Virus record (IMG/VR): IMGVR_UViG_3300047317_000290
Location: 1-40,669 of that record
DNA: 40,669 bases
Strand: one strand, 5' to 3'
Source of the DNA: a virus
Below are positions 1 through 40,669 of the stretch, one piece after another. The translations under genes and the position numbers were made by a program. Under the pieces are notes generated by a model. That model was not told where the DNA came from and ran no database searches. It was given only the letters and a program-made list of their open reading frames with translations. The first letter of the stretch is position 1; each line of letters starts with the position of its first letter.

Positions 1-24
1 CTACACTCGGCCGTTTCAGCGCCA

Positions 25-54
25 GGCAATCGACTCACTAGATATAGGGTAGAG
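25..54 (+). promoter_or_regulatory. Early-type conserved element, copy 1 (upstream of tRNA genes)
   Basis: Block A (GGCAATCGACTCACTA, 25-40) matches the consensus exactly. Block B at offset 22 is poor (GGGTAGAG). It lies about 200 bp upstream of the first tRNA and is the only copy left of the lysis genes. It shares the ten bases CGACTCACTA with the T7 promoter core. Inferred role: promoter for the leader and tRNA transcript, or an operator. Confidence 0.5.
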
Positions 55-115
55 GGTGGTTGTTCCCGCGCATCAAGACGTTACGATCCGGCGGACCGAG
101 GACCCATCCCAAGCT

Positions 116-169
116 GCCCTGTGTGCTCCCCGGTTCCCTCTCTCCGGACTGGGTTCTGAGCACCAGGGC
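116..169 (+). other. Long hairpin in the leader upstream of the tRNAs
   Basis: Outer arms GCCCTG-U-GTGCTC (116-128) and GAGCACCAGGGC (158-169) pair over 12 bp with a single bulged U. The interior (129-157) can pair partly (CCCGGT with ACTGGG). There is no coding sequence between element 1 and the first tRNA, so the hairpin would be part of the 5' leader of a tRNA transcript. It could be a processing signal, a small RNA, or the relic of a tRNA. The pairing is seen directly; the function is unknown. Confidence 0.4.
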
Positions 170-230
170 ATGGCTTCGCGGCGCCACTGACAGCGGTTGA
201 TTTCCGTGGGAGTGTTACGGCGAAGCCCTT

Positions 231-307
231 GCCCTCTTGGCTCAGTCTGGCCTAGAGCGTCGTCTACCGAATGACGAAGAACGCCGGTTCAAATCCGGTA
301 GGGGGCG
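231..307 (+). tRNA. tRNA-like gene, anticodon uncertain (8-nt loop, or 7-nt loop with ACC)
   Basis: Full cloverleaf by eye: acceptor GCCCTCT (231-237) with AGGGGGC (300-306), D stem GCTC/GAGC with GG in the loop, T stem GCCGG/CCGGT with loop TTCAAAT. CCA is not encoded. With the normal single base between D and anticodon stems, the anticodon stem is TCGTC/GACGA with an 8-nt loop and a normal 5-nt variable region. Sliding the stem gives GTCGT/ATGAC, a normal 7-nt loop with U33 and anticodon ACC (Gly), but a 7-nt variable region. The amino acid is therefore unsettled. It starts a three-tRNA cluster at the left end. Confidence 0.6.
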
Positions 308-400
308 CAGCTTCGAGTCACAAGCGAAGCAGGTAAGGGGCTGTGCTTGCACAGGAAATACCACCACCCCCATGCGTCGGTGTGAATGGCCCGGCGCCAA

Positions 401-473
401 TGGCGTGTAGCTCAATGGGAAGAGCAGCGGATTCCAAACCCGTATGTTGCAGGTTCGAATCCTGCCACGCCAG
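401..473 (+). tRNA. tRNA-Trp (CCA)
   Basis: Acceptor TGGCGTG (401-407) pairs with CACGCCA (466-472). D stem GCTC/GAGC, T stem GCAGG/CCTGC with loop TTCGAAT. The anticodon loop TTCCAAA gives anticodon CCA, with U33 and A37 in place. The last pair of the anticodon stem is an A-C mismatch. Discriminator G. Trp tRNAs are also found in the left-end tRNA clusters of cluster A mycobacteriophages such as L5. Confidence 0.85.
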
Positions 474-623
474 CAAGGGCGCACACAATAGGGCCGTGAC
501 TGGCTCCGACGATCTGTGCCCAGGGTGAAACCGGCGCGGACTGCCCAGCTTGTCACTGGGTTCAGCGGGCCTCAAGTAGCCCTAAATCTTGGCTCGCCCT
601 TCGTCGCTGTCGGGCTTGCCTTA

Positions 624-696
624 CCGCGCTTAGCCCAGTGGTAGAGGCAGCACGCTTAGAACGTGCCTAGCGGGGGTTCGAATCCCTCAGTGCGGA
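624..696 (+). tRNA. tRNA with anticodon UAG (Leu, CUA codon), short variable arm
   Basis: Acceptor CCGCGCT (624-630) with AGTGCGG (689-695), discriminator A696. Anticodon stem GCACG/CGTGC closes the loop CTTAGAA, giving anticodon UAG, which reads the Leu codon CUA. T stem GGGGG/CCCTC, loop TTCGAAT. The variable region is only five bases, whereas bacterial Leu tRNAs are class II with a long variable arm, so charging with Leu is uncertain. CUA is rare in Streptomyces genes but seems fairly common in this phage. Ends just before a terminator-like hairpin. Confidence 0.75.
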
Positions 697-705
697 CAAC
701 ATGGC

Positions 706-736
706 AAAAGCCCCCAGTCGCTGTGACTGGGGGCTT
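706..736 (-). terminator. Hairpin terminator for the leftward gene trio
   Basis: Perfect 12-bp arms AAGCCCCCAGTC (708-719) and GACTGGGGGCTT (725-736) with loop GCTGT. Read on the minus strand the stem runs into TTTTGCC, a normal intrinsic terminator after the leftward genes. On the plus strand there is no U tract, but the hairpin also sits just past the last tRNA. Confidence 0.8.
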
Positions 737-745
737 GCCGCTGTG

Positions 746-949
746 TCATGCGTCGGGTGCTTGAACTTCCTCGAAGGTGATTCGGTAGTACCGGACTCCG
801 CCGGTTGGTGAGTAGTCATCGGCGGCAGCTACAGAGATCGTCACGGGCTGTCCCGGCTCTGGGGAGTCCAAGCCCGCTACGTCTACGTGACGCGTCAGAC
901 GTTCCACCAGGAACTTGTACAGCGCGTACCGAAGTTCGATTACGTTCAT
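746..949 (-). CDS. Small hypothetical protein
   Basis: 67 aa, third gene of a leftward trio (1508-949-746). Its ATG at 949 overlaps the stop codon of the upstream gene, which indicates coupled translation, and it ends ten bases before a minus-strand terminator. The sequence is mixed alpha/beta, with an N-terminal helix (NVIELRYALYKFLVERL) and a C-terminal strand (VRYYRITFEEV). No known domain recognised and no membrane segment. The trio runs against the surrounding tRNA and structural genes, so it is probably expressed separately from them. Confidence 0.7.
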   Translation of the reverse strand: MNVIELRYALYKFLVERLTRHVDVAGLDSPEPGQPVTISVAAADDYSPTGGVRYYRITFEEVQAPDA

Positions 950-1344
950 TAGCTGCGCTCCTCTTTGATTTCGTCGTAGACGGTCTGCCAGTCGGCGGCT
1001 TCTAGTTCCTGCTGCGTGACCTCTGTGGCGTCCCCCAGCTTCTGCACGGCGTCCCGCCGGAACTGTTCCACAGAGTCCAGCCTGAGGCGGTCAGCGAGCG
1101 TGTGGCCCGTGCGCACTTCGCTGTACAGGTACCGCAGTACGGCGCGCGTCTCCGGGCTCTCACCGGCAATCGCGCTGTCTTCGAGCCCCAGTGGTACCAA
1201 GTCATGCTCCTGTGCCTCTACGGGCGTGTGTACGTCTCCCGCCTTGTCTGCGCTGACTAGCCACGTGCCGTTGCCCAAGTTGCGCTGCACGGTGCCTACG
1301 TAGTTCCAGCGGGTGTTTCGGACCCTGCTCCCCTTGCTGAACAT
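949..1344 (-). CDS. Hypothetical protein, middle gene of leftward trio
   Basis: 131 aa from the ATG at 1344, which overlaps the stop codon of the 54-aa gene upstream (TGATG); an upstream start at 1383 would extend into that gene. The N-terminal ~50 residues (GSRVRNTRWNYVGTVQRNLG) look like a small beta-barrel. The C-terminal half is acidic and helical (DRLRLDSVEQFRRDAVQKLG) and ends KEERS. No family recognised. The tight overlaps on both sides make a single operon clear. Confidence 0.7.
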   Translation of the reverse strand: MFSKGSRVRNTRWNYVGTVQRNLGNGTWLVSADKAGDVHTPVEAQEHDLVPLGLEDSAIAGESPETRAVLRYLYSEVRTGHTLADRLRLDSVEQFRRDAVQKLGDATEVTQQELEAADWQTVYDEIKEERS

Positions 1345-1508
1345 CACACGATCTCCAAGCCTGTTTCTTCGGCGGCCGCACATTGTTGGATCAGGTTCCG
1401 CATGTAGTCGCGGACATCGTCCCTGACATCCTCACGGGCGACACCAAAGGCCCTAACCCAGTCTTCCGGGTCAACGTCGACCGTGTACTCAAGGCGAACC
1501 TTCACCAT
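1344..1508 (-). CDS. Small acidic protein, first gene of leftward trio
   Basis: 54 aa, starting MVKVRLEYTVDVDPEDWVRA and ending GLEIV. A short beta strand pair followed by a helix rich in Asp and Arg (DVRDDVRDYMRNLIQQC). Short proteins of this layout are frequent in actinophages, but I assign no function. The stop overlaps the ATG of the next gene. It is divergent from the hydrolase gene at 1586, leaving a 77-bp gap that should hold the leftward promoter; no clear motif seen. Confidence 0.6.
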   Translation of the reverse strand: MVKVRLEYTVDVDPEDWVRAFGVAREDVRDDVRDYMRNLIQQCAAAEETGLEIV

Positions 1509-1585
1509 GACTCCCTCGTCCGAGCGGAACGCCAGTCAAGCACAGTGCGCAGCCCAGCGCAAGACCCCTGTGGAGGGATGAGCAC

Positions 1586-2071
1586 GTGTCAGACCCTAAG
1601 CCGGGAGACTTCGGCGTTGTACCGATCGCTGGCATCGCTGGCAAGCTCATTTCCTTCGGTCAGCTTCTGATCGGCTGCCCCTCGCGCTATTCGCATGCGT
1701 TCCTTGTTCTCGACAACGGCCAAATCATTCAGGGTGAGCCTGGCGGGGCCAAGATCTATACGGACTCGGCGTGGCCGGGAGCGGTGTACAGCAACCTTCC
1801 ATTGAGCGATGGCCAGCGTGCCGAGATAGTGGCCGCCGGTCGCGCGCTGGTAGGTACCCCGTATTCGTGGCTTGACTACGCGGCCATAGGCTTTCAGCGG
1901 CTAGGGATTCCGTCGCGCCGGTTGCGCAGCTATGTAGCGGGGAGCGGTCACATGATCTGTTCTCAGCTAGTGGACGCTGCGTATGCCAGTGCGGGCATTG
2001 ATCTTCTCGCTGATCGTGCGCCAGGCAATGTGACGCCGGGAGATCTGGCCCGCCTGATAGGCGCCCACTAG
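1586..2071 (+). CDS. Permuted papain-like (NlpC/P60, YiiX-type) hydrolase
   Basis: 161 aa, GTG start with GGAGGG nine bases upstream. The motif order YSHAFLVLDNG (His, ~residue 36), GTPYSW (~91) and MICSQLVDAAY (Cys, ~126) fits the circularly permuted NlpC/P60 fold, where the catalytic His precedes the Cys. Members hydrolyse amide or thioester bonds; in phages they can cut peptidoglycan peptides. It stands apart from the main lysis cassette at 18.7 kb, so a role in entry, a second lysin, or host modification are all possible. No signal peptide or membrane segment. A palindromic repeat follows six bases after the stop. Confidence 0.65.
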   Translation: MSDPKPGDFGVVPIAGIAGKLISFGQLLIGCPSRYSHAFLVLDNGQIIQGEPGGAKIYTDSAWPGAVYSNLPLSDGQRAEIVAAGRALVGTPYSWLDYAAIGFQRLGIPSRRLRSYVAGSGHMICSQLVDAAYASAGIDLLADRAPGNVTPGDLARLIGAH

Positions 2072-2076
2072 CTGCA

Positions 2077-2102
2077 ACCACCTACAGGAAACTGTAGGTG
2101 GT
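2077..2102 (+). repeat. GAAA-loop palindrome, copy A
   Basis: Perfect 11-bp arms ACCACCTACAG and CTGTAGGTGGT around GAAA, right after the hydrolase gene. This is the first copy of a family found in gene gaps across the window. No U tract follows. Transcript-end hairpin or stoperator. Confidence 0.85.
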
Positions 2103-2144
2103 CAGGGTCGCGCCAATCATTTTGCGCCTATGTTTCCAGGAAAA

Positions 2145-2495
2145 ATGGGGGTGGTTGGTTTGCCCCGTAGACCATGTTTGGACTGTGGTCGGCTGACTAG
2201 TAACCCTTCTCGCTGTGAGGCTCACGCTGCCGTGTGGTCTGCGCGCCTAGAGAAGCGCCGAGGATCGTCTACGGCCCGTGGCTATGGCTCTGCCTGGCGG
2301 GTGGTTGCGCGCGTGGTCCTTGAGCGGCACAAGGCTGCCTACGGCTATCGCTGTTCCGGCTATGGCATCGCTCCTCATGCTGCTACTGATCTCACTGTGG
2401 ATCACATACAGCCACGCTCTATGGGTGGAAGCGATGAGCTAAGCAACCTACAGGTGCTGTGTAGAGGCTGTAACTCAAGGAAGCACACATCGTAG
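2145..2495 (+). CDS. HNH endonuclease
   Basis: About 116 aa from ATG 2145; ATG 2130 and GTG 2151 are also possible, the last having the best spacing from AGGA at 2138. Two N-terminal Cys pairs (CLDCG and a later C) suggest a zinc site, then LTVDHIQPRSMGGSDELSN followed by CRGCNSRKH, the HNH core with its second zinc-binding Cys pair. HNH proteins beside the small terminase are common in cos phages of the HK97 type, where some act with terminase in DNA cleavage and packaging. Free-standing homing is the alternative. Confidence 0.8.
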   Translation: MGVVGLPRRPCLDCGRLTSNPSRCEAHAAVWSARLEKRRGSSTARGYGSAWRVVARVVLERHKAAYGYRCSGYGIAPHAATDLTVDHIQPRSMGGSDELSNLQVLCRGCNSRKHTS

Positions 2496-2735
2496 GCGGT
2501 CCTGGTTGGTGTTTCACAAGGCGTGAGCCTGACCACGCATTACTACACATCGTGACGAGTCAAATCGGACATATATGTGCAGTAGGGGGCATACCAAAAG
2601 TCTGGCGGTTACTCTGCGGGGGACCCATGCCCAGGGGAAAAACATGCAGCTGCGAAATTATGACCCGGGGGGCTTAACCAAATGTCCGTTTTAGCCCGCC
2701 ACGATCTTCTGTAGGTGGTCCAAGGGGGTGCCAAG
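2496..2735 (+). other. Non-coding gap before terminase; possible cos region
   Basis: About 240 bp with no convincing gene. It contains a G-run segment near 2622-2640 and another near 2665-2675, then a lone right half of the palindrome family (CTGTAGGTGGTCC, 2709-2721) directly before the small terminase Shine-Dalgarno. A cos site next to terS would be usual for this phage type, but no ends can be seen from sequence alone. Confidence 0.3.
2709..2721 (+). repeat. Half copy of the GAAA-loop palindrome (right arm only)
   Basis: CTGTAGGTGGTCC matches the right arm and flank of the family, while the bases to its left do not resemble the loop or left arm. It ends two bases before the AAGGGGG ribosome site of the small terminase gene. 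Confidence 0.6.
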
Positions 2736-3206
2736 ATGACGGTTGGTCGCCCGCCTGTACCCGCTGAGCGCAAGCGGAAGCTAGGTAATCCCGGCCAGCG
2801 CCCCATGCCCGATCTCGCTGAAGTCGCTGACGTTGCGCCAGTCGAGAACAGCGCGCCCCTTCATCTAAAGGCCGATGGCCAGAAGCTATGGGAGCGCATT
2901 ACCGGCGGAGCCCATTGGCTAGCCGACTCTGACAGCCCCACTCTTACGCTGCTCTGCGAGAAATACGACCGGCGTGCTCAATTCGTCGCTGATCTCGCGC
3001 GCAGTGAGCCAGTCCTGTACACGGATAAAGGCTACGCCTACCCCAATCCGCTGGTCGGAATGCTGTCCACCATTGAGAACGAAATTGCCCGGCTTTTCAG
3101 CGCGCTGGGGCTGACGCCTACTGACCGAACCCGTATGGGTGTCGCTGAAGTCAAGGCCCGCAACGCTTTCGAGGAAATGCTAGCTAGGCGGTCCAGTAAG
3201 GGGTGA
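2736..3206 (+). CDS. terS: Terminase small subunit (P27-like)
   Basis: 156 aa from ATG 2736, with AAGGGGG six bases upstream; a GTG at 2715 would add seven residues encoded by the palindrome half-site and is unlikely. The N-terminus TVGRPPVPAERKRKLGNPG and the C-terminal pattern (LFSALGLTPTDRTRMGV, then AFEEMLA) are typical of P27-type small terminases. It recognises phage DNA and recruits the large subunit for packaging. The stop overlaps the possible GTG start of the large subunit, so the two are translationally coupled. Confidence 0.85.
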   Translation: MTVGRPPVPAERKRKLGNPGQRPMPDLAEVADVAPVENSAPLHLKADGQKLWERITGGAHWLADSDSPTLTLLCEKYDRRAQFVADLARSEPVLYTDKGYAYPNPLVGMLSTIENEIARLFSALGLTPTDRTRMGVAEVKARNAFEEMLARRSSKG

Positions 3207-3208
3207 CG

Positions 3209-4720
3209 ATGATTGATCCCCTCTACCGCACGCCGGTTTCCCCTGAGGAAATGGTCTCGGGCGATGGCCCCGACTTCGCTGACTTCACCCAGTTTCTGCG
3301 CATCACTAAAGATTCGATCGGCGGTAACGCTGGCGAACCCCTGGTCATGCGCGACTGGCAGATAGACCTCATGGACCGGCTGTATGCCCGGCGGGCTGAT
3401 GGCCGATTGAAGCACCGTACAGCGCTTATCGGCATGCCCCGTAAAAACGGGAAGAGCGCCCTAGCCGCTGGTATCGCCCTGTTTGGTCTCGCCTTTGGTC
3501 CCCGTGGTGGCGAAGTCTTCTCTTGCGCTGGTGACAAGGAACAGGCCCGCATCGTCTTCTCGACCACGAAGCAAATGGTTGAGATGGAGCCGCAGTTTAG
3601 CGGCATGTTCAAGACCTACCGCGACGCCATTGAGCTTCCGGCTACGGGCAGCGTGTACCGCGTGCTTTCCGCTGAGGCGTACACGAAAGAGGGCTTGAAC
3701 CCTCACCTCGTGATTTTCGATGAAGTCCACGTTCAGCCGAATCGTGAGCTGTGGGACGTTATGGCCCTTGCCTCTGGTGCTCGCCGTGAGCCCATGATGG
3801 TGGGCATCACTACAGCGGGAGTCAAGACCGATTCCATGGGCGGTGACAGCACGTGCTACCAGCTTTATCAGCACGGTATGCGGGTCGCGTCTGGTGAAGT
3901 CGAGGACCCCGGATTCTTCATGTCTTGGTGGGGCGCCCCTGAGGGTGCTGTTCACACTGATCCCGCTGTATGGCATGACTCCAACCCTGGTTTTGACGAT
4001 ATTGTCTCGCGCGAGGATTTCGAGTCGGCGGTTCTGCGTACGCCTGAGGCAGAGTTCCGCACTAAGCGCCTGAACCAATGGGTTTCGACCGCGCAAGCCT
4101 GGCTGCCGGGTGGTTCGTGGGAGGCATGCGAGAGCGCTGACACGGTGATTCCCGATGGCGCTGAAGTCGTCTTGGGCTTCGACGGGTCTTTCAACAACGA
4201 CTCCACTGCGCTAGTCGTAGTCCGCTGTCCTGAAGGCGAGCAGACTCCGCACGTCGATGTGGTGGCAGCGTGGGAGAAGCCGCAAGGTACTGGTAACGAC
4301 TGGGCTGTTCCCATCATCGACGTGGAAGACGAGATCCGGGCGGCTTGCCGACGCTGGCAGGTGCGCGAGATCGTCTGTGACCCGTACCGCTGGGCCCGTA
4401 CCTATCAGGTGCTCGAAGACGAGGGTCTCCCCGTGGTCGAGTATCCGCAGAGTCCCGCCCGTATGGTTCCGGCTACTCAGCGGTTCTATGAGGCGGTCAT
4501 GAACAAGACGCTCACGCATTCCGGTGATCAGCGCCTAGCGCGACATCTTGGAAACTGCGTCATTCGTACTGACAACAGGGGCAGCCGTATCACGAAGGAT
4601 GCGAAGAACTCGCCCCGCAAAATCGACTTGGCCGTCTCCGCCGTTATGGCGCTTGATCGTGCGTGCCATGAACCCGAGCTAGAGCCGACTCCCCAGTTCT
4701 TTTCGTGGGCGGATCTATAG
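3209..4720 (+). CDS. terL: Terminase large subunit (HK97 type)
   Basis: 503 aa from ATG 3209, six bases after AAGGG; GTG 3203 is an alternative. The ATPase domain has a Walker-A-like GMPRKNGKS (~75-83) and Walker B LVIFDEVHV (D171, E172). The nuclease domain shows LGFDGSFNNDST, VREIVCDPYRW and the late KIDLAVSAVMALD, the usual acidic residues of the RNase-H-like fold. It powers DNA translocation into the prohead through the portal and cuts the concatemer. Full length for the family. I saw no in-frame TTA codon, unlike the terminase reported for phage phiHau3. Confidence 0.95.
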   Translation: MIDPLYRTPVSPEEMVSGDGPDFADFTQFLRITKDSIGGNAGEPLVMRDWQIDLMDRLYARRADGRLKHRTALIGMPRKNGKSALAAGIALFGLAFGPRGGEVFSCAGDKEQARIVFSTTKQMVEMEPQFSGMFKTYRDAIELPATGSVYRVLSAEAYTKEGLNPHLVIFDEVHVQPNRELWDVMALASGARREPMMVGITTAGVKTDSMGGDSTCYQLYQHGMRVASGEVEDPGFFMSWWGAPEGAVHTDPAVWHDSNPGFDDIVSREDFESAVLRTPEAEFRTKRLNQWVSTAQAWLPGGSWEACESADTVIPDGAEVVLGFDGSFNNDSTALVVVRCPEGEQTPHVDVVAAWEKPQGTGNDWAVPIIDVEDEIRAACRRWQVREIVCDPYRWARTYQVLEDEGLPVVEYPQSPARMVPATQRFYEAVMNKTLTHSGDQRLARHLGNCVIRTDNRGSRITKDAKNSPRKIDLAVSAVMALDRACHEPELEPTPQFFSWADL

Positions 4721-4727
4721 GAGTGCT

Positions 4728-4916
4728 ATGGATGAAAAGAAGCCCACATGGCGGCAGCGGATAAGGGAGCGAATTCCACGCTCAGCAACATCTGACGCAT
4801 TCGATGTAAGCGGTCTTGGCTGTCTAGTCGGGGCCGCTTTTTGGTGGCAGCCGATCGCGGGGCTTGTGGCTCTTGGTGCTGCGCTGCTACTTGCGGGGTG
4901 GATGACCAGTGATTAG
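4728..4916 (+). CDS. Small membrane protein between terminase and portal
   Basis: 62 aa. A basic N-terminus (KKPTWRQRIRERIPR) is followed by two short hydrophobic stretches (LGCLVGAAFWW and IAGLVALGAALLLAGW) that could form one hairpin or one long transmembrane segment. It has a good upstream GGAG, and its stop overlaps the portal GTG start, so it is part of the late operon. Function unknown. Confidence 0.7.
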   Translation: MDEKKPTWRQRIRERIPRSATSDAFDVSGLGCLVGAAFWWQPIAGLVALGAALLLAGWMTSD

Positions 4917-6147
4917 GCGCGCGATGCAAAAGCGCTTCTATGCCCCGTCCGGCGCTGGTGATCCGTGGGCGATCCCTTCGAACGGTTCGCTTCAGGCGAT
5001 GACTGCCGCTGGGGTTCAGGTAACCGATGAAACGGCGATGCAGCTTCTTGCTGTGTCAGCGTGTGTGCGGATTCTCTCCGATACGGTCGCTGGGCTGCCC
5101 TTTGATGCTGTCAAGGCCGTTGGTGATGTGCGGAGCACGATCGAACCGCCTCCCGGCATTGTGTCTGATCCTTTCGGCGGTGCCAATGACAGCCGGTTTC
5201 CGACTCGGCGTCTGGGCCTGTCTCAGCTAATGGTGAGTCTTCTCCTGCGGGGCAACGCCTATCTTCTGGTGCAGTCACGGGATCGTATGTACCGACCGAC
5301 TCGGCTGAGGGTGCTGCATCCCGATCGGGTCCGCTGCACTTTCAATGACGCTGGCGAGCGGGTTTACGAGGTTGACCGTAGGCCTGTTGACTCTGGCGAT
5401 GTGGTCCACATCCTGGGCCTTTCGTACCCTGAGGCAGCTACCGGGATCAGCGTGCTGTCGTACGCCCGGAACGCTATTGGGCTCGGGCTTGCCGCTGAGG
5501 AATTCGGCGCCCGCTTCTTTGGCTCTGGCGCTCACATGTCCGGCATCATCGAGGTGCCTGGCGATCTCGACAAGGAGCGTGCCCGGGGGCTCAAAGAGGG
5601 CTTTACCGCCTCACACGCTGGCCTGAAGAATAGCCATACTGTCGGCGTTCTCTCTGGCGGTGCCCAGTGGAAGCCGATCAGCGTGACGCCCGAGGATGCG
5701 CAGTTCCTTGGCACCCGGGCAGCGCAAAATCTTGACATGGCGATGCTCTTTGGCGTCCCGCCTCACATGCTGGGTCAGGTCGATAAGACCACTTCTTGGG
5801 GCACCGGCATTGAGCAACAGGCGCTTGGCTTTCTGGCCTACACGCTGAATCCGTGGATTGGCCGTTTCGAAGACGCATGGTCAGCGATGCTGCCTAAGCC
5901 TCATACGGCGCGCTTCAACGTCGATGGACTATTGCGCACGGATGCAGCCGGGCGGTACGCCGTGTACTCCGTGGCCCGTAGCGCTGGAATTCTCACGCCT
6001 AACGAGATTCGGGCGCTGGAAAACTTCCCGCCCGTTGACGGTGGCGATGACATTGACGCCCCGCTGAATAGCAACGTGAAACCACTTAAGGATGCCCAAG
6101 CCGGTAAGTCGGCTGCATCTGCTGACGCTCTGGGGGCGGTGCTCTAA
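4909..6147 (+). CDS. Portal protein (HK97 family)
   Basis: 412 aa from GTG 4909, overlapping the preceding stop; ATG 4924 is the other option. Typical portal stretches include AMQLLAVSACVRILSDTVAGLP, LLLRGNAYLLVQ, and the late GVPPHMLGQVDKTTSWGTGIEQ, seen in HK97-type portals. It forms the dodecameric ring at one capsid vertex, through which terminase pumps DNA and to which the connector proteins attach. The stop overlaps the ATG of the protease gene (TAATG). Confidence 0.95.
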   Translation: MIRRAMQKRFYAPSGAGDPWAIPSNGSLQAMTAAGVQVTDETAMQLLAVSACVRILSDTVAGLPFDAVKAVGDVRSTIEPPPGIVSDPFGGANDSRFPTRRLGLSQLMVSLLLRGNAYLLVQSRDRMYRPTRLRVLHPDRVRCTFNDAGERVYEVDRRPVDSGDVVHILGLSYPEAATGISVLSYARNAIGLGLAAEEFGARFFGSGAHMSGIIEVPGDLDKERARGLKEGFTASHAGLKNSHTVGVLSGGAQWKPISVTPEDAQFLGTRAAQNLDMAMLFGVPPHMLGQVDKTTSWGTGIEQQALGFLAYTLNPWIGRFEDAWSAMLPKPHTARFNVDGLLRTDAAGRYAVYSVARSAGILTPNEIRALENFPPVDGGDDIDAPLNSNVKPLKDAQAGKSAASADALGAVL

Positions 6148-6881
6148 TGACAGATTTCTCTATCCGTTCTCAGCGGCAACATGTGGTCGAGAACCGCCAG
6201 CGGCCATTCGAGGGCATGGAACTTCGCGCGCTGGACAACGGTACGGGCGGTGAGAACCTTCGCTTCACCGGCTATGCGTCTGTGACGAACACGCCTTACG
6301 AAATGGAAGATTTTCTGGGGGCGTACACCGAGGTAATTCGCGGGGGAGCGTTTGGCGCTTCACTGGCTGCGGGCGCTGATGTTCCGTTCAAGGTCAATCA
6401 TGCCGGGCTCACGCTCGCGCGCACCAAGAGCGGCACCATGCGGCTGGCTGAGGATTCCCGGGGGCTTCACGTTGAGGCAGATCTAGACCCGCGCAATCCC
6501 GACGTTCAGTCGCTTCGCAGCGCAATGGAGCGGGGCGATCTCGATGAGATGAGCTTCGCGTTTCGCGTGAATTCCCAGGAGTGGTCGCCCGATTGGTCTC
6601 AGCGCGACATCACAGATGTTGACCTGAACAAGGGGGACGTTTCCGCTGTCAATTACGGCGCGAATCCTGCTACGGCGGGTGCGGTACTGCGCTCTCGTGA
6701 TGTTGCGGCGGCATTCCTGGCGCTTCGGGCTGGCGAGCTGCCCCCGGAGACTGAGCAAACCCTACGTGCGGCCCTGACCGACGTTCTTGGCGCTTCCGGC
6801 GCTATTCCTGAGGCCACCGACGAGCTTTCCGGTGTCGACCTTTCCCCGTTCGCGACGCGACTTCGCGCGCTGAATTTCTAA
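6147..6881 (+). CDS. Prohead (capsid maturation) protease
   Basis: 244 aa. Shows the HK97 prohead protease pattern: LRFTGYASVTN, then FKVNHAG (catalytic His region, ~97), DLDEMSFAFRV (catalytic Ser, ~134) and VDLNKGDVSAVNYGANPAT. This serine protease removes the N-terminal delta domain of the capsid protein during maturation; the adjacent capsid gene does carry such a domain. The final A of the TAA stop is also the first base of palindrome copy B. Confidence 0.93.
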   Translation: MTDFSIRSQRQHVVENRQRPFEGMELRALDNGTGGENLRFTGYASVTNTPYEMEDFLGAYTEVIRGGAFGASLAAGADVPFKVNHAGLTLARTKSGTMRLAEDSRGLHVEADLDPRNPDVQSLRSAMERGDLDEMSFAFRVNSQEWSPDWSQRDITDVDLNKGDVSAVNYGANPATAGAVLRSRDVAAAFLALRAGELPPETEQTLRAALTDVLGASGAIPEATDELSGVDLSPFATRLRALNF

Positions 6882-6904
6882 CCACCTACAGGAAACTGTA
6901 GGTG
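6881..6904 (+). repeat. GAAA-loop palindrome, copy B
   Basis: Arms CACCTACAG/CTGTAGGTG around GAAA. It overlaps the protease stop by one base and ends 21 bp before the TTG start of the capsid gene, so the hairpin forms directly ahead of the most highly expressed late gene. Confidence 0.85.
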
Positions 6905-6924
6905 CTTCCCCTCATGGAGCAAAC

Positions 6925-8265
6925 TTGAACAAGCGCGAAATGCTCGCCGGTCTACTAGTGCAGCGTGCGGCCCTAAAGGCGCAGCTTGAAGGTCTGGTCG
7001 ATACCGCGACTACTGAGAAGCGCGGCCTTTCTGATGCCGAGACTGCGCAGTTCGACAAGGGCGAGGCTGATATCCGCGCCTTTGACGAGCGGGCTAAGGA
7101 ACTGCACGAGCAGATCGAGGCTGACGACGCTGCGGCCGAGATGGCCAAGCGGTATGCGCCGAAGCCTGGCGATGGCGTCAAGTCCGAGCCGGAGATTTAC
7201 CGGTCCGGTCATGGTGGCCGTTCCTACTTCCGCGACCTACACCTGTCCCGCAGCAAGGGCGACAGGGACGCGACTGACCGCCTTGTCCGCAACAACAAGG
7301 GTCGGGCTGAAGAGCGCGCGATTTCCACGTCCAACGGGGCTGGTGGCGAGTTCGTGCCGCCTCTCTGGCTAGAGAATGAGTTCGTCAAGTTTGCGCGCGC
7401 GGGTCGGATCACTGCCAACCTGACGCCGACTTTCCCGCTGCCCCCGGGCACTGATTCCATCAACGTGCCGAAGGTGTCTGGCGGTACTGCTGTCGCGGTT
7501 CAGACCACGCAGAACTCTGCGGTCCAGAACACCGACCTAACGACCACTTCGATTTCCAGTGGCGTTACCACGGTCGCGGGTGGCCAGACGGTTTCCCTTC
7601 AGCTTATCGAGCAGTCTCCGCTGAATATCGATGACGTGGTTCTATCGGACCTTGCGGCCGACTATGCGCGTCAGCTCAATACTCTTGTACTCAGCGGCTC
7701 GGGTACTTCTGGTCAGCCGACTGGAATTCTGACGCTTTCGGGCACTAACGCCATCGACTACAACCCGACTACGCCGAGCGCGTCCAACTTTTACTCGACG
7801 GTGGCGAATGCCATTCAGTCGATTCACACGAACCGATTCCTGCCGCCGGACACGATCGTCATGCACCCGCGTCGCTGGGCTTGGCTGACTGCTCAGGCGG
7901 ACAGCACCGGTCGCCCGCTGGTGGTCCCGGTTGCCAACGCGTACAACCCGATTGGCACTCCGGGTGCTGTGGCGTCTCAGGGCTATGTGGGCACCATGCT
8001 GGGCCTTCCGGTCTACGTGGATGCGCTTCTCCCGACGAACCTTGCTGCCGACGCTGGCACTGGTGAGGATGCGGTCGTTGTCGCGCGCATGGCTGACCTG
8101 ATGCTTTGGGAGTCGCACGTTCGCGCTGAGGCTTTTGAGCAGACGTACGCCAGCAACCTGTCTGTGTTCATTCGCCTGTACAACTACGTTTCCTTCCAGC
8201 CTGCCCGGTACCCCAAGTCCCTTTCGGTTATCACCGGTAAGGGTCTACAGGCTCCGGTTTTCTAA
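6925..8265 (+). CDS. Major capsid protein (HK97 fold) with delta domain
   Basis: 446 aa from TTG 6925, with GGAG six bases upstream. Residues 1-75 form a charged helical/coiled-coil region (QRAALKAQLEGL, AFDERAKELHEQIEADD), the scaffold-like delta domain expected to be cleaved by the protease upstream. The HK97 fold follows: GGEFVPPLWLENEFV, SINVPKVSGG, QLNTLVLSGSGTSGQPTGI, and the late VFIRLYNYVSFQPARYPKS. Capsomer subunit of the icosahedral head. Length is at the larger end for the family. Confidence 0.95.
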   Translation: MNKREMLAGLLVQRAALKAQLEGLVDTATTEKRGLSDAETAQFDKGEADIRAFDERAKELHEQIEADDAAAEMAKRYAPKPGDGVKSEPEIYRSGHGGRSYFRDLHLSRSKGDRDATDRLVRNNKGRAEERAISTSNGAGGEFVPPLWLENEFVKFARAGRITANLTPTFPLPPGTDSINVPKVSGGTAVAVQTTQNSAVQNTDLTTTSISSGVTTVAGGQTVSLQLIEQSPLNIDDVVLSDLAADYARQLNTLVLSGSGTSGQPTGILTLSGTNAIDYNPTTPSASNFYSTVANAIQSIHTNRFLPPDTIVMHPRRWAWLTAQADSTGRPLVVPVANAYNPIGTPGAVASQGYVGTMLGLPVYVDALLPTNLAADAGTGEDAVVVARMADLMLWESHVRAEAFEQTYASNLSVFIRLYNYVSFQPARYPKSLSVITGKGLQAPVF

Positions 8266-8286
8266 CAGTCCCTTAAGGGGGTGACC

Positions 8287-8667
8287 ATGGCGGCAACTCA
8301 TTACGACCGTTTCCGGCGACATGTCCGGCGGCTAATGGATCACCGTGGTCACCCCCGGCGGCTGCACATGTCCCATTTCGTGCGCATGCATCGCCGGGGC
8401 AGGCAGCTGAGTCGCACACAGAACAAACACCGTCAGGCTGCACGTCTTGCCGCTAAGAGCGCGAGGCTAAAAAGGAAACTTGGGCGCAAGGTCGCCAATC
8501 ACGGGCATGTGGTCCAGCACTCGGCCAAGCGGCGGCAGATCACGCGCCAGCTACATCGGGTACAGCGCAAGCAAATCCGCCGCGTCATTCAGCAGCGCCA
8601 CCCGCACAAGGGCAACCATAATCCTCGCTCAGGCGCAGCACATCGCCAGACTCGCCGATACCGCTAG
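8287..8667 (+). CDS. Extremely basic Arg/His-rich protein
   Basis: 126 aa from ATG 8287, preceded by AAGGGGG; GTG 8281 is an alternative. About a quarter of the residues are Arg and more than a tenth His, with only two Asp and no Glu. Third codon positions are mostly G or C, which supports real coding. No domain is recognised; the tone resembles nucleic-acid-binding or DNA-condensing proteins. Its position directly after the capsid gene suggests a head-associated role (internal protein, DNA contact or decoration), which is inference. Confidence 0.7.
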   Translation: MAATHYDRFRRHVRRLMDHRGHPRRLHMSHFVRMHRRGRQLSRTQNKHRQAARLAAKSARLKRKLGRKVANHGHVVQHSAKRRQITRQLHRVQRKQIRRVIQQRHPHKGNHNPRSGAAHRQTRRYR

Positions 8668-8676
8668 GGGCCCCGC

Positions 8677-9567
8677 TTGACCACTCAGACGATTTACTTT
8701 GCTGGCCAAGACGTCGGGCTCACGGCTAACCCGCTGGACGACGAAGGCAACCCCGCCACGGGCACTCTGGTCGTCTCTGTGGCCGTTACAAGCCCGCTGG
8801 GCACCGTTACCACACCGCCTGTGAGTTCGGCCGGTAGCGGGGCGTACAGCGCTGTTGTGCCCACCGTCTCAGCCGGTACATGGCTTGTGCGCTGGACGGC
8901 TACAGGCACGGGCGTGGGATGGGCCTACGAAGATCAGTTCACGGTCCGACCGCAAGGTGTCGAGCAACTCGTAGACCTGATCAGCGTCAAGAAGCACCTA
9001 AACATCCCGCTGAACGACACTAGACAGGACGAGGAGCTACAGGGCTTCATCCTTACCGCTGCCGACCAGGCACGCGATGTATGCGGCCCCTTCCTGCCGG
9101 AGCAACATACGCAGTACTTCAGCGGCGGACGGTCCACCATTCAGCCCGATTGGCTGCCGCTCGCATCCGTGCTGTCCATTACCGAGTATTACGGGCTGTC
9201 GGGCTTCACGCTCACTGAACAGCCCCTTGGCGGACAGACTGACGCTTTCGCATTCACCGTTGATTACACCACGGGTCAAATCACACGGCGCACGTTCGGC
9301 GGGGATGCTGCGCTATTTGCGGCTGGCTCCAAGAACATCAAGGTCGTGTACACGGCGGGCACCTCCGGCCAAATCCCATTCACCATTCGTCTAGGCGCTC
9401 TAGAGCTGATTCGCCACCTATGGCAGCAAACGCAGAACAGCGGTCGCCCCAAGTTTGGCTCTGCCGGAATGGATGGCGAGTCGATGGGCGTCCCCATGGG
9501 CTTTGCGCTGCCTGACCGTGTGATCGAGCTGTGGGGCCCGAAGCGTAGACCCCCGGGAATCGCCTAA
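8677..9567 (+). CDS. Head-tail connector with N-terminal Ig-like domain
   Basis: 296 aa from TTG 8677. Residues 1-93 look like an Ig-type beta sandwich (ATGTLVVSVAVTSPLGT, WLVRWTATGTG). From about 97 on the protein follows the HK97 gp6-like connector pattern (LISVKKHLNIPLNDTRQDEE, LTAADQARDVCGP, RLGALELIRHLWQ). Such proteins sit under the portal as the head completion ring. The fused Ig-like part is unusual for a connector and could be surface-exposed. The stop overlaps the next ATG (TAATG). Confidence 0.75.
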   Translation: MTTQTIYFAGQDVGLTANPLDDEGNPATGTLVVSVAVTSPLGTVTTPPVSSAGSGAYSAVVPTVSAGTWLVRWTATGTGVGWAYEDQFTVRPQGVEQLVDLISVKKHLNIPLNDTRQDEELQGFILTAADQARDVCGPFLPEQHTQYFSGGRSTIQPDWLPLASVLSITEYYGLSGFTLTEQPLGGQTDAFAFTVDYTTGQITRRTFGGDAALFAAGSKNIKVVYTAGTSGQIPFTIRLGALELIRHLWQQTQNSGRPKFGSAGMDGESMGVPMGFALPDRVIELWGPKRRPPGIA

Positions 9568-10034
9568 TGCCCATACCTGGTACGAGTTCGCCCGCTGTAC
9601 GCAAGTACCTCTTTGATCAGCTCACCGCGACGCTGACGCCCGATCCCAATGTACCTACAGCCCGCCTTCTGGTCTGCTATGACGAACCTGGGCCTGACCA
9701 GCCTGACGACATTGTGGCGGTCGGCAAGGTCCACCGCACGGTGTCTGTGAACTCCATGGTCGGCGGGGGTGGCGCCGGATGGCTTGAAGAGCGGTACACC
9801 CTGGAAATTGAAATTGACGTCTATCGGGGTAACGACGACCCTCAGTACGTCTATCAGCGCTCGTGTGATCTGGCCGACGCTGCCATTGCGATTGTCCGCG
9901 CCGATCCCTCGCTGGGTGGGCATGTGCTGAAGGCTAGACCCCAGTCCACTACGCATGACGTGACGTGGGATGACAAGCATATGGGGCGGCATGGCACTGT
10001 CACAGTCGAAATCGAGTGCTACCAGCGCATCTAA
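9567..10034 (+). CDS. Probable tail terminator or head-tail joining protein
   Basis: 155 aa. It lies between connector and tail tube genes, the usual place of the tail terminator (lambda gpU-like). The pattern (SPAVRKYLFDQLTATL at the N-terminus, LEIEIDVYRGNDDPQ in the middle, VTVEIECYQRI at the end) fits that alpha/beta family: N-terminal helix, long strands and a C-terminal strand. The assignment rests mainly on gene order. The stop codon's last base begins palindrome copy C. Confidence 0.6.
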   Translation: MPIPGTSSPAVRKYLFDQLTATLTPDPNVPTARLLVCYDEPGPDQPDDIVAVGKVHRTVSVNSMVGGGGAGWLEERYTLEIEIDVYRGNDDPQYVYQRSCDLADAAIAIVRADPSLGGHVLKARPQSTTHDVTWDDKHMGRHGTVTVEIECYQRI

Positions 10035-10059
10035 CCACCTACAGGAAACTGTAGGTGGT
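10034..10059 (+). repeat. GAAA-loop palindrome, copy C
   Basis: Perfect 11-bp arms and GAAA loop. It overlaps the TAA stop of the upstream gene by one base, exactly as copy B does. Confidence 0.85.
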
Positions 10060-10078
10060 ACTACCCGAGGGACCCTCT

Positions 10079-10291
10079 ATGCCTCTTTTTGCCTACGTCG
10101 GCACTGAAGATCTGTACTACCCAACGCTGGGAATCGAAGCTGTTCCGGGTGTCGTGCTCGACCTTGCCGAAGCGCCCGACGATGGCCGCTGGGAGTCACA
10201 GGCCACGCCCAAGGGTGCCGCGCCGCTACCGCCGGAGAACTCGCAGCCTGCGGCCGTGCCTGTCGCTGACCCCGAACCCACTAACCTCTAA
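10079..10291 (+). CDS. Small acidic hypothetical protein before the tail tube gene
   Basis: 70 aa from ATG 10079; an upstream GTG at 10055 lies against the palindrome and is less likely. The first half (FAYVGTEDLYYPTLGIEAVPG) looks like short strands, and the second half is Pro/Ala-rich and probably disordered (PPENSQPAAVPVADPEP). Small proteins of this kind appear near the tail tube gene in several Streptomyces phages. Function unknown. Confidence 0.65.
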   Translation: MPLFAYVGTEDLYYPTLGIEAVPGVVLDLAEAPDDGRWESQATPKGAAPLPPENSQPAAVPVADPEPTNL

Positions 10292-10302
10292 GGGCTGCCG
10301 AT

Positions 10303-11268
10303 ATGACGTTTTCTTCCGATCTTTCTTTCATGGGCATTTCCAAGGAAGTGCAGCTAGGCACCCCGGTTCCGGCTACTGCGTTTATTCCGGTGGACAAGCC
10401 AGCCCCCAAGGACGCTGTAACGCTCCTACAGGACAAGGGTCTGCGCGGGTCCATGGTGGAGACCTATAACGAGATCGCTGGCCCGAAGCATTCGACCTTT
10501 GATTTCGGCGGAGATGTCTTCCCCGACACCATTGGCTGGCTTCTGGCTGGTGTGCTCGGCGACGTAACGACCACGGGCGCAAGTGCTCCGTTCACTCATG
10601 CTATGTCGGTTCTGAACAGCGGGCAGGGGCAGCCGAAGAGCTACACGCTGACCGACTATTACGCGACTGGCACGCGGCAGTACCCGGGCGCGAAGTTCAG
10701 CGAGCTGTCTTTTAAATTCAATGGCGACAGCATGCTGACCTACTCGACTAAGGCCACTGCGTTTCCCTCGCTCACGACCACGGTTCCCACCCCGTCTTTC
10801 ACTGGCGTTCCGCCGATTGCGGCATGGACTGGTTCTGTGTCTATCGCTGGCACCCCGGTCACTACCGTCCTTGACGGCGAAGTCACGATCAAGCGGCCGG
10901 TCACCGTTATCCAGCCCGTCGCTGGCTCCCAGAACCCCGGCAACATTTGGTCGGGCCCTGTGTCGGTCGACGGAAAAATGACGCTGGTCATGGAAGACGA
11001 CACGCAGCTAACGAACTATTTGAACGTGACGCAGCCGTCGCTAGACATCAATTTCTCGTCCGGCACTGGTGCTGCCGCCACTCAGGTCAAGCTCCATATG
11101 ACGAACGTCACCTATTCCGCTGCCGATATCGGGCGCGGTAAGGACTATGTGGAAATCGCCGTGAGCTTCAGTGCCCGCGCGAACATTACCGACATTGGCG
11201 CTTCCGGCGGTTACTCGCCGATCAAGGCCACCATTCAGAACGCTATTGCATCGGGGACTTACGCCTAA
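10303..11268 (+). CDS. Major tail (tube) protein
   Basis: 321 aa. It begins MTFSSDLSFMGISKEVQLGT, then has beta-rich stretches (AKFSELSFKFNGDSMLTYST, GEVTIKRPVTVIQ, VKLHMTNVTYSAADIGRGKD) typical of siphovirus tail tube subunits of actinophages. Position between the terminator-like gene and the frameshifted chaperones supports it. Hexameric rings of this protein stack around the tape measure to form the tail tube. The stop overlaps the next ATG (TAATG). Confidence 0.85.
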   Translation: MTFSSDLSFMGISKEVQLGTPVPATAFIPVDKPAPKDAVTLLQDKGLRGSMVETYNEIAGPKHSTFDFGGDVFPDTIGWLLAGVLGDVTTTGASAPFTHAMSVLNSGQGQPKSYTLTDYYATGTRQYPGAKFSELSFKFNGDSMLTYSTKATAFPSLTTTVPTPSFTGVPPIAAWTGSVSIAGTPVTTVLDGEVTIKRPVTVIQPVAGSQNPGNIWSGPVSVDGKMTLVMEDDTQLTNYLNVTQPSLDINFSSGTGAAATQVKLHMTNVTYSAADIGRGKDYVEIAVSFSARANITDIGASGGYSPIKATIQNAIASGTYA

Positions 11269-11705
11269 TGATCCACGTTACTCTTCCCTCGGGCGCTACC
11301 GCTGATCTTCGCCCTGTCTCTGATGTCACTGAACGCCAGCGTAGGCCCATCAAGCGGATCCAGGCCCAGCTAGCGGCCCGTCCGGTTTTCGCTGCGGCAG
11401 TCCGGGAAGCTGAGGCGGCAGCGAAGGCCGAGGGAGGCGAGCTGACTCCTGATGCTCAGATGCGAATTGCTGCGGGTATGGGCGACGCCTTTGATCTGCT
11501 AGAGGAGCTGAACGACTCCCTTGTAGTCGCGATGGTCGCCGGTTGGTCCTTCGGCTTCGCCGTTTCCATGGATGCCGTTCAGGATGTCCCTGGTGCCGAC
11601 CTTGACGCGCTCCGCAAGGAATGCTCCCCGTACCTGCACCAGCTATTGCCGGATTTTGAGGTCTCGGCGGAGCCTGATTCCCCTACCGCTCCCTCTGGCG
11701 CCTAA
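11268..11705 (+). CDS. Tail assembly chaperone, short form (gpG-like)
   Basis: 145 aa, helical and acidic (AAAVREAEAAAKAEGG, FDLLEELNDSLVVAMVAGW). Position between tube and tape measure and the overlapping -1 frame downstream identify it as the first tail chaperone, which binds the tape measure during tail assembly. The last 26 codons run past a -1 stop at 11675-11677, so a -1 shift must occur between there and the zero-frame TAA at 11703. Confidence 0.85.
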   Translation: MIHVTLPSGATADLRPVSDVTERQRRPIKRIQAQLAARPVFAAAVREAEAAAKAEGGELTPDAQMRIAAGMGDAFDLLEELNDSLVVAMVAGWSFGFAVSMDAVQDVPGADLDALRKECSPYLHQLLPDFEVSAEPDSPTAPSGA

Positions 11706-11911
11706 GCCAGGCACTAGAGGGAAGCTTTGAGTTCAAGCCGGACGCGCTGCCCCTAGAGGAATATCGGACGTGGCGACTGTGCACTCTCATGCGCTGTCGC
11801 CCGTCTGAGCTGGACAGCGAATCGGCCGTTACGCTCGATTGGCTACTGGCAGTAGATGATGCGGTGGCGCGTGCCCGGCGGAGTGCTGAAGAAAGGGCCG
11901 CGAATGGATGA
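11678..11911 (+). CDS. -1 frameshift extension of the tail assembly chaperone (gpT-like)
   Basis: The -1 frame is open from 11678 to the TGA at 11909-11911 and encodes about 70 residues with good coding character (ALEGSFEFKPDALPLEEYRT, DWLLAVDDAVARARRSAEER) but has no start codon or ribosome site of its own. Known siphoviruses make a G-T fusion by programmed -1 frameshifting here. The best-looking slip site is TTCCCCT (11678-11684), a weak match to the X XXY YYZ rule. The fusion would be translated from 11268. The next gene starts inside the last codons (11904). Confidence 0.75.
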   Translation, partial: FPYRSLWRLSQALEGSFEFKPDALPLEEYRTWRLCTLMRCRPSELDSESAVTLDWLLAVDDAVARARRSAEERAANG

Positions 11912-12401
11912 TGGAGTCAGCGCCCTAATAGAAGGCGCTAAGGCTGCACAGCTTGAGCTAGCGGCTATGGATGCTCGGGCAGATGCGGCCACCATTGCGG
12001 CCCTGAAGAAAGTCCAGTCGCTTACCGCTGCCCGTGTCCGGTCTCGTCTCCGTGGTCGTCCCCGTTGGTCTCACCGTGGGCAGGGACTGCGCTGGAAGTT
12101 TGTAAAGCCCTTTGACACGGGCGGTGGCAAGTCGCACATCACCCGCTCTGGTGGACCCGGGCGGTTTACCGGCACGCTAGGTGGGGCGGTTAAGGGGAGT
12201 AGGCGCCCCCGCAGGAAGGGCTTTGGCACGTATTCCGCAATCGTTTTTGTGGGCAGCAAGAACGGCAAGATAGTCAATATCTACAAATCTAAGCTCGAAG
12301 GAAAGTACCCGTACTTCAAACCGGGTGTGAAGTCGGCTGAGCCCAAAATGCCTGCCGTGTGGGAAGCCGCATACGCGAAGGCAACAAAAACAACAAAGTA
12401 G
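11904..12401 (+). CDS. Basic protein before the tape measure (possibly HK97 gp10-like)
   Basis: 165 aa from ATG 11904, overlapping the end of the frameshifted chaperone. Two parts: an acidic helical N-terminus (SALIEGAKAAQLELAAMDAR) and a basic region (RSRLRGRPRWSHRGQGLRW, GSRRPRRKGFG), ending with KYPYFKPGVKSAEPKMP and a helix. The ending resembles HK97 gp10-type tail or head-tail joining proteins, which normally lie before the tail tube gene, so the position would be unusual. Function uncertain; tail assembly is inferred from context. Confidence 0.55.
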   Translation: MDDGVSALIEGAKAAQLELAAMDARADAATIAALKKVQSLTAARVRSRLRGRPRWSHRGQGLRWKFVKPFDTGGGKSHITRSGGPGRFTGTLGGAVKGSRRPRRKGFGTYSAIVFVGSKNGKIVNIYKSKLEGKYPYFKPGVKSAEPKMPAVWEAAYAKATKTTK

Positions 12402-12410
12402 GGGGTAGCT

Positions 12411-14984
12411 ATGGGCACGTTGCCCCCGGTCATAGTGGAATTCCTTGGCCGCAAGACCGGCTTTTCGGCTACGGCTAAGGGTGTCAGAACTGAGCTAGCC
12501 GAGGTAGAGGCTCAAGGGGCCGGTAACATGGCTCGGCTTGGCGCTGTCTCTAAGGCGGCCCTTCTGGGCATTGGTGTGGCAGCGGCTTTCACAGCAGTCA
12601 AGACCATTCACATGGCGGGTGATTTCCAGACTGCCATGACCCGCGTGCAGACCGGTGCAGGTGAAGCCGCTTCAAACATGAAGATGGTTTCGAATGGTGT
12701 GCTGAATATGGCTGGCGAGGTCGGCCAATCGACGCAGCAACTGACCACGGGCCTGTACACGGTCGAGTCTGCCGGTTATCACGGGGCCGACGCGCTCACG
12801 GTCCTGAAGACCTCAGCCATGGGCGCGAAGGTTGGTGCCGCTGAGCTGGGCACAGTGACCGACGCTGTAACGACTGCGCTGAATGCTTACAAGATGAGCG
12901 CCTCAGACTCTGTGCCGGTCATGAACGCGCTGGTTGCCACTGAAGCCGAAGGCAAGACCAACATGGAAGCCCTAGCAGGTTCCATGGCGTCCATTCTGCC
13001 GGTTGCTGCGGCTGCGCATGTGGGCCTTAACGAGGTTCTCGGCGCAATGGCCACGATGACCGCTCAGGGCACCAGCGCAGATGTGGCCGCTACGTATCTG
13101 CGGCAGACGATCGGGCAGCTTTCCAACCCGACGGCAAAAGCGGCCACCACCATGAAGGGGCTCGGCCTAAACGCCGTTCAGGTGGCGCAGGATCTTGGTT
13201 CCCATGGTCTCGCCTACACGCTGAACGAGCTGACCACCGCCATTACGCAGCACATGGGCCCCAGCGGCACGGTCCTGATTCAGACTCTGCAAAAGGCCGC
13301 GTCGAATTCGAAGGATTTCAACGGGCAGCTCAACAAACTGAGCGGGTCGCAGAAAACCTACATCGGAGCTTTGGCGACGATGGTGGGCGGCACGAAGTCC
13401 ATGATGGGCGCGCTAGAGCTTACTGGCTCACATATGCAGACGTTCCAGAGCAACGTCAAGGGAATTAGCCAGCACGTCGCGGCTGGTGGAAAAAACGTCG
13501 AAGGCTGGGCCGAGGTTCAGAAGACGTTCAACCAGCGACTAGCTGAGGCCAAGGGCTCTATGCAAGCGCTCGGCATTCAGATCGGTCTACAGCTTTTGCC
13601 CGTGGCCACAAAGCTCATGGGCGCGTTTGCCAAAATCGCCGAAGTGGCAGCGAGAAACCATACGGCGCTGCTGCTATTCGTAGGTGCACTAGGCGCTGTT
13701 GCCATAGGCATGGGCATTGCTGCTGCGGCATCATGGGATTTCGACGCATCGCTTCTTGCCAACCCGCTCACGTGGATCGTGGTCGGCATCATCGCCGTTG
13801 TCGCCGCACTGGTTCTGCTGATCACGCACTGGCAGGATGTAGCTTCCTGGCTCGGCAGCGTCTGGCACTCAGTGGTCAACGGTTTGGGCGTCGCCTGGCA
13901 TTGGCTGGTCGGCGTGACCGAGAGCGCGTGGCACGCAATATCCAGCGCGGTAGTGACTGCCTGGCATGCTGTTGCTTCGTTCTTCTCCTCAGCCTGGCAT
14001 GCGGTGGCTGATCCGCTGGTGACCGGCTGGCACTACGTAGCGAATATCACGTCCGCTGTCTGGAATGGCATAAGCGGATTTTTCAAAAAGTGGTGGCCGC
14101 TACTGCTCGTGATTTTCATGCCATTCGTCGCGCTACTTATCCACGTGTGGCACACGTCTCACGACGCGATTATGAAAACAGCGAGTTCGGTGTGGGGCGC
14201 AATAAAGTCGTTCCTGTCGGCAACCTGGGGCGTCATTCAGTCAATTGCTTCAGCGGCGTGGGGCGCCATCAAGGTCGTCATTATTCAGCCGCTGCAAGAA
14301 GTCTGGTCGGTCATTAAGGCCGGATGGAACATGATCTCCCCGTGGCTTTCCAAAGCCTGGCACGGAATCAGTTCGGCGGCGTCGTTCATATGGGGTCTGA
14401 TCAAGGAATACATGGTTCAGCCCATCGAAAGTGCCTGGCACGCCATAACGCGTGTAGTCGGGCAGATCAAGGACGCCATTTCCAACGGTCTGCACGGGGC
14501 GCTGAATGCCGTCAAGAGCGTGGGTAGCTGGTTCGAGAGCATCGGATCTTCTATCGTTGAGGGCATTGTTCACGGCGTGGAAAACGGCGCTAGTTGGCTG
14601 TTCGACTCGTTGAAGAACCTCGCCAGTAATGCGCTGAGTAACGCAAAGAGCTTCCTTGGCATCAATTCGCCTTCGCGGGTTTTCGCGCAGGAAGTCGGCC
14701 ACTGGATCCCGCACGGTATCGCTGAGGGCATCAAGGGCTCGGCACACGTTGTCAGTCAGGCTGTCAGTGCCGCCACAGGCGCTTCGCTGGGTGGGCTGTC
14801 CATGGATGGCGGCTCTGTGAGTCTCGGTATGGGCACCTCTGGCAACGGCGGTTCTACGACCGTGGTCAACGTCCACGTCGAGGGCTCTGTGATGGCTGAG
14901 CAGGATCTACGCGACCTGTTCCAGCGGGAGATGCTCCGCCTAGGGTCCCGCAACTCAACCACATGGGCAAAGTTCAAGCGCTAG
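12411..14984 (+). CDS. Tape measure protein
   Basis: 857 aa, the longest helical protein of the tail module. The N-terminal ~350 residues follow the TP901-type tape measure domain (GDFQTAMTRVQTGAGEA, LTTGLYTVESAGYHGADALT). Around 420-470 come two membrane-like segments (LLLFVGALGAVAIGMGIAAA and WIVVGIIAVVAALVLLI), followed by Trp/His/Ala repeats (SAWHAI, SAWHAV) up to ~690. The C-terminus has SFLGINSPSRVFAQEVGHWIP, common in this family. By the usual ~0.15 nm per residue it predicts a tail near 130 nm. It sets tail length and is ejected with the DNA. Confidence 0.93.
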   Translation: MGTLPPVIVEFLGRKTGFSATAKGVRTELAEVEAQGAGNMARLGAVSKAALLGIGVAAAFTAVKTIHMAGDFQTAMTRVQTGAGEAASNMKMVSNGVLNMAGEVGQSTQQLTTGLYTVESAGYHGADALTVLKTSAMGAKVGAAELGTVTDAVTTALNAYKMSASDSVPVMNALVATEAEGKTNMEALAGSMASILPVAAAAHVGLNEVLGAMATMTAQGTSADVAATYLRQTIGQLSNPTAKAATTMKGLGLNAVQVAQDLGSHGLAYTLNELTTAITQHMGPSGTVLIQTLQKAASNSKDFNGQLNKLSGSQKTYIGALATMVGGTKSMMGALELTGSHMQTFQSNVKGISQHVAAGGKNVEGWAEVQKTFNQRLAEAKGSMQALGIQIGLQLLPVATKLMGAFAKIAEVAARNHTALLLFVGALGAVAIGMGIAAAASWDFDASLLANPLTWIVVGIIAVVAALVLLITHWQDVASWLGSVWHSVVNGLGVAWHWLVGVTESAWHAISSAVVTAWHAVASFFSSAWHAVADPLVTGWHYVANITSAVWNGISGFFKKWWPLLLVIFMPFVALLIHVWHTSHDAIMKTASSVWGAIKSFLSATWGVIQSIASAAWGAIKVVIIQPLQEVWSVIKAGWNMISPWLSKAWHGISSAASFIWGLIKEYMVQPIESAWHAITRVVGQIKDAISNGLHGALNAVKSVGSWFESIGSSIVEGIVHGVENGASWLFDSLKNLASNALSNAKSFLGINSPSRVFAQEVGHWIPHGIAEGIKGSAHVVSQAVSAATGASLGGLSMDGGSVSLGMGTSGNGGSTTVVNVHVEGSVMAEQDLRDLFQREMLRLGSRNSTTWAKFKR

Positions 14985-14987
14985 TAC

Positions 14988-15019
14988 GGGACCACCTACA
15001 GGAAACTGTAGGTGGTCCC
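14988..15019 (+). repeat. GAAA-loop palindrome, copy D (extended)
   Basis: The core palindrome is extended by GGG/CCC, making a 14-bp stem. It sits between the tape measure stop and the ribosome site of the tail tip gene. Confidence 0.85.
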
Positions 15020-15039
15020 CTTCTGAGGGGTAGGTGCAC

Positions 15040-17889
15040 ATGGGGCTGAATCTGAACTTCCCCCAAATGGAGTACGGATGGGGCGCGCTGTGGAACTGCA
15101 ACGCTGGTCAGTCACCCATTGATCGGTATGTGGATATCACGAAGCGCAGCTACGGCACTGTGGGCACCCAGCGGGGACGGCAGTACGAGCTAGACCTAGT
15201 TCAGTCGGGGACCATTAGGGCTTCGCTGACTAACTCGGATGGGGCACTTGACCCCAACAACACTTCTGGCCCGTGGGCTGGCAACATCTGGCCCTACCAG
15301 CCGCTTCGTGTTCGTGCTCAGTGGCCACCCACGGCGAACATTCTGGACCCATTCATAGCTAATGGCGGGGACGGCTCCGCTGTAGGTGCTATCAGCGGCG
15401 GCAGTGTTGGGCGCGATGTCTACACGGACACTGACGCTACTAGCGGGCAGATCGTTGCTAGCGCCAGCGCATTCAGCGGGGCGAATGTATTCCAATTTGC
15501 TGTGGCATCAGGTCAGGGTGTCGGCAACCGCATCTGCCATACGCCGCAGCCTGCCGTAGCCCCGGGCGTCACGTACAGCCTGACGATTCACATCCGGAAC
15601 ATTACGGACGCGACGAGCCTTGTTGTGAAGCCGTTCCTTGGATGGTACGGGCCCCCGCCGCCTGTTCCGCCGACCACGTATGTCTATGGGTCTAACGTCA
15701 CATTGACTGGCTCATCCACTGCCACGGGCTGGACCACCCTCACAGTAACCGGCACGGCCCCCACTAATCCGTACGGCATGGATGTGGGTATAGCCATTGC
15801 GACTTCGCCGGGCGCTGCATGTACGGTTCAGGTCGATGGCTGGCAGCTCGAAGTGTCGGCCACGCCAACTGCCTTTGTATCGCCGGGCACGTGGTACCCC
15901 ATGTATTCCGGGTATATCGAGCGCTGGCCTCAGTCGTGGGCGCTGGATTCGACCATGGGCCTTGTTGATCCGACTGGCGTAGACGCATTTGCGCTTCTTT
16001 CTCAGCGACTTCTGCGCGATCCGCTAACCGAAGAGATCTACCGGCGCAACCCGACGTTCCTTTACACGCTGGGGGACCCGTCCGACGTAGAGAGCTTCGC
16101 GGATGTCACAGGCAACAATCCGGCTGCCCCCGTATCGCACTCGAAGTACGGGCCGGGCACTCTCACCTCTGGTAGCCAGATCACTTCGGCCACGACCGGC
16201 GGCACATATACGGGCTCCGCTTCCACAGTAGTGACGATAGCGAACTCCAATCCGGGAACCCCAGTTCCGGGACCGGCATCATTCATCTCGCTGTCTGACG
16301 TGGGCATTATGGGCCCCAAGACTGCGAATACGTGGACGCGAATGGTCGCGTTCCGCTATACGGGCCCGCTACCCACTGACCGCGCTGTCATTTGGTCCAC
16401 CATGGACAGGCAGCGGTCGGGAGGTCTGCCTTCCGGCTCACAGCTGTGGTTTGCCATCGATACTGCGGGTAAATTCTATCTAGCGATGGGTGGGCCCACC
16501 AATAACACCGTTTCGCTGCAACCGACCAACGGTTCTGGTGCTATTACCGTAGGTGACGGAAATTGGCACCTGGCGGGCGTGTCGATGAACACCAATACAG
16601 GTGACCTTTGGGTCTCTATCGACAATGTGACAACCCACTGGGGGAGTGCCAGCGCCAGCAATCCCACCGCATGTCAGTCTGACGCGCTCGGCAACTGGGT
16701 CGATATCACCACCGGGAACGGGAGTGTTTGGAATTTCCAGGGTGACATCAGCTATGCGATGGAATTCCCCACGGCGCTCGGTCCCACCGATTTCACTGCC
16801 ATCTACAGCGCGTGGAAAAGCTCTTTCGCTGGTGACTCTACAGATCAGCGGTATGCGCGCATTCTGACCTACGCTGGGTACACCGGTCCGTCGAGTATTC
16901 AGACGGGTGTCACCCGCAGTATGGGCCCCATGGTGACTTCCGGGCAGGATGCGCTGAGCGCCCTTGCCGATATTGTCATCACGGAAAATGGCGCGCACTA
17001 CGTAGATCGTCAGGGCATTGTCACCTTTAGGTCAAGGGGCTCCCGTTACAACGCTACCAGCGCCGTTTATACATTCGGCGAGAATGAGGCAGCGGGGGAG
17101 TTCCCTTACGAGCAAGCGGAACTGGACTTCGACCCGACCCATCTGGCGAACATCGTTCAAGTCACGCAGACGTCTACGAGTCAGGTTTTCACCGCTGCTG
17201 ACTCGACTTCGCAGACGAACTACTTTCCGCGCACGATGCAGCGGGACGTGAACGCGACTTCTGCGCTGGAATGCCTTGACGCAGCAAACTACCTGGTGAG
17301 CCGCTACAAGAATCCGCTTTCCCGCGTATCTACGCTGAAGTTGCACCCGTCGGCTAATCCAGCGCTGTGGCCTGTGTGTTTGGGGCTGGAACTTGGCACC
17401 CGCGTACGCATCATGCGGCGTCCCATGGGGGCTCCGGCCATTCAAATTGATGCGTTCGTAGAGCAGATCGCATGGTCTGTAGACGACAAGGGCGAAGCCT
17501 TCGTCACGCTGCAATGCTCGCCGATTGATCCTCAGCCTTACGGCGAGTTCGCTGCCTGGCACACCACGCTGAAAACCACGGTTGCATCCGGCGTCAGCGC
17601 GATCACGGTCAATGCGTCTCAAGACACGGTTAATCCGCTTGCTTCGCAGATTCCGGCGGGTACTCAGCTAGTGCTAGGTCAAGGTTCCGCGAATCAGGAA
17701 ACCGTCACCGTTCTGTCTGTCGGTGCGACGTCGCCAGGCTGGACTAGCGCAGTCATCACCCTGACGGGGGCGACCACTAAAGCTCACACGGCCAACGACG
17801 TGATCTGTGAAGCACTCCCGGCGGGGACCACGAACCCGGCTGCCTTCGACACTCTAGCGACCTTCGACAGCGTGGCTTTCTCGTACTAG
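15040..17889 (+). CDS. Large minor tail / tail tip protein with LamG-like domain
   Basis: 949 aa from ATG 15040, with GAGGGG upstream; GTG 15034 is possible. The N-terminus (residues 1-100, PIDRYVDITKRSYGTVGTQR) resembles the start of actinophage minor tail proteins. Residues ~105-280 look like a carbohydrate-binding beta sandwich. About 430-580 match a LamG/concanavalin-like sandwich (GDGNWHLAGVSMNTNTGDLW). The C-terminal part (LGLELGTRVRIMRRPMG, FVEQIAWSVDDKGEAFVTLQ) is tail-tip-like. Probably the baseplate hub and cell-surface binding protein; no separate distal tail gene is visible, so this gene may combine those jobs. Confidence 0.8.
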   Translation: MGLNLNFPQMEYGWGALWNCNAGQSPIDRYVDITKRSYGTVGTQRGRQYELDLVQSGTIRASLTNSDGALDPNNTSGPWAGNIWPYQPLRVRAQWPPTANILDPFIANGGDGSAVGAISGGSVGRDVYTDTDATSGQIVASASAFSGANVFQFAVASGQGVGNRICHTPQPAVAPGVTYSLTIHIRNITDATSLVVKPFLGWYGPPPPVPPTTYVYGSNVTLTGSSTATGWTTLTVTGTAPTNPYGMDVGIAIATSPGAACTVQVDGWQLEVSATPTAFVSPGTWYPMYSGYIERWPQSWALDSTMGLVDPTGVDAFALLSQRLLRDPLTEEIYRRNPTFLYTLGDPSDVESFADVTGNNPAAPVSHSKYGPGTLTSGSQITSATTGGTYTGSASTVVTIANSNPGTPVPGPASFISLSDVGIMGPKTANTWTRMVAFRYTGPLPTDRAVIWSTMDRQRSGGLPSGSQLWFAIDTAGKFYLAMGGPTNNTVSLQPTNGSGAITVGDGNWHLAGVSMNTNTGDLWVSIDNVTTHWGSASASNPTACQSDALGNWVDITTGNGSVWNFQGDISYAMEFPTALGPTDFTAIYSAWKSSFAGDSTDQRYARILTYAGYTGPSSIQTGVTRSMGPMVTSGQDALSALADIVITENGAHYVDRQGIVTFRSRGSRYNATSAVYTFGENEAAGEFPYEQAELDFDPTHLANIVQVTQTSTSQVFTAADSTSQTNYFPRTMQRDVNATSALECLDAANYLVSRYKNPLSRVSTLKLHPSANPALWPVCLGLELGTRVRIMRRPMGAPAIQIDAFVEQIAWSVDDKGEAFVTLQCSPIDPQPYGEFAAWHTTLKTTVASGVSAITVNASQDTVNPLASQIPAGTQLVLGQGSANQETVTVLSVGATSPGWTSAVITLTGATTKAHTANDVICEALPAGTTNPAAFDTLATFDSVAFSY

Positions 17890-17892
17890 ACC

Positions 17893-17922
17893 GGACCACC
17901 TACAGGAAACTGTAGGTGGTCC
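17893..17922 (+). repeat. GAAA-loop palindrome, copy E (extended)
   Basis: Core palindrome plus GG/CC flanks (13-bp stem), immediately after the tail tip gene and directly before the ribosome site of the next gene. Confidence 0.85.
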
Positions 17923-17935
17923 CTTGGGAGACCCC

Positions 17936-18466
17936 TTGACCAACCTGCCCATCCCGGTGCCCACTACTGCGGCGCCCGGCAATTTCCTCACATCCGCACT
18001 GTGGAACGCTCAGGTTCGGGACGCGATCGGCTTCGTTCTGAACCCTCCCGTTTTCTTCGGATACTCGACTGCGACCATAGCGCTATCGGCGGGTGTGTTC
18101 ACCGCCATCGGCATGGATACTGAAGTCATTGACAGCTATGGCGGTCATTCCACGGTGACCAACACGTCTCGCTATGTGGCTCAGGTGGCCGGGGTTTACG
18201 AAGTGATCGGCGGAGCCTCGCTGACATCAACCACGGGAAACTTGTTCGCTGCCTACATAGGCAAGAACGGGTCAACGACTATCCCGGGCAGCGAGATCGA
18301 AACCCCGCCCATGTCGAGCCACTTCAATGGCATCAGTACTCCGCCCACCATGGTTCAGCTGAATGTCGGCGATTATGTAGAAACGTATGTGCTCGCCAGC
18401 GCTGCCACTTCAACGGCCAACGGCGGACCCTGGTGCACCCTCTCTGTCAAGTTCGTCCACCCGTAA
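17936..18466 (+). CDS. Minor tail / fibre-like protein
   Basis: 176 aa from TTG 17936, five bases after GGAG; a TTG at 17924 would put the start inside the palindrome flank. The C-terminal ~130 residues are strand-rich (RYVAQVAGVYEVIGGASLTS, GDYVETYVLASAATS), like the C1q/TNF-type jelly roll seen in phage tail fibres. The N-terminus (ALWNAQVRDAIGFVLNPPVF) is a likely attachment part found in several Streptomyces phage tail genes. Probable accessory receptor-binding protein. Confidence 0.65.
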   Translation: MTNLPIPVPTTAAPGNFLTSALWNAQVRDAIGFVLNPPVFFGYSTATIALSAGVFTAIGMDTEVIDSYGGHSTVTNTSRYVAQVAGVYEVIGGASLTSTTGNLFAAYIGKNGSTTIPGSEIETPPMSSHFNGISTPPTMVQLNVGDYVETYVLASAATSTANGGPWCTLSVKFVHP

Positions 18467-18475
18467 GGAATCCCG

Positions 18476-18709
18476 TTGGCTATCTGCGCCATCTGCCCCA
18501 AGACTGCTCAGCTTCAGTGGACAAGGGTTGATTCCGTTGACCCTACGAGCACGGTCCCTGTGTACGCCTGTGGCGACCACGAGATCTCGATGGACATTGC
18601 CGCACTACGTCATCAGGCGCCGTGCACTGCCCCGAATCTAGCGAATCTGCCCAAGTGTGACTGCACGCCCTTTCAGGTCGGTGTGGTTTCAAACCTCGGC
18701 GCCAAGTAA
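18476..18709 (+). CDS. Small Cys-rich protein between tail and lysis genes
   Basis: 77 aa from a TTG start with AAGGAA upstream. Cysteines in CAICPK, VYACGDHE and KCDC, with a His near the second group, suggest a small zinc-binding fold. No family recognised. Position places it at the junction of tail and lysis cassettes, so either tail- or lysis-associated. Confidence 0.65.
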   Translation: MAICAICPKTAQLQWTRVDSVDPTSTVPVYACGDHEISMDIAALRHQAPCTAPNLANLPKCDCTPFQVGVVSNLGAK

Positions 18710-18722
18710 TTAGGAGATGCCC

Positions 18723-19553
18723 ATGTCGGGTGCAGCAAGTATCATCAGTTCCGCTGAAAACGAAGTCGGCTATCACGAAGGCCGCGACGCTGACGGCAAC
18801 TGGAACAACATTCAGAAGTATTCCGAGAACGTGCCCGGCCTAGCGTGGTCCGATGGCGAAGCCTGGTGCGCGACTTTCATGTCTTGGCTGGCCATGGTGT
18901 CCGGCAATGCTGCGCTGTACCCGCGTACTGCATCGTGCAGCGCTGGTGTCGACTGGTTCCGCTCCATCGGTCGTTTCAGCGAATATCCTGCCGTAGGCGC
19001 TCAGGTTTTCTACGGGCCGGGTGGTGGCTCTCACACCGGTCTCGTCGTGTCTTTCGATGACACGTACATTCACACCGTTGAGGGCAACACCAACGACAAC
19101 GGCAGCGCTCAGGGCGACGGGGTTTACCGCCAGACGCGTACTCGCCGGGACGCCTACGTGTACGGCTATGGGTACCCGCGATTCGCTGAGGGCATCGTTT
19201 CGGCCGATCCGGCATACGGTGGCAAGGGTTCCGGTTCTTCGCCGGTTCCTGCCCCGTCCAAGCCGACGGTTTCCCTGTCTCACGTAGTGGCTGCCGCCAA
19301 GACCGATCCCGGGGCCTCTCAGGGTCACCAGACCTACCCGAGCGACGTCCGGCCCGTTGAGGCTGCGCTACACGCTGAGGGTTTTCTATCGGCCGCGTAT
19401 GCCTCTGACGGCTCTTACGGATCTTCGACTGTGACCGCCTACGCCGAGTACCAGCGCAAGTTGGGTTTCAGCGGTGCGGACGCAGACGGCATTCCCGGTA
19501 TGACCTCCCTGACGAAGCTGGGAAACGCTCACGGCTTCACCGTCAAGGCCTAG
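18723..19553 (+). CDS. Endolysin: CHAP domain plus peptidoglycan-binding domain
   Basis: 276 aa from ATG 18723, six bases after GGAG; ATG 18717 is the alternative. CHAP domain at ~10-160 with the Cys in AWCATFMSWLA and the His in SHTGLVVSFDD, followed by HTVEGNTNDNG. A Pro/Ser linker (~175-190) leads to a C-terminal peptidoglycan-binding domain (VRPVEAALHAEGFL, STVTAYAEYQRKLGF, ADGIPGMTSLTKLG). It cleaves peptidoglycan amide or peptide bonds at the end of infection; no signal peptide, so release depends on the holins downstream. Confidence 0.93.
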   Translation: MSGAASIISSAENEVGYHEGRDADGNWNNIQKYSENVPGLAWSDGEAWCATFMSWLAMVSGNAALYPRTASCSAGVDWFRSIGRFSEYPAVGAQVFYGPGGGSHTGLVVSFDDTYIHTVEGNTNDNGSAQGDGVYRQTRTRRDAYVYGYGYPRFAEGIVSADPAYGGKGSGSSPVPAPSKPTVSLSHVVAAAKTDPGASQGHQTYPSDVRPVEAALHAEGFLSAAYASDGSYGSSTVTAYAEYQRKLGFSGADADGIPGMTSLTKLGNAHGFTVKA

Positions 19554-19564
19554 AAAGGACCACC

Positions 19565-19792
19565 ATGACTAAGGAATTCATTCGCGATTCCGCTGTCCGT
19601 GTGACTCGCACTTTTGCTCAGGCGCTTATCGGCGCACTGGGCCTGGATGGCGCCAACATCGTTCACCAGTCGTGGACTCAGGCGGTTGCGGTTGCTGGCT
19701 CGGCCGCACTGCTGTCCGCGCTGACTGCTCTAGCGACTGTGAATGGCTCTGCGCCGAGCGCCCCTGAGGCTGACAAGCCGGTTGCTGGGTAA
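19565..19792 (+). CDS. Holin (r1t-like)
   Basis: 75 aa. One clear hydrophobic segment (AVAVAGSAALLSALTALATV) with a weaker one before it (TFAQALIGALGL), short charged ends. The pattern and position directly behind the endolysin match r1t-type holins of actinophages. It forms the membrane lesion that lets the endolysin reach the wall. The stop overlaps the next ATG (TAATG). Confidence 0.8.
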   Translation: MTKEFIRDSAVRVTRTFAQALIGALGLDGANIVHQSWTQAVAVAGSAALLSALTALATVNGSAPSAPEADKPVAG

Positions 19793-20034
19793 TGGCGCCG
19801 CCTGACGAAGGCGGAGCTTGGGTTTCAGCGACCGAAATCTACCAAGAACTACGGCGACTGTCAGACGCTGTAGTACGCCTAGAAGAGCGCCTAGCGCACG
19901 ATGACACACAAGATGAGCTAGAGCGCATGGACGCGCGCCTGAGCGCCGTAGAGCAGCGTGTATGGCGTGCGTCGGGTATCGCTGCCACGCTGGGTGCAGT
20001 GATCGGCATTGCTGTGCCCTTTCTCATGAAGTAG
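19792..20034 (+). CDS. Second small membrane lysis protein (coiled coil + TM)
   Basis: 80 aa. Residues ~12-55 form a charged coiled coil (ELRRLSDAVVRLEERLAHDD, ERMDARLSAVEQRV), and the C-terminus is one transmembrane helix (GIAATLGAVIGIAVPFLMK). This is the layout of XhlA-like holin-associated proteins. Translation is coupled to the holin by the TAATG overlap. Its final stop base (20034) is the first base of conserved element 2, so the late region ends exactly where an early-type element begins. Confidence 0.7.
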   Translation: MAPPDEGGAWVSATEIYQELRRLSDAVVRLEERLAHDDTQDELERMDARLSAVEQRVWRASGIAATLGAVIGIAVPFLMK

Positions 20035-20063
20035 GCAATCGACTCGCTCCCTTAGTGGTAGGT
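20034..20063 (+). promoter_or_regulatory. Early-type conserved element, copy 2 (before dNMP kinase)
   Basis: Block A GGCAATCGACTCGCTC, 49 nt before the ATG at 20083. Block B is not recognisable. This is the junction of late and early regions. Confidence 0.5.
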
Positions 20064-20082
20064 CTGATTAAGGGAGCGAGTC
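20041..20082 (+). promoter_or_regulatory. 14-bp inverted repeat covering the ribosome site of the dNMP kinase gene
   Basis: GACTCGCTCCCTTA (20041-20054) and TAAGGGAGCGAGTC (20069-20082) are perfectly complementary around a 14-nt loop. The right arm holds the AAGGGAG ribosome site and abuts the ATG. In RNA the stem would hide the ribosome site. The left arm belongs to conserved element 2. Confidence 0.65.
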
Positions 20083-20649
20083 ATGTACCGGAATATCGCA
20101 TTCATCGGCAAGGCACGTAGCGGCAAAGACACAGCGGCAGCGCGACTGGTCGCTAACTGGGCGTTTACCCGCGTCGCGTTCGCCGATCCGCTTAAAGGCA
20201 TGGCGCTGAGCGTGGACCCGTGGATTGATGCTGGTGCTGCCCCTAACGGCCCCGCCATGTGCCGTCGGCTTTCAGAGCTGGTGGACGAATGGGGTTGGGA
20301 GCGCGCCAAGGATGAGTACCCAGAGGTTCGCCAGGTTCTTCAGCGGCTAGGCGCCAGCGTGCGGTATCTCGATGAAGACTTCTGGCTGAACATCGCGCGG
20401 CGAAGCCTGGACGCAGCCGACACCTGGAACATGCCCGTGGTCGTGACTGACTGCCGGTACCCGAACGAAGCTGAAGCGCTGCGCAAGCGTGGGTTCCTCA
20501 TGGTCGAGATTCGGCGCCATGGTGCTGGCGCGGGTGCCCATGCGAGTGAGACAGCGCTAGACGGCTTCCGCGCTGACGCGATCCTCGGTAACGAAACTTC
20601 GATCTTCGACCTACATGCTGCGGTAGATGCCCTGGTCACGACGCGCTAG
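20083..20649 (+). CDS. Deoxynucleoside monophosphate kinase
   Basis: 188 aa. P-loop GKARSGKDTAA near the N-terminus, then RVAFADPLKGMAL, and a later VVTDCRYPNEAEALRKRG, matching phage dNMP kinases (T4 gp1-like superfamily). It phosphorylates dNMPs to dNDPs with ATP to supply phage DNA synthesis. First gene of the early-type region, preceded by element 2 and a hairpin that can hide its ribosome site, and followed by a strong terminator; this isolates it as its own transcription unit. Confidence 0.85.
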   Translation: MYRNIAFIGKARSGKDTAAARLVANWAFTRVAFADPLKGMALSVDPWIDAGAAPNGPAMCRRLSELVDEWGWERAKDEYPEVRQVLQRLGASVRYLDEDFWLNIARRSLDAADTWNMPVVVTDCRYPNEAEALRKRGFLMVEIRRHGAGAGAHASETALDGFRADAILGNETSIFDLHAAVDALVTTR

Positions 20650-20654
20650 ACCCT

Positions 20655-20685
20655 GCCCCCTGGTCTTCGGACTGGGGGCTTTTTT
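20655..20685 (+). terminator. Intrinsic terminator after dNMP kinase
   Basis: Stem GCCCCC...GGGGGC with TTCG at the tip, followed by six T. The best U-tract terminator in the window; separates the kinase gene from the 530-aa gene. Confidence 0.9.
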
Positions 20686-20694
20686 GCGTTCCGG

Positions 20695-20719
20695 ACCACA
20701 TACAGGAAACTGTAGGTGG
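20695..20719 (+). repeat. GAAA-loop palindrome, copy F (left arm altered)
   Basis: Left arm ACCACATACAG carries one change against the perfect right arm CTGTAGGTGG. It lies directly after a strong terminator, so termination alone would not explain its presence. Confidence 0.8.
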
Positions 20720-20781
20720 ACAGGCACCATGATCATCCGCTAGTCTGTGACTTGTCGGTACGGCAGTGAAGGGGCGGCACA

Positions 20782-22374
20782 GTGAACGTAGTCAGCTACA
20801 ACGGCGGCAAGGTGCACAGCGCAATGCCGGGCATGCCCGAAGACCACGCGTACCCGCTGTGCCGTGGGGGCGGCATGAACCAGATGGTCACCACGTTTCG
20901 CACCATCGACGCGCCCCTGACCTGTAAGACGTGTCTGACCTACGCGGAGCGTCGTGCTGCAAAGCTGGCCGCCGAGGATCAGGCCACCACAGAGAGTGCG
21001 GAGCGCATGCCCATCACCATCAAGTACAACCGGACCACCAATCACCTTGATGGCCTGGACATCCGTACCGCAGCCACCGACCAGACCGAAGAGCAGATCA
21101 GCGCAACGGGAGAGGTCGCCTACTACGCTGAGAACGCGTGCGGCAGCTTGACCCGGTACCGCTTTGCTGGCGGCCAGTCCTTCGACACTGTGGGGGAGGC
21201 GCTTGAAGCTGCCCGCGCCGGTAGCCGGAAGTTGTGCAAGACGTGCGAAAGGGCTGCCGAAGCCATGCTTGCCGCTGAATCTGCTAACATCACGTCAGAC
21301 AGTAACGCCGAAGAAGGAGAGATCATGGCAGAGATGAAATCCAACGATGTCAGCACCGACGAAGGAAAGGCAGTGCTTGAGCAGATTGACGCCAACATCG
21401 AGCGCGCCTCTTCGCTGGCTGAGGCTGAGAACGTCGAAGGGCTCAAGGAACTGGAAGGCGAGACCGAGACGCTGATCTCTTCTCTCAGCGGAAAGGGCAG
21501 CATCAAGGTCAAGACGGAAAAGCGCGAGGCTTTCAGGGCCGCTGCCACTGTGCAGGAGAAGCCGAAGGCCGAAGTAGCCCCCGTAGTCACCTACGATCAG
21601 ATTCCGGGCGTTCCGGAGCTGATCGACATGGGTGTCGAAAAGGCAGTCGAGGGTGTCCGGCTTCACCTCAAGGCAGTGGACACAGCGAGGGAACTCGCAA
21701 AGATCGGCCTGGACATGTGGCTGCGCATGGAAAACAAGAAAAAGTTCCCGGACCTTATGGGCGACAGCGACCAAGCCAAGAAGTCCTCGAAGGCACTGAA
21801 TGATAAAATCGGTCAGGCGCTGGCGAAGGAGCAAGGCCTGTCCGAGTACGAGGTAGTGCAGGCGGTAGCAAAGTTCAGCCGGTCCATCCAAACCCAGCGC
21901 TCCAACGTCCGCGCCCAGTTCCTGCGCAGCCTGGACGACGACACCGAAGAAGCTGCCGAAGCGCGCGAGGTGTTCGCTGACGTGCTCAAGGACAAGCCTA
22001 AGGATGTTCCCGTCTCTCGCTGGGTGGCTGACGCCTACGGCACGAGCCTGGTGGGACAGACTGAAATCGACGCCATCGAGTACCACATCAAGCGCAAGGG
22101 TGTCGAAGGTCTGCCGGAGAAGTACAAGGCAATCGCGGCGTATGAGCCCAGCATTCTGGAGCAGACGGGGGCAGCACAGCTAGAGGCGGCAGCCAACCCG
22201 GACGATGCTCTCACGAGCGTTGTTGACCTTCTTGAGAGCGAGTTCAAGAAGGTGGAGAAGCTGACTAAGCGGGAAACCATCGAGTCGGCGTCTGAGGATG
22301 TCAAGAAAGCTCAGCGGGAGAGGCTGGAACCGCTGTTCGCCAAGATGAAGGAACTGATCGCAGCCACGCTCTAA
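20782..22374 (+). CDS. Large acidic early protein with Cys-pair N-terminal region; unknown function
   Basis: 530 aa from GTG 20782. The first ~165 residues contain scattered Cys/His pairs (CKTCLTYAER, CKTCERAAEAM), probably two zinc sites. Residues ~182-530 are Glu/Lys/Ala-rich and helical (KAVLEQIDANIERASSLAEA, ESEFKKVEKLTKRETIESAS), with coiled-coil character. A strong ribosome site (AAGGAGA) precedes an in-frame ATG at 21325 (MAEMKSND), so a separate ~349-aa product is likely. No family recognised. It stands alone between two terminators, which suggests high expression on its own promoter. Confidence 0.8.
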   Translation: MNVVSYNGGKVHSAMPGMPEDHAYPLCRGGGMNQMVTTFRTIDAPLTCKTCLTYAERRAAKLAAEDQATTESAERMPITIKYNRTTNHLDGLDIRTAATDQTEEQISATGEVAYYAENACGSLTRYRFAGGQSFDTVGEALEAARAGSRKLCKTCERAAEAMLAAESANITSDSNAEEGEIMAEMKSNDVSTDEGKAVLEQIDANIERASSLAEAENVEGLKELEGETETLISSLSGKGSIKVKTEKREAFRAAATVQEKPKAEVAPVVTYDQIPGVPELIDMGVEKAVEGVRLHLKAVDTARELAKIGLDMWLRMENKKKFPDLMGDSDQAKKSSKALNDKIGQALAKEQGLSEYEVVQAVAKFSRSIQTQRSNVRAQFLRSLDDDTEEAAEAREVFADVLKDKPKDVPVSRWVADAYGTSLVGQTEIDAIEYHIKRKGVEGLPEKYKAIAAYEPSILEQTGAAQLEAAANPDDALTSVVDLLESEFKKVEKLTKRETIESASEDVKKAQRERLEPLFAKMKELIAATL

Positions 22375-22383
22375 GAGCCAGAT

Positions 22384-22413
22384 GCGAAGCCCCGGGGCGG
22401 TCCGGGGCTTCGC
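22384..22413 (+). terminator. Hairpin after the 530-aa gene
   Basis: Perfect 12-bp arms GCGAAGCCCCGG / CCGGGGCTTCGC with a 6-nt loop, nine bases after the stop. No U tract, as is usual for many actinobacterial terminators. Confidence 0.75.
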
Positions 22414-22438
22414 CTGTCCCACTAGGATAGGTGACGGT

Positions 22439-22714
22439 ATGTCAGCTAAGACGTGGAAGCGCATCTATGACTCAGCGCTATACGCCCAACACTTCGGTGC
22501 ATTTCTGCTTGCGGTCGTAAGCGATGGCCTTGTAGTGACTGACGGTACGCCGTGTTGGCTGCGGACCTCAGAGTGTGACGGTGCAGTCAGATACGAGATC
22601 ACGGGCCCGAAATGGAACCCGACCAGCCCCCGGCGTACCTGCCGAGCCCACCTGCCGTCAGTGATTGACGCGCTGTCGCTGGAAGGGCTCCCGGCAACCG
22701 TACGAATCGTCTGA
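22439..22714 (+). CDS. Hypothetical early protein
   Basis: 91 aa from ATG 22439. N-terminal helix (AKTWKRIYDSALYAQHFGAF), then strands and two Cys (TPCWLRTSECDGAVRY, RRTCRAHLPS). No domain recognised. The bases before it (CCCACTAGGATAGG) vaguely resemble the right part of block A, but no full element is present. Confidence 0.65.
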   Translation: MSAKTWKRIYDSALYAQHFGAFLLAVVSDGLVVTDGTPCWLRTSECDGAVRYEITGPKWNPTSPRRTCRAHLPSVIDALSLEGLPATVRIV

Positions 22715-22731
22715 CCAGCGAGCAGCGCTCA

Positions 22732-22747
22732 GGCAATCGACACACTA
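22732..22747 (+). promoter_or_regulatory. Early-type conserved element, copy 3 (block A only)
   Basis: GGCAATCGACACACTA with one change from consensus and no block B. It is only 27 nt before the ATG of the 74-aa gene, closer than any other copy. The following GGGGAGA is both the ribosome site and a T7-like start. Confidence 0.45.
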
Positions 22748-22758
22748 GGGGAGACGGC

Positions 22759-22983
22759 ATGAGCAACGAAGATGTGACCATTCCGGCGCGCCTGGTTCCG
22801 TACGTGGCCGAGGGGCTGCGCGTGGCACTGACCGGGCTAAAAGTGATGCAGCTCGATGAGCCGGACAGCGAAGAGGCGCGCCAAGCTGACCAACTAAGGG
22901 CGATGTTGACGCGTGCGTTCAAGGAGCTACCCGACGCGCTCCGCCCGGAAGGGGACCTCCTCAAGCTGCCTGAGCGCCCCTGA
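22759..22983 (+). CDS. Small helical acidic protein
   Basis: 74 aa, with GGGGAG five bases before the ATG. Predicted mostly helical (AEGLRVALTGLKVMQLDEPD, ARQADQLRAMLTRAFKELPD). No membrane segment or motif recognised. Followed by a terminator-like hairpin. Confidence 0.7.
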   Translation: MSNEDVTIPARLVPYVAEGLRVALTGLKVMQLDEPDSEEARQADQLRAMLTRAFKELPDALRPEGDLLKLPERP

Positions 22984-22995
22984 GAGCGTCTTCTA

Positions 22996-23030
22996 GCCCC
23001 GTCTGGCCCCTGTGGTCGGGCGGGGCCTTT
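22996..23030 (+). terminator. Hairpin terminator
   Basis: Outer stem GCCCCG/CGGGGC (22996-23001 and 23021-23026) with partial inner pairing, followed by CTTTCT. Thirteen bases after the 74-aa gene. Confidence 0.65.
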
Positions 23031-23101
23031 CTGTGCCCGCAGACGGCCGCACAGCGCTTCTACACAGCGGGCGAAGCCACACAAGCCTCTGACCAGCCAA
23101 G

Positions 23102-23195
23102 AGTGTAGAAGTGTAGTTTTGACCCCCATCCCAGTAATCACTAAGGGTTTCTATAGGGAATACAGAACCACCCCCTAAAACTACATTTCTACACT
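23102..23195 (+). repeat. Long inverted repeat with GTGTAG iterations upstream of the RecB-like gene
   Basis: Arms 23102-23120 and 23177-23195 match 18 of 19 positions, separated by 56 bp. Each arm holds two GTGTAG-like units eight bases apart, and a further TTCTACAC lies at 23058-23065. The middle is less GC-rich (TAATCACTAAGGG, TTTCTATAGGGAATAC). Element 4 begins two bases after the right arm. Candidate replication origin or operator; no gene in 22984-23245. Confidence 0.6.
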
Positions 23196-23196
23196 G

Positions 23197-23226
23197 GGCA
23201 GTCCACTCACTAGATCCAGTCCGAGA
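23197..23226 (+). promoter_or_regulatory. Early-type conserved element, copy 4 (before RecB-like nuclease)
   Basis: Block A GGCAGTCCACTCACTA has two changes; block B GTCCGAG lies exactly at offset 22. The start codon at 23246 is 49 nt downstream. Confidence 0.55.
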
Positions 23227-23245
23227 TCCTTCGGAAGGGGACCCA

Positions 23246-24073
23246 GTGGCTGTCAAGACCACGAAGGGCGCGACTCGGTACTACTACCGTGAAGAGGCGC
23301 CCGATACGAAGTACCCGAGTGTGACCAGCATCGTTGACATGTTGCCCAAGAAGTTTCTTCAGCGCTGGTATGCCAACATGGCCGCTGATCTGGCGCTCGA
23401 CTCCATCGACTATGTGCAGCGCATGGCTGATCGGGACAGGGAGGGCGCTAAGAAGTGGCTTGCTGGCGCTGCCTACAGGCACACAAAGCGGCGCTCCGAC
23501 ATTGGCTCCGGCGCCCACGACCTGTTTGAGCGCATGATCAGGGGCGAGGCCATCAGCCGTGTGCACCCGGACCTAGAGCCATACCGGCGCCATTTCGCCG
23601 AATTCCTGGCCGCTGTGAATCCTGAGCTTATCCGCGCTGAGCATGTGGCATGGTCGGACACGCACCGCTACTCAGGCTCTTTCGACGTTGACATGCACGT
23701 GTGGCTCGATGACGAAGGAAAGCCCACCCCGGACCGTTCAGGGACCCGCCAGCGCGTCATGGGGGACTGGAAGACATCCAAGTCCGCGTGGCCATCGGTA
23801 GCGCTTCAGATCGCTGCGTACGCCAACGCCGACAAGGTGATCGCGCCAGACGGTACCGAAGAGCCCATGCCGTCTTACGACGCCGGATATGTACTGCACA
23901 TTACGGACACGTCATGGGACTTCATCCCTGTGGATATCGGCCCCAAGGTTTTCGCCCACTTCCTTTACCTGCGCGAGACCTTCGACTGGGAGCACAGCGT
24001 AGCTAAGACCGTGCTTGGCGCCCCTGTGGCTTCCAGCGCCCGTACCGTGACGGGAACCCAGCGCCGTGCCTAG
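23246..24073 (+). CDS. RecB/Cas4-like PD-(D/E)XK exonuclease
   Basis: 275 aa from GTG 23246, six bases after AAGGGG. Nuclease core: YSGSFDVDMHVW (Asp of motif II), VMGDWKTSKSAWPS (D-x-K motif III), VALQIAAYA (motif IV). RecB-family nucleases of this size are found in the replication regions of cluster A and R4-like phages and act on DNA ends in recombination or repair. The start PSVTSIVDMLPKKFLQRWYA is typical. Its stop is at the first base of element 5. Confidence 0.85.
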   Translation: MAVKTTKGATRYYYREEAPDTKYPSVTSIVDMLPKKFLQRWYANMAADLALDSIDYVQRMADRDREGAKKWLAGAAYRHTKRRSDIGSGAHDLFERMIRGEAISRVHPDLEPYRRHFAEFLAAVNPELIRAEHVAWSDTHRYSGSFDVDMHVWLDDEGKPTPDRSGTRQRVMGDWKTSKSAWPSVALQIAAYANADKVIAPDGTEEPMPSYDAGYVLHITDTSWDFIPVDIGPKVFAHFLYLRETFDWEHSVAKTVLGAPVASSARTVTGTQRRA

Positions 24074-24102
24074 GCAATCGACTCACTAACACAGGGTCGA
24101 AG
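24073..24102 (+). promoter_or_regulatory. Early-type conserved element, copy 5
   Basis: Block A GGCAATCGACTCACTA (perfect); block B GGTCGAAG at offset 22. ATG of the membrane protein gene is 51 nt downstream. Confidence 0.6.
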
Positions 24103-24123
24103 GCACCGACGATAGGGGAGACA

Positions 24124-24357
24124 ATGGCTAAGGGACCCGACCTGAACGACACTGCAACGGCCTTCGGCGTGCTGGTGGCTGTGGCGCTGGTGACCGCCTT
24201 TAATATATGGCTGGTCATGCTGTGTGCTGGTGCGCTGCACTCCTGTGCTCCGGAGATTCCGGCGCTGTCGTACGATGCGTCAGGCTGGCTGGTGGCGCTG
24301 GTGTACCTTCTGGTATTTCCGGCGACGGTCCGCGCTGCGCGTAACGCTGACGTGTAG
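24124..24357 (+). CDS. Small two-helix membrane protein
   Basis: 77 aa with GGGGAG before the ATG. Two transmembrane segments (AFGVLVAVALVTAFNIWLVM and WLVALVYLLVFPATV) with two Cys in the connecting loop and a basic C-terminus. Its own element 5 upstream and terminator downstream make it a single-gene unit. Possible superinfection-exclusion or membrane-modifying protein; inferred only from type and timing. Confidence 0.7.
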   Translation: MAKGPDLNDTATAFGVLVAVALVTAFNIWLVMLCAGALHSCAPEIPALSYDASGWLVALVYLLVFPATVRAARNADV

Positions 24358-24368
24358 CTAGCCCATTG

Positions 24369-24406
24369 AGCCCCTGGTGTCCCTGACGGGATGCCGGGGG
24401 CTTTTT
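24369..24406 (+). terminator. Intrinsic terminator
   Basis: Stem AGCCCC...GGGGCT with inner TCCC/CGGGA pairing, followed by five T. Confidence 0.85.
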
Positions 24407-24423
24407 GCTGTACGGCGCAGCCT

Positions 24424-24453
24424 GGCAATCGACTCCCTAGACCTGGTTCGAAG
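24424..24453 (+). promoter_or_regulatory. Early-type conserved element, copy 6 (before RNA ligase)
   Basis: Block A GGCAATCGACTCCCTA and block B GTTCGAAG at offset 22. The variable part ACTCCCT (24432-24438) is complementary to AGGGAGT (24465-24471), which holds the ribosome site. ATG 24476 is 52 nt downstream. Confidence 0.6.
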
Positions 24454-24475
24454 ACACACAAACCAGGGAGTGCGC

Positions 24476-25087
24476 ATGCATGAGTTTGTGGCGTGGCCCA
24501 AGACGACGCGCCTGTTCCGGGACATCATCGTCACGGAGAAAATCGACGGCACCAACGCTGCCATTCACATCAGCGAGCTGACCGCCGGTTGGGAGGACTA
24601 CCCTCTTGAGGCTCATTCGCTGGTCGTAGACGGCACTCGCTATGTGATCACAGCGCAGAGCAGGAAGCGCCTGATCTGGCCCGGACAGGCCAGCGACAAC
24701 TTTGGGTTTGCTGCATGGGTGTACGAGAACGCGCGCGAGCTGGTTCGCCTTCTGGGTACCGGGCTGCATTACGGCGAATGGTGGGGGCAGGGAATTCAGC
24801 GCGGATACGGCCTTGAAGAGCGCCGGTTCTCGCTGTTCAACGTTGACCGCTATGCCCACACATGCGCGTTTGTTGGGCCTGTGTGGGTTGATCCCGTGGT
24901 GACCCTGTACCGGGGCCCGAACGACACGGACGCCATCAAGGAATCGCTTCAGACGCTGAGTAGCTACGGCTCTGTGGCGGCCTACGGCTGGCCAACGCCC
25001 GAAGGTGTCTGTATCTACCACAGCGCATCGCGCACCGTCAGCAAGGTCACGCTAGACAACCAAGACGCTGGTAAGTGGGAGGCGTAG
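24476..25087 (+). CDS. RNA ligase (Rnl2-like nucleotidyltransferase)
   Basis: 203 aa from ATG 24476, five bases after AGGGAG. Motif I EKIDGTNAAIHI holds the Lys that would be adenylylated (~22). Later HYGEWWGQGIQRGYG (motif III region), RFSLFNVDRY, PEGVCIYH (motif IV) and SKVTLDN (motif V) follow the order of the RNA ligase family. It joins RNA ends with ATP; in phages this can repair tRNAs cut by host defence nucleases. Shorter than T4 Rnl2, apparently the catalytic domain only. Followed closely by a small gene in the same unit. Confidence 0.85.
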   Translation: MHEFVAWPKTTRLFRDIIVTEKIDGTNAAIHISELTAGWEDYPLEAHSLVVDGTRYVITAQSRKRLIWPGQASDNFGFAAWVYENARELVRLLGTGLHYGEWWGQGIQRGYGLEERRFSLFNVDRYAHTCAFVGPVWVDPVVTLYRGPNDTDAIKESLQTLSSYGSVAAYGWPTPEGVCIYHSASRTVSKVTLDNQDAGKWEA

Positions 25088-25089
25088 CC

Positions 25090-25311
25090 ATGGCGCGAAG
25101 CACCGCAAACAGCGCCCGCATCTATCGCGCTGTGCTGGTGGTGACCCACGCGAGCGGCGAGGCCACCACGCTGCACTACGGACCGTACGACACTCCGGGC
25201 CCCGCGAAGGGCCAGGTAACGAGCGGTCTGACGCGCTGGGGATGGCACGAAGGCACCACCGTGACCGGTCACATTGAGTCCGCTGCGATCGTCTGGAAGC
25301 GCGAAGCGTAG
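25090..25311 (+). CDS. Small hypothetical protein after RNA ligase
   Basis: 73 aa from ATG 25090, seven bases after GGGAGG. Beta-rich (IYRAVLVVTHASGEATTLHY, GTTVTGHIESAAIVWK). No known domain. Separated from the ligase gene by two bases, so co-translated with it. Confidence 0.65.
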   Translation: MARSTANSARIYRAVLVVTHASGEATTLHYGPYDTPGPAKGQVTSGLTRWGWHEGTTVTGHIESAAIVWKREA

Positions 25312-25314
25312 GCA

Positions 25315-25344
25315 GGCAATCGACTCTCTAGACCAAGTTCGAGG
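25315..25344 (+). promoter_or_regulatory. Early-type conserved element, copy 7 (before RDF)
   Basis: Block A GGCAATCGACTCTCTA and block B GTTCGAGG at offset 22. Lies about 100 nt before the start at 25416 because a hairpin is inserted between. Confidence 0.6.
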
Positions 25345-25347
25345 GAG

Positions 25348-25385
25348 GGAGACGGAGCGGCTGGCAAGCGCCCTGCTCCGTCTCC
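25348..25385 (+). promoter_or_regulatory. Hairpin in the leader of the RDF gene
   Basis: Perfect 11-bp arms GGAGACGGAGC / GCTCCGTCTCC around 16 nt, located just downstream of element 7 and 30 nt before the gene. No U tract. Could stabilise the leader or attenuate transcription; no other early unit has such a long hairpin at this place. Confidence 0.55.
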
Positions 25386-25415
25386 TGACAACGACACAGA
25401 GCAGAGGATGTGCAC

Positions 25416-26141
25416 ATGGCTGGACTTCGCATTTTCGAGACCGACCCTGACGCTAAGCCGCAGCAACGGGAGGCAAAGCCGCAGTTTGAGCGTCCGGCCT
25501 TCCAGTTCCGGTCCGGCATGCAGGTTTTTGACCCGAAGACGAAGAAGGCAAAGCCGCTCAGCCTGTCGGCATGGCGTGTAATGACTGACGACATGGCGAT
25601 TGCCGAAAGCATTGCGGAGCTGTACGGCGGCACCACTGAAGAGTACGACGCGACGAAGGAACTCAACCTTCACGTTCTCACTGAGGCAAGCGCGGTTGAA
25701 ATAGTCATCGACGGCAGCAAGGCCATTGAGGACAAGCTGATTCTCTGGGGCCCGGTTGGTCCCATGCATGAGTGCGATGGCGAATTCTCCCTTCTGCCCG
25801 ATGACAAGGGTGAGCCGTGTGGCTGCCCGTCGCTCATGTCTGAGCGGAAGGATCTTGCGAAGCGCAAGCGTGGTCCGTCTCCGTCTATCAACGTCACTTT
25901 CCGGCTTGCTGGCCACGGCTACGAGCTTGGTGTGGGCAAGATGATCGCAACGGCGTGGACGCTGGCTGAGGTTATCTACGAGGTGAAGAACGACCTTGAT
26001 CAGGTTGATGGGGAAGCGCTCTGCCGCCTTGAGCTTGTGCTAGTGGAATACACGTCTGAGAAGTACGGCAAGGTGTCGTACCACAAGCCCGTCATCACGG
26101 TTCTCGGTTCGTACAACGATGCCATCGGCGAAGAGCGCTAG
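25416..26141 (+). CDS. gp3-like recombination directionality factor (excisionase for serine integrase)
   Basis: 241 aa from ATG 25416, seven bases after AGAGGA. Length and layout fit the gp3 family of phiC31/phiBT1-type RDFs: start AGLRIFETDPDAKPQQREA, LSLSAWRVMTDDMAIAESIA, VEIVIDGSKAIEDKLILWGP, KGEPCGCPSLMSERKDLAKR, and the ending VITVLGSYNDAIGE. RDFs bind the integrase and switch it from attP x attB to attL x attR recombination. The window also carries a large serine integrase, its expected partner, 13 kb away. Recognition is from memory of the family; no alignment was possible. Confidence 0.75.
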   Translation: MAGLRIFETDPDAKPQQREAKPQFERPAFQFRSGMQVFDPKTKKAKPLSLSAWRVMTDDMAIAESIAELYGGTTEEYDATKELNLHVLTEASAVEIVIDGSKAIEDKLILWGPVGPMHECDGEFSLLPDDKGEPCGCPSLMSERKDLAKRKRGPSPSINVTFRLAGHGYELGVGKMIATAWTLAEVIYEVKNDLDQVDGEALCRLELVLVEYTSEKYGKVSYHKPVITVLGSYNDAIGEER

Positions 26142-26150
26142 GGCTGCGCT

Positions 26151-26336
26151 ATGGCCCTGAACCAAACGCAGCGCAAGCACACCGTGCGCGTTCTCCGGGG
26201 CAAGCCGGATGAATATATCCGGCGCCCCCTGTGGACGTTCCATCCGTACTACCGCCTGTTGGTGCTCAGTGAGCGCTCTCGGCGAGGCTTCCTGACTATC
26301 GACCCTGAGCCTATCGGCGACACCGAATATTCGTAG
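26151..26336 (+). CDS. Small basic hypothetical protein
   Basis: 61 aa, starting ten bases after the RDF stop and probably in the same unit. Basic first half (NQTQRKHTVRVLRGKPDEYI), strands in the second half. No domain recognised; the weak ribosome site suggests coupling with the RDF gene. Confidence 0.6.
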   Translation: MALNQTQRKHTVRVLRGKPDEYIRRPLWTFHPYYRLLVLSERSRRGFLTIDPEPIGDTEYS

Positions 26337-26355
26337 AACGAAGGAGAGAGTAGCA

Positions 26356-26625
26356 ATGGCACTGTATGAGGTTTCCCGCGCTGATATCCGCGACATTAAG
26401 CCTGGCGAGTTTGTGAGCGCGCTGGTTATCGCTGGCGGTACCGCTCAGGCCCGTGATGCTGTCCGGCATCTTGAGGGTGTGACAGCGAAGAACGTGGTGG
26501 CGGACCGCCTGAACGTGGTGGCGGACGTGGCCATTCTGTCCGTGGAGCACGATGAGCGTGAGGCGGAGCCTTCTGCCGACCCGCTTCCCTTCGAGGACGA
26601 TGAGTCTGGACTCTGGAAGAGCTGA
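26356..26625 (+). CDS. Small acidic hypothetical protein with internal duplication
   Basis: 89 aa with GAAGGAGAG before the ATG. The middle holds a tandem seven-residue unit, NVVADRL then NVVADVA, encoded by a 15-bp exact direct repeat (26491-26505 and 26512-26526). The C-terminus is strongly acidic (DPLPFEDDESG). No known domain. Short acidic ends like this occur in DNA-mimic and SSB-like tails, but that is speculation. Confidence 0.65.
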   Translation: MALYEVSRADIRDIKPGEFVSALVIAGGTAQARDAVRHLEGVTAKNVVADRLNVVADVAILSVEHDEREAEPSADPLPFEDDESGLWKS

Positions 26626-26710
26626 CCTTGTGCCCCGGCTTGCGCCTTGCGCAGGTTCGGGGCTTGAGGCAGTAGAAGAGCAAGCCGCGAAGCGCGAAGC
26701 AGGGAGAGAG

Positions 26711-27214
26711 ATGACTTTCACTGAGGGGCAGAAGGTTTCATACAAGGGCATGTCGGTGCCTGCCACCATCATCAGCGGTCCGCATGCGTCGCCGGGCGCT
26801 GACCGTTACCTGATCCGCAAGGCTGACGAGAATGTTTCGCTGGTCAAGGAAGGCGAGCTGTCGGTGGCGCTGAGTCGGCGGGAGGTAGTTGCGCGGGCGA
26901 TATGCAGCGTGGAACGTCCATATGGCTGGCTCAGCCTGTCGATTGAGGGAAAGTGCAAGCTCTTCAGGAAGGCTGACGCGGTACTCGCTGCGCTTGATGC
27001 CATGCCGCCCGAGGTCGCACCCCTTGCCGTTGGTGACAGCATTCGCATCTTGAAGAGAGGTCTGGGCGATGCGGCGGTGTCGGCGGGGGACGTGCTTAAG
27101 GTCACCACGGTCGGCCACAGTGGCTTTACGACGAATAACCCCGCCTCCCTCTTTGTGCACGCTAGTTGGTCTTTCAAGCTGGCCGACGAGGGCACCGGAT
27201 GGGAGCGCATCTAA
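26711..27214 (+). CDS. Hypothetical early protein
   Basis: 167 aa from ATG 26711, directly after GGGAGAGAG. Appears to be two small beta-barrel parts (GQKVSYKGMSVPATIISGPH at the start and AVGDSIRILKRGLGDAAVS near 115) joined by a helix (KADAVLAALDAMP), similar in style to KOW/SH3-like modules. No family named. The 85 bp before it contain a weak hairpin GCCCCG/CGGGGC (26636-26662). The stop overlaps the next ATG (TAATG). Confidence 0.65.
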   Translation: MTFTEGQKVSYKGMSVPATIISGPHASPGADRYLIRKADENVSLVKEGELSVALSRREVVARAICSVERPYGWLSLSIEGKCKLFRKADAVLAALDAMPPEVAPLAVGDSIRILKRGLGDAAVSAGDVLKVTTVGHSGFTTNNPASLFVHASWSFKLADEGTGWERI

Positions 27215-27375
27215 TGGCGAAGCTGACGCCCAGCACGGTATGCCTTGAGGTTACCGGCAGCGAGCTGGACATCATCATCAGGGCGCTGAGGGTAATGAAC
27301 ACCTACGGCGAGTACAACGACGAAGCGGACTGCGCGGCACTGGCGCAGCTTCGAGAGGACTTGTCCAATGGCTAA
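27214..27375 (+). CDS. Small hypothetical protein
   Basis: 53 aa from the ATG overlapping the previous stop. Strand plus helix (STVCLEVTGSELDIIIRALR), acidic end. Its end overlaps the next gene by eight bases, so this is a tightly packed operon. Confidence 0.6.
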   Translation: MAKLTPSTVCLEVTGSELDIIIRALRVMNTYGEYNDEADCAALAQLREDLSNG

Positions 27376-27682
27376 GCGCGGAGTAGTCACAGACTATGCA
27401 GGAGAGGAACTCTACGCGGGTGACCTTGTGTCCTACGCGGCACGCCAAGGGAACCGGGTCCGTCTCGCTGACGCCGTTGTGCTGGAAGTGACAGCGAAGA
27501 TGGCCCAGGTTGAGTGCGTAGGGGCGGTGCTGATTCCCGTCCTAAAGGTCCAGCCGACCGGCGTTGAGTCCGGCTTTGCCAAGCGTCGTAAGGGTGCTGC
27601 CCAGTGGATTACGGCGGAGCATGTGCGGCTCATCACCCCCGGCTTTGCTCCGGCACCCGAAGGGAGCGCAGCCCGTGTTTGA
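27368..27682 (+). CDS. Hypothetical protein, SH3/KOW-like
   Basis: 104 aa. Strands around YAGDLVSYAARQGNRVRLAD and VEVT-type repeats suggest a small barrel; the C-terminal third is basic then Pro/Ala-rich. Sits in the overlapped string of small early genes. No assigned function. Confidence 0.6.
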   Translation: MAKRGVVTDYAGEELYAGDLVSYAARQGNRVRLADAVVLEVTAKMAQVECVGAVLIPVLKVQPTGVESGFAKRRKGAAQWITAEHVRLITPGFAPAPEGSAARV

Positions 27683-27824
27683 CATGTTCTCTGAGGCTCG
27701 AAGGCATGCAGCGCTAGTGCGCGAGTTCTATGAGGCGTATATCGCTGCCGGGTTCGACCACGCTGAGGCCTTCGAGCTGACAAAAATCCTCATCGATGGC
27801 CTGATGAAGATGCCACCGCAGTAG
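27675..27824 (+). CDS. Small helical protein
   Basis: 49 aa from GTG 27675, overlapping the previous stop. Two helices (EARRHAALVREFYEAYIAAG and DHAEAFELTKILIDGLMK). The pattern of an aromatic-rich first helix and HAEA before the second is common in small actinophage proteins of unknown role. The stop abuts palindrome copy G. Confidence 0.6.
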   Translation: MFDMFSEARRHAALVREFYEAYIAAGFDHAEAFELTKILIDGLMKMPPQ

Positions 27825-27848
27825 CCACCTACAGGAAACTGTAGGTGG
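27825..27848 (+). repeat. GAAA-loop palindrome, copy G
   Basis: 10-bp perfect arms CCACCTACAG/CTGTAGGTGG around GAAA, beginning at the first base after the TAG stop. Confidence 0.85.
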
Positions 27849-27861
27849 GTTAGGGGAAGGG

Positions 27862-28044
27862 ATGGAATGTCGCATAACGTGCGCCCATGCTCCGGCTATT
27901 GGGGGCGTGCGGACCATGGGTCAGGGTGACACCATCTGGCTACACGCCAACGTGGAAGCCCGCCAGGATTGGCCCCGCTATGCCGACGCGATAGCTCAGG
28001 CTGTGACGCGGGGCGCCGAAGTTCGCCGAAGGTGGGGGCTGTGA
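27862..28044 (+). CDS. Small hypothetical protein
   Basis: 60 aa from ATG 27862 (GGGAAGGG upstream); ATG 27916 would give a shorter 42-aa form (MGQGDTIWLHANVEARQD). Helical, basic C-terminus. Its stop overlaps the GTG of the HNH gene (GTGA). Confidence 0.5.
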   Translation: MECRITCAHAPAIGGVRTMGQGDTIWLHANVEARQDWPRYADAIAQAVTRGAEVRRRWGL

Positions 28045-28481
28045 AAGTCTGCCGACTATGCGGGCGGGGGAAGCCCGTCGAAGAGTTCCTAGCAGGGAAA
28101 GCCAAGAAGCCCAGCTCTGCGTGTGCCACCTGCCGCCGCAAGAAGCAGCAGCAACACATCAAGGGCTACTACCGGTCGCTGCCGCCTGATGAACGACACA
28201 GGCTCACACACAAGCGGCGCGCAGAAGCCTACGGCGTGGAACATGTGGCCTATTCACGTACTGCGATCATGGCGCGCTGGAACTACTCCTGTGCCTACTG
28301 CGGAGCACATGCCACGCACCTAGATCATGTGCATCCGCTGAGCAAGGGTGGGGCGGACGCTGAGCACAACATCGTGCCTGCCTGTCAGCGCTGCAATCTG
28401 AGCAAGGGCGCCAAGACCCTAGCTGAGTGGTCCCTGACGTTCGGCCCTGAGGCGTTGCCGGGAGGGGGGTACCCGTTCTGA
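28041..28481 (+). CDS. HNH endonuclease with N-terminal zinc motif
   Basis: 146 aa from GTG 28041. N-terminal Cys pairs KVCRLCGRGKPVEEF and SACATCRRKK, a basic linker, then CAYCGAHATHLDHVHPLSKG and NIVPACQRCNLSKG, a complete HNH core with both zinc pairs. Similar small HNH proteins recur in actinophage early regions, acting as homing or DNA-processing nucleases. The third HNH gene, at 34545, has almost the same core, suggesting shared origin. Confidence 0.85.
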   Translation: MKVCRLCGRGKPVEEFLAGKAKKPSSACATCRRKKQQQHIKGYYRSLPPDERHRLTHKRRAEAYGVEHVAYSRTAIMARWNYSCAYCGAHATHLDHVHPLSKGGADAEHNIVPACQRCNLSKGAKTLAEWSLTFGPEALPGGGYPF

Positions 28482-28621
28482 TGCTGCGGAAGAGTAAGAC
28501 GCTCAAGTGGAATGCCTGTCCGTGTAGACAGTGCCACGACCGTAAGCGGGATAAGCGACTGTGGCGCAGGATCGCACGCCGTAAGGAAGAGCGGGCGTGG
28601 CTTAGGGACGCTAAGGCGTAG
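28481..28621 (+). CDS. Small basic protein with CPCRQC motif
   Basis: 46 aa, ATG overlapping the HNH stop (TGATG). Contains CPCRQCHDRK followed by a long basic helix (RLWRRIARRKEERAWLRDAK). Likely binds zinc through three Cys and a His, and nucleic acid through its many Arg/Lys. Too short for common gene callers. It ends four bases before element 8. Confidence 0.55.
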   Translation: MLRKSKTLKWNACPCRQCHDRKRDKRLWRRIARRKEERAWLRDAKA

Positions 28622-28624
28622 CCA

Positions 28625-28654
28625 GGCAATCGACTCGCTCACCCCAGTTCGAAG
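28625..28654 (+). promoter_or_regulatory. Early-type conserved element, copy 8 (before primase-helicase)
   Basis: Block A GGCAATCGACTCGCTC and block B GTTCGAAG at offset 22; start codon 51 nt downstream. Confidence 0.6.
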
Positions 28655-28675
28655 CTGCGCGCAGAAGGGGAAGAA

Positions 28676-31117
28676 ATGCTGTTCATAGACATACTTGAGC
28701 GCTTCGAGGGTGTGAGTGAGGAACTGGACGGGGGTTATCTGGCGCTGTGTCCGGCGCACGGTGACTCCCGCCCGTCGCTTCGCATTTGGCGCGGAGATGA
28801 CAACAAGGTGCGGCTCACCTGTCGGGCAGGCTGTGACACGTCGGACGTGCTAAAGGCGGCTGGCCTAATGTGGGGGATGTTGTTCAACGCCGAAGGTGAA
28901 GGGGCCACGGTACCGAAGGAGCGCCCCGCGATGGTCGGCATAGCGCAGACGGCAGCGCTGGCCCAGTACGTAGACGCTACGCGAGACGCTTACTTTGATA
29001 CTGGCGCGCATGCTGGCGTTAGCGCAGAAGAATACGCGCGGGCCCGTTTCGGACTGGACGCAGATACAGCGCATGAGCTTGGGGTAGGGCAGGATTACGC
29101 CGATCTAGAGCTGTCCTTCCCCTACCGGTCACGTAGCTTCACGGCGTTCCCGCGTCTGACTGTTCCGCTGTACGACTTTCAGGGCGTTGCCCGAGGGTTG
29201 CAAGGGCGAGATCTCAGCGGAATGTGCCCCGGGCGCTGGGTATCCCTGATGAACCCTCAGGGCTTCCGCTGGGCTCCGTACGGCGTGTTTCGCGGGCAGG
29301 GTGGCTACGGGGTCACGCTCGTGACTGAGGGGCCGGGAGACGGCCTTACAGCGGTTGCCGTTGGTTATGACGTCGTGATGGTTCGCGGTGCGGCCCTTGC
29401 GGGCAGTCCGGAGCTATTGGCGGAGCTGGCCGAAGGCTTGCGCGGTACTCAGGTCATCGCCTGTGGCGACAATGACAAGGCCGGGCGGGACTTCAACCGA
29501 AAGTTGGCCGAAGGCCTTAAGCCATTCGGAATCACCGTGTATGCGCTGCCTATCGCCAACAGCGGAAAAACGGGGGACCTTACTGCCTGGCGTGAGCACA
29601 CTACGGCGGCATTCCCGTCACTGCTGCATAGCGCTGTAAAGCATGCGCGACCGGTGGCCAAGCTAGCTGACACTGTTCGGGCGGAACGCTCCGAGGAACT
29701 CAGCGAAGCCACGGGCGCCGATATCGTGTCGAGTGACCAGGGCAATGAGGCTGCGCGCATCCTGGCCGGTCTCTTGGAGCGCTACGGCGACACGGACGCC
29801 ATGAACGCTCATGCGCTGGTGGCTTGGTGTGATGGCCGTATCCGCTGGGCAAAGGGCTTGGGCTTCTACGTGTGGAGCGGCAAGGTCTGGCAGCCGTCTG
29901 AGGTCAAGGTGCGGCAGGAAATCCACCGTATGGCGGCTGCGCTCATGCTCGCTGGGAAGGTCAAAGAGGCCAGGCCGTTTGCGACTACGTCACGGATTGA
30001 TGATCTGATGACGGAGCTGAAAGCTGTGCCGTCTGTGTATGTGGCGGCTGGCGACTTCGATGACCGGCCAGACCTGCTGAGCTTCCGCAATGGCACCGTG
30101 GAACTCCGTTCCGGCAAGCTTCGCCCGCACGCCAAAGGCGACATGCTGACGTACTGCCTGGATATCGACTACGAGCCTTCGGCGACCTGCCCGCGCTGGG
30201 AGAACTTCCTTACGGAAATCTTCCCCGATGACCCCGAGCTTGTTCCGTACATTCAGCGGCTGTGCGGGTACGGCGTGACCGGCTACACGGATGAGCAGTG
30301 TTTCGCTGTGCTGTGGGGCAAGGGCGCAAACGGCAAGTCGGTCTTGACCGATACGCTGTCGAACGTCTTCCGCACCATTTCGAAGACAACGCCGTTCGCC
30401 ACCTTCGAGGACCGGGCTAGCGGCGGAATCCCCAACGATATTGCAGCGCTTCGCGGCAGCCGATTGGTCATGGCATCCGAAGGGGAGAGCGGCAAGCCCA
30501 TGAGCGAGGCGGTCCTCAAGCGGGTCACCGGAAAAGACATGATCGCCGCGCGGTTCCTCCGGCAAGAGTTCTTCGAGTTCAAACCCTCGTTCCTGCTGAT
30601 GCTGGCGACGAACCATAAGCCAAAGTTCAGGGGTCAGGATGATGGCCTGTGGCGACGCGTCAAGATGATCCCCTTCAAGCGGTTCTTTGCGCCGCATGAG
30701 CGTGACCATGATCTAGACAAGAAGCTCATGGCTGAAGCTCAGGGCATTGCCGCGTGGGCTGTGCGCGGAGCTGTCGAATGGTTCGCCAAGGGGCTGGCCG
30801 ACCCTGCATGTATCAGCGCTGCAACGCGTGAGTACAAGGAAACCAGCGACCGGCTGTCGGGATTCTTTCCGGGCACGTTGGAGAGGGCCGACGGGGCAAC
30901 GATGCTGGGCTCTGAGGCCTACCACGAATACCGGGCATGGTGTGAAGCCGAAGGGCTGCCGCCTAAAGAAGTGTGGTCGCGGAACGTCTTCTATGAGGCG
31001 ATGGAAGAGCGCGGAATCCAAAAGAAGCGGGTCAGTAAAGGTATGGCGCTAGCGGGCATTCGACTCGCTAACGAAGGGCCGAAGGCAACGGGTCCGGGCA
31101 TCTTCGCTCAGGACTGA
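28676..31117 (+). CDS. Primase-helicase (P4 type)
   Basis: 813 aa. N-terminal zinc-binding motif (C25, H28, C49, C53: LCPAHGDSRPSL and VRLTCRAGC). TOPRIM primase core with VTEGPGDG (E218) and IACGDNDKAG (D265, D267). The C-terminal SF3/D5-like helicase has Walker A GKGANGKS (548-555), then LVMASEGESGKPMSEAVLKR and LLMLATNHKPKFRG, characteristic of P4-type primases. It primes and unwinds DNA at the replication fork. Element 10 is embedded in the coding sequence near the 3' end and probably serves the DNA polymerase gene downstream. Confidence 0.93.
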   Translation: MLFIDILERFEGVSEELDGGYLALCPAHGDSRPSLRIWRGDDNKVRLTCRAGCDTSDVLKAAGLMWGMLFNAEGEGATVPKERPAMVGIAQTAALAQYVDATRDAYFDTGAHAGVSAEEYARARFGLDADTAHELGVGQDYADLELSFPYRSRSFTAFPRLTVPLYDFQGVARGLQGRDLSGMCPGRWVSLMNPQGFRWAPYGVFRGQGGYGVTLVTEGPGDGLTAVAVGYDVVMVRGAALAGSPELLAELAEGLRGTQVIACGDNDKAGRDFNRKLAEGLKPFGITVYALPIANSGKTGDLTAWREHTTAAFPSLLHSAVKHARPVAKLADTVRAERSEELSEATGADIVSSDQGNEAARILAGLLERYGDTDAMNAHALVAWCDGRIRWAKGLGFYVWSGKVWQPSEVKVRQEIHRMAAALMLAGKVKEARPFATTSRIDDLMTELKAVPSVYVAAGDFDDRPDLLSFRNGTVELRSGKLRPHAKGDMLTYCLDIDYEPSATCPRWENFLTEIFPDDPELVPYIQRLCGYGVTGYTDEQCFAVLWGKGANGKSVLTDTLSNVFRTISKTTPFATFEDRASGGIPNDIAALRGSRLVMASEGESGKPMSEAVLKRVTGKDMIAARFLRQEFFEFKPSFLLMLATNHKPKFRGQDDGLWRRVKMIPFKRFFAPHERDHDLDKKLMAEAQGIAAWAVRGAVEWFAKGLADPACISAATREYKETSDRLSGFFPGTLERADGATMLGSEAYHEYRAWCEAEGLPPKEVWSRNVFYEAMEERGIQKKRVSKGMALAGIRLANEGPKATGPGIFAQD
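31055..31084 (+). promoter_or_regulatory. Early-type conserved element, copy 10, inside the primase-helicase gene
   Basis: Block A GGCATTCGACTCGCTA (one change from consensus) and block B GGCCGAAG exactly at offset 22, all in coding sequence. It is 141 nt before the DNA polymerase start. Keeping both blocks at the exact spacing inside a gene argues against chance. Confidence 0.5.
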
Positions 31118-31131
31118 CACAACACGCATAG

Positions 31132-31169
31132 AAGGGGACCACGTACAGGAAACTGTAGGTGGTCCCCTT
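31132..31169 (+). repeat. GAAA-loop palindrome, copy H (extended, terminator-like)
   Basis: Core palindrome extended by AAGGGG/CCCCTT, giving a 17-bp stem with one mismatch (left arm ACCACGTACAG), followed by TTTGTG. The copy that most resembles an intrinsic terminator; lies between primase-helicase and DNA polymerase. Confidence 0.85.
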
Positions 31170-31195
31170 TGTGCTGCACAGGGAGGCTCAGCCGC

Positions 31196-33100
31196 ATGAA
31201 GGTGTACCCGTACGGGATTGCTGGCGAACCGGTCACGGTGAAGGTGCCCGAGAGCTACGCAGACTTGCAGGAATTCAAGGTCTGGTTTGAGCGCGCCAAT
31301 GCCGCTGGGCCTATTGCGCTGGACACGGAAACCACGGGGCTCGACATCTACGCCCCTGGGTATCGGCTGCGGACGGTCCAGTTCGGCGACCGGTGCGAAG
31401 CGTGGGTGCTGCTGTATGAGCGGGGCGGGATGTTCGAAGCTACGGCCAAGTGGGCGCTTGGCTCCGGTTCACGCTTCACAGACTCGCGCTTCCAAATCCA
31501 CAACGCGCCGTTCGACTGGGCCGTTTTGGACAGGTGCGCTGGCGTCAGTATCGAGGACCTGGCTCCGCGCACCATCGACACGCGCCTAAAGGCTGGACTG
31601 GTTGACCCGCGCCAGCCCCAGGAAGGCGGCAGGGGTACCGCCCTGAAGCCTCTGAGTGCGTACTACGTGGACCCTGCGGCCCCGGACACGCAAGGCGACC
31701 TTACGGCTGTCTTCCGCTCGCTGAAGCTGACGAAGGCTACGGGTTGGGCGGGCATTCCGCTGGACCACCCCACGTATCTCCTGTATGCCGGTCTGGACGT
31801 GCTGCTGACAGCGCGCCTTGACGTGTGCCTTGACGCTGAGCTTGCGAAGCTTCAGGTTCGTCCCGCACTGATCGCCTACGAGCACGAGATAGCACGCATA
31901 TGCGCCATCATGCAGCGAACAGGCATGGTGCTGGACGTGCCGTACACAAAGGCGCTGGATACCCAACTGGCGACAGAGGCAGCGGAGTTCGAGGCGAAGG
32001 CCCAGCGCTACGGCGTGACCAACGTCAACGCTCCGGCACAGCTACGCCAAGCGCTGACAGCCATGGGGGAGGAGTGGGGGCCTGACGAGCTGACCGCCAG
32101 TGGCGCGCTGAAGGTGGATAAGGCGGTCTTGCACCGCTTCGCTGATCTTGACTTCCAGTCTGGAAAGCCGCTCGGCACCCGCAAGCCGAATCCACTGGCC
32201 GAAGCCATTCTGCGCAGCAAGCGGGCAGGGAAATGGCGATCTGCCTACACGGGCACTTTCCTTGAAGCGATGGACTCCGAGGGGCGCATTCACCCGTTCA
32301 TCAACTCCATGCAGGCGCGTACCGGTCGCATGTCTGTGACTCGGCCCGCGCTTCAAACGCTCCCGTCTGGTGACGCCATGATTCGCCGCTGCCTTCTGGC
32401 AGAGCCCGGCCACGTAATGATCTCCACCGATTTCAGCGCTGTTGAAATGCGTGTGCTCGCTGCGCTGGCAGACGTGAAGGAAATGAAGCGGGGGTTTCAG
32501 CACGCGGATTCGTACCCGAAGGACGAATACCCGAATGGGTTCGATATCCACATGTACACGGCTCGGCTGGTAAAGGGTCCTGGTGCCACAAAGGCCGACC
32601 GGAAGATGTTCAAGGGCGCTGGCTTCGGCAAGGTCTACGGCGGGGGATACAAGGGCGTTGCCCGCCAGACTGGCGCTGACCCTGAAGACATGAGGCGCAC
32701 GTTCGCCGAGTACGACCGCGTGTTCCCTGAGATCAAGCGCATGTCGAATCGCTGGCAGCGCGAAGCCTATGAGACCGGCATGGTCCACCTGTCCGTCACT
32801 GGGCGACGCCTTCCGCTCGACAGAGAGCGCATGTACGCCGTAGTGAACTACGCCTGCCAGAGCGTGGCACGCGACTGTTTGGGACAAAGCCTCATCAACA
32901 TGGAAGAAAGCGGACTCCTGCCCTATATGCGTCTGCCGATCCACGATGAGGTTCTGTGCTCCGTGCCAGAGGCTGAAGCCGGGGCGTTCGCCGAGTCGAT
33001 CAAAGAGTGCATGACCTTCGACCTGTTCGGCGTCCCCATTGAGGCTGACGCTGAGATCGGTAGGCGTAGCTGGGGCAGCCTGTACGGCGCCGAGGTATGA
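31196..33100 (+). CDS. DNA polymerase I (family A) with 3'-5' exonuclease
   Basis: 634 aa from ATG 31196. Exonuclease domain: ALDTETTGLD (D43, E45) and FDWAVLD. Polymerase domain: motif A STDFSAVEMRVLAALA (D412), motif B RKMFKGAGFGKVYGGGY (~470-490), motif C PIHDEVL (H583, D584, E585). No 5'-3' nuclease domain. This is the replicative polymerase type of cluster A and R4-like phages. It comes after the primase-helicase with an own element (copy 10) and a hairpin between. Confidence 0.95.
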   Translation: MKVYPYGIAGEPVTVKVPESYADLQEFKVWFERANAAGPIALDTETTGLDIYAPGYRLRTVQFGDRCEAWVLLYERGGMFEATAKWALGSGSRFTDSRFQIHNAPFDWAVLDRCAGVSIEDLAPRTIDTRLKAGLVDPRQPQEGGRGTALKPLSAYYVDPAAPDTQGDLTAVFRSLKLTKATGWAGIPLDHPTYLLYAGLDVLLTARLDVCLDAELAKLQVRPALIAYEHEIARICAIMQRTGMVLDVPYTKALDTQLATEAAEFEAKAQRYGVTNVNAPAQLRQALTAMGEEWGPDELTASGALKVDKAVLHRFADLDFQSGKPLGTRKPNPLAEAILRSKRAGKWRSAYTGTFLEAMDSEGRIHPFINSMQARTGRMSVTRPALQTLPSGDAMIRRCLLAEPGHVMISTDFSAVEMRVLAALADVKEMKRGFQHADSYPKDEYPNGFDIHMYTARLVKGPGATKADRKMFKGAGFGKVYGGGYKGVARQTGADPEDMRRTFAEYDRVFPEIKRMSNRWQREAYETGMVHLSVTGRRLPLDRERMYAVVNYACQSVARDCLGQSLINMEESGLLPYMRLPIHDEVLCSVPEAEAGAFAESIKECMTFDLFGVPIEADAEIGRRSWGSLYGAEV

Positions 33101-33140
33101 CCCACGGGTAACTCTACGTGGTAGGCCGGTCGCTCTCAGG

Positions 33141-33164
33141 TCACATACAGGAAACTGTAGGTGA
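33141..33164 (+). repeat. GAAA-loop palindrome, copy I (altered)
   Basis: TCACATACAG / CTGTAGGTGA around GAAA, one mismatch in the left arm. Forty bases after the DNA polymerase stop. Confidence 0.75.
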
Positions 33165-33369
33165 ACCGGAGTGACCGGCTTCCAACTTTTTTCGATCGGT
33201 TTTGGCGCTGAGTGCCCGTAGGTCACGGCCCCGGTTTCGATGGTCATCCGGGTGCGTGGCATATGCCCTTCCAGTCAATCCAAGGGATGAACCTGGTCAC
33301 GCCTTCGCTTCGATGGGCAACCTTGATCATGCGACGGGGGTCTACTGGGTAGTTCAAGAACGAACCTCC

Positions 33370-33398
33370 TTGACCACCTACAGGAAAAGTCGTCTACT
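33370..33398 (+). promoter_or_regulatory. Possible promoter with palindrome half-site in the spacer
   Basis: TTGACC (33370-33375), 17 bases, then TCTACT (33393-33398). The left half of the palindrome family (ACCACCTACAGGAAA, 33373-33387) overlaps the -35 box and spacer; the right arm is absent. The -10 match is weak. Suggests an operator over a promoter, as in repressor-stoperator systems. Confidence 0.35.
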
Positions 33399-33564
33399 CA
33401 AGCCCAGCGAAGCCGAAGGATCCGGCCGGACCTTCGGACAAGCGGAACCCCAACTGAGGGGCTAGTCCGCTCTGTCTCCCTGATCTCTGACCTAGGCACC
33501 CCCTTGCCAAAAACAGGGCGTGAACCAGGTCACAGGCACTCCGGCCGACGGCTAGCCCCTTCCA

Positions 33565-33594
33565 GGCAATCGACTCGCTCTCTCAAGTCCGAGA
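33565..33594 (+). promoter_or_regulatory. Early-type conserved element, copy 9 (before sigma-like gene)
   Basis: Block A GGCAATCGACTCGCTC, block B GTCCGAGA at offset 22, start codon 54 nt downstream. GCTCTC (33577-33582) and GAGAGC (33591-33596) can pair, and GCAATCGAC recurs directly after (33595-33603). Confidence 0.6.
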
Positions 33595-33618
33595 GCAATC
33601 GACGGAAGGAAAACAGCC

Positions 33619-34545
33619 ATGAACGAGACCCTCACCCTCGACCTGATCCGCGACGCACAGGCGAACGGCTTCGAAGGGATCAGCGCCGTACTGGCCGCCA
33701 TGGAAGGCCGAATAGCCCGACTCGCAGCAGCAGCGGCACAGCGCATGACGCTGAACGGCTACCGGTACAACGACTACCGCGAGGACTTCACGCAGGATGC
33801 AAACCTGGCGATGTTCGAGGCGCTGCCCCGGTTCGGTGGAGACAGCGTGGTCACCTTCTACGGCTTCATGCACACCACCATCGAAAGCGTGCTGAAAGAC
33901 AAGGTTCGGAACCAGCGGAACAGCGGCGTTGATGAGGACGCAACCAAGATCTTCGCCTCAATGCTCGACCGCGCTGACGGTGATGTCTACCTTGCAGAAA
34001 AGTTCGCGCAGACCATCCCGCCGAAGGGTCGCCGACTGAGCGCTGAGCGGGCCGAAGCTGCGCGCATGTCATGGCAGGGAGCTTTCAGCCTTGAGGCGCC
34101 CGCTGTACGAGTCGGCGGGGCATCTGCCGGAGGAAACGGGCTCGGCGACTATGAAGCCACCTACAGCTACACGGACACTCTCGTTTCCACGCTGGGCGTT
34201 CCGGAAGACCTGCTCATGCCGGAGGATCTCAACAGCGAAGACCGCCGGGTGAAGCACGCAATCGTGAACGCTGTGCTCGATGTCATGGGCGAGGGTCAGC
34301 GAGTGGTGCTGAAGCATTCCTTCGGGATCGGCGAAGTCACCTGCTACGGCTGTGGGGACAGCGGAGACGATGAGGGGCTGGCCGCTGAGATCGGGTCCAC
34401 GGTCCTCAAGGTGCGCGATGCACGCACGAAGGGCCTCAAGGCGTTCGCCAAGCGCTACATAGCGGCGACTGCCACGAACGAGGATGAGGCCAAGCAGATG
34501 GCCGAAGCCGCAACCGCCAACCTGTCTCGTGGCGGCCGGAAGTAG
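33619..34545 (+). CDS. Divergent sigma-70-like factor
   Basis: 308 aa with GGAAGGA before the ATG. Residues ~53-100 read like sigma region 2: YREDFTQDANLAMFEALPRF, then VTFYGFMHTTIESVLKDKVR. Residues ~212-280 read like region 4: AIVNAVLDVMGEGQRVVLKH and LAAEIGSTVLKVRDARTKGL as the helix-turn-helix. An insertion with CYGC (~242-245) and an acidic run splits region 4, which is unusual. The function would be to redirect host RNA polymerase to phage promoters. The gene is itself preceded by an early-type element, as expected for autoregulation. Similarity is by eye, so medium confidence. Confidence 0.6.
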   Translation: MNETLTLDLIRDAQANGFEGISAVLAAMEGRIARLAAAAAQRMTLNGYRYNDYREDFTQDANLAMFEALPRFGGDSVVTFYGFMHTTIESVLKDKVRNQRNSGVDEDATKIFASMLDRADGDVYLAEKFAQTIPPKGRRLSAERAEAARMSWQGAFSLEAPAVRVGGASAGGNGLGDYEATYSYTDTLVSTLGVPEDLLMPEDLNSEDRRVKHAIVNAVLDVMGEGQRVVLKHSFGIGEVTCYGCGDSGDDEGLAAEIGSTVLKVRDARTKGLKAFAKRYIAATATNEDEAKQMAEAATANLSRGGRK

Positions 34546-34817
34546 TGGGAGCAACTCGGTACGACTTCACGGGGCTGTACCAGAGAAACCGCCGCGTGCG
34601 GCCCCGTGTGGACCCGTATAAGCGCGCTGAGGTCTTTGCCCGCTGGGGCTTCGCCTGTGCCTACTGTGACGCCCCAGCGGAGCACCTAGACCACATCAAG
34701 CCGATTGCTAGGGGTGGGAGGGATGTGCTCGGCAACGTCATCCCTGCTTGCGCTGACTGCAATCTCTCCAAGAGTGACAAGTCCCTCGCTGACTGGGCCC
34801 TTACCTGGCTGGCATAG
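34545..34817 (+). CDS. Small HNH endonuclease
   Basis: 90 aa from a GTG overlapping the stop of the sigma-like gene. A short basic N-terminus (RNRRVRPRVDPYKRAEVF) is followed by the HNH core CAYCDAPAEHLDHIKPIARG and NVIPACADCNLSKS. Nearly the same core as the HNH protein at 28041, without its N-terminal zinc part. Possible homing or packaging-related nuclease. Confidence 0.8.
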   Translation: MGATRYDFTGLYQRNRRVRPRVDPYKRAEVFARWGFACAYCDAPAEHLDHIKPIARGGRDVLGNVIPACADCNLSKSDKSLADWALTWLA

Positions 34818-34839
34818 CCCAAACGAAAGGTCGATAGAC

Positions 34840-35019
34840 ATGCGCACTTTCAAGCTGACCAACGGCTACATCGTCAACACGCGGACATTCCCGGAATTCA
34901 CCGAGTTCGAGACGCTGAATCCTGAGGGTGAAGTGATCAGCGTGGTAGTCCTCAAGGATGATGACGCAGATGACCTGATGACCAACCTCCGCATCATCGA
35001 CGGACTTAAGGCGGTCTAG
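34840..35019 (+). CDS. Small acidic hypothetical protein
   Basis: 59 aa from ATG 34840 (GAAAGG upstream). Beta hairpin then acidic helix (NGYIVNTRTFPEFTEFETLN, LKDDDADDLMTNLRII). No domain recognised. Followed after two bases by the next small gene. Confidence 0.6.
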   Translation: MRTFKLTNGYIVNTRTFPEFTEFETLNPEGEVISVVVLKDDDADDLMTNLRIIDGLKAV

Positions 35020-35021
35020 CC

Positions 35022-35195
35022 GTGGCGACAATCGACGGATCTATAGACGATCCGAGCCCAGTAGAAGCGCTGGCAGCACGGGCAGACGTCTATCAGATCG
35101 CAGCAGCCCTGATCCGTGGCGCCGATCTAGCCCAGAAGGCGGAGCCGGACGACGTACTGAGGCTGGCTGAGTTCCTCGCTGGCAGCGACTACTGA
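35022..35195 (+). CDS. Small hypothetical protein
   Basis: 57 aa from GTG 35022, ending LRLAEFLAGSDY. Two predicted helices (SPVEALAARADVYQIAAALI and PDDVLRLAEFLAG). Start codon two bases after the previous stop, so probably coupled. Followed after five bases by the reversed palindrome copy K. Confidence 0.55.
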   Translation: MATIDGSIDDPSPVEALAARADVYQIAAALIRGADLAQKAEPDDVLRLAEFLAGSDY

Positions 35196-35200
35196 CGTGG

Positions 35201-35226
35201 ACCACCTACAGTTTCCTGTAGGTGGT
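35201..35226 (-). repeat. Palindrome copy K, reversed orientation
   Basis: The same perfect 11-bp arms, but the loop reads TTTC on the plus strand, so GAAA is on the minus strand. The only reversed copy; all others have GAAA on the plus strand. Confidence 0.85.
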
Positions 35227-35290
35227 TGCGCCGGGACCCGCAGCGATGCATAGTGGTCCCACAAGCAAGCAGCGATGAAGGGGGCACACG

Positions 35291-35497
35291 GTGAAGATGC
35301 CGTACAGCATCAGGGACAACGAGAACATCCACACCAGCCACTACTTCAAGTTCGTCTGGGCATGCGACGTGGACGGTTGCGTCCACCACGGACCCAGCAA
35401 GACCGAAGAAGGTGCAGTCAGCGCAGCCGCCCGACACGCTGTGACTCACACGGATGAAGAGCTGGCAGCGACCGGCTACAAGCCTCGCTGGGCCTAG
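35291..35497 (+). CDS. Small zinc-finger-like protein
   Basis: 68 aa from GTG 35291, seven bases after AAGGGGG. CDVDGCVHHG with later RHAVTHTDEE gives a Cys2-His2-like arrangement, preceded by aromatic residues (SHYFKFVWA). This resembles small C2H2-type zinc-finger proteins found in actinophages. Probably nucleic-acid binding; not certain. Confidence 0.65.
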   Translation: MKMPYSIRDNENIHTSHYFKFVWACDVDGCVHHGPSKTEEGAVSAAARHAVTHTDEELAATGYKPRWA

Positions 35498-35505
35498 CAG
35501 ACAGT

Positions 35506-35535
35506 CCCGGGTGGGTTCGACTCCCGCCCGGGGCA
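35506..35535 (+). other. tRNA 3'-end-like hairpin (T arm plus acceptor strand only)
   Basis: GTGGG-TTCGACT-CCCGC (35511-35527) has the T-arm form, followed by CCGGGGC and A, as in the 3' end of a tRNA. No matching 5' half (GCCCCGG, D arm, anticodon arm) lies upstream. It also forms a 10-bp hairpin (35506-35515 with 35523-35532) and may act as a terminator. Confidence 0.4.
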
Positions 35536-35554
35536 CTTCAGGAGGGAAATCGTC

Positions 35555-35785
35555 ATGCGACACACCGAGTCCATTCGTCAGGTCGGCAACGTGCACATGC
35601 GGCTTGAGGGCGAGTTCCACGTCATCGACGCTGAGGTCACCACAGCGGCAGGCATCAAGAAGCTTCTCAGCATGTCAGAGGCTGACGCATCGTGGCTTGT
35701 GGCGCAGATCGCTGACAGGCTGGCCGAGCGCCCGAAGGAAGGGGCAGCGCAGCGATTCCAGGCCGCCGTGAGAGCTAGTCGCTGA
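35555..35785 (+). CDS. Small hypothetical protein
   Basis: 76 aa with GGAGGG upstream. A strand pair (NVHMRLEGEFHVIDAEVTTA) and two helices (IKKLLSMSEADASWLVAQIA, ADRLAERPKEG). No family recognised. Last gene before the terminator that closes the early region. Confidence 0.65.
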   Translation: MRHTESIRQVGNVHMRLEGEFHVIDAEVTTAAGIKKLLSMSEADASWLVAQIADRLAERPKEGAAQRFQAAVRASR

Positions 35786-35805
35786 CCTTTGTATGTTCCT
35801 ACCAC

Positions 35806-35835
35806 AGCCCCCTTGACCGGGGGCTTTTCTCTTTT
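35806..35835 (+). terminator. Intrinsic terminator closing the early region
   Basis: AGCCCCC/GGGGGCT stem with TTGACC in the loop, then TTTTCTCTTTT. Strong U tract; marks the boundary to the lysogeny/cargo region. Confidence 0.88.
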
Positions 35836-35934
35836 GCTGACGCATGACGTGTACCTGTCAATTGGTGGCATATTCCCTTGGCTTCGCATGGTTGTTCGAC
35901 TAACGTTCGGTGCTCGGACAGCGACAGGGAGTGG

Positions 35935-36048
35935 ATGAAAATGGGCATCTTCACCGGAACTCCTCATTCCAGTCACTTGATGGTTACGGGTAGACCACAC
36001 CTACTTGAAAGTCGTAACGTTGTGCGCAGCCAAAGTGGCCTGTTTTAG
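35935..36048 (+). CDS. Possible 37-aa leader ORF
   Basis: ATG 35935 with CAGGGAG just upstream; encodes a 37-aa peptide from MKMGIFTGTPHS to RSQSGLF. It sits before the 153-aa gene with a 14-base gap. Nothing else supports it; could be a leader peptide or chance. Confidence 0.25.
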   Translation: MKMGIFTGTPHSSHLMVTGRPHLLESRNVVRSQSGLF

Positions 36049-36062
36049 GGGGGTAATGGATC

Positions 36063-36524
36063 ATGGTCGCATTTATAGATCTTGCGCCGGTTCCAACGGC
36101 GCTGCTGTTCCTGGCAGTTCCTGTGGCCCTAGATGAGGGCGGATGGACTTGGGGCGAACTGGCGAGGTTCCCAGGGGTGTTGGCCCGTGAGTACGTGTAC
36201 AGCGCCCACGAAGTTGCGGCAGTCGTTAGCACATATGGCACGATGCTGGCACACATGATCAAGACATCTGAGGCGGATCGCTTCTGTATCAGCGTGCGCG
36301 GGCGAATAACTGGGGCCCTGGTGTGGCGCGCTGAGTGGGCATGGGACGACCACGCGCACGTCTACGCCCCGTATGGGGAGCCCATCGACGGCTGGCGGGA
36401 AGCTGCGCGGGCCTACTGGAACATCACGGGCGAACTGATCAGCAATCAGAAGTTCTCAGCGTCTTCGGGTCGGCTGACTGTAGTCAGGGACGTGCTCCTG
36501 CGCCCGTTCTCAACCGCTGCCTAG
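36063..36524 (+). CDS. Hypothetical protein, cargo region
   Basis: 153 aa, nine bases after AGGGGGG. The N-terminus has a hydrophobic run (ALLFLAVPVALDEGGWTWGE), then helical and strand parts (VRGRITGALVWRAEWAWDDH), Trp-rich. No family recognised. Converges on the leftward DUF397/XRE operon with a shared bidirectional terminator. Confidence 0.6.
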   Translation: MVAFIDLAPVPTALLFLAVPVALDEGGWTWGELARFPGVLAREYVYSAHEVAAVVSTYGTMLAHMIKTSEADRFCISVRGRITGALVWRAEWAWDDHAHVYAPYGEPIDGWREAARAYWNITGELISNQKFSASSGRLTVVRDVLLRPFSTAA

Positions 36525-36634
36525 AACGGGTTGCCAGCGAGGCTCGTGAGGCGCCCTGAGGGGCCGTAAAGGGCGCGCGCGATGAATCCCCCACCTCTGC
36601 TCTGGCAAGCGCTCTGGTGCCCGTACAACGACGA

Positions 36635-36665
36635 AGCCCCGCCGGAAACTGTCTCCGGCGGGGCT
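36635..36665. terminator. Bidirectional hairpin between convergent genes
   Basis: Perfect 12-bp arms AGCCCCGCCGGA / TCCGGCGGGGCT with loop AACTGTC, between the 153-aa gene (+) and the DUF397 gene (-). Confidence 0.8.
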
Positions 36666-36682
36666 CTTGTTGGCGGGGGAAG

Positions 36683-36895
36683 TTACACGTCGGCGTGCTT
36701 CGCGAACTCCACCAGCCCAGCAAAGGCGTCAGCGCTGAGCATCAACGCCGGACCGTTAGGGCTCTTGCTGTCGCGCACGGGAACGATGCCATGGGCCGCC
36801 GCGTAGGTGGGCGCCCACTCGACACAGTTACCACCCTCGGCACCGCTGTACGACGACTTGACCCACGCCTGTGCGTTGGGAAGGAAGTTGATCAT
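36683..36895 (-). CDS. DUF397 domain protein
   Basis: 70 aa. Shows the DUF397 pattern AWVKSSYSGAEGGNCVEW and later VPVRDSKSPNGPALMLSADA with AGLVEFAK. Such proteins are encoded in dozens of copies on Streptomyces chromosomes beside XRE regulators, and in studied pairs they oppose or modulate the regulator. ATG overlaps the stop of the XRE gene (ATGA), so the two are one operon. Confidence 0.9.
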   Translation of the reverse strand: MINFLPNAQAWVKSSYSGAEGGNCVEWAPTYAAAHGIVPVRDSKSPNGPALMLSADAFAGLVEFAKHADV

Positions 36896-37722
36896 GTCAG
36901 TTTCTCCATCTGGTCTCTGATGAGCTGAGTGCTTGCCTGTCTACTGAGCGCGTCGCCCGTGATTTCATCGTATGCGTGCTCCGCTGCTCGCACGTGCTCG
37001 GGATCATCCACTATTCCGGCGGTGCGGTACGCCTCGACACATACAACTGTCGCGCCGGACGGGCCAGTCAGGAAGGTCGCCGACCGGTCCAGTAGAAGAT
37101 GAGCCTCCGCGTCCAGGGGCAGCACGCGAACGCTGATGGTCGGGTGGGCGCTGTGTGCCAGCAGTGCCTCAAACTGAGCCCTCATGACGTCTCGGGGGGC
37201 CAACAGGCGCCGTACGACGGACTCGCACATCACGACGCGCAGAACGGGCGGTGTGGGCCCCCTGAGCAGATCTTGGCGGGTCATCCGGCGATGTACGTCC
37301 GCCGAAATCTCAGCCTCAGCGGCACGCGGGTCACCCCTGCGCAGGATCGCTGCCGCATAGTCCGGCGTCTGAAGCAGACCCGGGACGACTGTCTGCGACC
37401 ACTCACGGATCTCTACTGCTGAGCGCTCCAGAGTCATACGACGCTGGTACAAGGATGGAAAGTCGGCGGCAACCACATCCGCGTACAGCCGCTTGAAAGC
37501 TCCGTCAGTCCCAAAGATCTGGTCGAAGCGCGGTGGCAGTTCTGGGGGGATGTGACCGGTGCCCTGTTCAGTTCGGCTGATGGTGCTTTTTGAGGTACGA
37601 GCCTGCCGGGCCAGCGCAGTTTGGGTCAGCGCGCTAGGCATGTGAAGTTCGCGCGCGCTCTTCAGCTCTTCAGCGAAGCGGCGCCGAGGGTCTTGAACCC
37701 CAGGCTCATGTTCAGTAGCCAT
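36892..37722 (-). CDS. XRE-family regulator with DUF5753 domain
   Basis: 276 aa. N-terminal helix-turn-helix (LTQTALARQARTSKSTISRT, ~32-51), followed by the DUF5753 region with its hallmark VVPGLLQTPDYAAAILR (~111-127) and later EAHLLLDRSATFLTG. Family members control Streptomyces development or antibiotic genes with DUF397 partners. In this phage it may be cargo, a lysogenic-conversion regulator or even the repressor; no other repressor-like gene is recognised in the window. Reads leftward against the surrounding genes. Confidence 0.9.
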   Translation of the reverse strand: MATEHEPGVQDPRRRFAEELKSARELHMPSALTQTALARQARTSKSTISRTEQGTGHIPPELPPRFDQIFGTDGAFKRLYADVVAADFPSLYQRRMTLERSAVEIREWSQTVVPGLLQTPDYAAAILRRGDPRAAEAEISADVHRRMTRQDLLRGPTPPVLRVVMCESVVRRLLAPRDVMRAQFEALLAHSAHPTISVRVLPLDAEAHLLLDRSATFLTGPSGATVVCVEAYRTAGIVDDPEHVRAAEHAYDEITGDALSRQASTQLIRDQMEKLT

Positions 37723-37912
37723 CCCATCCCCATTCCCACCATGTTGGGAGCCGCGCTCAACTCTGCGTAGCTACAGGTCAGTTGGGCGTGCATATGCCAT
37801 CTTGCCCAAACGGCTGGTCGGGCAGAGAAACACTTCAGATCGTAGCTGCGTAGGGGCGAGTCTGGGCCACACAACGGAAGTTGACGCACACGGAAGGCGA
37901 CGGCACCCGACC
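37723..37912. promoter_or_regulatory. Divergent intergenic region (XRE operon / 93-aa gene)
   Basis: 190 bp between divergent genes, expected to hold two promoters and operators. It contains the palindrome GCATATGC (37791-37798) and the related words GCGTAGCTAC (37764-37773) and GTAGCTGCGTAG. No clear -10/-35 pair could be fixed. Confidence 0.35.
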
Positions 37913-38194
37913 ATGACCAGTGAGCCAAACGACTTGATCAGCGCTATAGCCCGGAACTACTTCCATCGCCTGTCCCCGGAGTGCGCAGCGGACCGCCCGG
38001 AGTACGCAGTAGACACAGCGAACGACGACAAGATCGGAGTAGTGCAGGAGCGCTACGCCGGAAGCGTGTACCTACGGCCCCCCGGTGGTGGTACCGAGTG
38101 GGCGACAGCCCCGGAATCCTTGCGGCACCTGACTGACGACGAGCTGCGGCAGGCAAGCTTGTTCGAAACTCCGGTAGGGAGGCAGCACCGATGA
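37913..38194 (+). CDS. Hypothetical protein of Streptomyces accessory type
   Basis: 93 aa from ATG 37913. Helix then strands: NDLISAIARNYFHRLSPECA, GVVQERYAGSVYLRPPGGGT, LRHLTDDELRQASLFETPV. Divergent from the XRE gene, as in many chromosomal XRE/DUF397 loci. The stop overlaps the next ATG (ATGA). Function unknown. Confidence 0.65.
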   Translation: MTSEPNDLISAIARNYFHRLSPECAADRPEYAVDTANDDKIGVVQERYAGSVYLRPPGGGTEWATAPESLRHLTDDELRQASLFETPVGRQHR

Positions 38195-38367
38195 ACCCTG
38201 AAATCTACGCGCCACGGCTTGAGCCCGTTCCGCACCCTGAGTGCAACATCTGTAGTGCAGCGAGCAAACGGCGGGCTGAGTCGCATATGGCGGGTCGTCC
38301 AGGAGACATCGCACGCGCCACTGAGATCATCCGGCAGCACTCCACCGGTCACAGGGACGCCCTGTAA
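38191..38367 (+). CDS. Small protein with CxxC motif
   Basis: 58 aa, ATG overlapping the previous stop. Sequence HPECNICSAASKRRAESHMA then ATEIIRQHSTGH: a Cys pair with following His residues, a type often found next to XRE/DUF397 loci in Streptomyces. Probably zinc-binding. Function unknown. Confidence 0.65.
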   Translation: MNPEIYAPRLEPVPHPECNICSAASKRRAESHMAGRPGDIARATEIIRQHSTGHRDAL

Positions 38368-38438
38368 ATGACTTCCGCTCTCCTGAGAGCGGAGCAACAC
38401 CCCGCGTGCGCCCCAACTCAGCAGAGGAGACAGTGAAG

Positions 38439-38552
38439 ATGGCCAACTGTACGAACTGTGCCGGAGTAGGCCGAACGATCATCGTAGACAGCGAGGGAAA
38501 GCAACACAGCATCACCTGTCAGGCGTGCGGTGGTTCCGGACAGACGCAGTAA
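38439..38552 (+). CDS. 37-aa DnaJ-type zinc finger protein
   Basis: 37 aa from ATG 38439 (or GTG 38433), with AGAGGAGA upstream. Two CxxC-type motifs, CTNCAGVGR and CQACGGSGQ, as in a single DnaJ zinc-finger unit. Such mini-proteins are common in actinophages and mobile elements; partner unknown. Confidence 0.65.
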   Translation: MANCTNCAGVGRTIIVDSEGKQHSITCQACGGSGQTQ

Positions 38553-38588
38553 CTCCGTACCCTGGGAAGGAACCTAGGAGGGGTCCCC

Positions 38589-38810
38589 GTGAGTGATGAC
38601 GAAGAGCTAGCCGGACGCGAATGGTCAGACCCGAACCAAGAACACGTACTGAGGTTCTTCGGGCAGCAAATCCAGGAAACAGCCAACCGGCGGGGTACTA
38701 GGGGTGCGTGTGTCACGTGCTCTGGGCTCCGCGTGATCGTCATGGTTGACCACACGACCAACAAGCCGTTCAACGTGCCGTGTTCAGCGTGCAACCCTGG
38801 TGGTAGCTGA
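38589..38810 (+). CDS. Small zinc-ribbon-like protein
   Basis: 73 aa from GTG 38589 with TAGGAGG upstream. N-terminal acidic helix, then CVTCSGLRVIVMVDH and VPCSACNPGG, a two-Cys-pair ribbon similar to the preceding 37-aa protein, probably a related or duplicated module. Followed by a terminator. Confidence 0.7.
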   Translation: MSDDEELAGREWSDPNQEHVLRFFGQQIQETANRRGTRGACVTCSGLRVIVMVDHTTNKPFNVPCSACNPGGS

Positions 38811-38828
38811 TCGGCTGCACAGGTAAAG

Positions 38829-38861
38829 GCCCCGCCCGATGATCACCGGGTGGGGCTTTTT
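38829..38861 (+). terminator. Intrinsic terminator
   Basis: 10-bp stem GCCCCGCCCG / CGGGTGGGGC (one G-U pair), 8-nt loop, then five T. Closes the rightward cargo genes. Confidence 0.88.
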
Positions 38862-38872
38862 GCTGTGCTCAG

Positions 38873-39160
38873 CTACTTGCCCAGGGCGCGCCGCAGTGCC
38901 TCGAAGGCCGGTTGCTGAGCCCGGGAGAAAGTCACGGCGTACGGGTCAAGCCGCGCCATCTCAGCGGGTCTGCGCTGCTTACGGGGCAGGGGAGTGCCAG
39001 GAACAACCAGCCGGAGCCAGCCCTTTGACAGAGCCCCTGCCGGACGCCACTCCACAGCGCTGATCTGCTCGACCGGAACCCGTATCTCCCTGCTCCGCCG
39101 ACTGATCGTCACGGCCGTACCGTCCCACTGGATATGGCCAGTGCGCCCCTGAGCGTCCAT
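38873..39160 (-). CDS. DUF4429-like (PH-type) protein
   Basis: 95 aa, leftward. Pattern GHIQWDGTAVTISRRSREIR, VPVEQISAVEWRPAG and SRAQQPAFEALRRALG matches the PH-like fold common in actinobacterial DUF4429 proteins. Frequent next to integrases in Streptomyces mobile elements. Function unknown; converges on the terminator at 38829. Confidence 0.7.
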   Translation of the reverse strand: MDAQGRTGHIQWDGTAVTISRRSREIRVPVEQISAVEWRPAGALSKGWLRLVVPGTPLPRKQRRPAEMARLDPYAVTFSRAQQPAFEALRRALGK

Positions 39161-39219
39161 GCTGCGTCTCCTCTGTAGATGGTGGACGGATCGTAGCTTT
39201 CTGCTGACATGATTACGGC

Positions 39220-39411
39220 ATGAGATACGTGATCACGCGTCGGCCAGGCCACGCACAGTGGGGCATCGTAGATCGGCAGCTATCCGCGCTGTGCTCCCTA
39301 CAGGGCAAGCCCCTGACGTGGACTCAGCGCGCAGAGGCACAAGCGTGGTTGTACATGTGCCGAGTGGCATGGGGCGCTGACCTAGTGGTGGCTCCCGCAG
39401 GATGGGAATAG
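39220..39411 (+). CDS. Small hypothetical protein upstream of integrase
   Basis: 63 aa. MRYVITRRPGHAQWGIVDRQ then helical LTWTQRAEAQAWLYMCRVAW. No domain recognised. Its stop is 57 bp before the integrase start. Confidence 0.55.
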   Translation: MRYVITRRPGHAQWGIVDRQLSALCSLQGKPLTWTQRAEAQAWLYMCRVAWGADLVVAPAGWE

Positions 39412-39467
39412 CCGCGTGGTCCCTAGCGCTTGACGCTTTCCTGGGAACGCGACTACCCTTGAGCACC

Positions 39468-40669
39468 ATGACGGTAGCGGTGTACATACGGCTCAGCCGA
39501 GAAACGGCGGAATCCGCCTCAGTAGAGACTCAGCGCAGTGCAGCTCGAACCTGGCTGACGAACAACAACTACGATCTCTCAGACGTCGTTGAGTACGTGG
39601 ACGCTGGGGTATCCGGCGCCAAGCCCCTGGAAGAGCGCAAGGGCATGCGGGCCCTCATGGCGTCCCGTCCATCCGTGATCATTGCCTGGAAACTGGACCG
39701 GTTCGCGCGCAGCGTCTCCGAATTCCTCCGGCTCGTCGCGTGGGGTGAAGCCAACAACACCCGAGTAGCCACCACGGACAACACGGTAAACACCACAACC
39801 GCGCACGGTCGCATGGTTGCTGTGGTTCTCGCTGCGCTGGCTGAATGGGAACGCAGCCTCATTACTAGCCGAATCCTTGATGGACAGGCCACGCGGCGTA
39901 CTCAGGGCCGCTGGATCAGCGGTAGGGCTCCCTACGGATTCCGAATCGAGCGGCGAGACAGCGCGGCGTACCTGGCCCCGTATGCGCCAGAAATCGAGAA
40001 CATTCGGGTAGCCATCGAGTCGCTTCTAGACGAAGGCACGGTCACCAGCACTTCGCGAATGCTCGGAATCGGCGAACGTCAATGGCGACGAATGCTTACG
40101 AGCGGAATCCTTCGCGGCCACTTCAGCCACAAGGGAAAGCTCGTGCTGGAAACAGACGGAATCACGCCCGTCAGCTTCACGGAGCCCACAATCAGCGCCG
40201 CAGAGGCTAAACGCATTCGGGAGCGGCTAAACGCGCTGGCAATCGGTAAAGAACGAGCCCCCCGCCAGGCTACCCCGCTGGTAACTAACGGCATGGCGAC
40301 GTGCCATAAGTGCAAGAACCGGTTGAACGGCGGAAAGCGTCGAGACGGAGTACTCCGCTACCGCTGCAAGACCGGATGCGTGACCATCACAGCGAGCACC
40401 CTTGATGACCGTATCGAAGCTGAGTTCCTCATGCGATGGGGTGGCTTCTCTGAGTACACAGTGCGCCTCGAAGGTGGTAACGACCTGAGTGATCAGATGA
40501 TCGAGGCGCAGGAACAGGCAGCACGGCTTACAGCGCGAATGGCCAGCGCTGGCCCGCTCATGCTGGCATCACTGGAGCAGCACGCCGAAGAGCTGGAAGC
40601 CACATACGCTGCGCTGAGGGCCGCTCACGATCCAGACGTCCGTGAGGTGCTGGTGCCCACTGGGAGGAC
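39468..40669 (+). CDS. int: Large serine recombinase (integrase), truncated by window end
   Basis: 400 codons visible, no stop before the edge. N-terminal catalytic domain: VYIRLSRE with the nucleophile Ser (residue 10), VSGAKPLEERKGMRALMA, WKLDRFARSVSEF, and VVLAALAEWERSLITSRI. The recombinase domain begins at APYGFRIE. Zinc ribbon CHKCKNRLNGG and YRCKTGC (~282-306), followed by coiled-coil-like sequence near 345-390. It integrates the phage by attP x attB recombination; the gp3-like protein at 25416 is the likely partner for excision. The attP site should be close by, probably outside the window or in 39161-39467, but is not identifiable here. Confidence 0.95.
   Translation, partial: MTVAVYIRLSRETAESASVETQRSAARTWLTNNNYDLSDVVEYVDAGVSGAKPLEERKGMRALMASRPSVIIAWKLDRFARSVSEFLRLVAWGEANNTRVATTDNTVNTTTAHGRMVAVVLAALAEWERSLITSRILDGQATRRTQGRWISGRAPYGFRIERRDSAAYLAPYAPEIENIRVAIESLLDEGTVTSTSRMLGIGERQWRRMLTSGILRGHFSHKGKLVLETDGITPVSFTEPTISAAEAKRIRERLNALAIGKERAPRQATPLVTNGMATCHKCKNRLNGGKRRDGVLRYRCKTGCVTITASTLDDRIEAEFLMRWGGFSEYTVRLEGGNDLSDQMIEAQEQAARLTARMASAGPLMLASLEQHAEELEATYAALRAAHDPDVREVLVPTGR

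Follow-up and report, generated by a model that had tools for sequence, protein, structure and literature searches.

A divergent sigma factor of phiC31-like Streptomyces phages and the element that is most likely its promoter

Phage-encoded sigma factors such as SPO1 gp28, T4 gp55 and phiEco32 gp36 redirect the host core RNA polymerase to phage promoters, and the late promoters of T4 consist of a single box. Such pairing of a phage sigma factor with promoters of its own is a kind of system already known, and none of these three proteins is known to be orthologous to the gp12-family sigma factor described here. The best-studied Streptomyces phage is phiC31, from which integration vectors derive. 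Its early promoters have been considered phage-specific since the 1990s; Ingham et al. are said to have found in 1993 that promoters of the early region are infection-dependent and unlike host promoters. We know of no specificity factor assigned to these promoters, and a search of the open-access literature found no experimental assignment for gp12 of phiC31, phiBT1 or TG1. Salmonella phage 7-11, which is phiEco32-like, encodes a sigma factor, gp47, with which the host core uses promoters of two boxes, GTAAtg-(16)-aCTA, and the promoters of phiEco32 are single boxes, tAATGTAtA (PMC8948821).

The sigma gene and its product

The window analysed here, the whole 40,669-nt stretch of IMG/VR record IMGVR_UViG_3300047317_000290, holds most of the genome of a phiC31/Rowa-group phage, nearly complete, and its right end lies within an apparent serine-integrase C-terminus. 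A gene encoding a 308-aa protein follows directly after the DNA polymerase I gene, as it does in the relatives compared, and starts with ATG behind the Shine-Dalgarno sequence AAGGA. The protein matches PHROG 15865 (E 2.2e-104), and its orthologues are gp12 of phiC31, phiBT1, TG1 and their relatives. Since RefSeq names this family 'RNA polymerase sigma factor' and PHROGs labels it likewise, the protein itself is not new and belongs to a known family. The GenBank labels of the orthologues are inconsistent (hypothetical, DNA binding protein, 'RNA polymerase subunit alpha'); by homology, MT701593.1, MT701596.1, MK686069.1 and MK433266.1 carry the same sigma family despite the labels 'DNA-directed RNA polymerase subunit alpha' or 'DNA binding protein'. 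Most family phages also retain a non-coding gap of 400-520 nt between the DNA polymerase and sigma genes (33101-33618 in the window), which contains one or two palindromes; Rfam gave no match in the window. The gene and the parts of its product are located as follows.

33619-34545, plus strand: gene for the 308-aa sigma factor, orthologous to phiC31 gp12 (PHROG 15865)
33715-33918, plus strand: sigma region 2, residues ~34-100 (PF04542, E 6.3e-9 in the window search)
33934-34113, plus strand: region-3-like stretch, residues 106-165, strongly conserved and terminating in SLE/SLDxP, like sigma-3
34204-34488, plus strand: sigma region 4, residues 196-290 (RpoD region 4 profile match; AF2 fold)
34336-34374, plus strand: acidic insert VTCYGCGDSGDDE, residues 240-252, between helix 4.1 and the helix-turn-helix
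34375-34446, plus strand: helix-turn-helix of region 4.2, containing the nearly invariant R269

An earlier note on this DNA had described a recognizable sigma region 2 and a region-4-like helix-turn-helix, and comparison of profiles and structures with sigma domains 2 and 4 agrees with both. First, the protein matches PF04542 in Pfam at E 5.8e-7, above the curated cut-off, and it is the sole PF04542 match within the window. The NCBI sigma70 superfamily model TIGR02937 covers residues 34-236 at E 7e-9, which is under its cut-off. Q59, invariant in the gp12 family, pairs in the alignment with the Q of SigA DLIQEG and with the Q of the corresponding SigB stretch. The single protein gave no match to the PDB by phmmer, and a family profile was needed. 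When such a profile (A2, built from 55 relatives) was searched against all PDB chains, sigma factors made up 52 of the 53 matches up to E 1; region 2 (SigB, E 2.5e-6) and region 4 (RpoD, E 1.6e-4) were matched independently, and SigA was matched over both. The Pfam region 4 model by itself stays under the cut-off in every family member scanned. Regarding region 3, Pfam Sigma70_r3 gives a weak match under the cut-off in relatives, and the SigA profile alignment spans the region-3-like stretch. The ECF architecture, in which regions 2 and 4 occur and region 3 is absent, is not matched, since this conserved stretch of 60 aa lies in between.

The AlphaFold model of the protein has a mean pLDDT of 83.7, and the 50 best PDB matches listed for it are all sigma or RNAP entries with ~270-318 columns aligned. 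Differences in domain placement keep the global TM to these entries low (0.23-0.34). The isolated region 4 model (pLDDT 89) reaches a TM of 0.6-0.81 to solved -35-binding sigma-4 domains, and R269 aligns with sigma70 R588, the arginine that contacts the -35 element. The acidic insert with CYGC that had been noticed is real and separates helix 4.1 from the helix-turn-helix. Its CYGC motif varies among relatives (CYGT in Rowa, DYGH in phiC31, DFGW in Samora), so the insert is not a metal site. Judged from its sequence profiles and its predicted structure, the 308-aa protein belongs to the sigma-70 family as a divergent member that has regions 2, 3-like and 4. A Pfam search of the window for a single-subunit RNA polymerase gave no match, but it gave none in its control genomes either, so this negative result says little about the presence of such a gene.

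A bipartite element in the window and across relatives

The element GGCAATCGACTCGCT begins at 33565, exactly 54 nt upstream of the sigma ATG. The earlier note had given this distance correctly and had called the copy the ninth, but by position it is the tenth. Scanning the window with the pattern GGCAATCGACTCNCT at up to 3 mismatches returned 13 matches vs 4.35 +/- 2.2 in shuffled sequence, and none of the 100 shuffles reached 13. The note's count of ten copies holds for the matches with at most 2 mismatches (10 of the 13), all of which are on the plus strand, and EM on the non-coding sequence recovered the same motif de novo. These ten copies and the other signals at the sigma gene are listed here as putative promoter parts.

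25-41, plus strand: promoter element copy, preceding the tRNAs and the late operon
20034-20050, plus strand: promoter element copy, preceding the dNMP kinase gene
22732-22748, plus strand: promoter element copy, touching the Shine-Dalgarno of a small ORF
23197-23213, plus strand: promoter element copy with 2 mismatches, preceding the exonuclease gene
24073-24089, plus strand: promoter element copy from the pattern scan
24424-24440, plus strand: promoter element copy, right after a terminator-like hairpin at 24368-24403
25315-25331, plus strand: promoter element copy, preceding the gene of 25410
28625-28641, plus strand: promoter element copy, 51 nt upstream of the DNA primase gene
31055-31071, plus strand: promoter element copy within the primase 3' end, ahead of the DNA polymerase gene
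33565-33581, plus strand: promoter element copy preceding the sigma gene, with the -35-proximal block GGCAATCGACTCGCTCT (pattern scan, EM and profile)
33589-33595, plus strand: second box CCGAGAG of the sigma gene promoter, probably -10-like (pooled consensus gYGAAGG at +24 to +30)
33577-33596, plus strand: inverted repeat, GCTCTC..GAGAGC, that overlaps the sigma gene's element copy in its 3' half

At 22732-22761 in the window, and at 21758-21786 in Rowa (L003), a small ORF behind the repressor gene has an element copy right next to its Shine-Dalgarno and ATG; because it abuts the Shine-Dalgarno, the 22732 copy cannot drive the small ORF with this geometry. The sequence CAATCGAC, a partial direct repeat of the element, occurs twice between the promoter block and the Shine-Dalgarno of the sigma gene (33567-33574 and 33596-33603). 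Terminator-like hairpins precede some of the element copies. A scan of the early region, which used the E. coli consensus only, found no host-type sigma70 promoter that could serve a first round of sigma synthesis.

We compared 88 loci, comprising 80 IMG/VR loci and complete phages, by taking the best 17-mer before the sigma start with random positions as the null. In ~67 of the 88 this 17-mer exceeds the 98.5th percentile of random positions, and it lies 42-77 nt before the start. The pooled element is bipartite, with C.GGTAACCGACTCnCTA over 0 to +15 followed at constant distance by gYGAAGG at +24 to +30, and its other copies in 56 loci fall 310 times on the plus and 7 times on the minus strand. 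Of the pooled copies, 46% have the dinucleotide GA at +26, vs ~5% upstream. GTAACC and the second box are ~17 nt apart, which is ordinary sigma promoter spacing. At 16 nt, the conserved block exceeds the normal length of a -35 hexamer, so part of it may be recognized by another protein.

The sequence of the element differs between clades. In phiC31, GGCAATCGACTC is absent and the corresponding places are occupied by GGTTGCCGACTCCCTT, one of them 50 nt before gp12; the gp12-associated elements are GGTTGCCGACTC in phiC31 and GGTCACCGACTC in phiBT1. Other versions are GTCACCGACTCCCTT in phiBT1, Samora, Shawty and Euratis, GTCGCCGACTCCCTT in TG1, GGGAATCCCCTCCGCTC in Heather and Sebastisaurus, CTTAACCCACTCACC in Sycamore and GGCCGCTGACNCC in AbbeyMikolon. 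The element is a family-wide signal in clade-specific versions. An inverted repeat with an arm of at least 6 occurs at 26 of 58 sigma-gene copies vs 36 of 406 other copies (1.8% in shuffles), and it may limit self-activation at the sigma gene's own copy. In the relatives, this repeat is CTCACTC..GAGTGAG in Rowa and GACTCCCT..AGGGAGTC in the phiBT1 types, in which it extends to the Shine-Dalgarno.

Copies in the late region and at the right end (L001 12978 and 40568, with equivalents in L004, L005, L006, L013 and L015) carry CATATAGGTAGAGGG or a close sequence downstream in place of the GAAGG box, and perhaps form a separate late promoter class. A conserved module of ~100 nt with the inverted repeats GTGATGAAGTGACG..CACTTCATCAC..GTCAC lies upstream of the first early copy and of the right-end copy in the phages compared (window ~23080-23200; L001 21649-21768 and 40428-40547; L003 22984-23046 and 41059-41121), and is a candidate enhancer, origin or immediate-early promoter. 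Lastly, among more distant phages, Dubu (L095) and phiSASD1 (L096) were missed by tblastn and picked as sigma-less controls, yet they carry sigma-like genes and their own elements. In both, and in the Arthrobacter phage Liebe (L097), a sigma-like or sigma-annotated gene stands behind the polymerase together with asymmetric repeats of its own (GGGGGAGGTTCTCTCCGG; GGGGACNTCCTCCCCGG; GCGTGAGGCGCCTAGCGT); since the three share this arrangement, it may extend beyond Streptomyces.

Co-variation of element and sigma factor

In a set of 66 loci after dereplication, sigma-adjacent elements differ from one another in step with their sigma factors (distance correlation rho 0.65), compared with 0.20 for the adjacent DNA polymerase and 0.22 for primase. 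Since physical linkage ties the sigma-adjacent copy to its gene, the test was repeated on the primase-adjacent copy, ~5 kb off. This copy also follows sigma (rho 0.60-0.67; partial given primase 0.57, 0 of 300 permutations), and its partial correlation with primase itself is 0.04-0.08. When each of the 17 sigma clusters is represented by a single locus and both polymerase and primase are controlled, the partial correlation is 0.60 (0 of 1000 permutations). A direct example is the pair L040 and L081, in which primase is 81% and polymerase 86% identical, sigma is only 43% identical, and the elements differ at both genes (GCTAACCGACTC vs TGCGTTCGAACC). Where sigmas are >55% identical, element distance tracks polymerase, primase and sigma alike, as the three proteins and the element share common descent; the specific signal thus comes from deeper or recombined pairs. 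Residue-by-base mutual information singled out neither region 4 nor the recognition helix. The co-variation indicates that sigma and element evolved together, like lock and key.

One other reading, which we consider improbable, is that host RNA polymerase reads the element with a different phage activator, and that the sigma-like protein serves another set of promoters or is a sigma-appropriation factor. The reach of the conserved block beyond a -35 hexamer would fit such an activator, as would the residue-level co-variation without a clear recognition-helix signal, and the window also has the gene of a phage DNA-binding protein (36892-37722). However, the protein has the full sigma 2/4 architecture, the boxes of the element are spaced like -35 and -10, and the element tracks sigma even with polymerase and primase controlled.

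The window also contains ten copies of a palindromic repeat, ACCACCTACAGGAAACTGTAGGTGGT, which is distinct from the asymmetric element. We take these palindromes to correspond to the conserved inverted repeats (CIR) of phiC31, which are repressor operators. One copy is the following.

33131-33171, plus strand: one of the ten palindromic elements, with CACATACAGGAAACTGTAGGTG as core; probably a repressor operator (CIR), and a DNA code separate from the promoter element

This operator bears on a still less probable reading, in which the asymmetric element is a second repressor site that blocks transcription, comparable to the stoperators of phage R4 and mycobacteriophage L5, and sigma has its targets elsewhere. 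R4-type Streptomyces phages do possess stoperators (PMC10276819), and stoperators are typically in one orientation, intergenic and asymmetric. These phages, however, already have the palindrome as a separate recurrent site, and the copies of the element lie upstream of starts, some immediately after terminator-like hairpins. Moreover, the element follows sigma and not CIR: across 47 loci, CIR distance and element distance correlate at 0.17 (partial 0.075), and as the two are unrelated, this argues against the element as a repressor site, which we rejected on this comparison. In the same 47 loci, the CIR operator diversifies among lineages independently of sigma and element, and so these phages carry a second DNA code that is private. 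Least probable of all is an RNA or translation signal in leaders, such as a start-associated sequence or an antitermination site, for although the element always runs along the direction of transcription close to starts, one copy touches a Shine-Dalgarno and the sigma-gene copy contains an inverted repeat, the distance of the element to the start is variable with a fixed box-to-box spacing, Rfam gives no match, and copies stand ahead of tRNAs and within coding ends.

Since the element is clade-specific, tracks sigma and is independent of the operator, it is most likely the promoter for host core RNA polymerase carrying this sigma, at the sigma gene as well as elsewhere. The earlier suggestion of a sigma factor with its own non-housekeeping promoters, one of them at the sigma gene, gains support from the profiles, the structure and the co-variation at copies distant from the sigma gene. 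Its description as a complete switch was overstated, as the origin of the first sigma and transcription start at the element are themselves conjectural.

A putative private promoter code and its known counterparts

We propose, with high confidence in the scheme as a whole, that sigma and host core read the bipartite element as a promoter, including at the sigma gene, in a self-amplifying system under repressor control. Sigma would bind the Streptomyces core RNA polymerase and steer it to promoters that combine a long upstream block, GGCAATCGACTCnCTa in the window phage and GGTAACCGACTCnCTA across the family, with a weaker gYGAAGG box ~17 nt past the first hexamer; the two boxes are assigned to -35 and -10 by geometry, and transcription would start there. 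The ten promoters would serve early genes, those for replication among them, as well as the tRNA/late-operon end and sigma itself. The first sigma would presumably be supplied by the host enzyme, after which positive feedback at its own gene would make the system self-amplifying, and the phage repressor, acting on the separate palindromic operator, would keep it off in lysogens. A bolder version, which we regard as possible and rather doubtful, gives each phiC31-like lineage a private transcription code: sigma and promoters would diverge jointly, outpacing the neighbouring replication genes, into ~10-17 potentially mutually exclusive pairs, with the long spacer block read by an extra sigma surface and the palindrome restraining sigma self-activation.

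What appears to be new is the cognate promoter code. Within the literature searched, this holds for the pairing of the phiC31 gp12 family with a promoter element and for the evidence, drawn from the whole family, that element and sigma co-evolve. The gp12 family is thereby named as a candidate specificity factor, and a promoter element is predicted for each relative. Such naturally diversified sigma/promoter pairs are possible orthogonal expression tools in Streptomyces, and the family is a natural experiment on the co-evolution of sigma factors with promoter DNA.

Compared with the closest systems, the sigma of Streptomyces phage Rowa (Rowavirus) is 69% identical to that of the window and shares its synteny, with the element AGCATTCGACTCACT again 54 nt upstream; Rowa differs in that GCAATC of the element is GCATTC, and in its CIR operator. 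The gp12 proteins of phiC31, phiBT1 and TG1 (Lomovskayavirus, Tigunavirus; PHROG 15865) occupy the same place after DNA polymerase at 46-48% identity overall, and their genes have an element of their own 49-52 nt upstream, like the window sigma gene. In contrast to the window, these proteins have an insert of ~80 aa between regions 3 and 4, and the element sequences of phiC31, phiBT1 and TG1 are different (GGTTGCC, GGTCACC, GGTCGCC). Finally, gp47 of phage 7-11 differs in serving late genes only and in a consensus without the long block; however, the geometry is alike, both first boxes contain GTAA, and in both phages a repeated bipartite element stands ahead of phage genes.
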